From assembly GCF_030345095.1 (NCBI RefSeq), contig NZ_CP128360.1, positions 372,001-436,000 of the forward strand: a DNA stretch of 64,000 nt. The letters run 5' to 3'. The notes below the pieces were generated by a model. That model was given only the letters and a program-made list of their open reading frames with translations, made no database searches and was not told the origin of the DNA. Both the position numbers and the translations under genes were made by a program. Shown here in pieces: positions 1-64,000 of this stretch (position 1 is the first letter of the stretch; every line of letters begins with the position of its first letter). Source of the stretch: Solwaraspora sp. WMMA2056. Lineage in GTDB: Bacteria > Actinomycetota > Actinomycetes > Mycobacteriales > Micromonosporaceae.

Positions 1-448
1 GGTCGGTGAGCTGTCCCTGTTCGACCCCGGGCCGCGTACCGCGACCGCGACCGCGGTCACCGACACCCGACTGGCCCGGCTGCGCAAGCAGGCCCTGCGG
101 CCATGGCTGAACAACCGGCCGGAGATCGCCGAGCAGCTGCTGCGGGTGCTCGCCCGCCGGCTGCGGCGGACCAACGACGCCCTCGCCGACCTGATATTCA
201 CCGACGTGCCCGGCCGGGTGGCCAAGAACCTGCTGCAGATGGCGGGCCGGTTCGGCACCCGCGACGGCGGCGTGCTGCGGGTGACCCACGACCTCACCCA
301 GGAGGAGATCGCCCAGCTCGTCGGCGCGTCCCGGGAGACCGTGAACAAGGCACTGGCCGACTTCGCCTCGCGGGGCTGGCTGCGGCTGGACGGCAAGAGC
401 ATCATCATCCTGGACCCGGAGCGACTGGCCCGCCGGGCCCGGGTCTGA
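1..448 (+). CDS. Crp/Fnr-family transcriptional regulator, C-terminal part
   Basis: The reading frame is open from base 2 and ends at the TGA at 446-448, giving about 148 residues of a protein whose start lies outside the window. The visible part covers the end of the cyclic-nucleotide-binding domain, the long dimerisation helix and a winged-helix domain. The recognition-helix segment [12 protein letters not shown] is typical of Crp/Fnr proteins. Family knowledge: such proteins are cAMP-responsive global regulators in actinobacteria. It stands upstream of a block that also follows crp (Rv3676) in mycobacteria, which supports the Crp assignment; ligand specificity cannot be judged here. Confidence 0.85.
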
Positions 449-526
449 ACGACCTGCCTCGGCCCGGTCACGGCCGGGCCGCCGCTGAGGCCCTGCCGGG
501 CTGCTGCTGAGCCCCTGCCGGGCCGG

Positions 527-1543
527 TCACGACCCGGGGGCGGTCGCCCGGCAGACCGCGCCGACCGGGGTGATCGGTCGCACCTGCCGGCCCAGCGCCT
601 GCAGCAACGAATCCTCGACGTGGAATCCGTGCACCCACAGCCGGTACCGGGGCAGGTCGCCTTCGTCGGGGCAGAGCACCCGGGCCCCCACCTGTTCGGT
701 GTCCACGTAGCGGATGCCGCCCTGCTCCTGCAGGATCACCACGCTGACGTCGTCGACCGCGATCACGCTGCCCCGGATCTGCTCGGTCTCGTCGTCGGCC
801 ACCTCGACGGTCGTCACCGTTGTCGGCAGCACCGGGGCAGTGGCCACCGAGTAGGACGTCCAGGCCAGCATGATCATGATGGCCAGCTGGCCGAGCCCGA
901 CGAGTGGCCGTACGGTGGCGGCCAGCACCGGGCCGGTCACCGCGACGGCGAGCAGCGGCGGCGCGGCCAGCACCAGCGCCGCGATCCACTCCCCGGCGCC
1001 GACGGCCGCGGCCACGGTCGGGCCGAGCAGGCCGTAGTAGGCGATCAGGAGCGCGGCGAGGGCCGCCAACTGGAATGCCCGACGCTCGTGGACCCGGCGC
1101 AGCGAGAGCTGGAAGGTCGCGGCCACCACGGGCAGCAGCAACGGCAGGTAGAGGATCTTCCAGGTCACCGCCGCGACCAGGAGAGTGACGATCACCAGCC
1201 AGACCGGGACCACCCGCTTCCAGCGGACCAGCAGCGGTATCGGTCGTCGTCGCCAGCCCGCCGGGTCGTTGTCGATGCTGACCGCGAGCACCGCGCTGAT
1301 CGCGAACAGCGCGACCATCGCGCCGGAGACCAGCCGACTCGCCGTGGTGACGAACGCGGCGACCAGGTTCACCGGGTTGACGTTGGCGGCCAGCAGCAGC
1401 GTCGTCTGCAGTTCGCCGCCGGCCTCGACGACGAGCCGCAGCACCGAGACGATGGCCGGCGCGCCGACCACCACGCTCCAGAACTGCTGCGCTGCCCGGT
1501 TCCGCCGGTCCTCGTCCTCCGGGCGGCGGGCCGGCGCGGTCAC
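527..1543 (-). CDS. Polytopic membrane protein partnered with a solute-binding lipoprotein
   Basis: Starts at GTG 1543, which overlaps the TGA of the upstream binding-protein gene (GTGA), so the two are translationally coupled. The 338-residue product has roughly eight hydrophobic segments from about residue 25 to 220, then a soluble C-terminal domain of about 100 residues rich in beta-type sequence. No ABC permease EAA loop and no ATPase neighbour are visible, so it does not look like a transport permease. In mycobacteria a GlnH-type lipoprotein works with the membrane protein GlnX to signal to PknG; an analogous sensor pair is possible but this protein is not recognisably GlnX. A longer upstream reading in this frame is only the shadow of the lipoprotein gene. 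Confidence 0.6.
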   Translation of the reverse strand: MTAPARRPEDEDRRNRAAQQFWSVVVGAPAIVSVLRLVVEAGGELQTTLLLAANVNPVNLVAAFVTTASRLVSGAMVALFAISAVLAVSIDNDPAGWRRRPIPLLVRWKRVVPVWLVIVTLLVAAVTWKILYLPLLLPVVAATFQLSLRRVHERRAFQLAALAALLIAYYGLLGPTVAAAVGAGEWIAALVLAAPPLLAVAVTGPVLAATVRPLVGLGQLAIMIMLAWTSYSVATAPVLPTTVTTVEVADDETEQIRGSVIAVDDVSVVILQEQGGIRYVDTEQVGARVLCPDEGDLPRYRLWVHGFHVEDSLLQALGRQVRPITPVGAVCRATAPGS

Positions 1544-2493
1544 TGGCGGATTTTGTCGTCGTGGTCGAGCAGATCGGGTGCGCCGATCGGCGGTGGCTGC
1601 TGCGCCTCGCCGAGCCAGTTGCCGAGGGTCACGGTGTACGCCGTCTGCCATGCGGTCGCCTCGCCGCGTTGGCTCTGTTCGTAGCTCTTGGCCAGGAAGT
1701 AGGCGACCAGGTCCCGCAGGTTCTCGTCCTCCAGCGGCACCCCGATGCCGAGCGCCTCCTCCACCCCGAACGGCATGTCCACCAGTTCGAACTCGGTGGG
1801 GTCCTCGGACAGGAAGCCGGCGAGGATCGTCTCGTCGGAGACCATCGCCTGGAACTTGCCGTCGAGCAGACCGTCCCGGCAGTCCGACGGGCTGTCCGCC
1901 TCCCCGACCGGGACGGACAGCTCCTTCAACATGCTCTGGGTGGTGGAGCCACCGGCGACGCAGACGGCGTACTCGTCCTTGCGCAGATCCGGGATGGTCT
2001 GGATCTCGTCGGCGTACTCCTTCAGGACCAGCACCTCCGGCGTGGTGATCAGGTACGGTCCGGCGAAACCTACGTCCTTCGCCCGCTCGTCGGTGATGGA
2101 GAAGCTGGCCACCACGATGTCGACCCTGCCACTGCGCAGAAATTCGACCCGCTGCTCGGTGGTCAGCGGAACCCACTGGATGCTCTGGTCCCCTTCGAAC
2201 CCGAGGGACCTGGCGATGTAGCGGGCGACCTCGATGTCGAATCCTCTGCGGGTGTTCCCGTCGAGGTAGGACATCAGCGGAAAGTCCGGATTGACGCCGA
2301 TACGCAGCTTGGCCCGGTCGTGGATGGTGGACGCCTCGCGTAGCTGTTGCACGGTCGGCAGGCCCGGATCGGTGTCGTCGTCGCAGGCCGCAGCCGTGGC
2401 CAGCAGCAGTGTCGCAGCCACCGCGATGGTGGTCACGAGCTGGCGTGGCCGACTACGGCGGACCGGATCCGGGGAAATGGTCACATCCGTCAC
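1540..2493 (-). CDS. Amino-acid-type (family 3) solute-binding lipoprotein
   Basis: 317 residues. The N-terminus has an Arg-rich stretch, a hydrophobic segment (about 19-36) and a lipidation Cys at 37 (TAAAC), so it should be anchored outside the membrane. The rest matches the SBP_bac_3 fold: RIGVNPDFPLMSY near the start, GFDIEVARYIA, a DIVVASFSITDER segment and the C-terminal lobe with a conserved FAGPY. Family members bind glutamate, glutamine, aspartate or related amino acids. No permease or ATPase genes lie nearby; the only partner is the coupled polytopic protein downstream, suggesting a sensory rather than an uptake role (inference). Confidence 0.8.
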   Translation of the reverse strand: MTDVTISPDPVRRSRPRQLVTTIAVAATLLLATAAACDDDTDPGLPTVQQLREASTIHDRAKLRIGVNPDFPLMSYLDGNTRRGFDIEVARYIARSLGFEGDQSIQWVPLTTEQRVEFLRSGRVDIVVASFSITDERAKDVGFAGPYLITTPEVLVLKEYADEIQTIPDLRKDEYAVCVAGGSTTQSMLKELSVPVGEADSPSDCRDGLLDGKFQAMVSDETILAGFLSEDPTEFELVDMPFGVEEALGIGVPLEDENLRDLVAYFLAKSYEQSQRGEATAWQTAYTVTLGNWLGEAQQPPPIGAPDLLDHDDKIRQ

Positions 2494-2659
2494 GGCAGCC
2501 TCCGCCCGTCAACGACAGTAACGGTCGATCATGCACTGGGCAGCCGTCCACATTGCCGGCCGTCCTCAATCTAGCCGTCGACGGCAAGCGCCTCTGATCA
2601 CCCGTTCAGCGGATTGCCGCACCGCCGCCGGCGTCGTCCGGTCACGCCACTGGGCGAGG

Positions 2660-3337
2660 CTACGGGCGAATCTCCGCCAGCAACTCGCGCATTTCGCCGA
2701 TCTCCGCCTCCTGGCTGGTCGCGATCGACTCGGCCAACTGCCGGACCGCCGGGTCGGCACCGTCCGCGCGCAGGATCCGCGCCATCTGCACCGCGCCTTC
2801 GTGATGACGGATCATCATGTCGAGAAACCGCCTGTCGAATTCGACGCCCGTCGAATTCGACAGGGCGGTCATCTCGTCACCGGTCATCATGCCCGGCATC
2901 CCGTGATGCCCGTCCGCGCCGGTGTGCTGTCCAGGGCTCGGCAACGGCTGACCCCACTCGGTGAGCCAGCCGGCCATCTGGTCGATCTCCGGGTCCTGCG
3001 CCGCACGGATCCGCCCGGCCAGATCCTGCACGGCGGCGCTCGCCGACCGCCCGGCGACAAGCCCCGCCATCTCGATCGCCTGCTGGTGGTGCGGGATCAT
3101 GTCACGGGCGAAAGCGATGTCCGTCGCGTTCGGCGCGGCGGGGGCGGTGGCCGCCGGCGGCTGGGTCGTGGGGCCGGAGTCGTCCACCGACGGGCCGACG
3201 GCGCAGCCGCTGAGCAGTACGGCTGCGGCCGGACCCCCGACGACGGCGACGGCGACGGCACGGCTGCCGGTCGCCAGGGCGACCCGCACGCCGGTGGTCA
3301 CCGCCGTCCACCGCGACCACCAGGTGTGCACTGTCAA
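2660..3337 (-). CDS. DUF305-family lipoprotein
   Basis: 225 residues. The start is TTG 3337, chosen because AGGAGGAG lies 7 bases upstream; a GTG two codons further in is the alternative. The signal sequence ends in the lipobox LLSGC (Cys 45). The mature part has two DUF305 repeats, each with a His-His pair: DMIPHHQQAIEM (HH 83-84) and DMMIRHHEGAVQM (HH 178-179), joined by a His/Met-rich linker (DGHHGMPGMM, about 142-151). DUF305 is a ferritin-like four-helix family often linked to copper or other metals; the His/Met residues suggest metal binding but its role is not established. Confidence 0.85.
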   Translation of the reverse strand: MTVHTWWSRWTAVTTGVRVALATGSRAVAVAVVGGPAAAVLLSGCAVGPSVDDSGPTTQPPAATAPAAPNATDIAFARDMIPHHQQAIEMAGLVAGRSASAAVQDLAGRIRAAQDPEIDQMAGWLTEWGQPLPSPGQHTGADGHHGMPGMMTGDEMTALSNSTGVEFDRRFLDMMIRHHEGAVQMARILRADGADPAVRQLAESIATSQEAEIGEMRELLAEIRP

Positions 3338-3452
3338 CGTCGATCTCCTCCTGTCGGTACCCGTAACGGATACGGTCGGCGACCACGGATGGTTGCGGGT
3401 CGATCCGACATCGTCGCCACCGGCGACCGTCTCGACATCGTCGCAACCGTGA

Positions 3453-4469
3453 TCAGGCCGCCTTGACGCTCGCCGGTGTCGTGGACCTGCTGTGGGCCGA
3501 CGGGCGACCGGCGGTGGCGGCCGCCAGCAGGCAGCCGGCGAGCGTCCAGCCGACGAGAACCGACCACTGTCCGAGGGTCGGGGCGTCGGGAAAGTAGGAG
3601 ATGCTGCGGATCAGCGACACCGACGCGCCGGGTGGGAAGAACTGGCCGATCGCGCCCCAGGGTCGGGGCAGGAACTCGACCGGCAGCATCGCGGCGGAGA
3701 TCGGGCTGCCGACCAGCATGATCACGACCGTGCCGACGCCGACGCCGTGCAGCCCGATCAGGTTCCGCAGGCCGATCACCGTGGCTGCGATGGCGGCGAT
3801 GGTGAGGCCACTGGCGGCGACGTTGAGGGCGAATGCCCCGCCGAGGATGCGGAACGCCACCTGGCCGACGAGCGCGACCATGACACCGGCCGTCCCGGCC
3901 AGCACCGCGAGGGTCAGCAGCCGCCGACCGGTGCCCTGGATGCCGATCGCGATGAAGATCCCGCCCTTGAGCCCGCCGAGCAGCAGCGGGAAGAAGAACG
4001 CGCTGAGTCCGGCACCGTGCTCGTCGTGCGGCGACAGCGGTACGACATCGGTGACCTGCGGTCGATCGGTGGCGGCCGGATCGGCGGCACCGAACGCCGC
4101 CGACAGTGCCTCGATGAGCTGGCGGGCCACCGTACTGGCACCCGAGGCGACCAGCAGTTCCGGCGGCGTCCCGTCGCCGACCACGACCGCGCCGTAGACG
4201 TCCCGGTGCCGGATGGCGTGCACCGCGTCGGCGCGGTCGGCGTAGCGCCGGACGACGAACTCGTGCGGTCGGGCCTGGTCCAGCGCGTCGGTGACGGCCT
4301 GCGACGCGCCCTGCGGCGCGACCAGACCGATCGGTACGCCGCGTGGCTCGGCGTACACGGCGGGCCAGGTGAACGCGGCCATGATCGCGGTCGCCGCCAC
4401 CGCGAGGATCGCCCCGGTCAGCAGGCACCGGCTGATCCGGGTCGGTTGGTCCGGGTGCGGCTGGTCCAT
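3453..4469 (-). CDS. ABC-2/YhgE-like membrane protein
   Basis: 338 residues, ATG start. One transmembrane helix lies at about 14-34, followed by an extracytoplasmic domain of about 110 residues, then five or six helices from about 155 to 320. This layout is that of YhgE/Pip and ABC-2-type permease relatives (DUF3533-like). No ATPase gene is adjacent, so it may act alone or with a distant partner. Substrate unknown. The last helix ends close to the C-terminus, followed by a short Ser/Thr-rich tail. Confidence 0.6.
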   Translation of the reverse strand: MDQPHPDQPTRISRCLLTGAILAVAATAIMAAFTWPAVYAEPRGVPIGLVAPQGASQAVTDALDQARPHEFVVRRYADRADAVHAIRHRDVYGAVVVGDGTPPELLVASGASTVARQLIEALSAAFGAADPAATDRPQVTDVVPLSPHDEHGAGLSAFFFPLLLGGLKGGIFIAIGIQGTGRRLLTLAVLAGTAGVMVALVGQVAFRILGGAFALNVAASGLTIAAIAATVIGLRNLIGLHGVGVGTVVIMLVGSPISAAMLPVEFLPRPWGAIGQFFPPGASVSLIRSISYFPDAPTLGQWSVLVGWTLAGCLLAAATAGRPSAHSRSTTPASVKAA

Positions 4470-4549
4470 CGGCCACCTCAGCCCGCTCGGCTACTTCTGG
4501 CCTGCCCAGCCTAGGGGCGCGGGGTGCACCTCAACTGGTGTTTGCCAAG

Positions 4550-6205
4550 TCAGCGGGCGGCCAGAACCGGGCCGAACAGCCCGTGTGGCCCCTTGCCTGC
4601 CAGGCAGCGGTAGCTGTGTTCGCCGCCGGCCAGCGCCACCTCGCCCGGTCCGAGTACCGCGAACCGCCAGTCACTGACGTCCATCCGCAGGGTGACGAGC
4701 CGGAACACCTCCGCGCTGCACCCCGCCCGTACGGTCGGGTCCGCCTCGATCGTGGCGTGGTCGGCGCCGGACAGGTGGGCCGGCAGCTCGCCCACGGCGA
4801 AGGTCTCCCAGGTGTGCCGCCCGGTGCAGGCGACGACCGCGAGCTGCTGCTGCCCGCCGGTCAGCTCGCCCTCGAAGCACTCCAGGTCGTCCGGGCAGCG
4901 CAGACCGGGGCGGGTGGCCAGCTCGCAGTTGGGCAGTACGGCACCGGCCGGTCCGGTGACGCCGGCCGGGCGGGGGGTGCGCTCCTGTGGCGTGGCCACC
5001 GACGGCCGGTCGAACCCACCGGGCAGGGTGCCCTTCGCGACCATCCAGGTGCCGACGCTCGTCATCGCGAGCAGCACCAGCACCCCGAGCCCACCGGCCA
5101 GCAGGCGCATCCGGGGGTGCGCGGTGGCGGTACCGGGTCGGGCAGCCGGGGTGAGCGCGCCAGCGACCGCACCGTTCGCACCGTTCGCACCGGGCGGGCC
5201 GACCGCACCGGGCGGCTGCGGAATCGGCACGGTCCAGCTGGTCTGCTCACTCGGTTGCGCCGACGGTTGCGCCGGCACCGACGCGCGGCCGCCACTCACC
5301 GTGCCACCGGTCGACGGCCCGCCCGAGACCGGGGCGATCGAGAACGGCGGCCGGTGCGGCGCCGCCGGGCTCCAGTGCGGGCCGAGCGGTACGGCGGCCA
5401 GCATGTCGCGCAGTGCGACCGCCGAGGGTCGCGCCGCGGGGTCGTTGGCCATCCCCTGACGCAGCACGTCGGTGAACGCCGTCGGCACGCCGGGCAGCTC
5501 CGGCAGGGGCCGGTCGAACAGTTCGAGCAGCATCACCAGGCTGGGACTGCGGTCGTCCTCCCAGCGGGGCGGCCGGCCGCGCATGATGGCGTACAGGCTG
5601 GCGCAGAGGGCGTAGACGTCGGCGGCGGGCGACGGTGGGCGGTGGTGGAACGACTCGGGCGCGGCGTACGCGGGGGTCAGCACCTCGAGGGTGACCGACG
5701 CGTCGCGCGCCTCGACGAGTACGGCGAGGCCGAAGTCGGCCAGCGCCGGTTCGTTGAAGCGGGAGTAGAGGATGTTGGCCGGTTTGACGTCGCGGTGCAG
5801 CACGCCGAGGTGGTGTGCGTCGGCGAGGGCGTCGGCGATCTTCACCCCGACGTCGCGGGCCTCGAAGGCGTCCAGCGGCGAGGTCTTCATCCGGTCGCCG
5901 TACGAGCCGTCGCACATCTCCATGATCAGGTACGGGTGCATGTCGGAGGTGACCCCGACGTCGAACAGGTCGACGACGTGAGGGTGCGAGGACATCCGCC
6001 CGGCGGCCCGCGCCTCCCGCATGAAGCGACGCTGTTCCCGTTCGTTGTCCAGGGGACGGTTCTCGACCTTGACGGCGACCTCGCGGCCGACCGATTCCTG
6101 GACGGCGCGGTACACGGTGGCGAATCCGCCCCTGGCAAAGACTGACAAATCCGACAGTCCAGGCACCATGGGGAACGGCAGTGCGCTCGGCGTCCTGTCG
6201 TTCAC
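4550..6205 (-). CDS. Membrane-anchored Ser/Thr protein kinase
   Basis: I place the start at GTG 6205 (551 residues); the frame is open to TTG 6223. The kinase domain carries the glycine loop (ARGGFATVY, 24-32), the ATP-binding Lys 46, the catalytic loop HRDVKPAN (137-144) and DFG 157-159, so it should be active. A Pro/Gly/Thr-rich linker follows, then one transmembrane segment at about 375-395. The outer domain of about 150 residues has Cys residues and an HTWE segment resembling the extracytoplasmic Septum_form-type domain. It is a Hanks-type kinase expected to sense something outside the cell. No phosphatase gene adjoins it. Confidence 0.88.
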   Translation of the reverse strand: MNDRTPSALPFPMVPGLSDLSVFARGGFATVYRAVQESVGREVAVKVENRPLDNEREQRRFMREARAAGRMSSHPHVVDLFDVGVTSDMHPYLIMEMCDGSYGDRMKTSPLDAFEARDVGVKIADALADAHHLGVLHRDVKPANILYSRFNEPALADFGLAVLVEARDASVTLEVLTPAYAAPESFHHRPPSPAADVYALCASLYAIMRGRPPRWEDDRSPSLVMLLELFDRPLPELPGVPTAFTDVLRQGMANDPAARPSAVALRDMLAAVPLGPHWSPAAPHRPPFSIAPVSGGPSTGGTVSGGRASVPAQPSAQPSEQTSWTVPIPQPPGAVGPPGANGANGAVAGALTPAARPGTATAHPRMRLLAGGLGVLVLLAMTSVGTWMVAKGTLPGGFDRPSVATPQERTPRPAGVTGPAGAVLPNCELATRPGLRCPDDLECFEGELTGGQQQLAVVACTGRHTWETFAVGELPAHLSGADHATIEADPTVRAGCSAEVFRLVTLRMDVSDWRFAVLGPGEVALAGGEHSYRCLAGKGPHGLFGPVLAAR

Positions 6206-6227
6206 ACCGTAAACGGTACCCAACGTC

Positions 6228-6656
6228 TCAGCCGGAGAGCGCCACCCGCCCCTCGCGACGACGCTCGACGTACAGCGCGACCCCGGTCACCACCGCGCCC
6301 AGACCTTCCCAGGCCGCGACCCCGACGAACCGCAGCGGAGCCACCTCCGCCGCCACCAGCACGCCGAACACCACGGTCGTCACCAGCCGGAACACGACGG
6401 TGAACAGGAAGAACGGCCGCCAGTCGGTGACCGCGGCCAGCAGGTAGTAGACACCCATGTTGAACGACGCCATCGACGACGCCGCCATGAACGTACGGGT
6501 GTAGTCACCGGCCACCCGGTCCGCCGCCGGCACCACGTCGAACCCGAGCATCACCAACAGGACGTCCGGCTGGACCAGCCCCACCGCGCCCAGCAACAGG
6601 GCCATCGCCCCGAAGACGGCGATGGTCCAACCGGCAACCGAACGGGGCAGCTTCAT
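6228..6656 (-). CDS. Small four-helix membrane protein, function unknown
   Basis: 142 residues starting at ATG 6656, preceded by AAGGA at suitable spacing; a longer reading to 6698 lacks support. Four hydrophobic segments are visible (about 8-30, 52-75, 82-102, 108-128). The short C-terminal tail is Arg-rich. I do not recognise the family. It lies upstream of the kinase gene on the same strand, 22 bases from its GTG, so the two may be co-transcribed. Confidence 0.6.
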   Translation of the reverse strand: MKLPRSVAGWTIAVFGAMALLLGAVGLVQPDVLLVMLGFDVVPAADRVAGDYTRTFMAASSMASFNMGVYYLLAAVTDWRPFFLFTVVFRLVTTVVFGVLVAAEVAPLRFVGVAAWEGLGAVVTGVALYVERRREGRVALSG

Positions 6657-6710
6657 CAGGGGGGTCCTTCCGGCCACAGTGACCCCCTGGCGGGACACTG
6701 TGGCTTCAGG

Positions 6711-9700
6711 CTAGCTACCGCTCGGTCCGACCCACATCGTCGGGTCCGGTGACCGCTCGGCACCGGGTGTACCGTCCACTGCCGACCGGATCTGCTCGGC
6801 GGTGGCCCGTTCGCTGACCTGCTCGGTCGCGTAGGCGAGGGTCACCGCCTGATCGGCGGCCAGCCGGGCCGCCGTACCGTCGCCGGTGGCCGCCAACGCG
6901 GTGGCCAGGACGCCGAGCGCGATCACCCGGCTCCGGACGTCCTCGGCGGCGGCGTGCAACGCCCGACGCGCCCAGTGCAACGCCGCCTCCGGCTGCCCGT
7001 CGGCGAGCAGCGCGGAGGCGTACCGGGCCAACGCCTGCCGCCGGGAGAACAGCACCGCAGGGCTGCCGGCGGCGGTCGCGATCGGTGCCAGCAGGCCCAC
7101 TGCGGTCGCCGCGTCCCCCGCCGCCAGCCGTGCCGACGCGAGCAGCACCCGGGGCGCCACCTGGACCGCCGCCAACGGATTGTGCGGCTCCACCGAGGTC
7201 AGCACCGACTGGGCCAGCCGCTGCGCCTCGTCGATCTCACCGCGTTCCAGCGCGACGAACCCGCACAACGTGCCGGCCATCGCGATCAGCAGCGGATGGT
7301 CGATCCGTTCACCCTGCGCCAACGCGTCGGACAACAGGTCGACGGCATGGTCGCGCTCACCCAGCCCACGGGCGACCGCGCCACGGGCCAGCAGCGCGAA
7401 ACCCCGGCCCCAGTCGTCGGCCGCGCTGTCGAAGTCGCGGTACGCCCGACGCGCCGACTGGTCCGCCTCGGCGAGCTCACCCAGCTCGGCCGCCGCGAAC
7501 GCCTCGACCGCCCGCAACGTGCCGACCGCCCACGCCTCCCCCACCCGCTCACCGAACGGCAGGAACACCTGCGCCAGCCGCCGAGCGTCGGCCAACCGGC
7601 CGGAGAGCAACCGGGCGAACGCCGTCGTCCCGCGCAGCCACGCCCGACCAACCGGATCGTCGAGCTCGGCGAAGAGCCGGGCCGCCCGGCCCAACACCGC
7701 GTCGGCCCCGGCGAAGTCACCCCGGGTCGTGGTCACCCAGGCCAGGCTCTGCAGCGACCACGCCTGCCCGCGCAGGTCGCCGGCGGCCAGGTTGACCTGG
7801 TACGCGGCGGCGAACCGGCTGCTCGCCCGACTGAGCCGGCCGGCCAGGAAGTCGGCCATGCCGAGCCGGCGCATCGCCTCGGCCCGCTCGGCGGGCAGCC
7901 CCACCTCGGTGGCCACCTGCAGCGCTTCCCGCCACGTCGCCGTCGCCCGGGTCGAGTCACCCAGCGCCCGGTGGGCCCGCCCGGCCACCAGCAGCGCACC
8001 GGTCCGGGCGGTCGCGTCGTCGGCCGCGTTGGCGAGCACCTTCTCCGCGTCGGCGAGGGCGTCCGCCGCCCGGCCGGTCTGTAGCAGTGCCCGCGTGTAC
8101 ACCAGCCGGTCGGCGGCGGGCACCGACTCGCCGCCCAACGTGGTCGCCCGCTCGGCGTACTCGACGGCCAGCTGCGGCTCGCCACCGGCGATCGCCTTGC
8201 GGGCCGCCCGGCCCAGCGCGGCCACCCCGATCGCCGCCACCGTACGGGCCGGTGCGTCCGGTCGCAGACCCACCGCCTCGGCGAGCCCGACCGCCCGCTC
8301 GGCGTGCTCGGCGATGAAGGCGTCCCGCAGCGCCAGGCTCTCCACCGTGTCGGCCCACCGGGCCAGGCAGGCGTGCCGCTCGGCCAGGTCCGCCTTACCG
8401 ATGCCGGCGTACGCCGCCTCCCGCATCAGCGGGGTCGGAAATGCGTACCCGGTCCGGGTCCGCCGCAGCATCCGGCGCTGCAGCAGCTCCTCGACGGCGC
8501 GGGCCAGCTCCACGGCGACCACCGCCGCCGGGCGACCGTCGCGGCGGTCCCGCAACGCCTCCAGGGTGCCCTCCGGCACGACGTCACCGACCACCGACGC
8601 GTCCCGCAGCACCGACCGCGCGTCGGCCGGCAGCGCGTCGATCCGGGCGGCCAGCACCGCCGCCAGGTCCCGGGAGAGTAGCCGGCTGCTCAGCGAGCCC
8701 GGTACCAGCCGCCAGTCCACGTCGTCGACGGCCCCGTCGCCAGGCACCGGGCCGGTCCGGGTCAGCGCCCCCCGCTCGATCAGCAGGGTGACCAGTTCCG
8801 CCAGGTAGAACGGGTTGCCCTGGGCGGTGGCCAGCAGCCGGTCCACGTCCGGCTGCGGCAACCGGCCACCGCTGAGGTACGAGGTGAGCAGCCGGGCCGC
8901 GTCGGCACCGCGCAACGGCGGCAACGCGTGCACCTCGGCGTCGGCGACCCGGTTCAGCGCGCCGGCGGTGGTGCGGACCAGCTCGGGGCGGCCCAGCAGC
9001 AGCACCAGCACCGGGCCGGTCAGCCGCGACAGGGTCTCGCCGAGTGCCTCGACCGTCTCCGGCAGGGCGTCGTGCAGGTCGTCGACGACGACCAGCAGCG
9101 GCGTCTCCCGGGCCAACGCGCTGAGCAGGTCGGCGACCGCGCCGGGGATCGCCTCCGCGTCGAGCACCGGGGCGTCGGCGGTCAGGTCCGCCGGCCCCGA
9201 CGACGGGTGGGCGGTCGGCGGATCGGCGTACCCGAGCAGGTTCAGCAGCAGGTCGACGGCGATCGTCGGCGGCTGCGGGGAGAGCCGGGTCAGCCGGTGG
9301 CCGAGCCGGCGCAGTCGCTCCTCGACGACGGCCCGGGTGACGGCGGTGGACCCGTCGCGGGGCAACCCGGCCGCGATCCGCACCAGGTCCGCCAGCGGTG
9401 CCAGCCGTCGGCGCTCGCCGAACGCCGCGCAGCGCACCGACAGCACCCGGGCACCGGTCGGGGCGGCGTACCGGCCGGTGCCGACGTCGTAGCCGGCCGC
9501 GTACCGCTCGACCTCGGCGGCGAACCGGGACTTGCCGATGCCGGCCTCCGCCGTCAGCACCAGCACCCGGGGCTCGCCGTTGTCGATCACCTCGGTGAGC
9601 CGGCCGGCCAGCCGGCCCACCTCGGCCTCCCGGCCGACGAACGGTGCCTGGTCGCCGATGCCGGACCGGGTGCCGGGCGCGTCGTGCAGGCCGAGCAGTT

Positions 9701-10328
9701 CGTACGCCTCGACCGGGGCCCGTTTGCCCTTGAGCCGCAGCGGACGCAGCCGCCGCCAGGCCGCCACGTGCCGGGTCGCGGTCTCGGTGCTGGCACCGGC
9801 GTACACCGCGCCGATCGCGGCGGCGTCGGCCAGCCGGGCGGCGGTGTTGACCGTGTCGCCGATCACCGTGTACTCGATGGCCGCCTGGATGCCGGCCACC
9901 ACGTCGCCCGTGTTCAGCCCGACCCGCAGGCCGAGCGGGGCCCCGCCACCGCGTTCGTCGTCGAGGACCCGCCGCACCGCGCGCTGCATGCTCAACGCGG
10001 CCCGGACGGCGCGTTCGGCGTCGTCCTCGTGCGCCACCGGGGCGCCGAAGACCGCCATGATCCCGTCACCGGTCAGCTTGTCGACGTGCCCGCCGAAGGT
10101 CTTGACCGCCCCGGCCAGGGCGGCCAGCACCCGGTCGGTCACCGCGCCGACCCGCTCCGGGTCGAGATCCTCCGACCAGGAGGTGAAGTCGGACAGGTCA
10201 CCGAAGAGCACCGTGACCACCCGGCGTTCGGCGGCCGGCAGGAACGCGGCGGCCGGCAGCGCCGCACCGCAGTTGTGGCAGAACCGGGCACCGGGCACCG
10301 GGACGGTGCCGCAGACCGCGCAGGTCAC
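6711..10328 (-). CDS. Zinc-ribbon / class III cyclase / AAA ATPase / TPR regulator
   Basis: About 1205 residues from GTG 10328, which overlaps the TGA of the MBL gene (GTGA); the frame extends to 10391 but the coupled start is more likely. Order: a four-Cys zinc ribbon (Cys 3, 6, 17, 20), a class III nucleotide cyclase domain (metal Asp in FGDLSDF, Asp 44; GDGIMAVFG, Asp 88), an AAA/STAND-type ATPase with Walker A at about 260-268 and a Walker B VVVDDLHD further on, then a long TPR-like alpha-helical C-terminus. Related actinobacterial proteins are multi-domain regulators; some have cyclase activity, others only the fold. Both cyclase metal aspartates are present, so catalysis is possible. 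Confidence 0.85.
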   Translation of the reverse strand: MTCAVCGTVPVPGARFCHNCGAALPAAAFLPAAERRVVTVLFGDLSDFTSWSEDLDPERVGAVTDRVLAALAGAVKTFGGHVDKLTGDGIMAVFGAPVAHEDDAERAVRAALSMQRAVRRVLDDERGGGAPLGLRVGLNTGDVVAGIQAAIEYTVIGDTVNTAARLADAAAIGAVYAGASTETATRHVAAWRRLRPLRLKGKRAPVEAYELLGLHDAPGTRSGIGDQAPFVGREAEVGRLAGRLTEVIDNGEPRVLVLTAEAGIGKSRFAAEVERYAAGYDVGTGRYAAPTGARVLSVRCAAFGERRRLAPLADLVRIAAGLPRDGSTAVTRAVVEERLRRLGHRLTRLSPQPPTIAVDLLLNLLGYADPPTAHPSSGPADLTADAPVLDAEAIPGAVADLLSALARETPLLVVVDDLHDALPETVEALGETLSRLTGPVLVLLLGRPELVRTTAGALNRVADAEVHALPPLRGADAARLLTSYLSGGRLPQPDVDRLLATAQGNPFYLAELVTLLIERGALTRTGPVPGDGAVDDVDWRLVPGSLSSRLLSRDLAAVLAARIDALPADARSVLRDASVVGDVVPEGTLEALRDRRDGRPAAVVAVELARAVEELLQRRMLRRTRTGYAFPTPLMREAAYAGIGKADLAERHACLARWADTVESLALRDAFIAEHAERAVGLAEAVGLRPDAPARTVAAIGVAALGRAARKAIAGGEPQLAVEYAERATTLGGESVPAADRLVYTRALLQTGRAADALADAEKVLANAADDATARTGALLVAGRAHRALGDSTRATATWREALQVATEVGLPAERAEAMRRLGMADFLAGRLSRASSRFAAAYQVNLAAGDLRGQAWSLQSLAWVTTTRGDFAGADAVLGRAARLFAELDDPVGRAWLRGTTAFARLLSGRLADARRLAQVFLPFGERVGEAWAVGTLRAVEAFAAAELGELAEADQSARRAYRDFDSAADDWGRGFALLARGAVARGLGERDHAVDLLSDALAQGERIDHPLLIAMAGTLCGFVALERGEIDEAQRLAQSVLTSVEPHNPLAAVQVAPRVLLASARLAAGDAATAVGLLAPIATAAGSPAVLFSRRQALARYASALLADGQPEAALHWARRALHAAAEDVRSRVIALGVLATALAATGDGTAARLAADQAVTLAYATEQVSERATAEQIRSAVDGTPGAERSPDPTMWVGPSGS

Positions 10329-11095
10329 TGCGGGTCCGACCGCTGCAGGTAGGCCAGCTGTGCCCGTACCGACCATTCGGCGGCCGGCCACAGCGCCCGG
10401 TCGACGTCGGCGTAGACCTCGGCCACGACGGCGGCCGGGTCCGTCACGCCGGCGGCCACGACCTGCCGGACCTGGTCGAGCCGGGCCTGCCGGTGGGCCA
10501 GGTAGAACCGGGCGGCGGCGGCGCAGTCGACCAGCGCCGGGCCGTGCCCCGGCAGCGCGGGCACCCCGTCGTACGCGGCCAGCCGCTCCAGGCTGGTCAG
10601 GTAGTCGCCGAGGTCACCGTCGGGCCAGGCGACCACGGTGGTGCCGCGCCCGAGGATGGTGTCGCCGGTGAGGATCACCCGCTGCCCGTCGGTGTCGGCG
10701 ACCAGGAAGCAGACCGAGTCCCCGGTGTGCCCCGGGGTGGCCAGCGCGGTGACCGTCAGGCCGCCGACGTGCAGGGTCGTCCCGTCCGCGACCGCGTGCT
10801 GCACCGGGGCGTCGACCCGCCCGGCGAGCGTCGGGACCGCCTCGACATGGTCCGGGTGGCCGTGGGTGAGCAGGACCGCCGCGTACGGGCCGGCGGCGAC
10901 GATCCGGTCCAGGTGCCCGGCGTGCGCCGGGCCGGGGTCGACCAGGACGCCGAAGGGCCGCCCCGGCTGGCGCAGCACCCAGGTGTTGGTGCCGTCGAGC
11001 GTCATCGGCCCCGGGTTGGGTGCCCGCAGCAGACGCACCCAGCCCGGCAACTGGTCGGCCAGTGCCGTGGCGGGGGCGGTGACGTGCGAGGTCAT
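10325..11095 (-). CDS. MBL-fold metallohydrolase
   Basis: 256 residues. The metal-binding motif THGHPDH is at 77-83, with later ligands in TPGHTGDS and the LTGDTIL and LPGHGP segments, so the dinuclear site looks complete. It resembles the glyoxalase II-like/LACTB2-like hydrolases; the substrate is not evident. Its stop overlaps the start of the cyclase-ATPase gene. The position between Crp and RidA matches Rv3677c in the mycobacterial block. Confidence 0.9.
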   Translation of the reverse strand: MTSHVTAPATALADQLPGWVRLLRAPNPGPMTLDGTNTWVLRQPGRPFGVLVDPGPAHAGHLDRIVAAGPYAAVLLTHGHPDHVEAVPTLAGRVDAPVQHAVADGTTLHVGGLTVTALATPGHTGDSVCFLVADTDGQRVILTGDTILGRGTTVVAWPDGDLGDYLTSLERLAAYDGVPALPGHGPALVDCAAAARFYLAHRQARLDQVRQVVAAGVTDPAAVVAEVYADVDRALWPAAEWSVRAQLAYLQRSDPQ

Positions 11096-11161
11096 GGCTG
11101 CGATCGTACGACCGCAGCGTGACTTCGCCGAGACTTCCTCGTGTCGACCGGCCCCGCCGGG

Positions 11162-11623
11162 TCAGGACACCTCGACGATGATCTCCACCTCGACCGGTGC
11201 GCCGAGCGGCAGCTCGGCGACCCCGACCGCGCTGCGCGCGTGCCGGCCGGCCTCGCCGAAGACCTCACCGAACAGCTCCGATGCCCCGTTGATCACCGCA
11301 GGCTGGCCGGTGAAGCCGGCGGCCGACGCCACGAAGCCGGTGACCTTGACGATCCGGGTGACCGCGCCGAGGCCGACCAGCTGCTCGATCGCGGCGAGGG
11401 CGTTCAACGCGCACTGGTGGGCCAGCGCCTTGGCCTCCTCCGGGGTCACCTCGGCGCCGACCTTGCCGACCGCGAGCAACGCGCCGTCGGCCATCGGCAG
11501 CTGCCCGGAGACGTAGACGTGCTGGCCGGAACGGACCGCCGGGACGTAGGCGGCCACCGGCGGCACGACCGTGGGCAGGCTCAGCCCCAGATCGGCGAGC
11601 CGGCCGTACGGGTCGGCGCTCAT
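11162..11623 (-). CDS. RidA-family (YjgF/YER057c/UK114) protein
   Basis: 153 residues from ATG 11621-11623, overlapping the TGA of the DUF4177 gene (ATGA). It shows the RidA-like segments VYVSGQLPM, CALNALAAIEQ and ASELFGEVFGEAGRHARSAVGVAELP. RidA proteins hydrolyse reactive enamine/imine intermediates; this longer subgroup (about 150 residues) lies beside MBL genes in actinobacteria and its substrate is unclear. A very long open frame extending upstream over the ArsA gene is an antisense shadow and is not used. Confidence 0.88.
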   Translation of the reverse strand: MSADPYGRLADLGLSLPTVVPPVAAYVPAVRSGQHVYVSGQLPMADGALLAVGKVGAEVTPEEAKALAHQCALNALAAIEQLVGLGAVTRIVKVTGFVASAAGFTGQPAVINGASELFGEVFGEAGRHARSAVGVAELPLGAPVEVEIIVEVS

Positions 11624-11775
11624 GCCTTCGGCCGCTTCATGTACGCCACCAACTGGTCCGGGTTGGGTCCGGGCACCACGGCGACCAGTTCCCAGCCGTC
11701 GTCGCCCCAGTTGTCGAGAATCTGCTTGGTGGCATGCACCAGCAGTGGCACGGTGACGTACTCCCACTTCTGCAT
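11620..11775 (-). CDS. DUF4177 small protein
   Basis: 51 residues from ATG 11775, with GAGGAG 10 bases upstream. The sequence begins MQKWEYVTVPLLVHATKQI and includes NWGDDGWELVAVVPG, the DUF4177 signature. Function unknown. It is translationally coupled to RidA downstream and corresponds in position to the small gene Rv3678A in mycobacteria. Confidence 0.85.
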   Translation of the reverse strand: MQKWEYVTVPLLVHATKQILDNWGDDGWELVAVVPGPNPDQLVAYMKRPKA

Positions 11776-11860
11776 CGCGGTAGGGCTCCTCAGTTCTCCT
11801 CGGGTACGGGCACAGCCTACGGCCACCTGACGGCGCGGTGCTCCGGGTGCGACGGGCGGC

Positions 11861-11866
11861 TACCCT
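11861..11866 (+). promoter_or_regulatory. Candidate -10 box TACCCT
   Basis: A TANNNT-type hexamer in the divergent gap, about 50 bases before the proline-rich gene at 11915. The -35 region is not obvious. The same hexamer precedes other genes in the window. Confidence 0.35.
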
Positions 11867-11914
11867 GTCACCGTCGGGTGACGACGATCCCGCCGCCCGC
11901 AACGACACCAGGGG

Positions 11915-12829
11915 ATGAGGATGACGCAACCGCCCAGCGGCGGCACCCCGCCGCCGGACGCCCCGCAGCCGGACGCCCAGCCGCCGCAGACCCCGCCGGC
12001 CTCGCCGCCGGCTGCGCAGGCACCAGCCGGGTCGACCCCGCCGGCTGGCGGTCAGCCGCTTCCGCCGCCGCCCTGGCAGCGGCCGGACCCGCCGGTGTTC
12101 GCCCCGCCGCCCGCCGGCCCACCGGCACCCGCCGGACCGCCGTCCTCCGCGCCGCCAGCGTTCGCCCCGCCACCGCCCGGGCAGCCGTTCGCCGCCCCGA
12201 CGCCGCCGCCCGGCCAGCCGTTCGGTGCGGCACCCTCGCCCGGCCAGCCGTTCGGTGCGCCGCCGCCACCCGGGCAGCCAACGTCGCCGGGATACGCAGG
12301 TGGTCCACCGGGGCCCGCCGGCTTCCCGCCGGCACCCGGCCAGCCGGTGCCGATGGCACCCGGGTCGCCGGCCGCGCCGGGGGCGGGCCGCCGACGCGGT
12401 CTGCTGATCACCTCGATCGTGCTCGGGGTGGTGCTGCTGCTCTGTGGCGGCGGTGGGCTCGCCGCCTTCCTCGTGATCAACAACCTGGAGACCGGCGGGG
12501 GCGCGGCCGAGCCGGTCGCTGCGGTCGACGAGTTCCTTGAGGCCGTCTACACCGAGCGGGACGTCACCGCCGCCGCCGACCTGGTCTGCCGCGAGGCCCG
12601 CGACGAGACCGCGCTGATCGACAAGGTAGAGGAGATCGAGGGTTACTCCTCGACGTACCGCAACCCCCAGTTCGAGTGGAACGTGCCGACGATCGACGAG
12701 CAGAACGAGGAACGGGCCCTCGTCTCGGTCACCGTACGGATGGTCACCGAGGACGAGCGCAGCGCCGAGCAGGAGCTCGACTTCGTGGTGGTGCAGAAGT
12801 CGGGCTGGTTCGTCTGCGACGTCAACTGA
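11915..12829 (+). CDS. Proline-rich single-pass membrane protein
   Basis: 304 residues; ATG 11915 follows AGGGG, and ATG 11921 two codons later is an alternative. Residues 1 to about 155 are a cytoplasmic Pro/Gly/Ala-rich low-complexity arm with repeats of PGQPF. One transmembrane helix follows (about 163-190), then an extracytoplasmic domain of about 110 residues with an alpha-helical start (AAVDEFLEAVYTERDVTAAADLV) resembling DUF4878/NTF2-like domains. Such proteins are common in actinobacteria; function unknown. Confidence 0.7.
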   Translation: MRMTQPPSGGTPPPDAPQPDAQPPQTPPASPPAAQAPAGSTPPAGGQPLPPPPWQRPDPPVFAPPPAGPPAPAGPPSSAPPAFAPPPPGQPFAAPTPPPGQPFGAAPSPGQPFGAPPPPGQPTSPGYAGGPPGPAGFPPAPGQPVPMAPGSPAAPGAGRRRGLLITSIVLGVVLLLCGGGGLAAFLVINNLETGGGAAEPVAAVDEFLEAVYTERDVTAAADLVCREARDETALIDKVEEIEGYSSTYRNPQFEWNVPTIDEQNEERALVSVTVRMVTEDERSAEQELDFVVVQKSGWFVCDVN

Positions 12830-12854
12830 GCCGGACTGACTAGTCTGGTTGCAC

Positions 12855-13865
12855 GTGGGGGTATTCGAACAGTCACCGGGGTCGGCGGTGCCGGGCTGGC
12901 CGTCGCGACTGCACGTGGTCACCGGCAAGGGCGGCACCGGCAAGACCAGCGTCGCCGCCGCGCTGGCGCTGGCGTTGGCCGGGGCCGGCCGGCGGACCCT
13001 GCTGGCCGAGGTCGAGGGCCGGCAGGGGGTCGCCCAACTGTTCGGCATCGCACCCCTGCCGTACCAGGAGCGGCGGATCGCGGCCTCGGCCGCTGGCGGT
13101 GAGGTGCGTGCCCTGGCGGTCGACGCCGAGGAAGCCCTGCTGGAGTACCTCGACATGTTCTACAAGCTGGGGGCGGCCGGCCGGGCGCTGCGCCGCTTCG
13201 GCGCGATCGACTTCGCCACCACGATCGCGCCGGGCCTGCGCGACGTGCTGCTCACCGGCAAGGTGAAGGAGGCCACCACCCGGATGGTGGACCACCACCG
13301 GGTGTACGACGCGGTGGTGCTCGACGCGCCTCCGACCGGCCGGATCGGGCGGTTTCTCAACGTGACCGCGGAGACCGCCCGGCTGGCCAAGGTCGGCCCG
13401 ATCAAGTCCCAGAGCGAAGGCGTGGCGGCGCTGCTGCGGTCCCCGATCACCGCGGTGCACGTGGTGACGCTGTTGGAGGAGATGCCGGTCCAGGAGACGG
13501 TCGACGCGGTCGCCGAGCTCACCAGCCTGGGCATTCCGGTGGGCAACGTCATCGTCAACGCGGCCCGCCCGCCGCTGCTGCGGGGCGGGTCGGTGAGTCA
13601 GGCGCAGCTGCGGCGTGGGCTGGCCGCCGCCGGGCTGCCGGTCGACCGGGCCACGGTCGCCGCCCTGCAGACCGAGGCCCAGGAGCATCTGACCCGCCGG
13701 GCGTTGGAGGAGTCGTTGCAGACCGACCTGATCGAGCTGGGTCGGCCGATCGTGACGTTGCCGCTGCTTCCGGACGGCGTCACCCGGGCCGGACTCGACC
13801 TGCTCGCCACGGCACTGCTCGCCCAGGGTCAGGCGGCGGCTGGAAGCGACCTCACAGCGACTTGA
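12855..13865 (+). CDS. ArsA/Get3-like ATPase, first of a pair
   Basis: 336 residues from GTG 12855 (a TTG two codons upstream is possible). The deviant Walker A GKGGTGKT (24-31) keeps the signature lysine of the ArsA/Get3/MinD group. Switch regions appear as VLDAPPTGRIGRFLN. No arsenite-binding Cys pattern is apparent. In Mycobacterium tuberculosis the paralogous neighbours Rv3679 and Rv3680 form a complex described as bacterial Get3 homologues; this gene corresponds to the first. It is followed 37 bases later by the second ATPase. Confidence 0.9.
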   Translation: MGVFEQSPGSAVPGWPSRLHVVTGKGGTGKTSVAAALALALAGAGRRTLLAEVEGRQGVAQLFGIAPLPYQERRIAASAAGGEVRALAVDAEEALLEYLDMFYKLGAAGRALRRFGAIDFATTIAPGLRDVLLTGKVKEATTRMVDHHRVYDAVVLDAPPTGRIGRFLNVTAETARLAKVGPIKSQSEGVAALLRSPITAVHVVTLLEEMPVQETVDAVAELTSLGIPVGNVIVNAARPPLLRGGSVSQAQLRRGLAAAGLPVDRATVAALQTEAQEHLTRRALEESLQTDLIELGRPIVTLPLLPDGVTRAGLDLLATALLAQGQAAAGSDLTAT

Positions 13866-13902
13866 TCAGCGGATCACGGTCGGGCCCCGATACGCTCGAC
13901 TG

Positions 13903-15051
13903 GTGCCAACTGATCACGCAGCGCCACCGCTGGACGTCGACCGGATCCTGGCCGATCCGGGCGTACGGATCGTGGTCTGCTGCGGTGCCGGCGGGGTGGG
14001 CAAGACGACGACCGCCGCGGCGCTGGCGCTGCGCGCCGCCGAACGGCACGGCCGCCGTACGGTGGTGCTCACCATCGACCCGGCCCGTCGGCTCGCCCAG
14101 TCGCTGGGCCTGACCGAGCTGGACAACACGCCCCGGCAGGTCAAGGGGATCGACGCGGAAGCCAGCGGCGGCGAGTTGCACGCGATGATGCTGGACATGA
14201 AGCGCACCTTCGACGAGGTGGTGCTCGCCCACACCGACGCGGACAAGGCCGCCGACATCTTCGCCAATCCGTTCTACCAGGCGATGAGTTCGACGTTCGC
14301 CGGTACGCAGGAGTACATGGCGATGGAGAAGCTGGGTCAGCTGCACGCCGGTGGCGAGTGGGACCTGATCGTGGTGGACACCCCGCCGTCGCGTTCGGCG
14401 TTGGACTTCCTCGACGCGCCGGCCCGGTTGTCGCGGTTCCTGGACGGGCGGATGCTGCGGCTGCTGCTGGCCCCGGCGCGGGCCGGCGGTCGGAGCATGT
14501 TCAGCCTGGTCACGGCGTCGTTCGGGATGTTCTCCCGGGTGGTGCAGAAGATCCTCGGCGCGCAGTTGCTCAGTGACCTGTCCGGTTTCGTGGCGGCGTT
14601 GGACTCGATGTTCGGCGGGTTCCGGCAGCGGGCCGAGCAGACGTACCGGGTCCTGCAGGCCGACGAGACGGCGTTCCTGCTGGTCGCGGCGCCGGAGCCG
14701 GACGCGGTTCGGGAGGCGGCGTACTTCGCCGGCCGGCTGGGGGCGGAGCGGATGCCGTTGGCCGGTCTGGTGCTCAACCGGGTGCACGAGCCGGCGACGG
14801 AGTTGTCGGCGGAGCGGTCCCTGGCCGCCGCCCGCGACCTGGACCGCAGCGGGGCGCATCCGGCCACCGCCGAGGTGCTGCGGGTGCATGCGGCCCTGGC
14901 CCAGCAGTCGGCCCGGGAGCGGCAGGTGGCGACGGTGTTCACCGACGCCTACCCGCAGGTGCCGGTGGCGACGGTCCGGGCGCAGCCCGCCGACGTGCAC
15001 GACGTCGACGGGCTACGGACGATCGGTCTGGCGATCAGCCAGGGCGGCTGA
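13903..15051 (+). CDS. ArsA/Get3-like ATPase, second of a pair
   Basis: 382 residues, GTG start. The P-loop reads GAGGVGKT (28-35): the signature lysine of the deviant Walker A is replaced by alanine, unlike the partner. Other conserved pieces are TIDPARRLAQSLG and IVVDTPPSRSALDFLDAP. Family members dimerise, and one subunit normally reaches its signature lysine into the other's site, so the pair may be an asymmetric heterodimer (inference). It corresponds to Rv3680 by neighbourhood. Confidence 0.9.
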   Translation: MPTDHAAPPLDVDRILADPGVRIVVCCGAGGVGKTTTAAALALRAAERHGRRTVVLTIDPARRLAQSLGLTELDNTPRQVKGIDAEASGGELHAMMLDMKRTFDEVVLAHTDADKAADIFANPFYQAMSSTFAGTQEYMAMEKLGQLHAGGEWDLIVVDTPPSRSALDFLDAPARLSRFLDGRMLRLLLAPARAGGRSMFSLVTASFGMFSRVVQKILGAQLLSDLSGFVAALDSMFGGFRQRAEQTYRVLQADETAFLLVAAPEPDAVREAAYFAGRLGAERMPLAGLVLNRVHEPATELSAERSLAAARDLDRSGAHPATAEVLRVHAALAQQSARERQVATVFTDAYPQVPVATVRAQPADVHDVDGLRTIGLAISQGG

Positions 15052-15071
15052 GTCAGCCGGGCCGGTCCGGG

Positions 15072-15368
15072 TCACTTGGTGCTGACGAGCACCTTGTCGC
15101 GGTCGCGCATGGCGGCTTCGAACATCTTGCGCCAGCTCACCACCTGTGGGTGCCGGCGCAGCAGGGCACGCCGTTCCCGTTCGGTCATGCCGCCCCAGAC
15201 TCCGAACTCGATCCGGTTGTCGAGCGCGTCGGCCAGGCATTCGTACCGCACGGGGCAGCCCCGGCAGACGCGCTTCGCCACATTCTGCTCGGCGCCCTGT
15301 ACGAACAGTGCGTCCGGGTCTCCGCTCTGGCATGCCGCCAGGCTGGGCCAATCAGCGATCATGCCCAT
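15072..15368 (-). CDS. WhiB-family iron-sulfur transcription factor
   Basis: 98 residues from ATG 15368, or 96 from ATG 15362, which lies 9 bases after GAGGA; both starts have purine-rich sequence upstream. The four Fe-S ligands are Cys 13, 35, 38 and 44 (C-x21-C-x2-C-x5-C), followed by the GVWGGMTERER turn and a basic C-terminus. WhiB proteins carry a 4Fe-4S cluster and bind the primary sigma factor. Its position facing the PBP gene and next to the ArsA pair corresponds to WhiB4 (Rv3681c). Confidence 0.93.
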   Translation of the reverse strand: MGMIADWPSLAACQSGDPDALFVQGAEQNVAKRVCRGCPVRYECLADALDNRIEFGVWGGMTERERRALLRRHPQVVSWRKMFEAAMRDRDKVLVSTK

Positions 15369-15756
15369 CGTTCCTCGTCCCCCCTAGCAATTTCCGCTTC
15401 CAACCGGTGGAGTCAGTCGGCAAGCCCGGCCGTACCCGCGCTGCTTTCCCCCGCAGCACGGCGGGCCGTGCGATCCTCGCCGGACCATCATCATAGGTAG
15501 TCGGATGATTACGCAACGTTATTGATGAAATCCACTTATCCGGACACACCCGTACTTGTCAGGCGCAGTACCGGGCAGGGGTACCCGAGCCGGAAAGCGG
15601 GAAACCCACCGCCGACGCCTTCCCGGAGGAAACTGGGCGGCGAGACCACAACCGGGTGACGGGTCTCTGCGTTTAGCACAACGAGGCCGACGCCGGCAGG
15701 AAATGCACCGGTACGCCAACCGGCGGCCACTTCAGTACCTCACGTACCCTGACTGG
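15369..15756 (+). other. Divergent intergenic region whiB / PBP, no gene
   Basis: 388 bases. Positions 15481-15540 are clearly more AT-rich than the surroundings and probably hold the whiB promoter. Between about 15550 and 15720 the + strand has several short pairing blocks (for example GAGACC at about 15641 with GGTCTC at about 15662). No known riboswitch class is recognisable. A purine-rich AGGAAATG at 15698-15705 offers an alternative upstream start for the PBP, but it is 54 bases before the leaderless start I prefer. Confidence 0.5.
15745..15750 (+). promoter_or_regulatory. -10 box TACCCT for a leaderless PBP mRNA
   Basis: TACCCT is followed by exactly six bases and then GTG 15757, the spacing expected if transcription starts on the G of the start codon. 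The mature N-terminus predicted from this start fits the family. Confidence 0.5.
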
Positions 15757-18219
15757 GTGACCTGGATGCGGAAGCGAGACCACAACCTTCTGACCAACGC
15801 CGCATCGCTGCTGATCTGTGGGCTGCTGGCCGGCGTGGTTGTCGCCGCCGCGGCGTTCCCCGCAGTGGCGATGTCAGGGCTGGCCGCCAAGGCGGGCGCG
15901 GAGACCTTCGACAAGCTGCCGAGCGAGCTGACCGTCAAGCGGGCGCCGCAGATCAGCTACCTGTACGCCTCCGACGGCAAGACGATGCTCGCCGCGATGT
16001 ACGACGAGAACCGTCGCGACGTGCCGCTCAAGGACGTCTCGCCGCTGATGCGGGCCGCGATCATCGCTGCCGAGGACCACAACTTCTACGAGCACAACGG
16101 CGTCGACGTCAAGGGTGTCGCCCGGGCCTTCGTCGCCAACCAGGGCGCCGGCGAGACCACCCAGGGTGCCTCGACGCTGACCATGCAGTACGTCCGGCTG
16201 GCCATCGCCTACTCGGCGACCCACCCCGAGGACGTCATCGCCGCCACCGAGGACACCAACGCCCGCAAGCTGCGCGAAATGAAGTACGCGATGCAGCTCA
16301 CCAAGGAGATGTCCAAGGACGAGCTACTCGAGCGCTACCTCAACATCGCCCCCTTCGGCAACGGTGCGTACGGCGTCTTCGCGGCCAGCCAGGTCTACTT
16401 CAGCAAGCAGCCGGCGGACCTCACCATCGACGAGGCCGCGCTGCTGGCCGGCCTGGTCAAGGCACCGACCGCGTTCGACCCGACCACGCCCGGCGGCTAC
16501 CCGCAGGCGGTCGACCGGCGCAACTACGTGATCGACAACATGGTGCAGACCGGGGCGATCACCAAGGAGGAGGCCGACGCGGCCAAGGCCGTCGAGCTGG
16601 TCGTCAACGGCAAGCGCGCGCCGAACGGCTGCGTCGCCGCCAACAAGAACCACTGGGGCTTCTTCTGCGACTACTTCTACCGCTGGTGGCTGGAGCAGGA
16701 GACGTTCGGCGCCACCGCGTACGACCGGGAGCGGCGGCTCAAGAGCGGCGGCTACCACATCGTCACCAGCCTGGACGTGCAGACCCAGGAGTCGGCGAAG
16801 AAGGCCGTCGAGGACGCGCTGAAGACCGGCAGCAAGAACGCGCTGATGGTCGCGGCCGTCGAGCCGGGGACCGGGTACGTGCGCGGCATGGCGGTCAACC
16901 GCAACTACAAGCTCGACGACCCGGACAACCCGCAGAACAAGATCTCCAGCGACCCGAAGAAGGCCGACAAGGGCATCCGGGGCACCTACCCGAACACCAC
17001 CAACCCGCTGCTCACCGGCGGTGGTGACATCACCGGCTACCAGTTCGGCTCGACGTTCAAGATCTTCCCGCTGGTGGCGGCCCTGGAGAAGGGCTACCCG
17101 CTGGAGTACACGATCAACGCGAAGAGCCCGTACGAGTCGAAGTACATCGTCGAGCGGGGCAGCCCGGCCGCCTGCGCGGGCACCAACAAGTACTGCCCGA
17201 AGAACGCCAGTGCCAGCATGAACGGCGTACACGACATGTGGAGCGCCTTCGGCTCCTCGGTCAACACGTACTTCATCCCGCTGCAGGAGCAGGTCGGCGC
17301 CGCCGCCGCGATCGACGTGGCACAACGCCTCGGCATCACCTTCCGGTCGGCCAACGACGCCAAGTTCGCCGGCGACCCGGAGAGCGCCAACCAGTGGGGT
17401 GCCTTCACCCTCGGCGTGTCCAACACGACGCCGATGGAGATGGCCAACGCATACGCCACCCTCGCCGCCGACGGCAAGTACTGCAAGCCGCTGCCGGTGC
17501 AGGAGATCCGCGACCAGGACGGCAACAGCCTGGACATCGCCAAGCCGCAGTGCAAGCAGGCGGTCTCCGCCGAGGTGGCCCGGGCCGCGATCGACGCCGC
17601 CCGCTGCCCGGTCGGCGACCGGTCCAGCACCACCCGGTGCCGTGGCGCAACGGCGGGCGGCGTCCGCAGCGCCGTCGGCCACCCGGTGGCCGGCAAGACC
17701 GGCACCACCGACGCGGAGAAGACCGCCACGATGGTGGTCACCACCAAGCAGCTCGCGGTCGCCGGGGTGCTGGCCGACCCGGACTGGGCCGACACCAACG
17801 CCAAGATGAAGCACACGATCGTCAACCCGGCCGTCTACGAGACGCTCCGGGACGCGATGAAGGGCAAGGAGAAGAAGCAGTTCACCCCGCCGAGTGGCAA
17901 GGTGGTCCGCGGTGAGCAGCGCTCCATCCCGGACGTGGCCTGCCAGTCGATCGACAACGCCCGGTCGCGGCTGTCCGGTGCCGGCTTCCAGGTCGAGGTG
18001 GACCGCTCCGGCGCGGTCGACTCCACCTGCCCGGCCGGCACCGCCGCCGGCACCAGCCCGAGCGGCCGGACCATCAAGGGCGGTGCGGTGATCATCCGGG
18101 TCAGCAACGGCCAGGGTGCCCAGCCCAGCCCCGGCAACAACGACGGCCCCGGTGGTCCCGGCAACGGGCCGGGCGGTCCTCCCGGCCGACCCGGCAACCC
18201 GGGCAACCCGGACGACTGA
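15757..18219 (+). CDS. ponA2: Bifunctional class A penicillin-binding protein with PASTA domain (PonA2-like)
   Basis: 820 residues from GTG 15757; the frame is open to 15556 but that extension is low-complexity and unlike the family. A transmembrane anchor spans about 11-40. The GT51 glycosyltransferase domain has EDHNFYEHNGVD (catalytic Glu 106). The transpeptidase domain has the SxxK serine at about 432 (GSTFK), an SVN motif and KTG at about 647-649. A single PASTA domain lies at about 722-786, followed by a Gly/Pro/Asn-rich tail. It polymerises and cross-links peptidoglycan outside the membrane. Upstream WhiB and downstream phosphoesterase match the Rv3681c-ponA2-Rv3683 order. Confidence 0.92.
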   Translation: MTWMRKRDHNLLTNAASLLICGLLAGVVVAAAAFPAVAMSGLAAKAGAETFDKLPSELTVKRAPQISYLYASDGKTMLAAMYDENRRDVPLKDVSPLMRAAIIAAEDHNFYEHNGVDVKGVARAFVANQGAGETTQGASTLTMQYVRLAIAYSATHPEDVIAATEDTNARKLREMKYAMQLTKEMSKDELLERYLNIAPFGNGAYGVFAASQVYFSKQPADLTIDEAALLAGLVKAPTAFDPTTPGGYPQAVDRRNYVIDNMVQTGAITKEEADAAKAVELVVNGKRAPNGCVAANKNHWGFFCDYFYRWWLEQETFGATAYDRERRLKSGGYHIVTSLDVQTQESAKKAVEDALKTGSKNALMVAAVEPGTGYVRGMAVNRNYKLDDPDNPQNKISSDPKKADKGIRGTYPNTTNPLLTGGGDITGYQFGSTFKIFPLVAALEKGYPLEYTINAKSPYESKYIVERGSPAACAGTNKYCPKNASASMNGVHDMWSAFGSSVNTYFIPLQEQVGAAAAIDVAQRLGITFRSANDAKFAGDPESANQWGAFTLGVSNTTPMEMANAYATLAADGKYCKPLPVQEIRDQDGNSLDIAKPQCKQAVSAEVARAAIDAARCPVGDRSSTTRCRGATAGGVRSAVGHPVAGKTGTTDAEKTATMVVTTKQLAVAGVLADPDWADTNAKMKHTIVNPAVYETLRDAMKGKEKKQFTPPSGKVVRGEQRSIPDVACQSIDNARSRLSGAGFQVEVDRSGAVDSTCPAGTAAGTSPSGRTIKGGAVIIRVSNGQGAQPSPGNNDGPGGPGNGPGGPPGRPGNPGNPDD

Positions 18220-18234
18220 CGGACGGACACGAAC

Positions 18235-18273
18235 GAAGGGGGCGGGCACCGATCACCGGTGCCCGCCCCCTTC
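18235..18273. terminator. Strong hairpin between convergent genes
   Basis: A perfect 17-bp stem (18235-18251 with 18257-18273) with a 5-base loop, directly after the PBP stop and before the end of the convergent YqeY gene. There is no U-tract; it can work in both directions. Confidence 0.8.
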
Positions 18274-18288
18274 GGCGTCAGCTGACGC

Positions 18289-18744
18289 TCAGAGCCCGAG
18301 CTGGCGGCGTACCTCGGCGGCGACCCGGCCCCCCTCGGCCTGGCCGGCCACTGCGGCCTGAGCCGCCTTCATGGCCGGGCCCATCTGGGCCTTGCCGGTG
18401 AAGCCGCCCTCGGCCAGCGCGGTGGCGACGATCCCGGCCAACGCCTCGTCGTCGAGCTGGCGGGGCAGGTAGCGGTCCAGCACCTCGCCCTCGGCCCGCT
18501 CCTTCGCGGCCTGGTCGGCCCGGCCGGCCGCAGCGAACGCCTCCGCCGCCTCCCGGCGCTTCTTGGCCTCCTTGGTCAGCACGGCCAGCGCCTCGTCGTC
18601 GGAGAGCTCCCGCTTGGCCTTACCGGCGACCTCGGCGTTGCCGATCGCGGCCAGCGCCATCCGCAGGGTGGACGTGGTCAGCTCGTCGCGGGCCTTCAAG
18701 GCGGCCCGCATGTCAGCGGTCAGACGGTCCTTCACGGTGCTCAT
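18289..18744 (-). CDS. GatB/YqeY domain protein
   Basis: 151 residues from ATG 18744. It starts MSTVKDRLTADMRAALKARD and ends with the YqeY tail domain (RLAAEVRRQL-like). YqeY resembles the C-terminal tRNA-binding domain of the GatB amidotransferase subunit; the free-standing proteins are widespread and of uncertain role. A TAGTTT box 8 bases before the ATG on the minus strand suggests a leaderless or near-leaderless mRNA from the divergent gap. Confidence 0.9.
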   Translation of the reverse strand: MSTVKDRLTADMRAALKARDELTTSTLRMALAAIGNAEVAGKAKRELSDDEALAVLTKEAKKRREAAEAFAAAGRADQAAKERAEGEVLDRYLPRQLDDEALAGIVATALAEGGFTGKAQMGPAMKAAQAAVAGQAEGGRVAAEVRRQLGL

Positions 18745-18756
18745 GGGTGGCCAAAC

Positions 18757-18762
18757 TACCCT
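18757..18762 (+). promoter_or_regulatory. -10 box TACCCT in a 25-bp divergent gap
   Basis: TACCCT followed by 7 bases and ATG 18770, consistent with a leaderless phosphoesterase mRNA. The opposite strand of the same gap reads TAGTTT, 8 bases before the YqeY ATG, so two promoters overlap in 25 bases. Confidence 0.5.
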
Positions 18763-18769
18763 GGTCGGC

Positions 18770-19663
18770 ATGCGAAAGCGCACCGTATTCCGGCTCGCCG
18801 CCGGCACCGTGGCCCTCGGCGCCGCCACTCTGGCGTACGCCTCGCTCATCGAGCGCAACATGTTCACCCTGCGCCGGTTCGACGTCCCGGTGCTCGCGCC
18901 GGACGCGGAACCGCTGCGCATCCTGCACCTGTCCGACCTGCACATGATGCCTGACCAGCGGCGCAAGCAGGCCTGGGTGGTGGCGCTGGCCGGGCTGGAC
19001 CCGGACCTGGTCGTGGTCACCGGCGACAACCTGGCCCACCCGGACGCCGTACCGGGCGCGCTGCGGGCCCTGCAGCCCCTGCTCGACCTGCCCGGCGCGT
19101 TCGTCTTCGGGTCCAACGACTACACCGGCCCGGTGTGGAAGAACCCGCTGAGCTACCTGCTGCCCGAGCGGGAGTACCGGTCCGGCCCGGACCTGCCGTT
19201 CGAGGATCTGCGCGAGGTGCTGGTCGGTGCCGGCTGGCACGACCTGAACAACCGGCGGGCGTCGTTCAAGGCCGGCGGCCGGCTGATCGAGGCGGTCGGC
19301 GTCGACGACCCGCACATCGAACGCGACGACTACGCCGCCGTCTCCGGCGCGCCGTCACCGGAGGCCGACCTGAGCCTCGGCCTCACCCACTCCCCCGAGC
19401 CCCGGGTGCTCGACGAGATGGCCGCCGACGGGTTCGACCTGCTGCTCGCCGGGCACACCCACGGCGGGCAGGTCTGTGTGCCGTTCGTCGGTGCCCTCGT
19501 CACCAACTGCGACCTGCCCCGGTCGATGGCGAAGGGCCTGCACCGGTGGCCGGCCACCGAATCCTGGCTGCACGTCTCGGCCGGGCTGGGCACCCACCCG
19601 ACCGCGCCGGTCCGGTTCGCCTGCCCGCCGGAGGCCACCCTGCTGACGTTGATCGCCCGCTGA
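18770..19663 (+). CDS. Metallophosphoesterase, membrane-linked
   Basis: 297 residues from ATG 18770. An N-terminal hydrophobic stretch (about 8-26) could anchor or export it. The calcineurin-like motifs are complete: HLSDLH (53-58), TGDN (84-87), GSND (114-117) and the C-terminal AGHTHGGQ. Relatives (YkuE type) act on lipid pyrophosphates such as UDP-diacylglucosamine or unknown phosphoesters. The place after the PBP gene matches Rv3683. Confidence 0.9.
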
Positions 19664-19759
19664 GTCGGTGCGCGGTGCTCCCGGCGACGGGCGCGCGGCG
19701 CACCGGGGATACCGAATTTGCCTCGCCGGGCCGGTGGGCTAGTATTGCCCAGCGGACCT

Positions 19760-19836
<77 letters not shown>

Positions 19837-19840
19837 GGTC

Positions 19841-19873
19841 AAGGGCCATGTCGAACACATCGACATGGCCCTT
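19841..19873 (+). terminator. Terminator hairpin after tRNA-Pro
   Basis: A perfect 14-bp inverted repeat (AAGGGCCATGTCGA with its complement) and a 5-base loop, four bases after the CCA end. Confidence 0.75.
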
Positions 19874-19923
19874 CGCATGTCCAACTGAGTGTCTGAGCGC
19901 CCTGGCTGGTGAAGTCCGGTCTC

Positions 19924-20121
19924 TCACCTGGCGACGGACCGCCGGATGAGGCGGTAGCGGGGCGGGGGCGGGTCCGGACGCCCGCGATGCTCGTGTTGGT
20001 GTTCACGCACCTGGTTCTCCCAGGTCGCCTGGTCGTAGTCGGGGTCGGGTGGGATCCAGCGGTGTGAGCCGTCGTCGTAGTGCATCGCTTCGTCGCCGGG
20101 GCGCAGGACCGACATCGACAT
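19924..20121 (-). CDS. Small hypothetical protein, last gene of micro-operon
   Basis: 65 residues from ATG 20121, which overlaps the previous stop by one base (TGATG); ATG 20115 is an alternative. The protein is acidic in the middle (PDPDYDQATWENQVREHQHEH) with an Arg-rich end. Family not recognised. Fifth gene of a five-gene overlapping series that starts at 21091. Confidence 0.55.
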   Translation of the reverse strand: MSMSVLRPGDEAMHYDDGSHRWIPPDPDYDQATWENQVREHQHEHRGRPDPPPPRYRLIRRSVAR

Positions 20122-20336
20122 CACAGCCAGCCGAGGAATCGCCAGTAGAGGTCGCCACCGTGTCCGGCCGGCAGGTCGGACACGGCCTCGATCAGGTTGG
20201 TGGCGAGGTAGATCGCGAGCGAGACGCGGGCGTCGGCATACTCGATCTTGAGCTGTTGTCTGCTGTCCAGGCACGGCCAGGCGTGCCCGCAGCCGGCGCA
20301 GGCCCAGCTGGGGCGGGTGGGGACGTGCAGGCTCAT
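20121..20336 (-). CDS. Small CxxC protein of a Micromonosporaceae family
   Basis: 71 residues from ATG 20336 (ATGA overlap with the gene before). The N-terminus has RPSWACAGCGHAWPC, three cysteines that could bind a metal. The rest is a helical IYLATNLIEAVSD segment. From memory, proteins of this shape occur in many copies in Micromonospora and are sometimes labelled flavin reductase; nothing in the sequence supports that activity. Confidence 0.6.
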   Translation of the reverse strand: MSLHVPTRPSWACAGCGHAWPCLDSRQQLKIEYADARVSLAIYLATNLIEAVSDLPAGHGGDLYWRFLGWL

Positions 20337-20536
20337 CCGCGATCCTCCGGTTGGTCGACGGCGGCGACGTGCACGCCGAGGTCTTGCAGGCGGGTGAGCG
20401 CGACCTCGGCCCGCCAGCACCGCCGGGCGGCGGTGAGCGGGTCGCCGCAGGCACAGCCGTCGGGGCGCGGTCCGTGCCGGTCGACCAGTTCCGTCAGGTG
20501 GTCGATCTCGATCTGGCGGGGGATCGGGTCAGTCAT
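20333..20536 (-). CDS. Small hypothetical protein with Cys cluster
   Basis: 67 residues from ATG 20536, overlapping the preceding gene by 8 bases. It carries a CACGDPLTAARRCW cysteine cluster and an alternating hydrophobic C-terminal helix. Family not recognised. Its tight overlaps on both sides argue that it is translated. Confidence 0.55.
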   Translation of the reverse strand: MTDPIPRQIEIDHLTELVDRHGPRPDGCACGDPLTAARRCWRAEVALTRLQDLGVHVAAVDQPEDRG

Positions 20537-20771
20537 CAGCCTGCGCGGTGCGGTCGCTGCCGGGGTCGCCGCCGGCCGGGTCGGGGTCGACGTCACCCCA
20601 TACCCGGGTACGCAGCAACGGCTGGTCGGTGGCCGACAGTGTCGTGTCGGCGAAGTCGACGACGTCGAGGTGGGCCAGCGAGTCCCGCAGCGCGGCGGCA
20701 AACCGGGCGGCGGCTTCGATGTCGGTGAGCCGGGTCGGCAGGTGGATGGTCCAACGCGGTGCATCGCTCAC
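20529..20771 (-). CDS. Small hypothetical protein
   Basis: 80 residues from GTG 20771, whose GTGA overlaps the stop of the DivIVA-like gene. The sequence is beta/alpha in character (WTIHLPTRLTDIEAAARFAA) and ends in an Asp/Gly-rich tail. Family not recognised. Confidence 0.55.
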   Translation of the reverse strand: MSDAPRWTIHLPTRLTDIEAAARFAAALRDSLAHLDVVDFADTTLSATDQPLLRTRVWGDVDPDPAGGDPGSDRTAQADD

Positions 20772-21091
20772 CAGCGGCCTCCGTTGCCGCCGGTCCGGTG
20801 CTGATGCTCCGAGCGGTAGACGCCGGCGGGCGGGTCGTTGAACCGGCAGCCGACGTGCCGTTGCCGCCACTGCCGCAGTCCCTCGCGGCACCGGTCGGCT
20901 TCGGCCCGGTCGACGGCGGCCTGGCGGGTGAGTCGGTCCAGCTCATCGGCGACGTCGCGCAGGTACGCGTGCACCGCCGCCGGGTCCAGCCCACGCCACC
21001 GCGTCTCGAACTGCACCGCTCTGACCTGCCACGGCTCCACGAGTACGCCCTGCCGAGGCACCGCCCGCCCCCGCCTGCTCCGCTGCTCCAT
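20768..21091 (-). CDS. DivIVA-domain-like small protein, first gene of micro-operon
   Basis: 107 residues from ATG 21091, preceded by GAGGAG 5 bases upstream. Residues about 26-75 (RWRGLDPAAVHAYLRDVADELDRL and the following coiled coil) resemble the N-terminal DivIVA/Wag31 segment that binds membranes and forms a coiled coil. It is much shorter than true DivIVA, so it may be an accessory paralogue. A related fragment lies at 23432-23625. Confidence 0.65.
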   Translation of the reverse strand: MEQRSRRGRAVPRQGVLVEPWQVRAVQFETRWRGLDPAAVHAYLRDVADELDRLTRQAAVDRAEADRCREGLRQWRQRHVGCRFNDPPAGVYRSEHQHRTGGNGGRW

Positions 21092-21357
21092 GACTTCTCC
21101 TCGTGAACTCGGCACCAAACGCACAGCCAACAGCCCAGGAAGGCCACGCTGATCGACAACTCGCATCTATGGATGAGCCGATTAGTAGTTCGAATCGCGA
21201 AGCGCAATCGTTCGCCATCCAATGATCATCGCCGCGCTCTCCTCCGGTGCGGCAGGACCTGTTTGTAGTAAACGGATTGTCGGCGTACTCCGGTAGCCTG
21301 TGCGGACACTGGACGCGTTGAACGCGTTGAACGCGGGTCCGACCAGGGAGGCTGCGG
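21092..21357 (+). promoter_or_regulatory. Divergent control region with tandem 9-bp repeat
   Basis: 266 bases between the micro-operon and the TPR regulator, more AT-rich than the flanks. The stretch GCGTTGAAC occurs twice in tandem at about 21316-21333, just upstream of the regulator's ribosome-binding site (GGGAGG), and could be an operator. A TAGCCT box lies at about 21294. Confidence 0.4.
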
Positions 21358-22764
21358 ATGACACGGCAGCAGAGGCAACGCAACGAACAACTGCGGGAGA
21401 TGATCAAGGCGTGCCGGTGGTCATACGACGCCTGTGCCGCAGCGGTTCGAGTCATCGCCCACGAGCACAACGATGATCTACGATCCTGCGATCGGTCACA
21501 CGTCGGCCACTGGGTCGCAGGGGTACGGCCAAGTGGTCGAACCCCTCGCTACCTCGCCGAAGCGGTCAGCCGTCGACTCGGTCATCTGGTCTCACCGACC
21601 GACCTTGGCTTCGACGTGGACGGTAGCCTGGAAGCCGACCTTGGCGGACTCGACTGGTGGGTGGACGACTGCGCCACCAACCTCGTGACGATCGGGAGGG
21701 CCGACTTGGAGCGACGAGCTTTCGCACTCAAAGCCTTGTACTCGCTGGCTGCGCTCGCGGTTCCCCTCGAGTCCTGGCAGGAGGTCGCAGACCGAGGGCG
21801 ACGCGCACAAGGCGGTGGGGTCGCGGTAGGCCGCAGCGAGATTGACGCCGTGCGAGACATGCTGGCGGTGTTCAGCCGAGCTGACGAGCGGTTCGGCGGC
21901 GGCCACGCCCGCCTTGCGGTCGTTCAATACCTTTCATCGGATGTCGCTGACTTTCTGCGCGGCAGGTTCTCGTCCGACTCGGACCGCAGGGCAATGTTCA
22001 GCCTGGCTGCGGAGATGACCTACCTCGCCGGATGGAAAGCATTTGATTCGTCCCTGCACGGCCTAGCTCAGCGGTACTACGTCCAATCACTGCGGCTCGC
22101 GAATGAAGCCGACGACCGCGCACTTGCAGCGTTCACTCTGCGCGCGATGGCTCATCAGGCTGTTGACCTCGGTCACGGGCAACAGGCGCTCAACCTCGCG
22201 GAATCCGCTCTCGGCTGGTCGAAGGGAAGCTCCACCCCGGCCGCCACTGCTCTGTTCGCTATCCTGGTGGCGCGCGGTCACGCGGCAACAGGTGACCGTA
22301 CACGCACCTCCACGGCGATCTCTGCCGCCGAGAAGCGCCTTGCGGAATCTGCACCGGACGAGGAGCCGCCGTGGATTCAGACCAGCGGTTTCACGGAAAC
22401 CTCGCTTGCTAGCCAAGCTGGACAGGCCCTGCGGGATCTGGGAGACATGCCGGGCGCCGAGACGCAGCTCCGCCGGTCGATTGCGACTCGGAACTCAGAT
22501 GTCTACCGCCGTATTCACACGCTGACGTTGGCCAACCTGGGCGACGTGCAGTGCGCGCAGGGCCGTCTCGGCGAGGCAGCCGCGAACTGGAACATGGCCA
22601 TGGACGCGATGACTGGCGTCAAGTCGGGCCGGGCGCGTGCCGCCGTGAAGAACATGCGAGCGCGTCTGGGTGGCGTTGGCCAGCGCCTACCCTCATTCGC
22701 TAAACAACTTGATCAGCGCGGCGCCGCTCTTCTTCGTGATGGAAGTACACCCACCGGGACCTGA
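21358..22764 (+). CDS. HTH-TPR regulator (Streptomyces-type XRE/TPR)
   Basis: 468 residues from ATG 21358, with GGGAGG 6 bases upstream. The first about 80 residues form a helix-turn-helix-like region (SHVGHWVAGVRPSGRTPRYL). The remainder is helical with TPR-like blocks such as ALAAFTLRAMAHQAVDLG and a LTLANLGDVQCAQGRLGEAAANW repeat near the end. Such proteins are common actinobacterial regulators of neighbouring small operons. GC is somewhat lower than in the core genes, in line with an accessory origin. Confidence 0.75.
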   Translation: MTRQQRQRNEQLREMIKACRWSYDACAAAVRVIAHEHNDDLRSCDRSHVGHWVAGVRPSGRTPRYLAEAVSRRLGHLVSPTDLGFDVDGSLEADLGGLDWWVDDCATNLVTIGRADLERRAFALKALYSLAALAVPLESWQEVADRGRRAQGGGVAVGRSEIDAVRDMLAVFSRADERFGGGHARLAVVQYLSSDVADFLRGRFSSDSDRRAMFSLAAEMTYLAGWKAFDSSLHGLAQRYYVQSLRLANEADDRALAAFTLRAMAHQAVDLGHGQQALNLAESALGWSKGSSTPAATALFAILVARGHAATGDRTRTSTAISAAEKRLAESAPDEEPPWIQTSGFTETSLASQAGQALRDLGDMPGAETQLRRSIATRNSDVYRRIHTLTLANLGDVQCAQGRLGEAAANWNMAMDAMTGVKSGRARAAVKNMRARLGGVGQRLPSFAKQLDQRGAALLRDGSTPTGT

Positions 22765-22840
22765 CCAGGTGGCGCGACCTTCCGGATCAAGCAACACCGA
22801 CCCGGTTCGGTCACCCAACAATTCCATCAACCGGGTGATT

Positions 22841-23431
22841 CTACTGAACCAGACGTGTCGATGTATGTGGTGGGTCACCAATGAGCGTCGGCAGGGCGTC
22901 ACGCCAAGTGGCGTTCTTGTCACGGCAAAGGCGATGGAAGCTCGTGAACCGAGAGCTTTCTGGCGAGGAGAGTTCTAGCGACCAGGTGCCGAAGACGCAA
23001 CTGTATCGCGCGCGCCAGCCGTCGCCGCGTTCGAATAGGCGGCTACCGCTGATCCCGCCGCTTCGCGAGTATCCACGGGTGACAAATCCGTGGTCGTGCA
23101 GCCACGCGGTGGCGGTGGCAACGTCCGCTGGTTCAGCCAGAGGGCCTTCGGAGTCTTGAGCAGAGGCTGCGGCGGCTTCGATCGCCGCCGCGGTGTCGGC
23201 GTCGATGAGGGTGAAACTTCCGTCGTCGTCTGGGCGGCCCACCGCGACATCGCGCGTTGTACCGTCCGGGAACCGGAGTGTGAACATCGGGCCCCAGTCG
23301 TGCATGTCCCTGAGATCTTCGAGCGTGTCCAGATCGCGTAGCCGAGCGTGGCTGGCGTCGGTGCTGACGTGCACTGGCCACGGCCCGATGCTGAGGGCAT
23401 GGTTGAGCTGCCACTCCAGGTCGGCGTCCAC
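22841..23431 (-). CDS. Hypothetical protein, 196 residues
   Basis: Starts at GTG 23431; convergent with the TPR regulator. Soluble, with an acidic N-terminal half (TLRFPDGTTRDVAVGRPDDDG) and a C-terminal half rich in aromatic residues. No family is recognised. It overlaps the end of a decayed DivIVA-like gene, so it may have replaced the rest of that operon. Confidence 0.5.
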   Translation of the reverse strand: MDADLEWQLNHALSIGPWPVHVSTDASHARLRDLDTLEDLRDMHDWGPMFTLRFPDGTTRDVAVGRPDDDGSFTLIDADTAAAIEAAAASAQDSEGPLAEPADVATATAWLHDHGFVTRGYSRSGGISGSRLFERGDGWRARYSCVFGTWSLELSSPESSRFTSFHRLCRDKNATWRDALPTLIGDPPHTSTRLVQ

Positions 23432-23625
23432 GACACCATCATGCGCCGCTGCCGCAAGAGTGGGGCGTCAGGCGCCGGGTGCAGGCAGGCGTCGGCGAGG
23501 CGTTGCAGGAGACGGTCGACTGCGGCCTGCCAGGTGAGCCGGTCCAGCTCACCGCGAAGGTCCCGCAGGTACGCGTACACCGCCGCCGGGTTCAGCCCAC
23601 GCTGACGCGTCCCGCACTGCTCCAT
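23432..23625 (-). pseudogene. Truncated second copy of the DivIVA-like gene
   Basis: From ATG 23625 the reading MEQCGTRQRGLNPAAVYAYL closely parallels the intact gene at 20768-21091, and the DNA over about 23535-23625 matches about 20935-21020. After about 45 residues similarity ends and the frame runs on only as a shadow of the 196-residue gene. A further short open frame (ATG 23746 to 23549, 65 residues) overlaps it upstream; I cannot tell whether that is a gene. Confidence 0.6.
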
Positions 23626-23821
23626 GGGAGAACTTCGGCTGGTGGCGGGCCAGGAGGTACAGGAGACACTCGGCGTCTTGCGCAACCTCGCGTACCAGAT
23701 CACCAACTCGAAGTCGTTCCCTCACCCCGGTAGCGGTGTCGTCCATCGACCGGACCTGGCGTACCGATGAGGTCGATCAATGCATCAAGCAGCATCGACC
23801 GGACCTCCACGGCCCGGTGTG

Positions 23822-24901
23822 TCAGCGCTGCTTGGCGAGGTCCCGGGCGATCAGTTCGGCGATCTGGATGGTGTTCAGCGCGGAGCCCTTGCGCAGGTTG
23901 TCCCCGGTGACGAAGAAGTCGATCGCGCGCGGGTCGTCGGTCGACCGCCGGACCCGGCCCACCCAGGACGGTTCGGTGCCGACCGCGTCGATCGGCATCG
24001 GGAACTCGGCGTTGCCGGGGTCGTCGACCACGATGACGCTGGGAGCGTTGCGCAGCACCTCGCGGGCGCCGTCCGCGGTCACCTCGCTGCCGAAGACGGC
24101 GTGTACGGCGACCGAGTGGCCGGTCACCACCGGCACCCGTACGCAGGTCGAGGAGACCTTCAGGTCCGGCAGCCCGAGGATCTTGCGCGACTCGTTGCGC
24201 AGCTTCAGCTCCTCGGTGGACCAGCCGTCGTCGGCCAGTTCGCCGGTGAACGGGACCACGTTGAGCACCAGCGGTGCCGGGAACGGGCCTAGTTCGTCGC
24301 CGACGGCCTGGCGTACGTCGCCGGGGCGGGAGCCGAGGGTGCGGTCGCTGGCGGCCCTGGCCAGTTGGCTGTGCAGCAGTTCGACGCCGTACCGGCCGGC
24401 GCCGGAGACGGACTGGTAGCTGGCGAGCACCAGCTCGCGCAGGCCGTACTCGTGGTGCAGCGGGGCGATCGCGACGATCATCGCCAGGACGGTGCAGTTG
24501 GCGTTGGAGACGATCCCGCGCGGACGGCGGCGGACCTGCTCGGCGTTGATCTCCGGCACGACCAGCGGTACGCCGGGGTCCATCCGGAACGCGCCGGAGT
24601 TGTCCACGACGGTCACGCCACGGGCGGTGGCGACCGGTGCCCACTGCCGGGACACCTCGTCGGGTACGTCGAACATGGCGACGTCGACGCCGTCGAAGGC
24701 TTCCGGACTGACCGCGACGACCGGCAGCTCCTCGCCCCGGCAGCGCATCCGTTGGCCGGCGGAACGCGGCGAGGCGAGCAGCCGGATGTCGCCCCACACG
24801 TTGGCGCGGGAGGTGAGCAGCTCACACATGACGGTGCCGACCGCTCCGGTCGCGCCGAGCACCGCCAGGGTCGGCAGCGGGTGTGCCTTGGTGTCAGGCA
24901 C
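23822..24901 (-). CDS. asd: Aspartate-semialdehyde dehydrogenase
   Basis: 359 residues. Reduces aspartyl phosphate to aspartate semialdehyde with NADPH in the lysine/threonine/methionine pathway. The nucleotide-binding motif GATGAVG is at 16-22 and the catalytic Cys is 136 in SNANCT. The active-site SYQSVSGAG segment is present. It lies 6 bases after lysC, the usual lysC-asd operon. Confidence 0.97.
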   Translation of the reverse strand: MPDTKAHPLPTLAVLGATGAVGTVMCELLTSRANVWGDIRLLASPRSAGQRMRCRGEELPVVAVSPEAFDGVDVAMFDVPDEVSRQWAPVATARGVTVVDNSGAFRMDPGVPLVVPEINAEQVRRRPRGIVSNANCTVLAMIVAIAPLHHEYGLRELVLASYQSVSGAGRYGVELLHSQLARAASDRTLGSRPGDVRQAVGDELGPFPAPLVLNVVPFTGELADDGWSTEELKLRNESRKILGLPDLKVSSTCVRVPVVTGHSVAVHAVFGSEVTADGAREVLRNAPSVIVVDDPGNAEFPMPIDAVGTEPSWVGRVRRSTDDPRAIDFFVTGDNLRKGSALNTIQIAELIARDLAKQR

Positions 24902-24907
24902 CGGGGT

Positions 24908-26173
<1,266 letters not shown>

Positions 26174-26437
26174 GGCGGTCCACTCCTTCCAGCTGCTGCC
26201 AACCTGCCGGCATCAGGGTACCGGCGTCGGCGGACCGTACCGTGAGCCGTTCCCACGATCCGGCCGGACGCGGTCACTGCCCGTATCGGCTGCGGCGACG
26301 CCGTGGGATGCCGTCCGGTGCGGGCCGGACCGGCCGCCGGCCGCAAGGCCGGAGGTGGACGCGGTGCCTGCGGCGCAAATCGGCGTGTTGGCGGACCGCC
26401 CTGCCGCAAAACCCGGAGCGGTACGCAGAATGGGCGG

Positions 26438-27247
26438 ATGCGTTCCCGGGGTGTCGATGCGTCACGAAACTCACCTGCCGTCCTGGCTTCCGTGGCGTTC
26501 GTCACGTTGTCCCTGCTGGGCTGTGATTCGGCCGGCCCGACAGCCGGGCCGAGCCCGTCGCCGGAGGAGACCGGTGCCTCGGCGGACCCGCCGGGCACCT
26601 CCCCCGACAACCCCCGGCTGCAGCTGGCGGCGGCCGCTGCCGCCGCCAGCGACCTGCGGATGACCGGCTTCTACACCCTCACCACGCCGGGCCGGGCCGA
26701 CCGCACGCTGGCGGTGACCCTGGCGACCGACGGCAGTTGGCGGGTGGACGTCCCGGGCGGCGCGAACGGCGGCGCGGTGGACATCGCGATGGCGCAGAAC
26801 GCCGACGGGCTGTTCCAGTGCGCGCTGCCGTCGCCGGCGCAGCCGGTGGCACCGTCCTGCGTCCGGCTGGGGGATCCGGACGCGGCGGTGGATCCGGGCG
26901 TGGATCCCCGGTTGCAGCACCTGTTCACCGACTGGCGGCGGGTCCTCGCCGACCAGCGGGCACCACTGGCGGTGTCGGTTGCCGACCCGCTGCCCAACAC
27001 CGACGGCACCTGTTTCTCGGTCGAGTCGACGACCGCGTCGCTGCGCCCGCCGCTGGACGTCGGCATCTACTGCTACCGGCCCGACGGCACGCTCACCGGT
27101 GCCCGGCTGGAGCTGGGCACGGTCGTGCTGGCCGGGCAGCCGGGGGCGGCACCGCCGTCGGTCACCCTGCCGGGACCGGTGACGGAGCGGCCGGCGCTGC
27201 GTACCGGCAGCCCACCGGCACCGCCGACGACCGCGACGTCCGGTTGA
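26438..27247 (+). CDS. Putative lipoprotein, function unknown
   Basis: 269 residues from ATG 26438. The signal sequence ends in the lipobox LSLLGC. The mature part begins with a Pro/Ser/Thr linker, then a domain of about 200 residues with repeated GFYTLTTPGRADRTLAV-like beta segments, reminiscent of LppX/LprG-like or YceI-like folds but not assignable. Two Cys pairs may form disulfides. The 264-base gap to lysC on the left shows no gene. Confidence 0.6.
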   Translation: MRSRGVDASRNSPAVLASVAFVTLSLLGCDSAGPTAGPSPSPEETGASADPPGTSPDNPRLQLAAAAAAASDLRMTGFYTLTTPGRADRTLAVTLATDGSWRVDVPGGANGGAVDIAMAQNADGLFQCALPSPAQPVAPSCVRLGDPDAAVDPGVDPRLQHLFTDWRRVLADQRAPLAVSVADPLPNTDGTCFSVESTTASLRPPLDVGIYCYRPDGTLTGARLELGTVVLAGQPGAAPPSVTLPGPVTERPALRTGSPPAPPTTATSG

Positions 27248-27290
27248 CCGATTCGAACCGTACGGCTTTGCCGTCGGCCCGCCGACCACG

Positions 27291-29288
<1,998 letters not shown>

Positions 29289-29398
29289 CAGCCAGCAGGC
29301 GGGCCGGCTGACGACTCGCAAGATCCACTTTGGTCCTGGCGAAACGCCGGAACTGCGGGTGCCTGGCGCTGACCGCCCGGCACCCGCAAGCTGGACGG

Positions 29399-30100
29399 GT
29401 GCGAACCCCTCAGCAACGACACCTGCCGACCGACCGTTTTTCGCTGCGCCGGGCGGTGGCCGCGGTGGCCGCCGCCCTGGCGCTGGCCGCGACCGCCGGC
29501 TGTGAGTCCGTCGACATCTCCCTCGGCAGCCCGTCGGCCGCGCCACCGGTGGACGGACCGGCCGCCGGCTCGGCGGACGAGGCCACCGCCCTGCTCGACC
29601 AGTTGACGGTGGCGGCCGCCGGCAGCATGCAGGGCTACAGCCGGGACCGGTTCCCGCACTGGAGTTCCGCCGGCAGCAACTGCGACGTGCGCGACACCGT
29701 ACTGGAACGCGACGGCACCGCCATCGAGCTGGACGGCTGCAACGTGGTCGGCGGCGAATGGCTCAGCGCCTTCGACGGCGAGTCCTTCACCAACCCCCGC
29801 GACCTCGACATCGACCACATCGTGCCGCTGGCCAACGCGTGGCGCTCCGGTGCCGACAGCTGGAACGACGACCAGCGCCGCGAGTTCGCCAACGATCTGG
29901 AACGCCCGCAGCTGATCGCGGTTTCCGCGTCGACCAACCGGGCAAAGGGAGACCAGGACCCCTCCCAGTGGCAGCCACCGAACCGGGACTACTGGTGCCA
30001 GTACGCCCAGGACTGGATCACGGTGAAGCACTACTGGGAGCTGTCGGTGACCCAGCCGGAGAAGGCGACGTTGGCCGACATGTTGGCGACCTGCCCGTGA
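29399..30100 (+). CDS. Exported HNH-type (DUF1524-like) nuclease-family protein
   Basis: 233 residues from GTG 29399. A hydrophobic signal ends in AATAGC, a probable lipobox. The C-terminal half has DLDIDHIVPLANAW (His 140 in the DHIVP core) and NRAKGDQDPSQW, the typical HNH/DUF1524 arrangement of secreted actinobacterial proteins. Nuclease activity is inferred from the family. A hairpin GCGGGTGC/GCACCCGC at about 29356-29388 separates it from leuA. Confidence 0.8.
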   Translation: MRTPQQRHLPTDRFSLRRAVAAVAAALALAATAGCESVDISLGSPSAAPPVDGPAAGSADEATALLDQLTVAAAGSMQGYSRDRFPHWSSAGSNCDVRDTVLERDGTAIELDGCNVVGGEWLSAFDGESFTNPRDLDIDHIVPLANAWRSGADSWNDDQRREFANDLERPQLIAVSASTNRAKGDQDPSQWQPPNRDYWCQYAQDWITVKHYWELSVTQPEKATLADMLATCP

Positions 30101-30138
30101 CCGCGTCGCACGGCGCAGGCTGAGGACAGGAGCAGACT

Positions 30139-30402
30139 GTGGGTGACCCGCCGGAGAACAGCCGTACCCAGGACATCGTCGCCGGCCCGGGCGGCGTGAT
30201 GACCGACGAGGTCGGTGTGGTGACCGGCGACCTGACGTTGCGGACCGAGCTCGCCGCCGGCGAGGTCACCCTCCGCGTGCAGTACAAGGACGCCGACGAG
30301 TGGTACGTGGTGACCGGCGGCCGGGCCAGCCTGGCCGACCCGGCCGACCTGGCCGCCGTACACGCGATCGCGGTCGGCCTGCTGCACCGCCCGGACGGCT
30401 GA
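30139..30402 (+). CDS. Small conserved hypothetical protein
   Basis: 87 residues from GTG 30139, preceded by AGGAG at 6 bases. Mostly beta-strand character (LTLRTELAAGEVTLRVQYKD, then WYVVTGGRASL). Family not recognised by me. It follows the HNH gene by 38 bases on the same strand. Confidence 0.6.
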   Translation: MGDPPENSRTQDIVAGPGGVMTDEVGVVTGDLTLRTELAAGEVTLRVQYKDADEWYVVTGGRASLADPADLAAVHAIAVGLLHRPDG

Positions 30403-30463
30403 CGACGGCGTCCGCGCCCGGCGGGCCCGGGACGTCCACGCCCGGCGGGCCCGGACCAGGAGC

Positions 30464-31561
30464 TCAGACGTACGACTCCGGTTCGCTCGGGGCCGAGACG
30501 GTGTGCGGCGGCGCCGCACCGTCGGCCGGGTGCACCAGCTGCGCGGTCACCTGGTGCGGGCGCAGGGTGCCGGCGGCGATCTGCTCCGCCCAGTGGCAGG
30601 CCACCCGGGAGGCGCCGATCTCCCGCAGCACCGGACGCTCGTCGACGCAGCGGGTCGGCTGCGCCCACGGGCACCGGGTGTGGAACCGGCAGCCGGCCGG
30701 CGGGTTCGCCGGCGACGGCAGGTCACCGGCGAGCAGGATCCGCTCCCGGCGGTCCTCCACCTCCGGGTCCGGCACCGGCACCGCCGACAGCAACGCCCGG
30801 GTGTACGGGTGCAGCGGTTCCTGGTAGAGCCGGTCGCCGGGAGACTCCTCGACCAACGCCCCCAGGTACATCACCCCGATCGTGTCGGAGATGTGCCGGA
30901 CCACCGCCAGGTCGTGGGCGATCACCAGGTAGGTCAGGCCCCGGTCGATCTGCAGCTCGTCGAGCAGGTTGATCACCTGGGCCTGGATCGACACGTCAAG
31001 GGCGGAGACCGGTTCGTCGGCGACGATCAGCTCCGGCCCGAGCACCAGTGCCCGGGCGATGCCGATCCGTTGGCGCTGCCCGCCGGAGAACTCGTGCGGG
31101 TAGCGCGACAGCGCCCAGCGGGGCAGCCCGACCGCGTCGAGGGCCTCGACGACGATCCGCCGCCGGTCGTCGCGGTCGGCGCCCATGCCGTGCGCCTGCA
31201 GCCCTTCGACCAGGATCGACTCGACGTTCTGCCGGGGGTCCAGGCTGGACATCGGATCCTGGAAGATCATCTGGAAGCGGCGGCGCATGGTGCGGAGCTT
31301 GGCCGCCGGCAACCGGTTCAGCGTCACCCCGTCGAAGACCACCTCACCGGCGGTCGGCGGGGTCAGCTGCAGGATCGCCCGGCCCAGCGTCGACTTGCCG
31401 CAACCGGACTCGCCGACCAGCCCGTACGTCTGGCCACGGGCGATCCGCAGATCGACCCCGTCGACCGCCTTGACGTGCCCGACCACCCGGTCGAACAGCA
31501 CGCCCCGGCTGATCGGGAAATGCACCTTGAGGTCGCGGACCTCGACCAGGGTCTCACTCAC
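30464..31561 (-). CDS. Peptide/nickel-type ABC transporter ATPase (OppF/DppF-like)
   Basis: 365 residues from GTG 31561, which overlaps the end of the preceding ATPase gene by 8 bases. Walker [10 protein letters not shown], signature [15 protein letters not shown] and Walker [13 protein letters not shown] are all present, with the C-terminal oligopeptide-transporter domain containing a four-Cys-type cluster ([10 protein letters not shown]). Last gene of the five-gene importer operon. Confidence 0.93.
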
Positions 31562-32552
31562 CGGTGGCCTCCGCCGGGTCGGTCGCGGGTGGATTGACGC
31601 AGCGGAACGCGTGCCCGCCGGTGTCGCGGCGCAGCGCGGGCGGGGCACCGAGGCAGTCGTCGACGCGGCGGTCGCAGCGCGGCGCGAAGGCGCAGCCGTC
31701 CGGCCAGGGCAGCAGGTCACGTACCGAACCGGGAATCGGTTGCAGTCGCCGTCCGTGGCCGGCGTCCAGCCGGGGGATGGAGCCGAGCAGACCGACCGTG
31801 TACGGATGCCGGGGCGCGGCGAACAGCGGCCGCCGGCGGGCCGTCTCGACCACCCGGCCGCCGTAGAGCACGTTGACCGTGTCGCACATGCCGGCGACCA
31901 CCCCGAGATCGTGCGTGATCATGACCAGGGCGGTGCCCGACTCGCGTACCAGGTCCTTGAGCAGTTCCAGGATCTGCGCCTGGATGGTGACGTCCAGCGC
32001 GGTGGTCGGTTCGTCGGCGATCAGCAGCCGGGGCTGGCAGGCGACCGCCATCGCGATCAGCGCCCGTTGGCGCATCCCGCCGGAGAGCTGATGCGGGTAC
32101 TCCTTGAGTCGGCGGGTCGGGTCCGGGATGCCGACCCGGTCCAGCAGGTGCGCGGCCTCCTTGCGGGCCGCGTCGCCGCGCATTCCCCGGTGGCGGACCA
32201 GCACCTCGGTGACCTGCACCCCGATCGGCACCACCGGGTTCAGCGAGGAGAGCGGGTCCTGGAAGATCATCGCCACGTCGCGGCCCCGGACGTCGCGCAT
32301 CGCCCGGGGCGCCAGTCGCAGCAGGTCGGTGCCGTCGAACGTGGCCCGACCGCTCACCCGCACCCCCTTGCCGGCGGGCAGCAGGCCCATGATGGCCAGT
32401 GAGGTGACGCTCTTGCCGCAGCCGGACTCGCCGACCAGGCCGGTCACCTCACCGGCGTCGACCGAGAAGGAGACCCCGTCGACCGCGTGCACGGTCCGCT
32501 GGCCCCGGCGGGCGAAGGTGACCGCCAGTTCATCCACGTCGAGCAGCGCCAT
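31554..32552 (-). CDS. Peptide/nickel-type ABC transporter ATPase (OppD/DppD-like)
   Basis: 332 residues. Walker A GESGCGKS, signature [14 protein letters not shown], Walker [13 protein letters not shown] and the C-terminal CAFAPRC region of the OppD family. Pairs with the following ATPase as a heterodimer on the cytoplasmic face. It starts 3 bases after the stop of the permease gene. Confidence 0.93.
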
Positions 32553-32555
32553 GGT

Positions 32556-33527
32556 TCACTTCCGCAGTTTCGGGTCGAGGGCTTCCCGCATCGCCTCACC
32601 CAGCAGGGTGAAGCCCAACGCGGTGACGATGATGCCCAGCGCGGGCAGGATCGCCAGCCGGGGTGCCGCGTCCAGGTAGCGCTGTGCGTCGGCCAGCATC
32701 ACCCCCCACTCGGGAATCGACGCGTCCGGGTTGCCCAGGCCGAGGAAGGACAGGGCCGCCACCTCGATGATCGCCGTGGCCAGGGTGAGGGTGGACTGCA
32801 CGATCACCGGGGCGAGCGAGTTCGGCAGGATGTGGGTCACCGCGATCTTCGACCGCCGTACGCCCAACGAGGTCGCCGCCACCACGTAGTCGCTGTTGGC
32901 CTGGGCGAGCATCGAGCCGCGCAGCAGCCGGGCGAAGACCGGCACCGAGACCACCCCGACGGCGATCATCACCGTGGTCAGGCTGGCCCCGAGCAGCGCG
33001 GCGATGCTGATCGCCAGCAGCAGGCTCGGCATGGCCAGCAGCATGTCCACGATCCGCATCAGGACGGTGTCGATCCAGCGCCCCCAGCGGCCGCCGAGTC
33101 CGGCGGCCGCACCGGCCAGGCCGCCGATCAGCGCGCCGACGGTCAGCCCGATCAGCGTGGCGACGACCCCGACCAGCAGGGTCTGCCGGGCCCCGACGAT
33201 CATCCGGCTGAACTCGTCGCGGCCGAGGTGGTCCACGCCGAACCAGTTCTCCGCGCGCGGGCCCGGGTAGTAGGCCTGCGACTCGCGGATCTCGTCCTTC
33301 CACAGCTGCGCCACCGGGTCGTACGGCACCAGGAACGGTCCGACCAGGGCGACCAGCAGGAACACGCCGAGGATCGCCGCGCCGACGATCGCCGCCGGGT
33401 TGCGCCGCAGCCGGCGCAGCGCCTCCTGCCAGAGACTCACCCCGCGTTCGTCGTCGTGCGCCGCCGACAACTCGGCCAGCCGGTCGAGCTTGGCCTTCTT
33501 GCGTCCCGGGTTCAGCAGGTCGCTCAT
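32556..33527 (-). CDS. Peptide/nickel-type ABC permease (OppC/DppC-like)
   Basis: 323 residues. A cytoplasmic N-terminal helix with LRRLRRNPAAIVG precedes the first transmembrane helix, as in OppC. The DHLGRDEFSRMIVGARQTLLVG segment and the EAA-like loop (AATSLGVRRSKIAVTHILPN) are typical. Five to six helices. Forms the channel with the OppB-like partner. Confidence 0.93.
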   Translation of the reverse strand: MSDLLNPGRKKAKLDRLAELSAAHDDERGVSLWQEALRRLRRNPAAIVGAAILGVFLLVALVGPFLVPYDPVAQLWKDEIRESQAYYPGPRAENWFGVDHLGRDEFSRMIVGARQTLLVGVVATLIGLTVGALIGGLAGAAAGLGGRWGRWIDTVLMRIVDMLLAMPSLLLAISIAALLGASLTTVMIAVGVVSVPVFARLLRGSMLAQANSDYVVAATSLGVRRSKIAVTHILPNSLAPVIVQSTLTLATAIIEVAALSFLGLGNPDASIPEWGVMLADAQRYLDAAPRLAILPALGIIVTALGFTLLGEAMREALDPKLRK

Positions 33528-33558
33528 CGGGCCGTCCTCCGTCCACGCCTGCGTGCCT

Positions 33559-33618
33559 GACCCGCCGCCGACCTCGTCGCGCTCACCGGACCCACCGCCG
33601 ACCCCGTCGCGCTCACCG
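33559..33618 (+). repeat. 30-bp imperfect tandem repeat
   Basis: Two units (33559-33588 and 33589-33618) differ at two positions; the second overlaps the last codons and stop of the upstream permease gene. It fills most of the gap between the two permease genes. Confidence 0.85.
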
Positions 33619-34617
33619 GACCCGTACCCTCGGGTCGATGAAGGTGTACGAGATGTCCACCAGCAGGTTCACCAGCACGTACACCAGCGCGATGATCATG
33701 ATGAAACCCTGCAGCACCGGGTAGTCACGCTGGCCGATGGCGTCGGCGACGAACGCGCCGATGCCGCCGAAGGCGAAGACCGTCTCGGTCAGTACGGCAC
33801 CGGAGAGCAGCCCGCCGGTCAGCAGGCCGATGCTGGTGGCCACCGGCAGCATCGCGTTGCGCAGCACGTGCCGGCGCCGGACCACCCGTTCGGTGAGGCC
33901 CTTGGCCTGCGCGGTCCGGACGAAGTCCTCGCCGAGCACCTCCAGCACGCTGGCCCGGGTGATCCGCACGATGATCGCCAACGGGATGCTGGCCAACGCC
34001 AACCCGGGCAGGACCAGGTGCCACAGGGCGTCGAGCGAGGCGTCCCATTCCCGGGTGAGCAGTCCGTCGAGGACGAAGAAGTTCGTCACCCGGGTGGCGT
34101 CGATGCGCGGATCCTGGCGTCCGCTGGACGGGAACCAGCCGAGGTTCTCGGCGAAGATCGCCTTCAGCACGTACGCGAGGAAGAAGACCGGGATGCAGAT
34201 CCCGATCAGCGACGCGACGACCGAGCCGTGGTCGAGCAGCGTGCCGCGCCGGCGGGCGGCGAGGTAACCGAGCGGGATTCCGACTCCCACCGCGATCACC
34301 ATGGCCGCGATGGTCAGCTCCACCGTGCCCGGGAACCGCTGCAGGAACTCGGTGGTGACCTCCCGTTTGGTGGAGATCGACGTACCGAGGTCGAACTGCA
34401 GCAGCCGCTTCATGAACCGGCCGTACTGGATCAGGATCGGCTCGTCGAGCCCGAGGTTGCGGCGGATCGCGGCGCGCATCTCCGGGGTGCCGCGCTCACC
34501 GAGGATCGCGGACTCCGGGCCGCCGGGCAGCCGGTGCAGCCAGATGAACAGCAGCAGCGACAGGCCGAACAGGGTGGGGACGAGTTGGAGCAGACGTCTG
34601 ACGATGAAGCGGAACAC
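33613..34617 (-). CDS. Peptide/nickel-type ABC permease (OppB/DppB-like)
   Basis: 334 residues from GTG 34617, with GAGG just upstream; the longer frame to 34659 is unlikely. It begins FRFIVRRLLQLVPTLFGLSLL, the OppB start, and has the EAA-like loop (RTAQAKGLTERVVRRRHVLRN). Six transmembrane helices are expected. Confidence 0.93.
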   Translation of the reverse strand: MFRFIVRRLLQLVPTLFGLSLLLFIWLHRLPGGPESAILGERGTPEMRAAIRRNLGLDEPILIQYGRFMKRLLQFDLGTSISTKREVTTEFLQRFPGTVELTIAAMVIAVGVGIPLGYLAARRRGTLLDHGSVVASLIGICIPVFFLAYVLKAIFAENLGWFPSSGRQDPRIDATRVTNFFVLDGLLTREWDASLDALWHLVLPGLALASIPLAIIVRITRASVLEVLGEDFVRTAQAKGLTERVVRRRHVLRNAMLPVATSIGLLTGGLLSGAVLTETVFAFGGIGAFVADAIGQRDYPVLQGFIMIIALVYVLVNLLVDISYTFIDPRVRVR

Positions 34618-34732
34618 GGTGCCTCGGCAGGGGGTGTGGAGGGTCGCGTGGGCGGGCACCGCCGTACCCCGGCTGGTGGCCGGGGTACGGCGGACGCCCG
34701 CCCGCGTTCCGTTCGCTAGTGCACTCGGTGGG

Positions 34733-36394
34733 TCAGGACTTGAACTCGGCGGTGGCGAACCGCTCGTCGGTGAGCGGGCTGGCCTGCACCCCGATCACGT
34801 CCTCGGCGAACACGATCGCCGGCGGCGAGTGCGAGATCGGCACACCCGGCAGGAACTCCATGATGTCGGCGTTGAGGCCCTTGTACAGCTCGTAGCGGGC
34901 CTCGATGTCGGCGGTGCCGTCGGCGGCGGCGAACTTCGCGAACAGGTCCGCGTTGTCGTAGCCCCACTCGTCCTTCGGCCGGTCGAAGAAGGTGCCGATG
35001 AAGTTGTAGGCGTCGCCGTAGTCACCGGTCCAGCCGAGCAGGTGCAGGTCGTGTGCGTTGCCCGAGGTGGTGGCGTTGAGGTAGTCCGGCGACCACTTCA
35101 GCGGGATCGCCTCGACGGTGATGCCGGCCGCGCGAAGGTCGGCGGCGAGCAACTCGAAGATGTCCTTCGGGTTGGGCATGTACGGCCGGGTGACCTCGGT
35201 CGGGTAGTGGAACCGCAGGGTCAGGTTCGGGTGACCGGCCTCGGCCAGCAGCGACTTGGCCTTCTCGACGTCGTAGTCGTAGGTGGTGACGTCGGGGTTG
35301 TGGCCGTCCACGGTCGGCGGGATGAACTGGGTGGCGACCTCGGCGCCCGGCGGCAGCTTCGAGTCGACCAGCGCCTGGCGGTTGAGCGCGTGCGCGATCG
35401 CCTGCCGGACCCGGATGTCGGCCAGCGCCGGGTTGCCGGCCTGGTTCATCGCCAGGTAGAGGATGTTGAACGCCGGCCGGGTCAGAACGTTGAACCCGTC
35501 GTCCTTGAGCGGCTGCACGTCGGCCGGGCCGACCAGGTCGTAGCCCTGGATGCCGCCGGTGCGCAGCTCCTGCTTGCGGGCGTTCTCGTCGGAGATGGTC
35601 CGGAAGATCAGCGTCTTGATCTTGGCCTTGTCGCCGGCGTAGTCCTCGTTGCGCTCCAGGGTGAGCGTCTTGTTGGCGATGTCCCAGCCCGCGAACTTGT
35701 ACGGACCGGTGCCGGTCGGGTGCTCCAGGGCGTACGCCGGGTAGGTGATGTCGTCGGCGCTGCCGGTGACGTCGCTGGCGCCGTACTCCTCCAGCGCCGC
35801 CGGCGAGTGGATCGAGAACGACGGCAGCATCAGCGCCGCCGGGATCTTGCTCGACACCCGGGTGAAGGCCAGCTCCACGGTCGTGTCGTCGACCGCGTTG
35901 CAGGACTTGAAGAGGCTCTCCGGCAGGTCTTCGCTCTCGTTGGCGGCGAAGCCACCCATCACGTCCTGCCAGTAGGCGGTGACGTCCGGGCTCTGCATCA
36001 GGCCCTTGGCGTTGTACCAGCGGTCGAAGTTGACGCAGACAGCCTCGGCGTTGAAGTCGGTGCCGTCGTGGAACTTCACGCCGGACCGCAGCTTGAACGT
36101 CCACACCGTACCGGTGTCGTCCGGGGTCCAGGTCTCGGCCAGGCCGGGCGAGATGGCCGTACCGCCCTCCTCGGGGCGGACCAGGGTCTCGAATATCTGC
36201 CGGGCCACCCGCAGCGACTCGCCGTCACTGGCGAAGCTGGGGTCGAGGACCTTCGGGTCGCCGGCTACGCCGAAGACCAGGGTGGCATCGCTGGATTCGC
36301 CGGAGTCGTCGCGCTCGCTCTCGGCACAGCCGGCAAGGGCCAGCGCCGCGACCGCGACGGCCGCGATGGCGGCCTTCGGCCTGGGTGCACGCAT
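34733..36394 (-). CDS. Peptide/nickel-type substrate-binding lipoprotein
   Basis: 553 residues from ATG 36394, with GAGGTGA upstream. The signal ends in LALAGC. The SBP_bac_5 fold is clear: LRSGVKFHDGTDFNAEAV, the PTGTGPYKF segment and DVEKAKSLLAEAGHP. Binds oligopeptides or similar cargo outside the cell and delivers it to the two permeases. First gene of the operon; the substrate cannot be told from sequence. Confidence 0.93.
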   Translation of the reverse strand: MRAPRPKAAIAAVAVAALALAGCAESERDDSGESSDATLVFGVAGDPKVLDPSFASDGESLRVARQIFETLVRPEEGGTAISPGLAETWTPDDTGTVWTFKLRSGVKFHDGTDFNAEAVCVNFDRWYNAKGLMQSPDVTAYWQDVMGGFAANESEDLPESLFKSCNAVDDTTVELAFTRVSSKIPAALMLPSFSIHSPAALEEYGASDVTGSADDITYPAYALEHPTGTGPYKFAGWDIANKTLTLERNEDYAGDKAKIKTLIFRTISDENARKQELRTGGIQGYDLVGPADVQPLKDDGFNVLTRPAFNILYLAMNQAGNPALADIRVRQAIAHALNRQALVDSKLPPGAEVATQFIPPTVDGHNPDVTTYDYDVEKAKSLLAEAGHPNLTLRFHYPTEVTRPYMPNPKDIFELLAADLRAAGITVEAIPLKWSPDYLNATTSGNAHDLHLLGWTGDYGDAYNFIGTFFDRPKDEWGYDNADLFAKFAAADGTADIEARYELYKGLNADIMEFLPGVPISHSPPAIVFAEDVIGVQASPLTDERFATAEFKS

Positions 36395-36632
36395 GGGTGC
36401 TTCACCTCGTCCTTTGGGTACGGACAACGTAGTGACGGGGGTCACCGATGGCGAGACCTTAGCCGGCGTTCGACGCGGCCGGAAACCGGCCGGAACGCGG
36501 TTGGTACCGGATCGTGTCTTAACTGTCCCGACAGCGGCGGTCAGACCCTCCACGGGAGATGATAGGCCAGATTTGTCGGAAATTGGGCTATACCAACTTG
36601 TTACATGTTTCGCATGTTTCGGCGGCGAGCTG
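36395..36632 (-). promoter_or_regulatory. AT-rich promoter region of the importer operon
   Basis: 238 bases between the binding-protein gene and recR, with the strip 36570-36622 unusually AT-rich. It contains a tandem ATGTTTCG repeat at about 36605-36621 that could be a regulator site. The gap also follows the end of recR on the same strand. Confidence 0.35.
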
Positions 36633-37226
36633 TCAGACCGACCGACGGCCCTCGAAGGCCCGGCCCAGGGTGATCTCGTCGGCGTACTCCAGATCGCCAC
36701 CGACCGGCAGCCCGCTGGCCAGCCTGGACACCGCGATCCCCATCGGCTTGACCAGCAACGCCAGATACGTGGCCGTGGCCTCACCTTCGGTGTTGGGGTC
36801 GGTGGCCAGGATCAGCTCCTTGACCTCGCCCGAGCCCAGCCGCAACATCAGCTCGCGGATCCGCAGGTTGTCCGGGCCGACGCCCTCCAACGGATTGATC
36901 GCCCCGCCGAGCACGTGGTAGCGGCCCCGGAACTCGCCGGTCCGCTCGATCGCCACCACGTCCTTGGGTTCCTCGACCACACAGAGCACGTCGTCGCCGC
37001 GCCGGGTGTCCCGACAGATCCGGCACTGCTCGGTCTCCGCCACGTTGAAGCAGACCGTGCAGAACCGCACCAGCTCCTTGACCCGCCGCAGCGCGGTGGC
37101 CAGCCGGGTGATGTCCGCCGCATCGGCCGACAGGATGTGGAACGCGATCCGCTGGGCGCTCTTGGGGCCCACCCCCGGCAGCCGCCCCAACTCGTCGATC
37201 AGATCCTGAATGGCGCCTTCGTACAT
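36633..37226 (-). CDS. recR: Recombination mediator RecR
   Basis: 197 residues. Order: helix-hairpin-helix ([18 protein letters not shown]), four-Cys zinc finger (Cys 56, 59, 68, 71), Toprim domain ([15 protein letters not shown], then [13 protein letters not shown]) and the C-terminal dimerisation part. Works with RecO/RecF in loading RecA. It follows ybaB in the conserved dnaX-ybaB-recR order. Confidence 0.97.
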
Positions 37227-37238
37227 GCCGGCGACGGC

Positions 37239-37571
37239 TCAGAAACCCGGCAGGCCGAGACCGCCGAGGCCACCCGTGACCGGGCCCATCTTCTCCTCGG
37301 TCAGCTTGCGCACCTCGTCGTTGGCGCTGCGGACCGCCGCGAGCACCAGATCCTCCAACGTCTCCACGTCGTCCGGATCCACCGCCCTCGGGTCGATCTT
37401 GACCGAGCGCATCTCGCCGATGCCGGACAGGGTCACCGTGACCAGGCCGCCGCCCGCCGTACCGGTCACCTCCGCCTCGGCCAGCTCAGCCTGGGCGGTC
37501 GCCATCTGCTGCTGCATCTTCTGCGCCTGCTTCATCATCTGCTGCAGGTTGGGCTGTCCACCGGGGCGCAC
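37239..37571 (-). CDS. YbaB/EbfC nucleoid-associated protein
   Basis: 110 residues from GTG 37571, with GAAGGAG upstream. It has the NLQQMMKQAQKMQQQM coiled helix and the DPDDVETLEDLVLAAVRSAN segment of the family. A small dimeric DNA-binding protein; located between dnaX and recR as in most bacteria. Confidence 0.95.
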   Translation of the reverse strand: MRPGGQPNLQQMMKQAQKMQQQMATAQAELAEAEVTGTAGGGLVTVTLSGIGEMRSVKIDPRAVDPDDVETLEDLVLAAVRSANDEVRKLTEEKMGPVTGGLGGLGLPGF

Positions 37572-37660
37572 GGCACCGCTCCTTCGTCATGGCTGGCTTG
37601 GGCCGCCGCCCAGCCTAGCCCGTCGATCCGGCCCGGCGGCGGCTGGCACGACGCGACCGC

Positions 37661-40075
37661 CTAGCGCGCGTCGATCTCGCCGATCTTCTCGGCGCCCAAC
37701 GTCTGCCGCAGCAGCTGCATCGCCTGCTCCTCGCTGCTCTGCCGGGCGGTCTTCTCGTCGACGATCTCGTCGAGCGGCTCGTCACCCGGGTCGAAACCCT
37801 CGTAGGCGGCGGTCGGCCGGCCCGACGCCTGACCCGACGTCTGCCCCGAGGCGGGTGCCGTCCGCTGCCCGGCGGCCGACCCACCGGATCCCCGGCGCAG
37901 CGGTCCGTCGTAGTCCGGGTCGTACGGCGGCTCCTCCGCCGGAGACCCGTCGGACCACGCGCCGCCGTCACCGCCGACCGGCCGGCGCGCGCCGTGGCCA
38001 CCCGGACCGACCCCATTGGTACGCGCGGCGGACCCGTTGCCGGCCGCCCCCGCACCGGCGGGGCCGCTCGCCCCTGCACCGGCCGGCGTTGCGGACCCGT
38101 GGCCGGCCGTAGCCGACCCGGTCCCGGCGGAACCACCGGCCGCCGCCTGACCGCCACCGGGTTGCGCCGCCTCCGGCCAGTCCGTGTCGTCGCCACCGGA
38201 GGCCGTCGGCCGCTGCGCCGATCCGCCCGCGCCGAACTGACCGCCACCGCCTTGGCCGCCACCGGACTGACCGCCACCGGCCGCAGCCCGGGCGGCGCTG
38301 GCCGCCGCGCTGCGCTGCGGAGTCGGGGCGGGGGCGGCCGGCGGGGCGGCAGGGCGCGCCGGGGCGGACCGGGCCGCACCGGTCGCGCCACCGGCGGTCT
38401 CGCAGCGGATCTGCCACCGCACTCCGAGGGTCTCGTAGATCGCTTCGAGCAGCAGGTCGGGCGAGGCGGAGAGCATCGTGGCGTGCACGCTGTGCCGGAA
38501 CGTCAGCACCAGCACGTCGCCGTCCACCTCGCGTACCGTCGCCTCCCGGACCACGGCGGCGGCCCGCTTGCTGCGGTTGCCCACCATGGCGAGGATCTGG
38601 TCCCAGGCCCGCCGGACCCCGGCGGCGTCGAGCGTCCCCGGCACGGCCGGCGCCGGGGCCGGATCGGGGGTCGCCGGGTCCGGCATGACCGCCTCCGGCG
38701 CGACCGGTCGGCGCGGCGGTGCCGCAGGTGCGGGAACCGAGGCCGTCTCCGGGACGGGGGCCGCAGCCGGTGGGGCGGCGGGAGCGGACGGCCCGGCGGT
38801 CGGCGGTGCCACGGCCACCGGCGGTGCGGTCGGCGCAGCCATGGCCACCGGTGGTGCGGCCGGAACCGCGGCCGGCGGCGCCGCCGTCAGGTCACCACCC
38901 CCGACCGGTACGCCAGCGGCGAGCCGCCGCTCCATCCGTTCGAGTCGCTGCAGCAGCGCCCCGGTCGAGTCCTCGGCACCGGGCAGCAGCATCCGGGCGC
39001 AGACCAGCTCCAGCAGCAGCCGGGGGGCGGTGGTGCCGCGCATCTCGACCAGCCCGTTGTGCACGATGTCGGCGCACCGCGACAGCGTCGCCGACCCGAG
39101 CCGCTCGGCCTGCGCCGTCATCCGTTCGATCTGGTCCGTCGGGCCGTCGATCAGCCCCTTGCTCACCGCGTCGGGCACCTGCCGCAGCACGATCAGATCC
39201 CGCAGCCGTTCCAGCAGGTCCGAGGCGAACCGGCGCGGGTCGTGCCCGGCCTCGGCGACCCGGTCGACGGTCGCGTACGCGGCGGCCCCGTCACCGGCGG
39301 CCAGCGCGTCGCACATCTCGTCCAGCAGGGCGCTGTCGGTGACGCCGAGCAGCGCCACGGCACGCGGGTAGCTGACCCCTTCCGGGCCGGCCCCGGCGAT
39401 CAGCTGGTCGAGCACCGACAGGCTGTCCCGGGCGCTGCCGCCACCGGCCCGCACCACCAGTGGGAAGACCGCCGGGTCGACCTTGACCCCCTCGGCGGAG
39501 CAGAGCTGCTCCAGGTACGGCCGCAGGACCCCCGGCGGGATCAGCCGGAACGGGTAATGATGGGTCCGCGACTTGATCGTGCCGAGGACCTTCTCCGGCT
39601 CGGTGGTGGCGAAGATGAACTTGACGTACTCCGGTGGCTCCTCGACCAGCTTGAGCAGGGCGTTGAAGCCGGCCGACGAGACCATGTGCGCCTCGTCGAT
39701 GACGTAGATCTTGAACCGGCTGCTGGCCGGCGCGAAGAAGGCCCGTTCGCGCAGCTCGCGGGCGTCGTCGACACCGCCGTGACTGGCCGCGTCGATCTCG
39801 ATGACGTCGATCGAGCCGCCGCCGTCTGCGGCGAGCGCACGGCACGAGTCACACGTACCGCACGGCTCGGGCGTCGGCCCCTGCTCGCAGTTGAGCGACC
39901 GGGCCAGGATCCGGGCGCTGGAGGTCTTGCCGCAGCCGCGCGGGCCGGAGAAGAGGTACGCGTGGTTGAGCCGGCCGGTCCGCAGCGCCTGCGACAACGG
40001 CTCGGTGACGTGCTCCTGGCCGATGACCTCGGCGAACGTCCTCGGCCGATACTTGCGGTAGAGCGCCAGAGCCAC
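37661..40075 (-). CDS. dnaX: DNA polymerase III gamma/tau subunit
   Basis: 804 residues from GTG 40075, which follows AAGGAGG by 8 bases; the frame to 40186 is not used. The clamp-loader ATPase has Walker A GPRGCGKT (44-51), zinc Cys 63, 72, 75, 78, Walker B IDEAHM and the sensor 1 region. The tau-specific half carries a long Ala/Pro/Gly-rich linker, a domain IV/V-like block (VLTFRHSVHATMLSASPDLL), then another low-complexity stretch before a short conserved C-terminus (QLLRQTLGAEKIGEIDAR). Confidence 0.95.
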   Translation of the reverse strand: MALALYRKYRPRTFAEVIGQEHVTEPLSQALRTGRLNHAYLFSGPRGCGKTSSARILARSLNCEQGPTPEPCGTCDSCRALAADGGGSIDVIEIDAASHGGVDDARELRERAFFAPASSRFKIYVIDEAHMVSSAGFNALLKLVEEPPEYVKFIFATTEPEKVLGTIKSRTHHYPFRLIPPGVLRPYLEQLCSAEGVKVDPAVFPLVVRAGGGSARDSLSVLDQLIAGAGPEGVSYPRAVALLGVTDSALLDEMCDALAAGDGAAAYATVDRVAEAGHDPRRFASDLLERLRDLIVLRQVPDAVSKGLIDGPTDQIERMTAQAERLGSATLSRCADIVHNGLVEMRGTTAPRLLLELVCARMLLPGAEDSTGALLQRLERMERRLAAGVPVGGGDLTAAPPAAVPAAPPVAMAAPTAPPVAVAPPTAGPSAPAAPPAAAPVPETASVPAPAAPPRRPVAPEAVMPDPATPDPAPAPAVPGTLDAAGVRRAWDQILAMVGNRSKRAAAVVREATVREVDGDVLVLTFRHSVHATMLSASPDLLLEAIYETLGVRWQIRCETAGGATGAARSAPARPAAPPAAPAPTPQRSAAASAARAAAGGGQSGGGQGGGGQFGAGGSAQRPTASGGDDTDWPEAAQPGGGQAAAGGSAGTGSATAGHGSATPAGAGASGPAGAGAAGNGSAARTNGVGPGGHGARRPVGGDGGAWSDGSPAEEPPYDPDYDGPLRRGSGGSAAGQRTAPASGQTSGQASGRPTAAYEGFDPGDEPLDEIVDEKTARQSSEEQAMQLLRQTLGAEKIGEIDAR

Positions 40076-40268
40076 CCTCGCCGCCTCCTTCCGACCGCGC
40101 CGTGCTGCGCCGGGGGCCATTCTGCGCGGCCGGCCCGGCCGCTGCCACCCCGACCCCGCCTGGCCTGACCTCGACCCCGACGTCACCCGATCGCGGGCCG
40201 CTCATCAGCCCGGTCACGGGCCGCCTGCCAGGCTGTCATGTCAAACTGGCGATTACCAGGCCAACGAC

Positions 40269-40302
40269 GTGCCAGCGTCCTGGGCGTGCCAGCGTCCTGG
40301 GC
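40269..40302 (+). repeat. 17-bp tandem repeat beside the SRP RNA gene
   Basis: GTGCCAGCGTCCTGGGC occurs twice in direct succession, with a degenerate third unit to about 40318. The region 40076-40357 between dnaX and the SRP RNA contains nothing else recognisable. Confidence 0.85.
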
Positions 40303-40357
40303 GTGCCAGGGCGCTGGCGTGCCAGTGACCGCAGTGCCTGGCCCGGGAACGAAAGGG

Positions 40358-40441
40358 CCCCCCGTGCACCCGCCAGAGCCCGCTTATCCTTGCTGCCTTC
40401 CGGCCCTGGGGAGGTTCACGAGATGCACGCCGCACGAGGGG
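40358..40441 (-). ncRNA. ffs: Bacterial small SRP RNA (4.5S)
   Basis: The minus strand contains the conserved apical loop CCAGGGCCGGAAGGCAGCA, where GGAAG and the opposite AGCA form the Ffh-binding site. The ends CCCTCGTGC and GCACGGGGGG pair to close the long hairpin. Ends are approximate. Placement just upstream of dnaX is usual for this group. Confidence 0.93.
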
Positions 40442-40530
40442 TTGCGCCCACTCTACCCCGGGCCGCACCCGGCCGCCGGCGACCCCGGCCCGCCGTGGCC
40501 GTAGCGACCGCGGCCTGTATCCTGTCGGAC

Positions 40531-40615
40531 GGAGGATTCGCCTAGAGGCCTAGGGCGCACGCTTGGAAAGCGTGTTGGGTTAACACCCTCACGAGTTCGA
40601 ATCTCGTATCCTCCG
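40531..40615 (+). tRNA. tRNA-Ser(GGA)
   Basis: Acceptor arms GGAGGAT (40531-40537) and ATCCTCC (40608-40614) pair, discriminator G. The anticodon loop TTGGAAA gives GGA, and a long variable arm (GTTGGGTTAACACCC) confirms a serine tRNA. The CCA is not encoded. Its 3' end is repeated at 47197, marking an integrated island. Confidence 0.95.
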
Positions 40616-40618
40616 CTC
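40583..40618 (+). repeat. Left attachment-site repeat (attL)
   Basis: 36 bases covering the tRNA-Ser variable arm, T arm and 3' acceptor strand plus CTC. An identical 36-base copy lies at 47197-47232, and weaker similarity continues about 20 bases further upstream in both. Confidence 0.85.
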
Positions 40619-40631
40619 ACTGCGCAGGCCG

Positions 40632-42285
40632 ACCGCGAAGGTCCAGCCCCTCTGGGGTTGGACCTTCGCGGTCTCGTGTTTTGACCGTTCTGTGGGCAGG
40701 GTGGTGTGGTGTGGGTGTGTTCGTGGTGGTGTGGGTGAGGGCTGTTATTTGCCCTTGTGGATGGCGTTCCTGCGGATGACGGGGTAGCGGGTGCGGCGTT
40801 TGCGGCGTCTGCCGGCGGGGCGTCCGGGGCCGGGGTGGCCGGGTTTCGGGTGGCCTGGTGGTTGCCAGGCGTTGCGCAGAGCGGGTGAAACCTGTCGGCG
40901 GGTCTGGCCGGGGGTGGGTGTCGTGGTGGTGGCGGGTTCCCAGGGCAGCCGGTGGTGGGTCAGGTGGGTGCGGGCGCAGAACAGGTGCAGGTAGGCGTAG
41001 GAGTGCAGGCGGAGCCAGGTGGTCAGGGTGTCGGGTTGGCGGGGGGTGGAAGTCCGGGGCGTGGGCGGTGGTCTTCAGGTATCGGAAGTAGTGCTCGATG
41101 TCGAAGCGGGCCAGGTAGGTCATGACCAGGGTGAGCAGGTCACGGCGGGTACCGGAGTACCAGAGCGCGAGGTCGCCCGCGCGGCGGCTGGGGCGCAGGT
41201 GCTGGACCCGGGCGAGGAGGACGCTGCCCTCGACGATCGGGAGGGTGGACTGGTTGGTGAAGCCTCGGCTGGCGCGGGTGAGTTTGGGGTGGACCTGGTG
41301 CCAGGCCCGGACGGTGACGGTGCCGTAGATGTCGAGTGGTCCGCTGACACCGGCGTCGGGGTGCAGGTCGGGCTGGCGCAGGGCCAGGCGGAACCCGTGG
41401 CGGCGGGGGCGGCCGCCGAGGGGGTGCGCGGCCCGGCGTTCGGGTCTGGTCCACATGGTCTGCGAGGTCGCCAGCCGGACCAGGACGTCCGCGGGAATCC
41501 CGCGTTCGCGCAGCAGGTGGGTGATCCGGGCCGCGGGGTAGCCGGAGTCCAGCAGGAACAGTGACGGATCGGCCGGGCGGGCGCCGTCGGTGGCGCAGAC
41601 CCGGGCGATGTGGTCCACGGTGACCTCGACCAGGTCGTCGTCGGAGGCGATCCGGTCGGCCAGGACCGGCACGACCCACGAGTCCGGGGTCAGGGTCAAC
41701 CGGACGACGTGCTGGTACCGCCACCCGGTCTTGATCTGGGCCGCGCCGCGCGGGCCGCCCGGGGTGTACTGGGGCTGCCGGTCCGGGCTGGTCGGCGAGT
41801 TCGGCCGTGGCCACGCGGTGGTGTCGACGGCGTACACCCGGGGCAGGCCGGACCGCGCGGCGATCCGGCACGCCGCCCGCAACGCCCGGCCGGTGTCGAT
41901 CTCGCCGTCGCGTAACGCCCGGTACGCGGCGGCGTGCCCGGTGACGGTGCCCAGCGACAGATGCGCCGGACAGCCACACCGGCCCTGATCGGTGGCCAAC
42001 TCGTCGACCAGCGTGAACAACGTCCGTGACCGGGATGTGAGGACTCCCTCGTACAACTCCCGCCGCCACGAGTCCAGCAAGATCCGGCCCAGCTCGCTGT
42101 GACCGGTGCCGGTAGCCGTTACGCTCCTCATCGAGGACCCTGCCCATTGATGATCTTTGTGTGAGAACTCAGGATCATGGACAGGGTCCTCCCCGTTCCG
42201 CTAGACCTCGACCACCACGAATCCCCCCGATGGTCAAAACACGAGACGCGAAGGTCCAGCCCCTCTGGGGTTGGACCTTCGCGGT
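40632..42285. mobile_element. Insertion sequence with 55-bp terminal inverted repeats that are themselves hairpins
   Basis: The left end (40632 to about 40686) and the inverted right end (42285 to about 42231) agree over about 55 bases with a handful of mismatches and one gap. Each end contains a near-perfect palindrome built on GCGAAGGTCCA and its complement around a short loop. I see no clear target duplication. The element sits 13 bases beyond attL. Confidence 0.75.
40745..42131 (-). pseudogene. DDE transposase (IS4/IS701-like) with a frameshift at a C6 run
   Basis: From ATG 42131 about 360 residues are open, with catalytic-type motifs VDTTAW, LLDSGYP and a YLARFDIEHYFRYLK signature (the Y-x-R-x-x-E-x-x-F-R-x-x-K pattern). 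At the six-G run 41041-41046 (C6 in the mRNA) the sensible protein moves to another frame and continues RQPDTLTTWLRLHSYAYLHL to TAA at 40745-40747. Either the gene is dead or the run is a programmed slippage site. Confidence 0.7.
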
Positions 42286-42600
42286 TCAACCCCAGACTTA
42301 GTCTCAGTCCCCGTCTCGATCGCTGCTGGCAGGGGACGAGATGATGCTCCCCCATCCTGCTGGCGGACTGGCGCCTCTCACGCAGCTGCGAGATGATCCA
42401 GGCAGTCGCTCCAGCCAGAACGATCACGAGGGCAGCTCCGCCGGTGATGACTGGAACAGGTGTCACCTGGCATCACAGGGACCGCGACGGTCGCCAGGGC
42501 CACCGCCCCGGCAGTGAAGAGGCCGACGATGCCTCCTCTGCTGAGCGAGTGTTGGAAACCTCCCATTCCACCCCTTTCGTATGGATCTTGAGTTGGCCCC
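42286..42600 (-). other. Gap with remnant of a small membrane-protein gene
   Basis: 315 bases between the first insertion sequence and the HAD remnant. On the minus strand ATG 42566 follows an AAGGGGTGG ribosome-binding site and reads MGGFQHSLSRGGIVGLFTAG with a hydrophobic stretch. A second frame from GTG 42466 supplies another hydrophobic segment (AALVIVLAGATAWIISQL) and then runs into the insertion sequence without a stop. Together they look like one small two-helix membrane protein broken by a frameshift and by the insertion. Confidence 0.45.
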
Positions 42601-42789
42601 CTGACCGCCGACCTCGGCCGGCTGCTCGGTAAGGTCGGTGCGGCGCTGCTCGACTTCGACGGGCTGGTGTGCAGCATCTTCGCCGGATACCCGGCGCCGC
42701 AGGTTGCCGCCGAGCTGGTCGACGTGCTGCGGCAGCGAGGCGTCAACGTGCCGCCGGACCTCGCCAGCGAGCCAGACCCGCTAGCCTAG

Positions 42790-43706
42790 ACGAGTAAGTC
42801 CGATGTCGGGTCAAGTGGTCGTAGGCGATCAGGGACCTGGTCATGGGCTGGCCGGTGGCCCGGTTGTGCCAGATCGTGGCCGTCATCGCGAGGAGCCGCT
42901 GCGCGACTCGGGCGGCCACTCCCTCGATACTTCGGCCGCCATGTAACTCAAGGTCGAGCTGGCCCTTCAACGTGTCGTTGACCGACTCGATCAGCTGACG
43001 GACCGGCTTGAGCAGGTGCTCGTCACGACGGGGAGCGCGGTTACGGTACGACGGTCGCAGCAACCGCACCCCGCGCTCGGCCAGCCACCGGTCCAGCTCA
43101 GCGGAGACGTACCCCTTGTCCGCCACGATCAACAGACCCGGACGGTCGGTGACGAGGTCCGGGTCGTGATCGAGGATCGCGGTGAGTACCTGCCGCTCGT
43201 CGACCTTCGGGGTGGCCAGGGCCCAGGTGATGGGTAGACCGGACGGGGTGCAGACCAGATGCAGACGCAGGCCCCAGAAGAACCGCGAGTGCGAGGCGCA
43301 GTGGCCGTAACCGGCCCACCCGGCCAGGTCGGAGCGTTTCACCGTCGGTCTCGACCGGCCGCACTCCACCGGCGTGGAGTCGACCACCCAGGTCGTGTCG
43401 GACCACAGGTCGGTGTCTGCGGCGACCGCCCGGAGGGCGCGCTTGAGCAGCGGTAACGCGGCCCGCAGACGCTTGTTGTAGCCCGGACTGTCCGGGCAGG
43501 TACGGGAACGCTCCGGGTAGATGCCTGGGTACGAACCGTAGTCAACGCGCCTCGGAACGTACTCCGAGCAGTGCCTGCGCGACAGCCAGGGTGAGTAGTT
43601 CCGCGTCGGACAGCTTCGGTGGCCTACCGGTCCTGCGAGGCCGTCCGAGCCAGTCGTCGATCTTCACGTACAGTGCGGTCAGAAGGGTGTTGAGGTCTGT
43701 CGTCAC
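42790..43706 (-). pseudogene. IS982-family transposase, inactivated twice
   Basis: From GTG 43706 the protein reads TTDLNTLLTALYVKIDDWLG up to an in-frame TGA at 43542-43544, where relatives I remember have Trp (TGG). The frame then continues LRFVPRHLPGAFPYLPGQSG until one extra G at about 43482-43484 shifts it. The last frame holds VDSTPVECGRSRPTVKRSDL, the ADKGY motif and SVNDTLKGQ, so the DDE residues survive. The final frame has no stop inside the element. Confidence 0.75.
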
Positions 43707-43766
43707 AAACGGATCTTCAACACCCTTCGCCTATACCCACACACCGGGTCGTTAGGACTTACTCGT
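42790..43766. mobile_element. IS982-like insertion sequence flanked by CTAG
   Basis: Terminal inverted repeats ACGAGTAAGTCC are found at both ends, and CTAG flanks each side (42786-42789 and 43767-43770), read as a 4-bp target duplication. It interrupts a HAD hydrolase gene. Length about 977 bp, as usual for the family. Confidence 0.75.
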
Positions 43767-43999
43767 CTAGAGGTACTGCGCCGCATCGGGGCGAGCAGCG
43801 ACCAAGGCGTCACGCGAGCAGTGGAGGATGCGCCATGCGCAGCCGAACGCCAAGCCGCCGAGCCCACGCACTACGGCCGAGAGGTCATTGTGGCTGCCCG
43901 GCAAGCCGGGCTGCAGAGCTCCTGGTAGCGTCCTGGTAGCGCGACGTTCCATCGGACCACGGCTGGTTATGAGCAGGTCAGAAATGGCCATCGAGCTTC

Positions 44000-45253
44000 C
44001 TAGCTATCTCCAACTAACGGCAGCAAATCCCTACGTGCCGTAAGCCGCTGGTATGCAGCTTGCGGGAGAAACTCCTTCAACACTGGCCACTCCTGAATGA
44101 TAAGCTCTACCGCACGAGCTACCCTCGTGCGGATATGCCTTACCTCAATTTCCGTCCGGTTGGCCATGCGATCAAAGCTAGCAGGCGTGACCGACCCGAA
44201 CTCTCTGGAGCCATCCAGCTTGAGCCCTAGGTCGTCATTCTCGATATAAAGGACCGTTGGCACGATGTCATAAGCCGGACTTAAGGCCGGAAGAACCCCG
44301 TTAGGGTACGTTAGAGCCCAGTTCTTTAAGTGCGCATCGCCGTTACCGATCACTACATTTAGGACAATTCTATCGACTACGTCAAAAATCGCATCGGGCC
44401 CACAAAGGGCCCCAATCAGAGAAGCTACCGTCTCAAAGTTAGCTCGGACGTACTTTAGTCTTTCATTCGTTGTGGGCACGTCCAGTACTTGCGCAAGAAC
44501 TTCAGCATGGACACGCCCTCCATTAGGCTTCCGATCAAACCGCTTGACAGCCAACGCATCTCCGGGATACGACCGGGCCCAGCCAGGCAAGCCCTCGATA
44601 TCCGCTACCTCAAACAACATGGCCTCAGGAGTAGGGATACCGATCCTACGAGCCAACTCTAGTCCGGCCAGCTCCGACTGGGGAACGCCGCCGAAGCCAG
44701 GTCTTCCGTCTGGAAGCTTGACAATCCAATCGCCAGCCTGCCCGCGAGCAGGAATCGTGAGCCCTCGGGCATTTGTCATGACGACCGAAAACTTTGGCTG
44801 CACGCCAGCGAGGCTGAATTTGAGGACAGCATCTTCCGGAGCTTCCACATTCTCAGACGTTAGAGGCTCAGCAAGCCCCAAATCCACTGAGGAAGGTTCT
44901 GCTAACACTATTCGAACCGCGCCCGGGAGGTCGTCCCTCCCGAGGCGGAGAAGCATCGGAAACTCCCTTTTAGGGTTCACGGAAGTGGCCAAGGCCACTG
45001 CCGACCTTAGATAGCCCTCTGGTAAGAGGTGGGAAAACCAAGTCGGAACCGAGACCCTTTGACTAGGACGCCAAGTCGGCTCGTTTTCCTCGAATATCTG
45101 GCCAAGTACCAGGCGACGTTCCTGACGCCAGTACCCTTCATCGGACTCGAACCGGGTAATCTCGTCATTGTTGACCAGGCGACCTACGTTTTGCCACTCA
45201 CCCTCTGGCGAAAGAAGCTGCACTAATCCTACTCGCGCGAGCCTCGATTCCAT
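44000..45253 (-). CDS. HipA-family serine/threonine kinase
   Basis: 417 residues from ATG 45253, 3 bases after the stop of the DUF262 gene and 8 bases after a GAGGA. The N-terminal HipA subdomain shows VPTWFSHLLPEGYLRSAVAL and LLRLGRDDLPGAVRI (69-115). The kinase part has the SLAGVQPKFS loop (147-156), WIVKLPD (Lys 179), AVKRFDR (235-241), catalytic GNGDAHLKN (Asp 306) and the metal site LSPAYDI (Asp 329). All catalytic positions are kept. HipA toxins phosphorylate glutamyl-tRNA synthetase or other targets; here no HipB-like antitoxin is present, and the partner is a DUF262 protein instead. GC is well below the genome's. Confidence 0.88.
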   Translation of the reverse strand: MESRLARVGLVQLLSPEGEWQNVGRLVNNDEITRFESDEGYWRQERRLVLGQIFEENEPTWRPSQRVSVPTWFSHLLPEGYLRSAVALATSVNPKREFPMLLRLGRDDLPGAVRIVLAEPSSVDLGLAEPLTSENVEAPEDAVLKFSLAGVQPKFSVVMTNARGLTIPARGQAGDWIVKLPDGRPGFGGVPQSELAGLELARRIGIPTPEAMLFEVADIEGLPGWARSYPGDALAVKRFDRKPNGGRVHAEVLAQVLDVPTTNERLKYVRANFETVASLIGALCGPDAIFDVVDRIVLNVVIGNGDAHLKNWALTYPNGVLPALSPAYDIVPTVLYIENDDLGLKLDGSREFGSVTPASFDRMANRTEIEVRHIRTRVARAVELIIQEWPVLKEFLPQAAYQRLTARRDLLPLVGDS

Positions 45254-45256
45254 GAC

Positions 45257-46846
45257 TCAGTCCTCATCCTGAACGATCAGGCTGGATAATGCCGGACGCG
45301 CGAGGGTCTTCGATTCAACTCGGGACGATACATACCGCCCCAGGAGATCTTCGATGTACGCAGTTCGCAGGGCAACGAAATCATCGATCCGGCGAGCCCG
45401 CAGAGCCTCCGCAGCTTCAGCAGTTATGCCGTGACTTTCTAGTATTTTAGACGGCTCGAATCCCGTCGGGTATCCAGCGTTACGCGGCCAAAACCCACGC
45501 GCACCCACGTGTCCGCGCCGTTTAGGCACCAGTTCAGTAACCGCCCCTACACCCTGCTCCTCCAACCGAGCGCCGATGTCGATCGGCCGCCCGTCCAAGT
45601 CCAGTGGGTGCAAGGAAGCCAGTGCCAACATAGCCAGCCTCGCTGGAGACGACTCAGTACGGAATGGATGCAGTCTCAAGTTGTAGGAATCCTCGTCCAC
45701 GACGCTGGAGATCAAGCCGAGGGCAGCGCGGTCTTCGACCGGGGCTAGGTCGGGCTTCCCCTTCTTTGGGTTGACACTGTAGATCGCCTGACGCAACGCC
45801 GGCGTCTGTCCTTGCCGACCAAAACCATGGACCCATCCACGCCACAGCCACCGGCCTAGAAGCCGCTGAGTCCAGGAATCTGGCTCAGGGTGGAGATGAA
45901 AGAATGCGGCTAGCACGGGGAGTGGGAGAGTAGAGGGCATCAGCAATAGGTGAGGGATCCCCTGCTTCCGCAAGAAGGTGATTGCCAGTGTCAGAGCCTG
46001 CTCGGTTTTCTCGTACCATTCTGCGGCATTTTCGCCGCTATCAAATTCGTCGCGTAGATCGCGCTGAATGTTGCCACCCCTCAGCGCAATAAGGCTTTGA
46101 ACAACGCGGTCGGAATCAACGATTCCGAACCCTAGACGACTGAGGGCTTCGGTTACAGTCTGAGGGCTGCCCGGCTCCGCTTCGCTCGCGAACAATGCGT
46201 GGAAGACGTCGGCCCGCCCGATGGGCTTACCGGCCGAGTTGACTCGGTCGAAGATTTTACGGAGAAGATAATCATCATCGCCGGAAACTATGTATGCAGG
46301 TACCTGATAATCGCGCAGAGCGCCCCCTAGAGCATCCGCTGCGTCATAGTCGTCCGGTTCAAGGTCGTCGACATGCTCTCTTAGCCAGGAAAGCAAGGAC
46401 CTGCTGTCGACTGCCCTGTGCACCGGCAGCCAAGTGGGTGGCACAGAACTACCGCCTGTCGCAAATCGCCCTCGCCTTAGATCAAAAAATACCTCAAAGC
46501 GTTTATCGACATTGCGGTGAGTCGGATTCAGGGCACCGACGAGGGATGTAATACGCTGCTGCCCATCAACAACCCACAAAGCGTCAGTCCGCTCGCGGAC
46601 AGCGATAGAAAGCGGGCCAAATTCGACCGCACCGGCCGCCGCGCTCTTTTGCCAAAGAAGTAGCGTGCCTATTGGAAAGCCTCGCCACAGACTATCGAAT
46701 AAATCCAGTACGTCTTTTTCGTCCCATACGAAGCTTCGCTGAAAGCGAGGAATCCGTAATTGACCCTTCAAGCCCTGGTCAACAAGGTCAGGAACGTAAA
46801 AATTGGTCGACCGGGGTCGGTTTAGCTGCTCGGCCGATTGAGTCAT
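45257..46846 (-). CDS. DUF262 (GmrS/SspE-like N-terminal domain) protein
   Basis: 529 residues from ATG 46846, with AGAGGA just upstream; the frame is open to 47047 but that part is outside the family. The DUF262 domain has the substrate-loop RIPRFQRSFVW (31-41), the NTPase motif DGQQR (94-98) followed by ITSL, and KIFDRVNSAGKPI (197-209). The remaining about 300 residues are helical and end SHGITAEAAEALRARRIDDF; I see no DUF1524 HNH motif, so nuclease activity is not supported. DUF262 occurs in type IV restriction (GmrSD) and in SspE. It is coupled to the HipA-like kinase gene. Confidence 0.85.
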   Translation of the reverse strand: MTQSAEQLNRPRSTNFYVPDLVDQGLKGQLRIPRFQRSFVWDEKDVLDLFDSLWRGFPIGTLLLWQKSAAAGAVEFGPLSIAVRERTDALWVVDGQQRITSLVGALNPTHRNVDKRFEVFFDLRRGRFATGGSSVPPTWLPVHRAVDSRSLLSWLREHVDDLEPDDYDAADALGGALRDYQVPAYIVSGDDDYLLRKIFDRVNSAGKPIGRADVFHALFASEAEPGSPQTVTEALSRLGFGIVDSDRVVQSLIALRGGNIQRDLRDEFDSGENAAEWYEKTEQALTLAITFLRKQGIPHLLLMPSTLPLPVLAAFFHLHPEPDSWTQRLLGRWLWRGWVHGFGRQGQTPALRQAIYSVNPKKGKPDLAPVEDRAALGLISSVVDEDSYNLRLHPFRTESSPARLAMLALASLHPLDLDGRPIDIGARLEEQGVGAVTELVPKRRGHVGARGFWPRNAGYPTGFEPSKILESHGITAEAAEALRARRIDDFVALRTAYIEDLLGRYVSSRVESKTLARPALSSLIVQDED

Positions 46847-47196
46847 CCCATTCCTCTCAATTTGCGCTGAAGACCCTCCGTCTTGGCATGAGACGCAACC
46901 AGCATACGCGCGCCTTAGCCAGAAGCTGGCCGACGCCGCTCTCACTGGCCACTCGCGCGGCCCAGGCGGCGCGTCTGAAGCCCTGCCTGCCCGCTCGTTC
47001 GGTCGCCGAGGGTCACTCGGAGTCTTGTAGCCGCTCGAACGGGCCAAGGCGCTGTCTCAGTTCCGTCTCATTCATGTACGAACCCGGCCGGCCCCGTTCA
47101 GTGAGCGCTGCCTCCCTAGGAGCTGCCTCCCTAGGAGAGGACGCGAGTGGCGTTCAGCGTACGCGTGTCAGCAGACCTGGAAAGTGGGTTGGGTTC
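46847..47196 (+). other. Region upstream of the DUF262 gene, no gene seen
   Basis: 350 bases of mixed composition between the DUF262 start and the right attachment repeat. It must hold the promoter of the pair. A 15-bp tandem repeat built on CTGCCTCCCTAGGAG lies at 47108-47137. A long plus-strand frame crossing the tRNA 3' end is an artefact. Confidence 0.5.
47108..47137 (+). repeat. 15-bp tandem repeat inside the right island end
   Basis: Two identical copies of CTGCCTCCCTAGGAG, about 60 bases inside the right attachment repeat. Could be recombinase arm sites or slippage. Confidence 0.85.
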
Positions 47197-47232
47197 ACAC
47201 CCTCACGAGTTCGAATCTCGTATCCTCCGCTC
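47197..47232 (+). repeat. Right attachment-site repeat (attR), tRNA-Ser 3' end
   Basis: Identical over 36 bases to 40583-40618. The upstream part (TGGAAAGTGGGTTGGGTTC) is a mutated copy of the anticodon and variable-arm region. There is no 5' half, so it is not a functional tRNA. Confidence 0.85.
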
Positions 47233-47245
47233 TCTGAGCAGCCGC

Positions 47246-47287
47246 AACGCCGCTGGCCGGTCCATCACGGAACCGGCCAGCGGCGTT
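47246..47287 (+). terminator. Hairpin after attR, probably the former tRNA-Ser terminator
   Basis: A perfect 16-bp stem (47246-47261 with 47272-47287) with a 10-base loop, 14 bases after the attachment repeat, the distance expected from a tRNA 3' end. Confidence 0.7.
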
Positions 47288-47337
47288 CGTAGGACTCTAG
47301 TTCTCAGCTCGGCGTCCGGCTCGGCTGCCGGGTCAGA

Positions 47338-47589
47338 TCACAGTCTCGCCGGTACGCGGTAGCCGAGCCGCTGGCCGTAGGTCATCAGCGGACGCAGGGT
47401 CGGAGTGAGCACCGTCGGCTCCGACGACCAGCGGTGACCCCGGTTGCCCTCCAATCTCCGATGCCGCGCCGCCGACCGCTCCTGGGCCAGCCTCGCCAGC
47501 CGCTTCGACGCCGCCGACCGCCCGTCCCGCCACTCCCGCCACCGCAACACCAGCTCACGAAGCATCTCGACGATCACTGCACTCTCCAC
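47338..47589 (-). CDS. Small basic hypothetical protein
   Basis: 83 residues from GTG 47589, one base after the preceding stop. Helical and Arg-rich in its first half (LVLRWREWRDGRSAASKRLA). Family not recognised. Last of four small genes. Confidence 0.45.
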   Translation of the reverse strand: MESAVIVEMLRELVLRWREWRDGRSAASKRLARLAQERSAARHRRLEGNRGHRWSSEPTVLTPTLRPLMTYGQRLGYRVPARL

Positions 47590-47590
47590 T

Positions 47591-47854
47591 TCACGGTCGT
47601 TGTTCGCGCCGGGGCAGCCGGTAGAGCCCTCGGCGTTGCACGAACATCTCTCGCCGCTCGGCGGCGTCCCCGAACCTGTCGATCACGTACCCGGTCACCC
47701 ACGCCCAGCCTTCGTACGTCGGCTTCCGGTCGACCGAGATGACCCGGAACCTCAGTGCCCGGTCACCGGCGAACTGCACGCTGGCCTCACGGCCGACCAC
47801 CAGGACGTCGCCCGGCTTCGGCTCCGGTGTGCGGAGCAGCCGGCTACCCGCCAC
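47591..47854 (-). CDS. Small hypothetical protein of a Micromonosporaceae family
   Basis: 87 residues from GTG 47854 (overlapping the previous gene by 11 bases); GTG 47881 is an alternative. It has RTPEPKPGDVLVVGREASVQ and EGWAWVTGYVIDRFGDAAER, a beta-rich SH3-like pattern I remember as recurring in Micromonospora genomes. Function unknown. Confidence 0.6.
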   Translation of the reverse strand: MAGSRLLRTPEPKPGDVLVVGREASVQFAGDRALRFRVISVDRKPTYEGWAWVTGYVIDRFGDAAERREMFVQRRGLYRLPRREQRP

Positions 47855-47990
47855 ACCGATCCGCCATCGGGTACGTCGCACACCCGCAGACCGGACACCA
47901 CCGCGACTTCACCTTGAACGACCACAACGACCACATCCCGGCGCAGAAGCCGAGCAACGCCGTCCCGAACAGCGCACCGATACTCCACAT
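47844..47990 (-). CDS. Tiny membrane protein with zinc-ribbon-like end
   Basis: 48 residues from ATG 47990. A transmembrane helix (IGALFGTALLGFCAGMWSLW) is followed by RWCPVCGCATYPMADRC, a four-Cys cluster. Family unknown; coding is supported mainly by the overlap with its neighbour. Confidence 0.45.
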   Translation of the reverse strand: MWSIGALFGTALLGFCAGMWSLWSFKVKSRWCPVCGCATYPMADRCGG

Positions 47991-48035
47991 CGATGGATTC
48001 CTTTCAGATGGACGACTTCGAGCGGTCACGCGTCA

Positions 48036-48266
48036 TCAGTCGTCAAGCGACGCCGGCTCACCACCGTTGGCCTCCCACCGAGCCAGGATCTCGGCGAGAA
48101 TCCGCCGGGCACCGACCTCGCCGTGCTCGGCCTTCAAGTCCTCGTAGCTCCACCGCAGCGTGAGAACCATGTCGGCCGCCTCATCGGTCACGCACTCACG
48201 GGTGACGTCGGCGTCGTCTGTGCTCGGCTCCGATTCAGCCCAGAGATCTTCATCCATCGACGTCAT
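48036..48266 (-). CDS. Small acidic hypothetical protein
   Basis: 76 residues from ATG 48266 (ATG 48257 has better ribosome-site spacing). Acidic N-terminus (DEDLWAESEPSTDDADV), then a helical segment (ILAEILARWEANGGEP). First of four small minus-strand genes, transcribed away from the HTH gene. Confidence 0.5.
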   Translation of the reverse strand: MTSMDEDLWAESEPSTDDADVTRECVTDEAADMVLTLRWSYEDLKAEHGEVGARRILAEILARWEANGGEPASLDD

Positions 48267-48300
48267 GCCTCAAGAGTGACCCACAACCATCAAACATGTC

Positions 48301-48332
48301 AATGGTAGCAACGGGTGCAAGTTGCTGCCATT
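48301..48332. promoter_or_regulatory. Palindromic operator candidate
   Basis: AATGGTAGCAAC (48301-48312) and GTTGCTGCCATT (48321-48332) are inverted repeats matching at 11 of 12 positions around an 8-base spacer. They lie in the divergent gap between the small operon and the HTH gene. A TAGCGT box at 48349-48354, 7 bases before ATG 48362, could give a leaderless mRNA whose -35 area is covered by the palindrome. Confidence 0.6.
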
Positions 48333-48361
48333 GCTAACCTTGACACCGTAGCGTTCTCTGC

Positions 48362-48553
48362 ATGAGACTGGTGGCTTTGAGCGAGATCCAGGCGCTCATG
48401 GGCGGCATCAGCCGTCAGCGCACCCAGACCATCGTCAACCGGCCAGACTTTCCGAAACCACTCGATACGCTCACCGTCGGCCGTATCTGGGCACGCGAAG
48501 AAGTCGTCGCCTGGATCAAACAGAACCGACCGTTCCAAGAAGAAGCGCTGTAG
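48362..48553 (+). CDS. Small HTH DNA-binding protein (AlpA/excisionase-like)
   Basis: 63 residues from ATG 48362. It reads LVALSEIQALMGGISRQRTQ, then PDFPKPLDTLTVGRIWARE and VVAWIKQNR, the winged MerR/AlpA-type fold used by phage excisionases and small regulators. Probably binds the palindrome just upstream of its own start (inference). Could be a leftover of a mobile element. Confidence 0.75.
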   Translation: MRLVALSEIQALMGGISRQRTQTIVNRPDFPKPLDTLTVGRIWAREEVVAWIKQNRPFQEEAL

Positions 48554-48699
48554 CGATTCCTGACGTACCTTGGTCGGCCGTGCGCTGACGTCTGACAGCG
48601 CACCATGATCCACAGCGCTCCAGCTGACCGGGCCCCGGCGTGTCGGGTCGAAGAGACGCTGTGGATCACGGCTCGGAGCCGGCAGAGTTGATCGCAGGG

Positions 48700-49185
48700 T
48701 CAGCGAGGCGACGCGCTGGGCGGGTCAGGTAGGGGCTCCTCCGCTGTGGCCGAGACACCCGCCTCCGGTTCCACCGGCACCGCCGGGTCCGCCGACGGAG
48801 AGATGTCGATCGCCGGCCCACCGGGGACCGAGGACGGCACGCGCGGCGAGACGGGTACGGCCAGGGTCGGCGGGTGGTCCGGTGCCGGGGTGAACGTCGG
48901 GGCCGGCGTGGCAGGTACCGGCGGCTCCGGTACGGCGGTCGGCGACGAGTAGCCCGGCACGATCGGAGGAGCCTCGTGCCGACCGGACGACAACGCGTTC
49001 ACCGTACCGATGCCCAGGGTGACGACCACGAGCACGGCCGGCCCACTGCCGGCCGTCGTGGCGATCCGACGGCGGCGGCGCGCCTGCTGCCCGGCGGCGA
49101 TCAGAGCTTGCGGTGTCAGCCGGTGCGGCGGCGCTGCGGCCGCCCAGACCTCGATGAACGCCGAGGTCAAGTCGGACTCGTTCAC
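48700..49185 (-). CDS. Single-pass membrane protein next to a sigma-factor remnant
   Basis: 161 residues from GTG 49185. A short cytoplasmic N-terminus (SDLTSAFIEVWAAAAPPHRL, then Arg-rich) precedes one transmembrane helix (about 44-64) and a Pro/Ala/Ser-rich outer part. Genes of this shape follow SigE-type ECF sigma genes in actinobacteria and may be anti-sigma-like. Here the sigma gene is broken, so it may be an orphan. Confidence 0.6.
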   Translation of the reverse strand: MNESDLTSAFIEVWAAAAPPHRLTPQALIAAGQQARRRRRIATTAGSGPAVLVVVTLGIGTVNALSSGRHEAPPIVPGYSSPTAVPEPPVPATPAPTFTPAPDHPPTLAVPVSPRVPSSVPGGPAIDISPSADPAVPVEPEAGVSATAEEPLPDPPSASPR

Positions 49186-49345
49186 AGGCTTCGCCCCCTA
49201 TGGCCACGTCGTCGGGCAGAAGTTCACGCATCCGCTACAGCCCGCGGGCGCACTGGCTCTTCACCGTGCCGACCGAGCAGCCCAGTGCTTCGGCGGTCTC
49301 GACCAGGCTCAGGTCCTCCCAGTAACACGACGGGCTTCTTCGACA
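49186..49345 (-). pseudogene. C-terminal remnant of a SigE-type ECF sigma factor
   Basis: The minus strand reads YWEDLSLVETAEALGCSVGT then VKSQCARGL, the sigma region 4 helix-turn-helix, interrupted by TAG at 49235-49237, and resumes RMRELLPDD. Upstream of the Tyr-Trp the similarity ends, so regions 2 and 3 are missing. The rest of the 321-base gap up to 49506 shows no gene. Confidence 0.65.
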
Positions 49346-49506
49346 AAGTGGCCTCCTCGACGGTCGGACCGCCGGCTGCCGGCCCCTTCCACCCTTTCCC
49401 CACACGGTTGCGGCCCCGGGGTTGCACGTCGTGCCGGAATCGTCATCGCGCAGGAACCGCAACCTCGAAGACGTCGACGGCGGCGCGACGGCCGTAGCGT
49501 GACGGC

Positions 49507-50253
49507 GTGCGCGTGTACGACATGGTGGTGCGCGAACGGCAGGCGCTCGCCGGGACCCTCGGCCGGCTCACCCCCGACCAACTCCGTACGCCGAGTCTGT
49601 GCGCCGGGTGGACCATGCACGACGTCGCCGCGCACCTGACCACCTACCTGAGGTTCGGGCAGGTCAAGCTCTATCTGGGGATCGTAGCCACGGCCGCCGA
49701 CATCGATCGGATCAACGTGACGCTCACCCGCTGGGCCGCCCGACGGCCGATCGCCGAGCTCGTCGATACGCTGCACCGGCGGGCCGGGGCACGCACAACG
49801 ATTCCCCGTTCCGGCTTCGATCCGGTGCTCACCGACGCCGTACTGCACGACCTGGACATCCGCCGGCCGTTGGGGATCCCCCGGGACGCGCCCGAGGAGT
49901 CCCGCTGGGTGGCCTTCCACCATCTGGCGCACCATCCGGCCCTGGGTTACTCGCGTGGGCCGCAGCTTCGCGGGCTGGAGCTGACCGCCACCGACACCGG
50001 GTGGCGAATCGGGCGGGGTGCCCCGGTACGCGGCCCGGCGGAGGCGCTGCTGCTGACCATGAGTGGCCGCGACGCCGGCTGGGACGAGCTCGACGGCGAC
50101 GGCGTACCGGTCCTGCGTGCCCGGGTCCTCGGTGACCGGCCCAAGTTCCATCCGGTCCGTCGGCTGGCGATGGCCGGCCAGGTCCTGATCGACCCACCGC
50201 CGGCGGACCGGCGGGCCCGGGCGGCGGTCGCGCCGCCGCTCACCCCTGGCTGA
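49507..50253 (+). CDS. Maleylpyruvate isomerase/DinB-like mycothiol-dependent enzyme
   Basis: 248 residues from GTG 49507. The N-terminal DinB-like four-helix domain shows LCAGWTMHDVAAHLTTYLR, containing the first metal His; HDLDIRRPLGIP and further on are typical of the actinobacterial mycothiol-dependent maleylpyruvate isomerase family. Exact reaction unknown. Its end overlaps the convergent LLM gene by 14 bases. Confidence 0.8.
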   Translation: MRVYDMVVRERQALAGTLGRLTPDQLRTPSLCAGWTMHDVAAHLTTYLRFGQVKLYLGIVATAADIDRINVTLTRWAARRPIAELVDTLHRRAGARTTIPRSGFDPVLTDAVLHDLDIRRPLGIPRDAPEESRWVAFHHLAHHPALGYSRGPQLRGLELTATDTGWRIGRGAPVRGPAEALLLTMSGRDAGWDELDGDGVPVLRARVLGDRPKFHPVRRLAMAGQVLIDPPPADRRARAAVAPPLTPG

Positions 50254-51826
50254 ACCGGGCCAACGGCTCGACCAGTTCACGCTCCTCGTACGACAGGTGC
50301 GACAGCAGGGTGTCGGTCAGCAGGTCGACGGCGGCCTGCACCTCGCCGATCCGGTCCGGTTCGCTGACCAGGGCGACCAACGCCCGGTCGACCCGCTCCA
50401 GCACGTCGTGGATCACGTGGTGCTCCTCGGCGAGCCGGTCGACCACCGGCGCCAGGCCGGGGTCGGCGCGGCGCAGCTGCGGCAGCATGCTGATGTCCTC
50501 GATGGTGTGGTGGGTGGTGACCACCCGGCAGTACGACTCGCAGTAGGCGCCGAGCGTCCAGTTGTTCTGCCGCATCGTCATCGTGTTGATGTGGGCGCGG
50601 GCGCCGCCGGCGCTGATGCTGCCAGCGGCGACCTGGCCGATCAGGTCCCGCACCGTCCGCAACTCGCTGCGCAGATGATCGTGTACGTCGATCAGGTGCT
50701 GGCCGGCCGCCCGCTGGGCGGGGCTGTACCGCAGGGTCGGGTCGGGCGCGGGTGCGGTCGGCCGGGTCGACTCGTCCCAGAGGCGCTCGCCGCTGAGCCG
50801 TACCCCGTCGTCCGGGGTCGGGGTGATCCCGGCGGCGGCCGCAGCCGCCGACGCGGCCGGGCTGCTCACGGCCGGGGCCGGCGCTTCCGCCGGAGCCATC
50901 GTGGCGGCCGGGGCCGGACTGCTCGCCGCCGGGGCTGCGGCGGCGGACCGGCCGGCGGCGACCAGGTCGCGCACCGCCGGGGCCACCTCGGCGGCGAACC
51001 GCCGGATCATGTCCGGGTCGTCGCTGGTCAGGATGTATCCGCTGACGCCGTCCCGCAGGGTCAGCTCGGCCAACTGCTCGGCCCAGTCCGCCGGCGACCC
51101 GGTGAGGAAGTCGCTGCCCCGGCCGAAGGATCCGGCGATGTTGTAGAGCCGGCGGACGGCGGCCGGGTCGCGGCCGGCGTCGTGGGCCGCGTCGTCGATC
51201 ACCGCGTTCATCGCCGGCAGTTGCTCCAGCGGCGCGTACGGGCTGCTCGGCAGCCAGCCGTCGGCGAGCCGGCCGGTGACGGTCAGCATCCGCTTTTTGT
51301 ACGCGCCCAGCCAGATGCCGATGTCGTGGGCGGGTGCCGGCCCGGGATGGACACCCCGGACCTGGTGGTGGGTGCCGTCGACCTTCACCGATCCGCCGTC
51401 GACCGCCCAGATCCCCCGGATGATCGCGATGGCCTCCTCCAGCGCCTGGACGCTCTGCCCGGGGGTGAGTCGGCCGCCGCCCATCGCGGCGATGGCGTCC
51501 CAGAACGCGCCCGCGCCCAAGCCCAGCTCGACCCGGCCGCCGGTCAGCAGGTCCAGGGTGGCCGCGCTGCGGGCCAGTACGGCGGGTTGGCGCAACGGCA
51601 GGTTGGCCACGTTCGGCGCGACCCGTACCCGGTTGGTGCGGGCGGCGATCACCGACAGCAGCGTCCAGGTGTCCAGGAACCGGGCCTGGTACGGGTGGTC
51701 CTGCACGGTCACCAGGTCGAGGCCGACCTCTTCGGTGAGTTGGGCCAGCGCCACCACCTGGTCGGCCTGTGCGGCGACCGGTGTGACGAACGTACCGAAC
51801 AGCAGATCGTGCCCGTAGTCGGTCAT
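50240..51826 (-). CDS. Luciferase-like (LLM) oxidoreductase fused to a hemerythrin domain
   Basis: 528 residues from ATG 51826. Residues 1-290 are a bacterial-luciferase-like flavin (probably F420) oxidoreductase: TVQDHPYQARFLDTWTLL, LGLGAGAFWDAI and WLGAYKKRMLTVTGRLADGW. An Ala/Pro linker follows (about 295-340). Residues about 370-528 form a hemerythrin-type four-helix bundle with DVHDHLRSEL, HHTIEDISMLPQL, EEHHVIHDVLERV and HLSYEERELVEPL, giving the expected His/Glu iron ligands. The fusion suggests a redox enzyme with a built-in oxygen or iron sensor (inference). Confidence 0.85.
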   Translation of the reverse strand: MTDYGHDLLFGTFVTPVAAQADQVVALAQLTEEVGLDLVTVQDHPYQARFLDTWTLLSVIAARTNRVRVAPNVANLPLRQPAVLARSAATLDLLTGGRVELGLGAGAFWDAIAAMGGGRLTPGQSVQALEEAIAIIRGIWAVDGGSVKVDGTHHQVRGVHPGPAPAHDIGIWLGAYKKRMLTVTGRLADGWLPSSPYAPLEQLPAMNAVIDDAAHDAGRDPAAVRRLYNIAGSFGRGSDFLTGSPADWAEQLAELTLRDGVSGYILTSDDPDMIRRFAAEVAPAVRDLVAAGRSAAAAPAASSPAPAATMAPAEAPAPAVSSPAASAAAAAAGITPTPDDGVRLSGERLWDESTRPTAPAPDPTLRYSPAQRAAGQHLIDVHDHLRSELRTVRDLIGQVAAGSISAGGARAHINTMTMRQNNWTLGAYCESYCRVVTTHHTIEDISMLPQLRRADPGLAPVVDRLAEEHHVIHDVLERVDRALVALVSEPDRIGEVQAAVDLLTDTLLSHLSYEERELVEPLARFSQG

Positions 51827-51936
51827 TTTCTCGCCCCCCTCGATCCGCGACAGGATCGTCCTGCGGAACGGTCGACGCGGCCGGGACCTGCCCGACAGTG
51901 GCCAGGATCACCAGTCCGGCTGACCGCCAGTGGGCG

Positions 51937-52530
51937 TCAGCCGAGGAGCAGCGACACCGCGAGGACCACCATCACCACGGCGATCGACGCGTCCAGCACC
52001 CGCCACGCGACCGGGCGGGCGAGCAACGGCGCCAACCAGCGGGCACCGAGACCCAGCCCGGCGAACCACAGCAGGCTCGCCGCCGCCGCCCCTGTGCCGA
52101 ACGCCCACCGGCTCGGGTACTGCTGGGCGACCGCGCCGACCAGCACCACCGTGTCCAGGTAGACGTGCGGGTTGAGCAGGGTGAACGCCAGGCAGGTCAG
52201 CAGTGTGGCGCGCAGCGTCGCCGGCGGCCGGTCCAGTGGGGTGAGGTCGCCGGGCCGCAGGGCGCGCCGGGCGGCGAGCGCCGCGTAGCCGAGCAGGAAC
52301 GCCGCGCCGCCCCAGCGGACGGCCGTCAGGATCGCGGGGGCCGCGGTCAGCACCGCGCCGAGGCCGGCGATGCCGGCGGCCATCAGGACCGCGTCGGTTG
52401 TCGCGCAGGTAAGCACGACCGGCAGTACGTGTTCCCGGCGCAGCCCTTGGCGCAGCACGAACGCGTTCTGCGCCCCGATGGCGACGATCAGCGCGAGGGA
52501 GAGGCCGAACCCGGCGAACACGGAACCCAT
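51937..52530 (-). CDS. LysE/ArgO-type amino-acid exporter
   Basis: 197 residues with about six hydrophobic segments; begins with FAGFGLSLALIVAIGAQNAF and has NPHVYLDTVVLVG, both hallmarks of LysE. Exports basic amino acids. It is divergent from a LysR-type regulator of the LysG/ArgP type, the classical arrangement. Confidence 0.92.
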   Translation of the reverse strand: MGSVFAGFGLSLALIVAIGAQNAFVLRQGLRREHVLPVVLTCATTDAVLMAAGIAGLGAVLTAAPAILTAVRWGGAAFLLGYAALAARRALRPGDLTPLDRPPATLRATLLTCLAFTLLNPHVYLDTVVLVGAVAQQYPSRWAFGTGAAAASLLWFAGLGLGARWLAPLLARPVAWRVLDASIAVVMVVLAVSLLLG

Positions 52531-52614
52531 GTGGCGAACGCTAGGGCGGCGACGTCCTGCACTCCAGCTAAAGTTTCTTCCGTACGGTGAATCTCGCTTA
52601 TGTTAGGTCTGCTC

Positions 52615-53496
52615 ATGCCACTCGACCCGGTCCAGCTCGCGACCTTCCAGGCGGTCGTGGCGCACGGCAGCTTCGACACGGCCGCACAGGTCCTGCACGT
52701 CACACCGTCGGCGGTCAGCCAACGCATCAAGGCGCTGGAGCAGGTCGTCGGTCAGGTCCTCGTCCAGCGGACCCGACCGTGCGCGCCGACCGCCGCCGGG
52801 CTGCCCCTGGTCCGCCTCGGCGGCCAGATCGCGCTGCTGGAGCACGAGGCGCTGCGCGCCGCACGCGGCGTACTCGACGGGCCGTCCCGCACCCGGGTAG
52901 CCGTCGTCGTCAACGCCGATTCCCTCGCCGGCTGGTTCCTGCCGGTCCTCACCACCCTGCCCGACGTGATCTTCGAAGTGCACACCGACGACGAGGGGCA
53001 CACCGCGCAGCTGTTGCGCGCCGGGACGGTGATGGCGGCGGTCACCACCGAACGGGTCGCCGTCCAGGGCTGCCGGGTGCACCGGCTCGGCGCGATGCGC
53101 TACCTCGCCGTCGCCGCGCCCGACCGGTACCCGGTGTGGTTCGCCGACGGCGACCTCACCACGGCGTTCGCGACCGCCCCGATGCTCCGGTTCAACCGCA
53201 AGGACACCCTGCAGCACCGCTTCGTCCGCGCCGTCACCGGCCGCGACCTCGACCCACCGACGCACTCGGTGCCGGCGTCGGCCAGTTTCACCGAGGCGAT
53301 CCGACTCGGCCTCGGCTGGGGCCTCGTCCCCGAGGACATCGCCCGGCCCGACATCGCCGCCGGCCGGCTGGTCGAGGTCGCCGCCGGACACCACATCGAC
53401 GTGCCGCTGTACTGGCAGTACTGGCGTCTGGAGTCCACAGTGCTGTCGGCGCTCACGGCGGCGGTCCGGGCCGCCGCCGGCACCGCACTGCACTGA
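52615..53496 (+). CDS. LysR-type regulator of the LysG/ArgP type
   Basis: 293 residues from ATG 52615, which has AGG at 8 bases; ATG 52600 is an alternative. The N-terminal winged helix reads LATFQAVVAHGSFDTAAQVL and HVTPSAVSQRIKALE. The effector domain follows. Family members sense lysine/arginine/histidine and switch on the divergent exporter. The 84-base gap between the starts should hold the operator. Confidence 0.9.
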   Translation: MPLDPVQLATFQAVVAHGSFDTAAQVLHVTPSAVSQRIKALEQVVGQVLVQRTRPCAPTAAGLPLVRLGGQIALLEHEALRAARGVLDGPSRTRVAVVVNADSLAGWFLPVLTTLPDVIFEVHTDDEGHTAQLLRAGTVMAAVTTERVAVQGCRVHRLGAMRYLAVAAPDRYPVWFADGDLTTAFATAPMLRFNRKDTLQHRFVRAVTGRDLDPPTHSVPASASFTEAIRLGLGWGLVPEDIARPDIAAGRLVEVAAGHHIDVPLYWQYWRLESTVLSALTAAVRAAAGTALH

Positions 53497-53560
53497 CGGC
53501 CCGCACCGACCTCGCCCGATCGCGGTCAGGTCTCCTCAGCGGCAGGATGCGGCGAGCCGA

Positions 53561-53821
53561 CTATCCATAGTGGTAACGGCAGGAGATGATCGTGACCTCG
53601 CCCGGCTCGACGGCGTACACCAGGCGATGCTCGTCGTCGATACGACGCGACCGGAGTCCGGCGAGGTTGTTCCGGAGCAACTCGGGCTTGCCGATGCCCG
53701 GCCCGTCGGGGTCTCGTTTGATGTCGGAGATCAGCGCGTTGATCCGCTTGAGGGTCTTGCGGTCCTGGGTCTGCCAGTACAGGTAGTCGTCCCAGGCGTG
53801 GTCCGTCCAGCTCAGCTTCAC
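53561..53821 (-). CDS. yoeB: Txe/YoeB-family mRNA interferase toxin
   Basis: 86 residues from ATG 53821, overlapping the antitoxin stop (ATGA). The sequence starts MKLSWTDHAWDDYLYWQTQD and ends ISCRYHYG, the YoeB pattern with the C-terminal catalytic His-Tyr. It cleaves ribosome-bound mRNA in characterised relatives. Confidence 0.93.
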   Translation of the reverse strand: MKLSWTDHAWDDYLYWQTQDRKTLKRINALISDIKRDPDGPGIGKPELLRNNLAGLRSRRIDDEHRLVYAVEPGEVTIISCRYHYG

Positions 53822-54075
53822 TCTTCGGGGCCCAGATCGCGTTCCCGGGCCTTACCCGCGCGCCACTGCTCGACACTCTCCACGAGACGCTTCGCGTTGG
53901 CGGGGGATCGAAGCAGGTAGTTGGTTTCCATGATCGAATCCCAGTCTTCCTTGCTGACCAGGACCGCGTTGCCGCGCTTGGAGACGATCTCCACCGGCGT
54001 GTGGTCCTCGTTGACCCGCTCGATGAGCGGGAACAGGGTCTTGCGCGCCTCGCTCGCGGTGATCGCCTCGGTCAT
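53818..54075 (-). CDS. yefM: YefM/Phd-family antitoxin
   Basis: 85 residues. It begins TEAITASEARKTLFPLIERV and has the NAVLVSKEDWDSIMETNYLL segment of the Phd/YefM fold; the C-terminal acidic part binds the toxin. A palindrome lies 16 bases upstream of its start, consistent with autoregulation. Confidence 0.93.
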   Translation of the reverse strand: MTEAITASEARKTLFPLIERVNEDHTPVEIVSKRGNAVLVSKEDWDSIMETNYLLRSPANAKRLVESVEQWRAGKARERDLGPEE

Positions 54076-54090
54076 GGCACCCCCAAACTC

Positions 54091-54106
54091 GTACCGTAAA
54101 TGGTAC
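54091..54106. promoter_or_regulatory. Palindrome upstream of yefM-yoeB
   Basis: GTACCGTAAATGGTAC: five-base arms GTACC and GGTAC around a 6-base centre. Likely YefM-YoeB operator overlapping the promoter. Confidence 0.5.
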
Positions 54107-54138
54107 CAGTCATTGCACTGAGACCAGGACTGAGACCG

Positions 54139-54189
54139 ACAGGCAAAACGCCCGGCTGGTCCTCCTGGACTGCCGGACGTTTTGCCTGT
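54139..54189 (-). terminator. Terminator hairpin after tRNA-Ser(CGA)
   Basis: Long interrupted stem: ACAGGCAAAACG (54139-54150) with its complement at 54178-54189, extended inward by CCGGC/GCCGG with a mismatch. The arm contains four consecutive T on the minus strand. Confidence 0.7.
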
Positions 54190-54193
54190 TCAG

Positions 54194-54283
54194 TGGCGGT
54201 GGCGGCGGGATTTGAACCCGCGGAGGGCGTGAACCCTCACACGCTTTCGAGGCGTGCTCCTTAGGCCACTCGGACACACCACC
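54194..54283 (-). tRNA. tRNA-Ser(CGA), CCA encoded
   Basis: On the minus strand GGTGGTG (from 54283) pairs with CGCCACC, with one G-U pair, then discriminator G and CCA ending at 54194. The anticodon loop CTCGAAA gives CGA; a long variable arm is present. Confidence 0.95.
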
Positions 54284-54375
54284 GCCGAGAAGGGTACCCG
54301 ACGAGCGGTGGCGACGTCGCGGCGGTATCCGCCCGCACCGGAGCGGTCCCGACCCCACCTGGCAGGATCATGGAC

Positions 54376-55083
54376 ATGAGCACGCACATCGGAGCCAGCC
54401 CCGGCGACATCGCCGAGCGGGTCCTCATGCCGGGTGACCCGTTACGCGCCAAGTGGATCGCCGAGAACTTCCTCACGGACGCCACCTGCTACTCGACCGT
54501 ACGGGGAATGCTCGGCTTCACCGGCACCTACGCCGGCACGCCGGTCTCCGTCCAGGGTTCCGGCATGGGCATGCCGTCGGCGTCGATCTACGCCCACGAG
54601 CTGATCAACGACTACGGGGTGAAGACCCTGATCCGGGTCGGCTCCTGCGGCGCGCTCACCGACGACCTGCAGCTGCGGGACGTGATCGCCGCCAACGGCT
54701 CGGCCACCGACTCGAACATGAACCGGGTGCGGTTCGCCGGCCTGGTCGACTACGCCCCGGTCGCCGACTTCGGGCTGCTGCGTACGGCGGTCGACGTGGC
54801 GGCCCGGCACGGCGTCGCGATGCGGGTCGGGCCGGTGCTCGCCGCCGACGCCTTCTACACCGACCGGCCGGACCTGTACGACACCCTCGCCGACTACGGG
54901 GTCCTGGCGGTCGAGATGGAGTCGGCCGCGCTGTACACCATCGCCGCCCGGTTCCGGGCCCGCGCGCTGACCATTCTCACGGTCAGCGACCACATCCGGA
55001 CCGGCGACAAGACCAGCGCCGAGGACCGCGAGCAGACCTTCAGCGAAATGGTACGGATCGCACTCGACACCGTCGTCGCCTGA
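54376..55083 (+). CDS. deoD: Purine-nucleoside phosphorylase, DeoD type
   Basis: 235 residues from ATG 54376, 8 bases after AGGA; ATG 54370 is only 2 bases from it. Cleaves purine nucleosides with phosphate. DeoD features: [40 protein letters not shown] and the catalytic-Asp region [15 protein letters not shown] is the substrate loop. Confidence 0.95.
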
Positions 55084-55164
55084 GCGTCGCCGTCACCCCT
55101 ACCGACCGAGGTACGCCGCCGCCAGGGGTACGGCCGCCGCCGCGAGTTCGCGGGCACCCGTACG

Positions 55165-55662
55165 TCAGCGGAAGAACGCCCGCAGCGCGGCGGCGCACTC
55201 GTCGGCGAGGACCCCGCCGTACACCGCCGGCCGGTGGTTGACCCGCCGGTCCCGGACCACGTCCCACAGGGAGCCGAGCGCCCCGGTCTTCGGCTCCCAC
55301 GCGCCGAAGACCACGGTGGCGACCCGGGCCAGCACCAACGCTCCGGCGCACATCGTGCACGGCTCCAGGGTGACCACCAGGGTGCAGCCGTCCAGCCGCC
55401 ATTCGCCGCGTCGGGCGGCGGCCCGCCGCAACGCGAGGATCTCGGCGTGGGCCGTCGGGTCGCCGGTCAGTTCACGTTCGTTGCGCCCGGTCGCCAGTTC
55501 GATGCCGTGGGCGTCGTAGACGACCGCCCCGACAGGCACATCGGCCGCGCCGACCGGCGGCGGTTCGGCCGCGGCGACCGCCAGCGCCCGCCGCATCCAC
55601 CGCTCGTGCTGCGGGTCGCGGTGGCGTCGCGCGGCCGGCACGGTGCTCCCCGGACCGGTCAC
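55165..55662 (-). CDS. tadA: tRNA adenosine deaminase TadA
   Basis: 165 residues from GTG 55662 (GTGA overlap with the gene before). Converts A34 to inosine in tRNA-Arg(ACG). Catalytic motifs DPTAHAEILALR (zinc His and catalytic Glu) and EPCTMCAGAL (two zinc Cys). Slightly long at the N-terminus. Confidence 0.93.
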   Translation of the reverse strand: MTGPGSTVPAARRHRDPQHERWMRRALAVAAAEPPPVGAADVPVGAVVYDAHGIELATGRNERELTGDPTAHAEILALRRAAARRGEWRLDGCTLVVTLEPCTMCAGALVLARVATVVFGAWEPKTGALGSLWDVVRDRRVNHRPAVYGGVLADECAAALRAFFR

Positions 55663-56297
55663 GCCTCGCGCAGTTCCTCGATCTCGTCGCCGCAGCCGAG
55701 GGTCTGGCAGACCTCTGCCGTCACGTCGGCCGGCAGCATCCCGTCCCGGGAGCAGAGCGCCAGCAGCCGGCGGGCGGACACCCCGAGGTCGGCGAGCAGG
55801 TCGGCGTCGCCGACCGGCTCCGCGTCCGGGTCGGCGACCGGCTCCTCGTCGTCCTCCTCGTCGGCCAGGGCGTCCACGTCGTCGTCGAAGTCGGCCAGTG
55901 GGTCACCGGCGGCGTACCCGCCGGCACCGCCACCGGGCGACGGGGCGACGCCACCGGCGACCGTGCCCCCGCCGGCGGCGGCACCGACCACGACCGGTTC
56001 CAGATCGACCTCGACCGCAGGTGTCCGGATGTCGCCGATCAGCAGCGCCCCCAGCCGGGACTCGTCGGCGAACGCCGCGTCCGAGCTGAAGATCCGCAGG
56101 TCCTCGCCCTCGTCAAGGCGCATGATCACCAGGTAGCAGTCGTCCGATTCGACGAACAGCAGTGACACCTCGGCGTCCGGGTCGACCTCGCGGAGCCGGT
56201 CGACCACCTCGTCGATGTCGGCGACCCCGCCGAGGTCCAGTTCGGCACCTGACCAACCGGCCGGGCCGCGTACGGCAGCGGCAGCAAAGTAGGGCAC
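55659..56297 (-). CDS. tRNA adenosine deaminase-associated protein
   Basis: 212 residues from GTG 56297, with a G-rich ribosome site. The N-terminal domain (about 1-105) and the C-terminal helical part are joined by a Gly-rich and then very acidic linker (DDDVDALADEEDDEEPVADP). It belongs to a family found next to tadA in actinobacteria; role unknown. Coupled to tadA by a GTGA overlap. Confidence 0.85.
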   Translation of the reverse strand: MPYFAAAAVRGPAGWSGAELDLGGVADIDEVVDRLREVDPDAEVSLLFVESDDCYLVIMRLDEGEDLRIFSSDAAFADESRLGALLIGDIRTPAVEVDLEPVVVGAAAGGGTVAGGVAPSPGGGAGGYAAGDPLADFDDDVDALADEEDDEEPVADPDAEPVGDADLLADLGVSARRLLALCSRDGMLPADVTAEVCQTLGCGDEIEELREA

Positions 56298-56465
56298 GGT
56301 CCCCCCAATGGTCCCTGCGGTGACCTTCCGGCGTCGTTCGCCGCCGTCGGTAACCGCCGAATCAGTCGTCAGGATGACGGTATCGGGTCAGGTCGGTCGT
56401 TGACCCCACAACGCCCCGAACACCCCTGACGTGCAGGGACGGGTGTGCGACAGCCGTCGGGAAAG

Positions 56466-56630
56466 TCAGTTGACCAGTCGGCGTGCGGCGATCAGCTCGC
56501 GCAGCTGCTGGTCCCGCACCCGGCGGGGGCGCTCCCGGTCGCGGGCGATCTTCGCGCCGGCGAGTTCGGCGAGGATCTGCAAGCGACGGCGGTGCCGCTG
56601 CGGGTCGAGCCGATGCCCAGTGTTGGCCAT
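56466..56630 (-). CDS. Very small basic hypothetical protein
   Basis: 54 residues from ATG 56630. Almost entirely basic helix (RRRLQILAELAGAKIARDRE). No clear ribosome site. Reported with low confidence. Confidence 0.35.
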   Translation of the reverse strand: MANTGHRLDPQRHRRRLQILAELAGAKIARDRERPRRVRDQQLRELIAARRLVN

Positions 56631-56688
56631 GCCGCCGAGCGTGCCGACCGGTACGGCGTTCGTCAAGCCCGCAATTCGGCCGCCCGGA

Positions 56689-57051
56689 TCACCACAGCGG
56701 CCAACTGCCGGTGGCGGCCCAGTGAGTGGCGATCGCCACAGTTGCGATGCTCCAGCCCGCCGACGTCGCCAGGGCGACACCGGTGGCGACGCCCCGGTCA
56801 CCGATCCAGGCCAGCAGGACCGCGACCCCCCAGGCGACCGCCCCGCCGGCCAGCGTCGTCAGGGCGTAGCTGCGCAGATCCGTACCGAGCAGCCCGGTCA
56901 GCAGCAGCCAGAGGGCGGTGGCGAGCGCACCGGCGGCGATGGCCCCCGGCCGCACCGGATGCGGTTCCCGGTACGTCGGCCGTGGTGGCGGCATCGGCGG
57001 AAGCGGCGACGGCCAGTGGGGCGACGGCCAGTTGATCGGGTGGTCCCGCAT
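56689..57051 (-). CDS. Small membrane protein
   Basis: 120 residues from ATG 57051, with AAGGAG 8 bases upstream. A Pro/His-rich start (MRDHPINWPSPHWPSPLPP) precedes three hydrophobic helices (about 35-55, 62-82, 88-110). Family unknown. Confidence 0.6.
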   Translation of the reverse strand: MRDHPINWPSPHWPSPLPPMPPPRPTYREPHPVRPGAIAAGALATALWLLLTGLLGTDLRSYALTTLAGGAVAWGVAVLLAWIGDRGVATGVALATSAGWSIATVAIATHWAATGSWPLW

Positions 57052-57211
57052 CTGCCTCGCTCCTTCGTCCGCCCCGCCCGCTGCACCGACCGGCCGTCTG
57101 CCGCCCCGCACGCTTGAGGACCGTGTCCTGCCGCGCGCCGGTTGTCCTGCCGACAGCGTACCGACGACGGCTGCCCGGCCGACCCCGACGGCGATGTGGC
57201 AGAGTCACCGC

Positions 57212-58219
57212 GTGCGTCTGGCGGTCATCGGGTTGGGGCTCATCGGCGGCTCCGCGCTGCGCGCGTTCGCTGCGGCCGGCCATCGGGTGTTCGGCTACGA
57301 CGCCGACCCGGCCACCCGGGCGACCGCCCGGACGGCGGCGGCCCGGGCCGCGACCGGGGCCCGGTGGCAGGTGTCACCGACGGTGCGGGACGCGGTCACC
57401 GACGCCGACCTGGTGCTGCTGGCGGTGCCGTTGCCCGCGCTGGGCCAGGTGCTCGACCAGGTCGCGGCGGTCGGCTACACCGGGCTGGTGACCGACGTGA
57501 CGTCGGTCAAGGAGCCGGTACGCCAGCTCGTCGACCGGCATCTGCACCGTCTGCACGACCGTACGGCCGGTTTCGTCGGCGGCCACCCGATGGCCGGCCG
57601 GGAGACCTCCGGATTCACCGCCGCCGACCCGGAGTTGTTCACCGGCTGCTCCTGGGTGCTCTGCCTGGAACCTCAGGTCACCGCGATCGACGACTGGTTG
57701 ACCGTCGCGGCGGCGGTCACCGGGCTCGGTGCCCGGGTCGTGCCGGCCACCGCCGGTGAGCACGACCGGGCGGTCGCCGCCATCAGTCACGTACCGCATC
57801 TGCTGGCCTCGGCGCTGGCCGCCACCGCCGTGACGGACCCGCTGGCCTGGTCGCTGGCGGCGGGATCCTTCCGCGACGGCACCCGGGTCGCCGCCAGCCG
57901 CCCCGAGCTGGTCGCGGCGATGTGCGGCGGCAACGCGGCGGCCGTGCGGTCGGCGTTGGACGAGGTGCTGGCGGCGTTGTCGGTGGCCCGGGCGGCGTTG
58001 GACGCCGCCGAGCCGATCCCGGCGCTGGTGCCGTGGTTGTCGACGGGCAACGCGGCGCGCACCGACTGGCCGCCGACCCCGGGGCGTCCGTTGGAGCTGC
58101 CGGCCCAGCCCGACGCCCTGCTGCGGCTGGGTCGGGCCGGCGGGTGGGTGAGCGCGGTCGCCGACGACCGCCGTACGGTGACCGCGGTTCGGCCGGCGCC
58201 GGCCGAACCGACGGACTGA
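57212..58219 (+). CDS. tyrA: Prephenate dehydrogenase
   Basis: 335 residues from GTG 57212; ATG 57194 is an alternative. Oxidatively decarboxylates prephenate to 4-hydroxyphenylpyruvate in tyrosine synthesis. The NAD motif is GLGLIGGS (7-14); VTDVTSVKEPV, GGHPMAGRETSGF with the catalytic His and EHDRAVAAISHVPHLLASAL are typical. No ACT domain at the C-terminus. Confidence 0.93.
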   Translation: MRLAVIGLGLIGGSALRAFAAAGHRVFGYDADPATRATARTAAARAATGARWQVSPTVRDAVTDADLVLLAVPLPALGQVLDQVAAVGYTGLVTDVTSVKEPVRQLVDRHLHRLHDRTAGFVGGHPMAGRETSGFTAADPELFTGCSWVLCLEPQVTAIDDWLTVAAAVTGLGARVVPATAGEHDRAVAAISHVPHLLASALAATAVTDPLAWSLAAGSFRDGTRVAASRPELVAAMCGGNAAAVRSALDEVLAALSVARAALDAAEPIPALVPWLSTGNAARTDWPPTPGRPLELPAQPDALLRLGRAGGWVSAVADDRRTVTAVRPAPAEPTD

Positions 58220-58231
58220 GAAACGGCGCGG

Positions 58232-59221
58232 TCAGACCCGCTCGCCGCGATCGAGCCGGATCACCCGCTGGTCGGTGACGATGGCGGTGACCAGGTCGGC
58301 CGGGGTCACGTCGAACGCGGGGTTGACCGCCTCGGTGCCGGGCGGGGTGGTCCGGGCCGTGGCGAACCCGACGACCTCGGCCGAGCCCCGGTCCTCGATC
58401 TCCACCTCCGCTCCGGTCGCGGTCGCGACGTCCACCGTGGACTCAGGTGCGACCACGATGAACGGCAGCCCGGCCCGGCGGGCACCCAGCGCGTGCGCGT
58501 ACGTACCGATCTTGTTGATCGTGTCGCCGTTGGCGCAGATCCGGTCGGCGCCGACGATCACCGCGTCGATCAGCCCCCGGGCCATCAGGAACGGTCCGGC
58601 CCCGTCGACCGCCACCCGGAAGTCGACCCCGGCCCGGCCCAGCTCCCAGGCGGTCAACCGGGCGCCCTGCAGCAACGGTCGGGTCTCGCTGGCGACGACC
58701 GCGCCGAGCGCACCCCGTCGGTGCAGTTCGGTGACGACCCCGAGGGCGGTGCCACCCACCACGGTCGCCAGCGCCCCGGTGTTGCAGTGGGTCAGCAGCC
58801 GGGGCCGGTCACCGCAGAGCTCGCCGAGCAGGTCGGCACCGGCGCTGGCCATCGCGGCCGAGGCGGCCTCCTCTTCGGCCATCAGCGCGGTCGCCTCGGC
58901 CAGCACGGCATCGGGCCCCACGGGGATCCGGGCCGCCGCCCGGTCGACGCCCCGGGCCAGATTGACCGCGGTGGGGCGGGCCGACCGGAGCCGGGCGACG
59001 GCGGCTGCGAGGTCCGCCGGCGCGGCGGCGTGCAGCCGGGCGGCGAGTGCCACGCCGAGTGCGCCGGCCACGCCGATCGCCGGAGCGCCCCGTACCGCCA
59101 ACGACCGGATCGCCTCGACGACCTCCTCGACTGTGGATAGTCGCCGGACGATGGTGTGCTCCGGCAACGCGGTCTGGTCGATGATCTCGACGGCGTCGCC
59201 GGCCCAGTCGATGGTCCGCAT
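58232..59221 (-). CDS. mtnA: S-methyl-5-thioribose-1-phosphate isomerase
   Basis: 329 residues from ATG 59221. Methionine salvage: converts MTR-1-P to MTRu-1-P. Family motifs: SLAVRGAPAIGVAGALGVAL, LLTHCNTGALAT (catalytic Cys), VGADRICANGDTINKIGTY (catalytic Asp) and the FDVTP-ADLVTAIVT end. Convergent with tyrA. Confidence 0.95.
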   Translation of the reverse strand: MRTIDWAGDAVEIIDQTALPEHTIVRRLSTVEEVVEAIRSLAVRGAPAIGVAGALGVALAARLHAAAPADLAAAVARLRSARPTAVNLARGVDRAAARIPVGPDAVLAEATALMAEEEAASAAMASAGADLLGELCGDRPRLLTHCNTGALATVVGGTALGVVTELHRRGALGAVVASETRPLLQGARLTAWELGRAGVDFRVAVDGAGPFLMARGLIDAVIVGADRICANGDTINKIGTYAHALGARRAGLPFIVVAPESTVDVATATGAEVEIEDRGSAEVVGFATARTTPPGTEAVNPAFDVTPADLVTAIVTDQRVIRLDRGERV

Positions 59222-59361
59222 GGCGTCGACCCTATCGTCGTCGGCGCCCTGCGGGCACCCGCAGATTCGACCGTGGGTAGTGCGGCGGACACCCGTCGCG
59301 TTCGACGGCCGACGCGGCGGACACCCGTCGGGATCGCCGCGCGCGGTCGGTCCGTACCGCC

Positions 59362-59367
59362 TAGGGT
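59362..59367 (+). promoter_or_regulatory. -10 box TAGGGT for a leaderless mRNA
   Basis: TAGGGT followed by 7 bases and GTG 59375. Same layout as at 15745, 18757 and 61460. Confidence 0.5.
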
Positions 59368-59374
59368 GGCCGGT

Positions 59375-60460
59375 GTGAGCACTGCCCGGGACCCGGTCGC
59401 CGACCTGCGTCGCATCGCGTTCCTGCTGGAACGCGCCAACGAGGCCACCTACCGGGTACGGGCGTTCCGCTCTGCCGCCAGTGCGCTCGCCGCCCTGGGC
59501 GCCGACGAGGTCGCCGAGCGGGCCGCCGCCGGCACCCTGACCGAGCTGGCCGGGGTCGGTGAGGTCACGGCCCGCTGCGTCGCCGAGTCGCTGGCCGGCG
59601 AGGAGCCGGTCTACCTGCGGCGGCTGCTGGCCACCGAGGGCACCGACCTGGACGAGGCGGCGACCGCGTTGCGGGCCGCGCTGCGCGGCGACTGCCACAC
59701 CCATTCGGACTGGTCCGACGGGGGCTCGCCGATCGAGGAGATGGCGTTGGCCGCGGTCGAACTCGGCCACGAGTACCTGGCGCTGACCGACCACTCCCCC
59801 CGGCTGACCGTCGCCCGGGGGCTGACGGCCGCGCGGCTGCGCCGGCAACTCGACCACGTCGCGGCGGTGAACGCCGCGCTGCCGGCCGGATTCCGGATCC
59901 TCACCGGCATCGAGGTGGACATCCTGCCGGACGGTTCCCTCGACCAGTCCGACGAGCTGCTCGACCAACTGGACGTGGTGGTCGGCTCGGTGCACGCGAA
60001 CCTGCGCGACGACCGGGCGCGAATGACCAGGCGGATGCTGGCTGCGGTGGCCAACCCCCGGCTGGACATCCTCGGTCACTGCACCGGCCGGATGGTCACC
60101 GACCGGCCGGCCGGGGTGACCGGACCCGGCGACCGGGGGCACCGGGCCCGGTCACGGCCGCCGAGCGACTTCGACGCGGCGGCGGTCTTCGCCGCCTGCG
60201 CCGAGCACGGCAAGGCAGTGGAGATCAACTCCCGGCCGGAGCGGCAGGACCCGCCGAAACGGCTGATCCGGCTAGCGGTGGAGACCGGTTGCCTGTTCGC
60301 CGTCAACACCGACGCGCACGCTCCCGGGCAGCTCGACTGGCAACGATTCGGCTGCGCCCGGGCGGTGCTCTGCGGGGTCGAGCCGGACCGGGTCGTCAAC
60401 ACCTGGCCGGTGCGGCGGCTGCTCGACTGGACCGCCGGACATCAGCCGGCGGCCGCCTGA
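59375..60460 (+). CDS. PHP-domain phosphoesterase with HhH N-terminus (PolX-like)
   Basis: 361 residues from GTG 59375. The N-terminal about 95 residues resemble the helix-hairpin-helix part of DNA polymerase X (LLERANEATYRVRAFRSAAS, LAGVGEVTARCVAES). The PHP domain begins DCHTHSDWSDGG (about 106-117) and has TDHSPRLTVARGL, VGSVHANLRD and NTDAHAPGQLDW, keeping the metal His/Asp ligands. No polymerase palm domain. Probably a phosphatase or nuclease. Confidence 0.88.
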   Translation: MSTARDPVADLRRIAFLLERANEATYRVRAFRSAASALAALGADEVAERAAAGTLTELAGVGEVTARCVAESLAGEEPVYLRRLLATEGTDLDEAATALRAALRGDCHTHSDWSDGGSPIEEMALAAVELGHEYLALTDHSPRLTVARGLTAARLRRQLDHVAAVNAALPAGFRILTGIEVDILPDGSLDQSDELLDQLDVVVGSVHANLRDDRARMTRRMLAAVANPRLDILGHCTGRMVTDRPAGVTGPGDRGHRARSRPPSDFDAAAVFAACAEHGKAVEINSRPERQDPPKRLIRLAVETGCLFAVNTDAHAPGQLDWQRFGCARAVLCGVEPDRVVNTWPVRRLLDWTAGHQPAAA

Positions 60461-61441
60461 GGTCAGCCGGCGGCCGCCTGAGAGCCGACGCGGCCGGGAC
60501 CCCTGGGCCAGGGCCACCCCGGCCAGGACGACCACCGCGCCGACCGGCTGGTGCCAGGCCAGCCGCTCGTCGAGCACCAGCACACCGATCGCCACCGCGA
60601 CCAACGGGACCAGGTAGGTGACGGTGGCCGCCGTACTCGCCCCGACCAGCCGGATGTTGCGCATGTTGATCACGAACGCCACCCCGGTGCCGAGCGCGCC
60701 GAGCACCAGCACGCTGCCGAGGGCCTGCGGGGACAGCTGCGTCGGTACGGGTGGTGCGCCGGCCACCAACGGGGCGACGACCAGCAGCTGAACGGTGGCG
60801 AGCAGCAACTGCGCGGTGGTCAGCGCGACGCCGGTCTCGGGCCGCCCGGCGACGAACCGCTTCTGGTACGGGATGGCGAACCCGTAGCAGGCCGCCGCAC
60901 CGAGGCACATCAGCTGCCCGGTGAGCTGCGCCCCACCCACCCCCTGCCAGACGCCGAGCACCACCAGGACCCCGACGAAGCCCAGCGCGGTGCCGGCCGC
61001 CCGACGGACCGTCAACCGCTCGGTACGGAACACCAGCACCGCGAACGGCAGCACGATCAGCGGCGTGGTGGCGTTCCAGATGCCGGCAAGCAGCGACGGG
61101 ATCCGCTGCTCGCCGTACCCGAACAGGGTGAAGGGCAGTGCGACGCCGACCGCCGCGACGACCGTCAGGTGCAGCCACAGCCGCAGGTCGCGGGGCAACC
61201 GGTCGCCGGTGACCACCAGCACGACCAGCAGCGTCGCCGCGCCGGCGGCGACCCGGCCCAGGGTCACGTACAGCGGGTGCAGCTCGGCCACGCCGACCTT
61301 GATGAACAGGAAGCTGGACCCCCAGACGACCGCGAGCAGGACGAACCCGGGTAGCCAACGGGCCGGCCGGGGGCCTGCTCCGCTCAGGTCAGGGCCGATA
61401 GGGGTCTGCACCCCTGACACTCTGCCCGGCGGGTACGACAC
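60272..61441 (-). CDS. EamA/DMT-family transporter with antisense C-terminal tail
   Basis: 389 residues from GTG 61441. About ten transmembrane helices: the first EamA half starts LLAVVWGSSFLFIKVGVAEL, the second ends DERLAWHQPVGAVVVLAGVALAQ. The last about 80 residues are Arg/Gly/Pro-rich and overlap the 3' end of the convergent PHP gene by 189 bases, because no stop occurs earlier in this frame. Exports or imports small metabolites; substrate unknown. Confidence 0.85.
   Translation of the reverse strand: MSYPPGRVSGVQTPIGPDLSGAGPRPARWLPGFVLLAVVWGSSFLFIKVGVAELHPLYVTLGRVAAGAATLLVVLVVTGDRLPRDLRLWLHLTVVAAVGVALPFTLFGYGEQRIPSLLAGIWNATTPLIVLPFAVLVFRTERLTVRRAAGTALGFVGVLVVLGVWQGVGGAQLTGQLMCLGAAACYGFAIPYQKRFVAGRPETGVALTTAQLLLATVQLLVVAPLVAGAPPVPTQLSPQALGSVLVLGALGTGVAFVINMRNIRLVGASTAATVTYLVPLVAVAIGVLVLDERLAWHQPVGAVVVLAGVALAQGSRPRRLSGGRRLTSGGRRLMSGGPVEQPPHRPGVDDPVRLDPAEHRPGAAESLPVELPGSVRVGVDGEQATGLHR
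60442..60483 (+). repeat. 21-bp tandem duplication over the PHP stop codon
   Basis: Units 60442-60462 and 60463-60483 differ only in the last base. The PHP stop lies in the first unit. On the minus strand the repeats encode a duplicated SGGRRL in the transporter's tail. Confidence 0.85.
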
Positions 61442-61459
61442 CGGCGACCACCGGCCACG

Positions 61460-61465
61460 TAGGGT
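61460..61465 (+). promoter_or_regulatory. -10 box TAGGGT before the DUF885 gene
   Basis: TAGGGT followed by 8 bases and ATG 61474, fitting a leaderless mRNA. Confidence 0.5.
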
Positions 61466-61473
61466 CTCCCACC

Positions 61474-63141
61474 ATGGGACGTGTGGATGACATCAGCGAC
61501 CGCTATGTCGATCAGTGGGCGCGGCTGAACCCGGTCGGCGCCACCTACGCCGGGATCGCCGGCCACGACGACCAGCTCGACGACCTGTCCCCCGACGGGT
61601 ACGCGCAGCGGGCAGCGTTGATCCGTGACACGCTGCGGGAGCTCGACGTCGCCGAGCCGCAGACCGAGACGGAACGGGTCGCCCGCGACGCCATGGCCGA
61701 ACGGCTCGGGTTGGAGCTGGCCCGATACGACGCCGGCGAGGAGACCAGCGAGCTGAGCGTCATCGCCAGCGGGCTGCACCACCTGCGCCAGGCGTTCGAC
61801 CTGATGCCGACCGACGGCGACGGGGCGGTGGCGAACATCGCCGCCCGGCTGGACCGCTACCCGCAGGCCCTGGAGCAGCTGCGGGTGACGCTGCTCGACG
61901 CCGCCGCCGCCGGGCATTCCGCGCCCCGGGCCCAGATGCTCAAGGTCGCCGACCAGTGCGACGTCTGGACCGATCCGCAGGCCGACGACTTCTTCCACGG
62001 CCTGGTGGCCCGGCTGACCGCGCCGGAGAGCCTCACCGCCGAGCTACGCCGGTCCGCGTCGGCCGCCACCGCCGCGACGATCGCCTTCGGCCACTTCCTG
62101 CGTACCGAACTGGCCCCGCACGGGCGCGACACCGAGGCGGCCGGCCGGGACCGCTACGAACTGGCCTCCCAGTACTTCCTCGGTGCCCGTGTCGACCTGG
62201 AAGAGACGTACGCCTGGGGCTTCTTCGAGCTGGACCGCATCGAGCAGGAGATGCGCCGGACGGCGGCCGAGATCGCCGGGCACGGTGCCCGGGTCGACGA
62301 CGCGGTGCGGCTGCTCGACGCGGACCCGGCCCGCACCGTCGCCGGCGGCGAGGCGTTCCGCGACTGGATGCAGGCGCTGGCCGACACCGCGATCAGCGAA
62401 CTGCACGGCACCCATTTCGACATCCCGGAGCAGGTCCGGCGGATCGAGTGCTGCCTGGCACCGACCAGCGACGGCAGCATCTACTACACCGGACCCTCCG
62501 AGGACTTCTCCCGGCCGGGCCGGATGTGGTGGGCGGTGCCGCAGGGGCTCACCGAGTTCTCGACCTGGCGGGAGGTCACCACCGTCTACCACGAAGGTGT
62601 CCCCGGCCATCACCTGCAGATCGGCCAGACCCAGGTCCGGGCCGACCGGCTCAACCGCTGGCAGCGGCTGCTCTCCTGGTGCTCCGGGCACGGCGAAGGC
62701 TGGGCGTTGTACGCCGAGCGGTTGATGGACGAACTGGGGTACCTGGCCGACCCCGGTGACCGGCTCGGGATGCTCGACGGGCAGGCGTTGCGGGCCGCCC
62801 GGGTGATCGTCGACATCGGCATGCACCTGGAGCTGACCATCCCGCCGAACTCGTTCAACTTCCATCCGGGCGAGCGGTGGACGCCCGCGCTGGGTTGGGA
62901 GTTCCTCCGGGCGCACTGCCGGGTGCCGGACGAGATCCTGCGCTTCGAGTTGGACCGCTACCTGGGGTGGCCGGGGCAGGCACCGGCGTACAAGGTCGGT
63001 GAGCGGATCTGGCTGCAGGCGCGGGCGGACGCCCAGGCCCGCAAGGGTGCGGCGTTCGATCTGAAGGAGTTCCACCGGTCCGCGCTCGATCTCGGGGTGC
63101 TGGGCCTCGATCCGTTGCGCACCGCCCTGGACCGGTTGTGA
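61474..63141 (+). CDS. DUF885-family metallopeptidase-like protein
   Basis: 555 residues from ATG 61474. DUF885 proteins resemble zinc metallopeptidases: the HEGVPGHH motif is at 373-380 and the third-ligand-type segment is GHGEGWALYAERLMDELG. The whole chain is soluble, without a signal peptide, so it is likely cytoplasmic. Actual substrate unknown. Its TGA overlaps the next gene's GTG. Confidence 0.92.
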   Translation: MGRVDDISDRYVDQWARLNPVGATYAGIAGHDDQLDDLSPDGYAQRAALIRDTLRELDVAEPQTETERVARDAMAERLGLELARYDAGEETSELSVIASGLHHLRQAFDLMPTDGDGAVANIAARLDRYPQALEQLRVTLLDAAAAGHSAPRAQMLKVADQCDVWTDPQADDFFHGLVARLTAPESLTAELRRSASAATAATIAFGHFLRTELAPHGRDTEAAGRDRYELASQYFLGARVDLEETYAWGFFELDRIEQEMRRTAAEIAGHGARVDDAVRLLDADPARTVAGGEAFRDWMQALADTAISELHGTHFDIPEQVRRIECCLAPTSDGSIYYTGPSEDFSRPGRMWWAVPQGLTEFSTWREVTTVYHEGVPGHHLQIGQTQVRADRLNRWQRLLSWCSGHGEGWALYAERLMDELGYLADPGDRLGMLDGQALRAARVIVDIGMHLELTIPPNSFNFHPGERWTPALGWEFLRAHCRVPDEILRFELDRYLGWPGQAPAYKVGERIWLQARADAQARKGAAFDLKEFHRSALDLGVLGLDPLRTALDRL

Positions 63142-64000
63142 CCGTCCGGTCGGGCGGGCTGTTGCGCGCCGGGCCGGCGGTGGCGTTGGCCGGCGTGCTG
63201 GCCAACGGTCTGGCGTACCTGGCGCCGATGCTCGGTGGCCGGACGCTGCCGGCGGCCGGCCTCAGCGCGTTGGCGACCGTGCTGGCGCTCGGCGCGATCG
63301 GCTCGGTGCCCGGCCTCGGGCTGCAGATCGCGGTCGCGGTGCACCGGGCGCGTGGTGGCACCGATCCGGCCGGGCGACTGGCCTGGATCGCCGCCGGGAT
63401 CTGCGCGGCTGCCGTGCTGGCCGCCGGGCCGGTGCTGGTCGGCGCGCTGGACCTGTCGCTGGCGATGGTCGGACTGCTCGCCGCCGCGACCGGTACGGCA
63501 GTGCTCGGTTGCCGCTGGTTGGGCGAGTTGCAGGGCGATCAACGGTTCCTGCGGCTCGCGGCCGCGATGACGGTACTCGCGGTGACCCGCTACGGCGGCG
63601 TGATCGCCGGCCTGCTGGTCGGTCTGGACGCGACCGGTGCGCTGCTGGCCGGGGTGCTGGTCGGCGTGGCGACCCTGCCGGTGCTGGCCTGGTTGGCCCG
63701 GCCGGCCGGGCGACGGGCCGCCTCGACGGCCGACGCCGCAACCGCAGCGGGGCCGGCGGCCGACGCAGTGCCGGGCCCGGACCCGGTGCCGGGCCCGGTG
63801 ACCGGTCGGCTGACCGCCGCCGCCGTGCTCACCGCGAGCAGCGCCACCCTGGCGATGCTGGTGCTCTCGTACGCCGATCTGATCATGGCGCGGTACCTGT
63901 TGTCCCCGGTGGACTCCGGCGGCTATGCGATCGGCGCGGTGCTGACGAAGGGGGCCATCTGGGCTCCGCAGGTGGTCACCATCGTCGCGTTGCCCCGGCT
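63138..64000 (+). CDS. Polysaccharide-type (MOP superfamily) membrane transporter, 5' part
   Basis: GTG 63138 overlaps the DUF885 stop (GTGA) and the frame stays open to the window edge, giving 287 residues. It starts VTVRSGGLLRAGPAVALAGV and shows repeated hydrophobic helices with short loops, and a Pro/Ala-rich loop at about 195-215. The pattern and VLTASSATLAMLVLSYADLI with MARYLLSPVDSGGYAIGAVL fit flippases of the polysaccharide synthase family. The C-terminus is outside the window. Confidence 0.7.
   Translation, partial: MTVRSGGLLRAGPAVALAGVLANGLAYLAPMLGGRTLPAAGLSALATVLALGAIGSVPGLGLQIAVAVHRARGGTDPAGRLAWIAAGICAAAVLAAGPVLVGALDLSLAMVGLLAAATGTAVLGCRWLGELQGDQRFLRLAAAMTVLAVTRYGGVIAGLLVGLDATGALLAGVLVGVATLPVLAWLARPAGRRAASTADAATAAGPAADAVPGPDPVPGPVTGRLTAAAVLTASSATLAMLVLSYADLIMARYLLSPVDSGGYAIGAVLTKGAIWAPQVVTIVALPR

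Follow-up and report, generated by a model that had tools for sequence, protein, structure and literature searches.

A conserved two-gene module of a DUF262 protein and a HipA-type kinase, carried on a tRNA-Ser island in Solwaraspora sp. WMMA2056

In the 64,000-nucleotide stretch of Solwaraspora sp. WMMA2056 DNA analysed here (the window), two genes lie next to each other on the minus strand, separated by an intergenic gap of 3 bases on the same strand (45254..45256). According to ORF calling and Pfam, the first gene of the pair (45257..46846) encodes a 529-aa DUF262 (GmrSD_N) protein, and the second (44000..45253) encodes a HipA-type Ser/Thr kinase of 417 aa. The layout is as the initial annotation had it, with two ORFs sharing one strand 3 bases apart, and its description of a region of lower GC likewise holds, with values of 0.555–0.586 across the two genes compared with approximately 0.64–0.80 in stretches outside the pair.

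The pair is carried on an inserted island of 6.6 kb (40617..47241). The integration site is an intact tRNA-Ser (GGA) gene on the plus strand (40531..40616), and the far boundary of the insert is formed by a 64-bp copy of the tRNA-Ser 3' end (47178..47241, plus strand; 92% identical), in agreement with the tRNA insertion proposed earlier. In a genome of the same genus (G683, L216), the match to the window from 47178 onward begins within the tRNA 3' end; therefore, the insert is absent there. In addition, six congeners yielded no DUF262 match above 330 bits and no kinase match above 220 bits. The view that the two genes are the only intact ones in the island stands broadly: besides the pair, Pfam finds only transposase-like ORFs, comprising a 504-aa ORF with a weak DDE_Tnp_1 match under the curated cut-off (40617..42131, minus strand) and a truncated DDE transposase ORF (42743..43387, minus strand). 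The 504-aa ORF is bracketed by repeats (40631-40673 and 42232-42285), which suggests that they are the ends of an IS. No integrase was found by Pfam among the ORFs of the insert that were scanned. In one of the six congeners (G681, L213:1044-15700), the same tRNA-Ser site is occupied by an insert of 14.7 kb, whose first ORF, of 419 aa, looks integrase-like by eye and whose far end bears a second fragment of the tRNA 3' end.

The GmrSD_N match of the DUF262 protein covers residues 20-219 (Pfam, E 1.6e-25), and PF03235 is matched in 44/44 aligned members of the family. Its DGQQR motif, reported earlier as intact, corresponds to D94-R98 and is kept in 76/77 kinase-paired DUF262 proteins (from the best 80 of at least 516 relatives). 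The earlier observation that an HNH nuclease motif is absent was confirmed on a wider scale, as the HNH histidine motif occurs in 0/77 of these paired proteins (again from the best 80 of at least 516) versus 19/30 other DUF262 proteins, and DUF1524 gave no Pfam match at E up to 1 in the 44 aligned members. Pfam alone is weak evidence for this loss, because nine other DUF262 proteins likewise have no Pfam DUF1524 match, one of them having a weak HNH_4 match alone. Profile homology to HNH-bearing DUF262 proteins extends across 514 columns, and the histidine pair is replaced in the kinase-linked family. A first HNH pattern performed poorly (3/77 vs 2/30) and was dropped; its three Streptomyces matches fall in a loop away from the position of the motif. 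Furthermore, the predicted structure of the DUF262 protein resembles BrxU and SspE, in Foldseek and VIA-align lists that hold other folds at low scores and in which a missing family is no evidence. As judged from sequence and structure prediction, the DUF262 protein keeps the NTP-binding/hydrolysis motifs and the overall fold of its relatives and has lost the HNH nuclease site.

In the kinase, an N-terminal Couple_hipA domain (E 2.5e-10) and a HipA_C domain (E 3.4e-40) are fused in one ORF (Pfam). The kinase residues previously noted as kept, Lys 179, Asp 306 and Asp 329, are invariant, together with S147 and N311, in 42 kinases chosen as full-length. We take S147, K179, D306, N311 and D329 to correspond to the residues for autophosphorylation, ATP, catalysis and Mg binding in HipA; PDB titles name S150A and D309Q. 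With its HipA_C domain and the key residues invariant in the 42-kinase alignment, the protein can be assigned by sequence to the HipA family; by sequence it matches HipT and HipA in the PDB, and its structure model (pLDDT 89.1, pTM 0.90) matches HipA. No HipB-like ORF was detected among the nearby window ORFs scanned (Pfam, no HTH match). This agrees with the initial annotation. Elsewhere on the same chromosome, at ~2.98 Mb (L157) and 2.6 Mb from the DUF262-kinase pair, there is an ordinary HTH-HipA pair whose genes overlap. An antitoxin acting on the island kinase from this distant pair is possible but unlikely, because the island kinase has its own linked partner.

The linkage of the two genes was examined across genomes. 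A profile of 13 DUF262 relatives retrieved at least 516 related proteins from named genomes, the best 80 of which were taken as loci. In 77/80 of these best-scoring loci, a HipA gene immediately follows the DUF262 gene on the same strand (kinase profile); two of the three unpaired loci (L093, L082) end less than 1 kb from the DUF262 gene, and the third (L084) has no kinase. In 73/77 pairs from the same best 80 of at least 516, the kinase, taken from its nearest candidate start codon, begins between 30 bases inside and 5 bases past the end of the DUF262 gene. The 80 loci, being the best of at least 516, belong to Actinomycetota (44), Pseudomonadota (20), Myxococcota (9), Cyanobacteriota (2), Thermomicrobiota (1), Acidobacteriota (1) and Ignavibacteriota (1), with 2 lacking a phylum; adjacency is therefore not confined to this strain and is found in seven named phyla. 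Proximity to a tRNA, which had been put forward as a further property to score, did not generalize: a tRNA lies within 2 kb in 6/80 loci (best 80 of at least 516), approximately the chance level estimated from 16 tRNA genes in 1,477 kb, and it was rejected as a general trait of the pair.

Linkage was also scored in three samples, which share some genomes and are not independent. In the order sample (298 genomes), a kinase match, in some cases broken or cut, stands beside 12/13 DUF262 matches at E up to 1e-59, the one match without a kinase being in the genome of L084; conversely, DUF262 adjoins the kinase in 11/13 kinase-bearing genomes (E up to 1e-20), the two exceptions being weak (74-82 bits). 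In the family sample (240 genomes, scored from coordinates), a kinase adjoins 20/20 DUF262 matches above 330 bits, with partial kinases in G175 and G723, and DUF262 adjoins 21/22 kinases above 220 bits, including a divergent DUF262 of 226 bits in G794; the one kinase lacking it, in G748, is a fragment. The other, weaker DUF262 matches of the family sample number 30, and a kinase match adjoins none of them. For the phylum sample (396 genomes), DUF262 adjoins 4/4 kinases above 450 bits, the next kinase match scores 193 bits, and the short flanks of 26 weaker kinase loci contain no DUF262. Chance neighbours or hitch-hikers in a single island could be imagined from the few genes left in a decayed island; the reciprocal linkage counts across the seven named phyla refute this explanation, whose likelihood we regard as practically nil. 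A third gene was also considered as part of the module and rejected, since clustering of flanking ORFs of at least 120 aa returned no flanking protein family in more than 3 genera.

In a phylogenetic tree, a single branch (SH-aLRT 100) separates seventy DUF262-linked kinases and that of the window from 20 further HipA proteins of actinobacteria, the tree having taken 70/77 linked kinases after shorter ORFs were dropped, and phyla are intermixed among the linked kinases. The distances of DUF262 and kinase correlate (Mantel r 0.865, 69 pairs, 0/2000 permutations as high), a correlation in which the Mantel test leaves shared ancestry. Locus L112 (2182-15336) has two kinase genes, the first of 763 aa with a C-terminal extension unrecognised by Pfam. 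A plasmid search with the second of them placed rhizobial kinases of 37-39% identity after two Azospirillum pairs (among 15 records listed of 1,113 matching ones). Three of the four rhizobial loci opened have an annotated HTH protein of 195-197 aa (Pfam HTH_3) directly upstream of the kinase with an 8-base overlap, and the fourth (L292) has an unannotated 198-aa ORF there that is HTH-like by eye. In a tree of 77 rows, from which 20 rows had been dropped to thin the set, the four rhizobial kinases nest inside the DUF262-linked ones; the linked kinases form one group in 0/200 bootstrap trees, and a constraint to that effect is disfavoured (p-AU 0.021, for a group named after the first tree). Therefore, either an HTH gene or DUF262 fills the same slot in one kinase clade, and the proposal that this clade occurs only with DUF262 was rejected. 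This suggests, at the level of sequence, an exchange of the upstream partner within a clade of HipA kinases. Because the nested rhizobial kinases have an HTH gene in the slot of DUF262, the latter probably stands in for an antitoxin, and the shared slot is the best evidence for this role. The partnership that had been conjectured from a single island is strongly supported by reciprocal linkage across phyla, the tree branch, correlated divergence, the lack of a recurrent third gene and the HTH gene in the same slot.

Two Azospirillum plasmids bear the pair, and its GC is below that of the flanks in 69/76 loci with enough flank, by a mean of 5.7 points. DUF262 and the HipA kinase constitute a conserved, mobile and widespread two-gene module. 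A phage-borne form was sought and rejected, with a kinase match in 0/37 DUF262 loci on viral contigs, many of which are short; three phage records have weak DUF262 matches.

Several loci bear on the division of roles between the two proteins. Locus L084 (10001-12418) holds an intact DUF262 gene of the kinase-linked family without a kinase, adjoining an AviRa-like rRNA methyltransferase gene; it belongs to the same genome as L007/L192, so the count of two separate DUF262-only loci was rejected, both being one genome. Among the 80 loci, a DUF262-seeded set from which 3 loci at contig ends were set aside, the kinase is broken or absent with DUF262 intact in 6 and the reverse holds in 2. This polarity was rejected as evidence of roles, 6 vs 2 being too weak and seed-biased. 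The roles could be reversed, with DUF262 acting as the effector, a ParB/Srx-fold nuclease or NTPase switched by kinase phosphorylation. Such an arrangement would accord with the putative nuclease role proposed for the HNH-less DUF262 protein PtuX in the available text of PMC11980606, and with the 6/80 loci (best of at least 516) in which DUF262 is intact although the kinase is broken or absent. However, the known nuclease site is gone from the DUF262 protein and kinases of the same clade adjoin an HTH gene in place of DUF262, and we consider a reversal improbable.

The neighbourhood of the pair was scanned with PADLOC. Among 150/152 nearest neighbours of at least 150 aa (E up to 1e-10, one very long and one other neighbour left out), few matches were obtained, including restriction enzymes and helicase-type and kinase-type models, in a scan that had no control set and reports families rather than members. 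In the window, 1/10 ORFs around the pair has a PADLOC match, namely an oxidoreductase-like ORF outside the insert. The immediate neighbours are seldom defence genes and give no clear defence-island signal. For this reason, a plain toxin-antitoxin or addiction module, in which DUF262 would be merely antitoxin and autoregulator and would hold the island in place with no phage sensing, remains a serious rival, albeit one we judge unlikely. Its slot and gene order match those of HTH-HipA pairs on rhizobial plasmids, and the location on an insert, the two Azospirillum plasmids and the lowered GC in 69/76 loci would all suit it; against it, the DUF262 protein is large, related to restriction enzymes and equipped with conserved NTPase motifs, which is more than an antitoxin needs. 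The scarcity of defence genes in the neighbour scans would equally fit a signalling or stress-control kinase with no tie to defence. We give little credence to that alternative, as the distribution is patchy, horizontally spread and of low GC, and both halves have defence-type relatives. By analogy with these relatives, phage defence by the DUF262-kinase pair is plausible.

The reading we favour, with slightly less than even confidence, is that a nuclease-dead, type-IV-restriction-like NTPase sensor (DUF262) controls a HipA-type kinase effector, such that foreign DNA leads to kinase release and growth arrest. Here, the DUF262 protein would be both sensor and keeper: at rest, it would hold the kinase inactive in place of HipB, which presupposes that the two proteins bind each other and that the free kinase is toxic. 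The trigger read by the DUF262 protein would most likely be foreign or modified DNA, by analogy with its nuclease-bearing relatives, and would change its NTP state so that the kinase is freed. The freed kinase may then phosphorylate a target in the cell, which would be an aminoacyl-tRNA synthetase if HipA/HipT is a guide, and growth would stop. Against this sensor-kinase reading stand the neighbours that are seldom defence genes, the L084 locus with DUF262 alone, the 0/37 viral loci with a kinase and the weak decay polarity; in addition, kinases of this kind can dispense with DUF262, as seen in the rhizobial clade. A more specific evolutionary version, that a restriction lineage lost its nuclease and took over a kinase output, with DUF262 reading foreign or modified DNA via its NTP cycle and releasing HipA, is possible and more tentative still. 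If true, it would amount to restriction by phosphorylation in place of cutting. This two-gene family, present in seven named phyla and outside the tested PADLOC models, joins two well-studied protein families and offers a simple two-gene setting for probing the signal sensed by DUF262 and its control over an effector.

In the titles, abstracts and passages of the literature searched, short of preprints and supplements, no description of a DUF262-HipA pair was found; the main text of a HipA family survey (PMC8262856) contains no word starting with DUF, and no PADLOC model tested fits the pair. One of the closest known systems is HipBA, which likewise has a HipA kinase with Couple_hipA and HipA_C domains and a partner gene upstream, overlapping or adjacent, and whose HTH gene occupies the partner slot in the nested rhizobial relatives. 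However, the partner here is a DUF262 protein of ~530 aa instead of the small HTH protein HipB. HipBST contributes the kinases that are the closest PDB sequence matches of the window kinase, and the pair differs from it in composition: in the available text of PMC8262856, HipT lacks the N-terminal domain and HipS is separate, whereas this domain is fused in the window kinase. HipA-DUF3037 (HipAD, DS-6, PDC-M66) is also a two-gene HipA system without HipB. For that system, loss of defence on kinase deletion and toxicity on partner deletion are described in the consulted portion of PMC12548924, and loss of defence with a kinase-site mutation in that of PMC13092281. Its partner is different, and 0/9 kinases of the DUF262-linked family match PDC-M66 in PADLOC; the nine match PDC-M03A alone with weak scores, one also matching Cmr5 weakly. 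DUF3037 (PF11236) has no match in the window's genome, with one control genome matched, and the short flanks of 20 DUF3037 loci contain no HipA match.

On the DUF262 side, the nearest PADLOC model to the window protein is the C component of PDC-M55, itself a DUF262 protein (5.5e-50, 169 bits). Identity with PDC-M55 was rejected, as 817 bits are reached by a DUF262 protein that adjoins PDC-M55A and a PglX-like gene, compared with 169 bits here, and the ten window ORFs around the pair contain no PDC-M55 match. PDC-M55 is likewise absent from the families listed for 150/152 neighbours of related loci (25 of 40 plus all 13 families), and a PDC-M55B search of the genome gave no match, the control being likewise unmatched. 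Another HNH-less DUF262 group with a DGHQR motif occurs in three Micromonosporaceae (L189, L190 and L191 in G220, G126 and G175) beside an AAA-ATPase-type gene, which is PDC-M55A in L189, and a PglX-like methylase; L190 also has a PDC-M55B gene. This group is a second lineage of DUF262 proteins, and its set of partners differs.

With GmrSD, BrxU, SspE, DndI and GrwA, the protein shares a DUF262 domain with QR, DGQQR and FxxxN motifs, and profile and fold similarity over most of its length. It has the DUF262 domain with DGQQR expected of GmrSD type IV restriction enzymes, but its HNH (DUF1524) site is lost and a separate kinase gene is present instead. DUF262 relatives have been described as parts of defence systems in GrwAB, DndI and BrxU (PMC12137116, PMC11662687 and PMC8565348, in the sections available). 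Type I RM genes are reported near GmrSD homologues in the available text of PMC4619093, as at L112, where the methylase gene of a type I restriction-modification system, together with its neighbours, precedes the pair. PtuXYZ also combines an HNH-less DUF262 protein with a different effector; as far as the accessible part of PMC11980606 describes it, that system has an ATPase and a BECR RNase and no kinase. Altogether, these comparisons suggest that DUF262 serves as a sensor that can be reused with interchangeable outputs, namely an HNH nuclease, an RNase or, in the module described here, a kinase.
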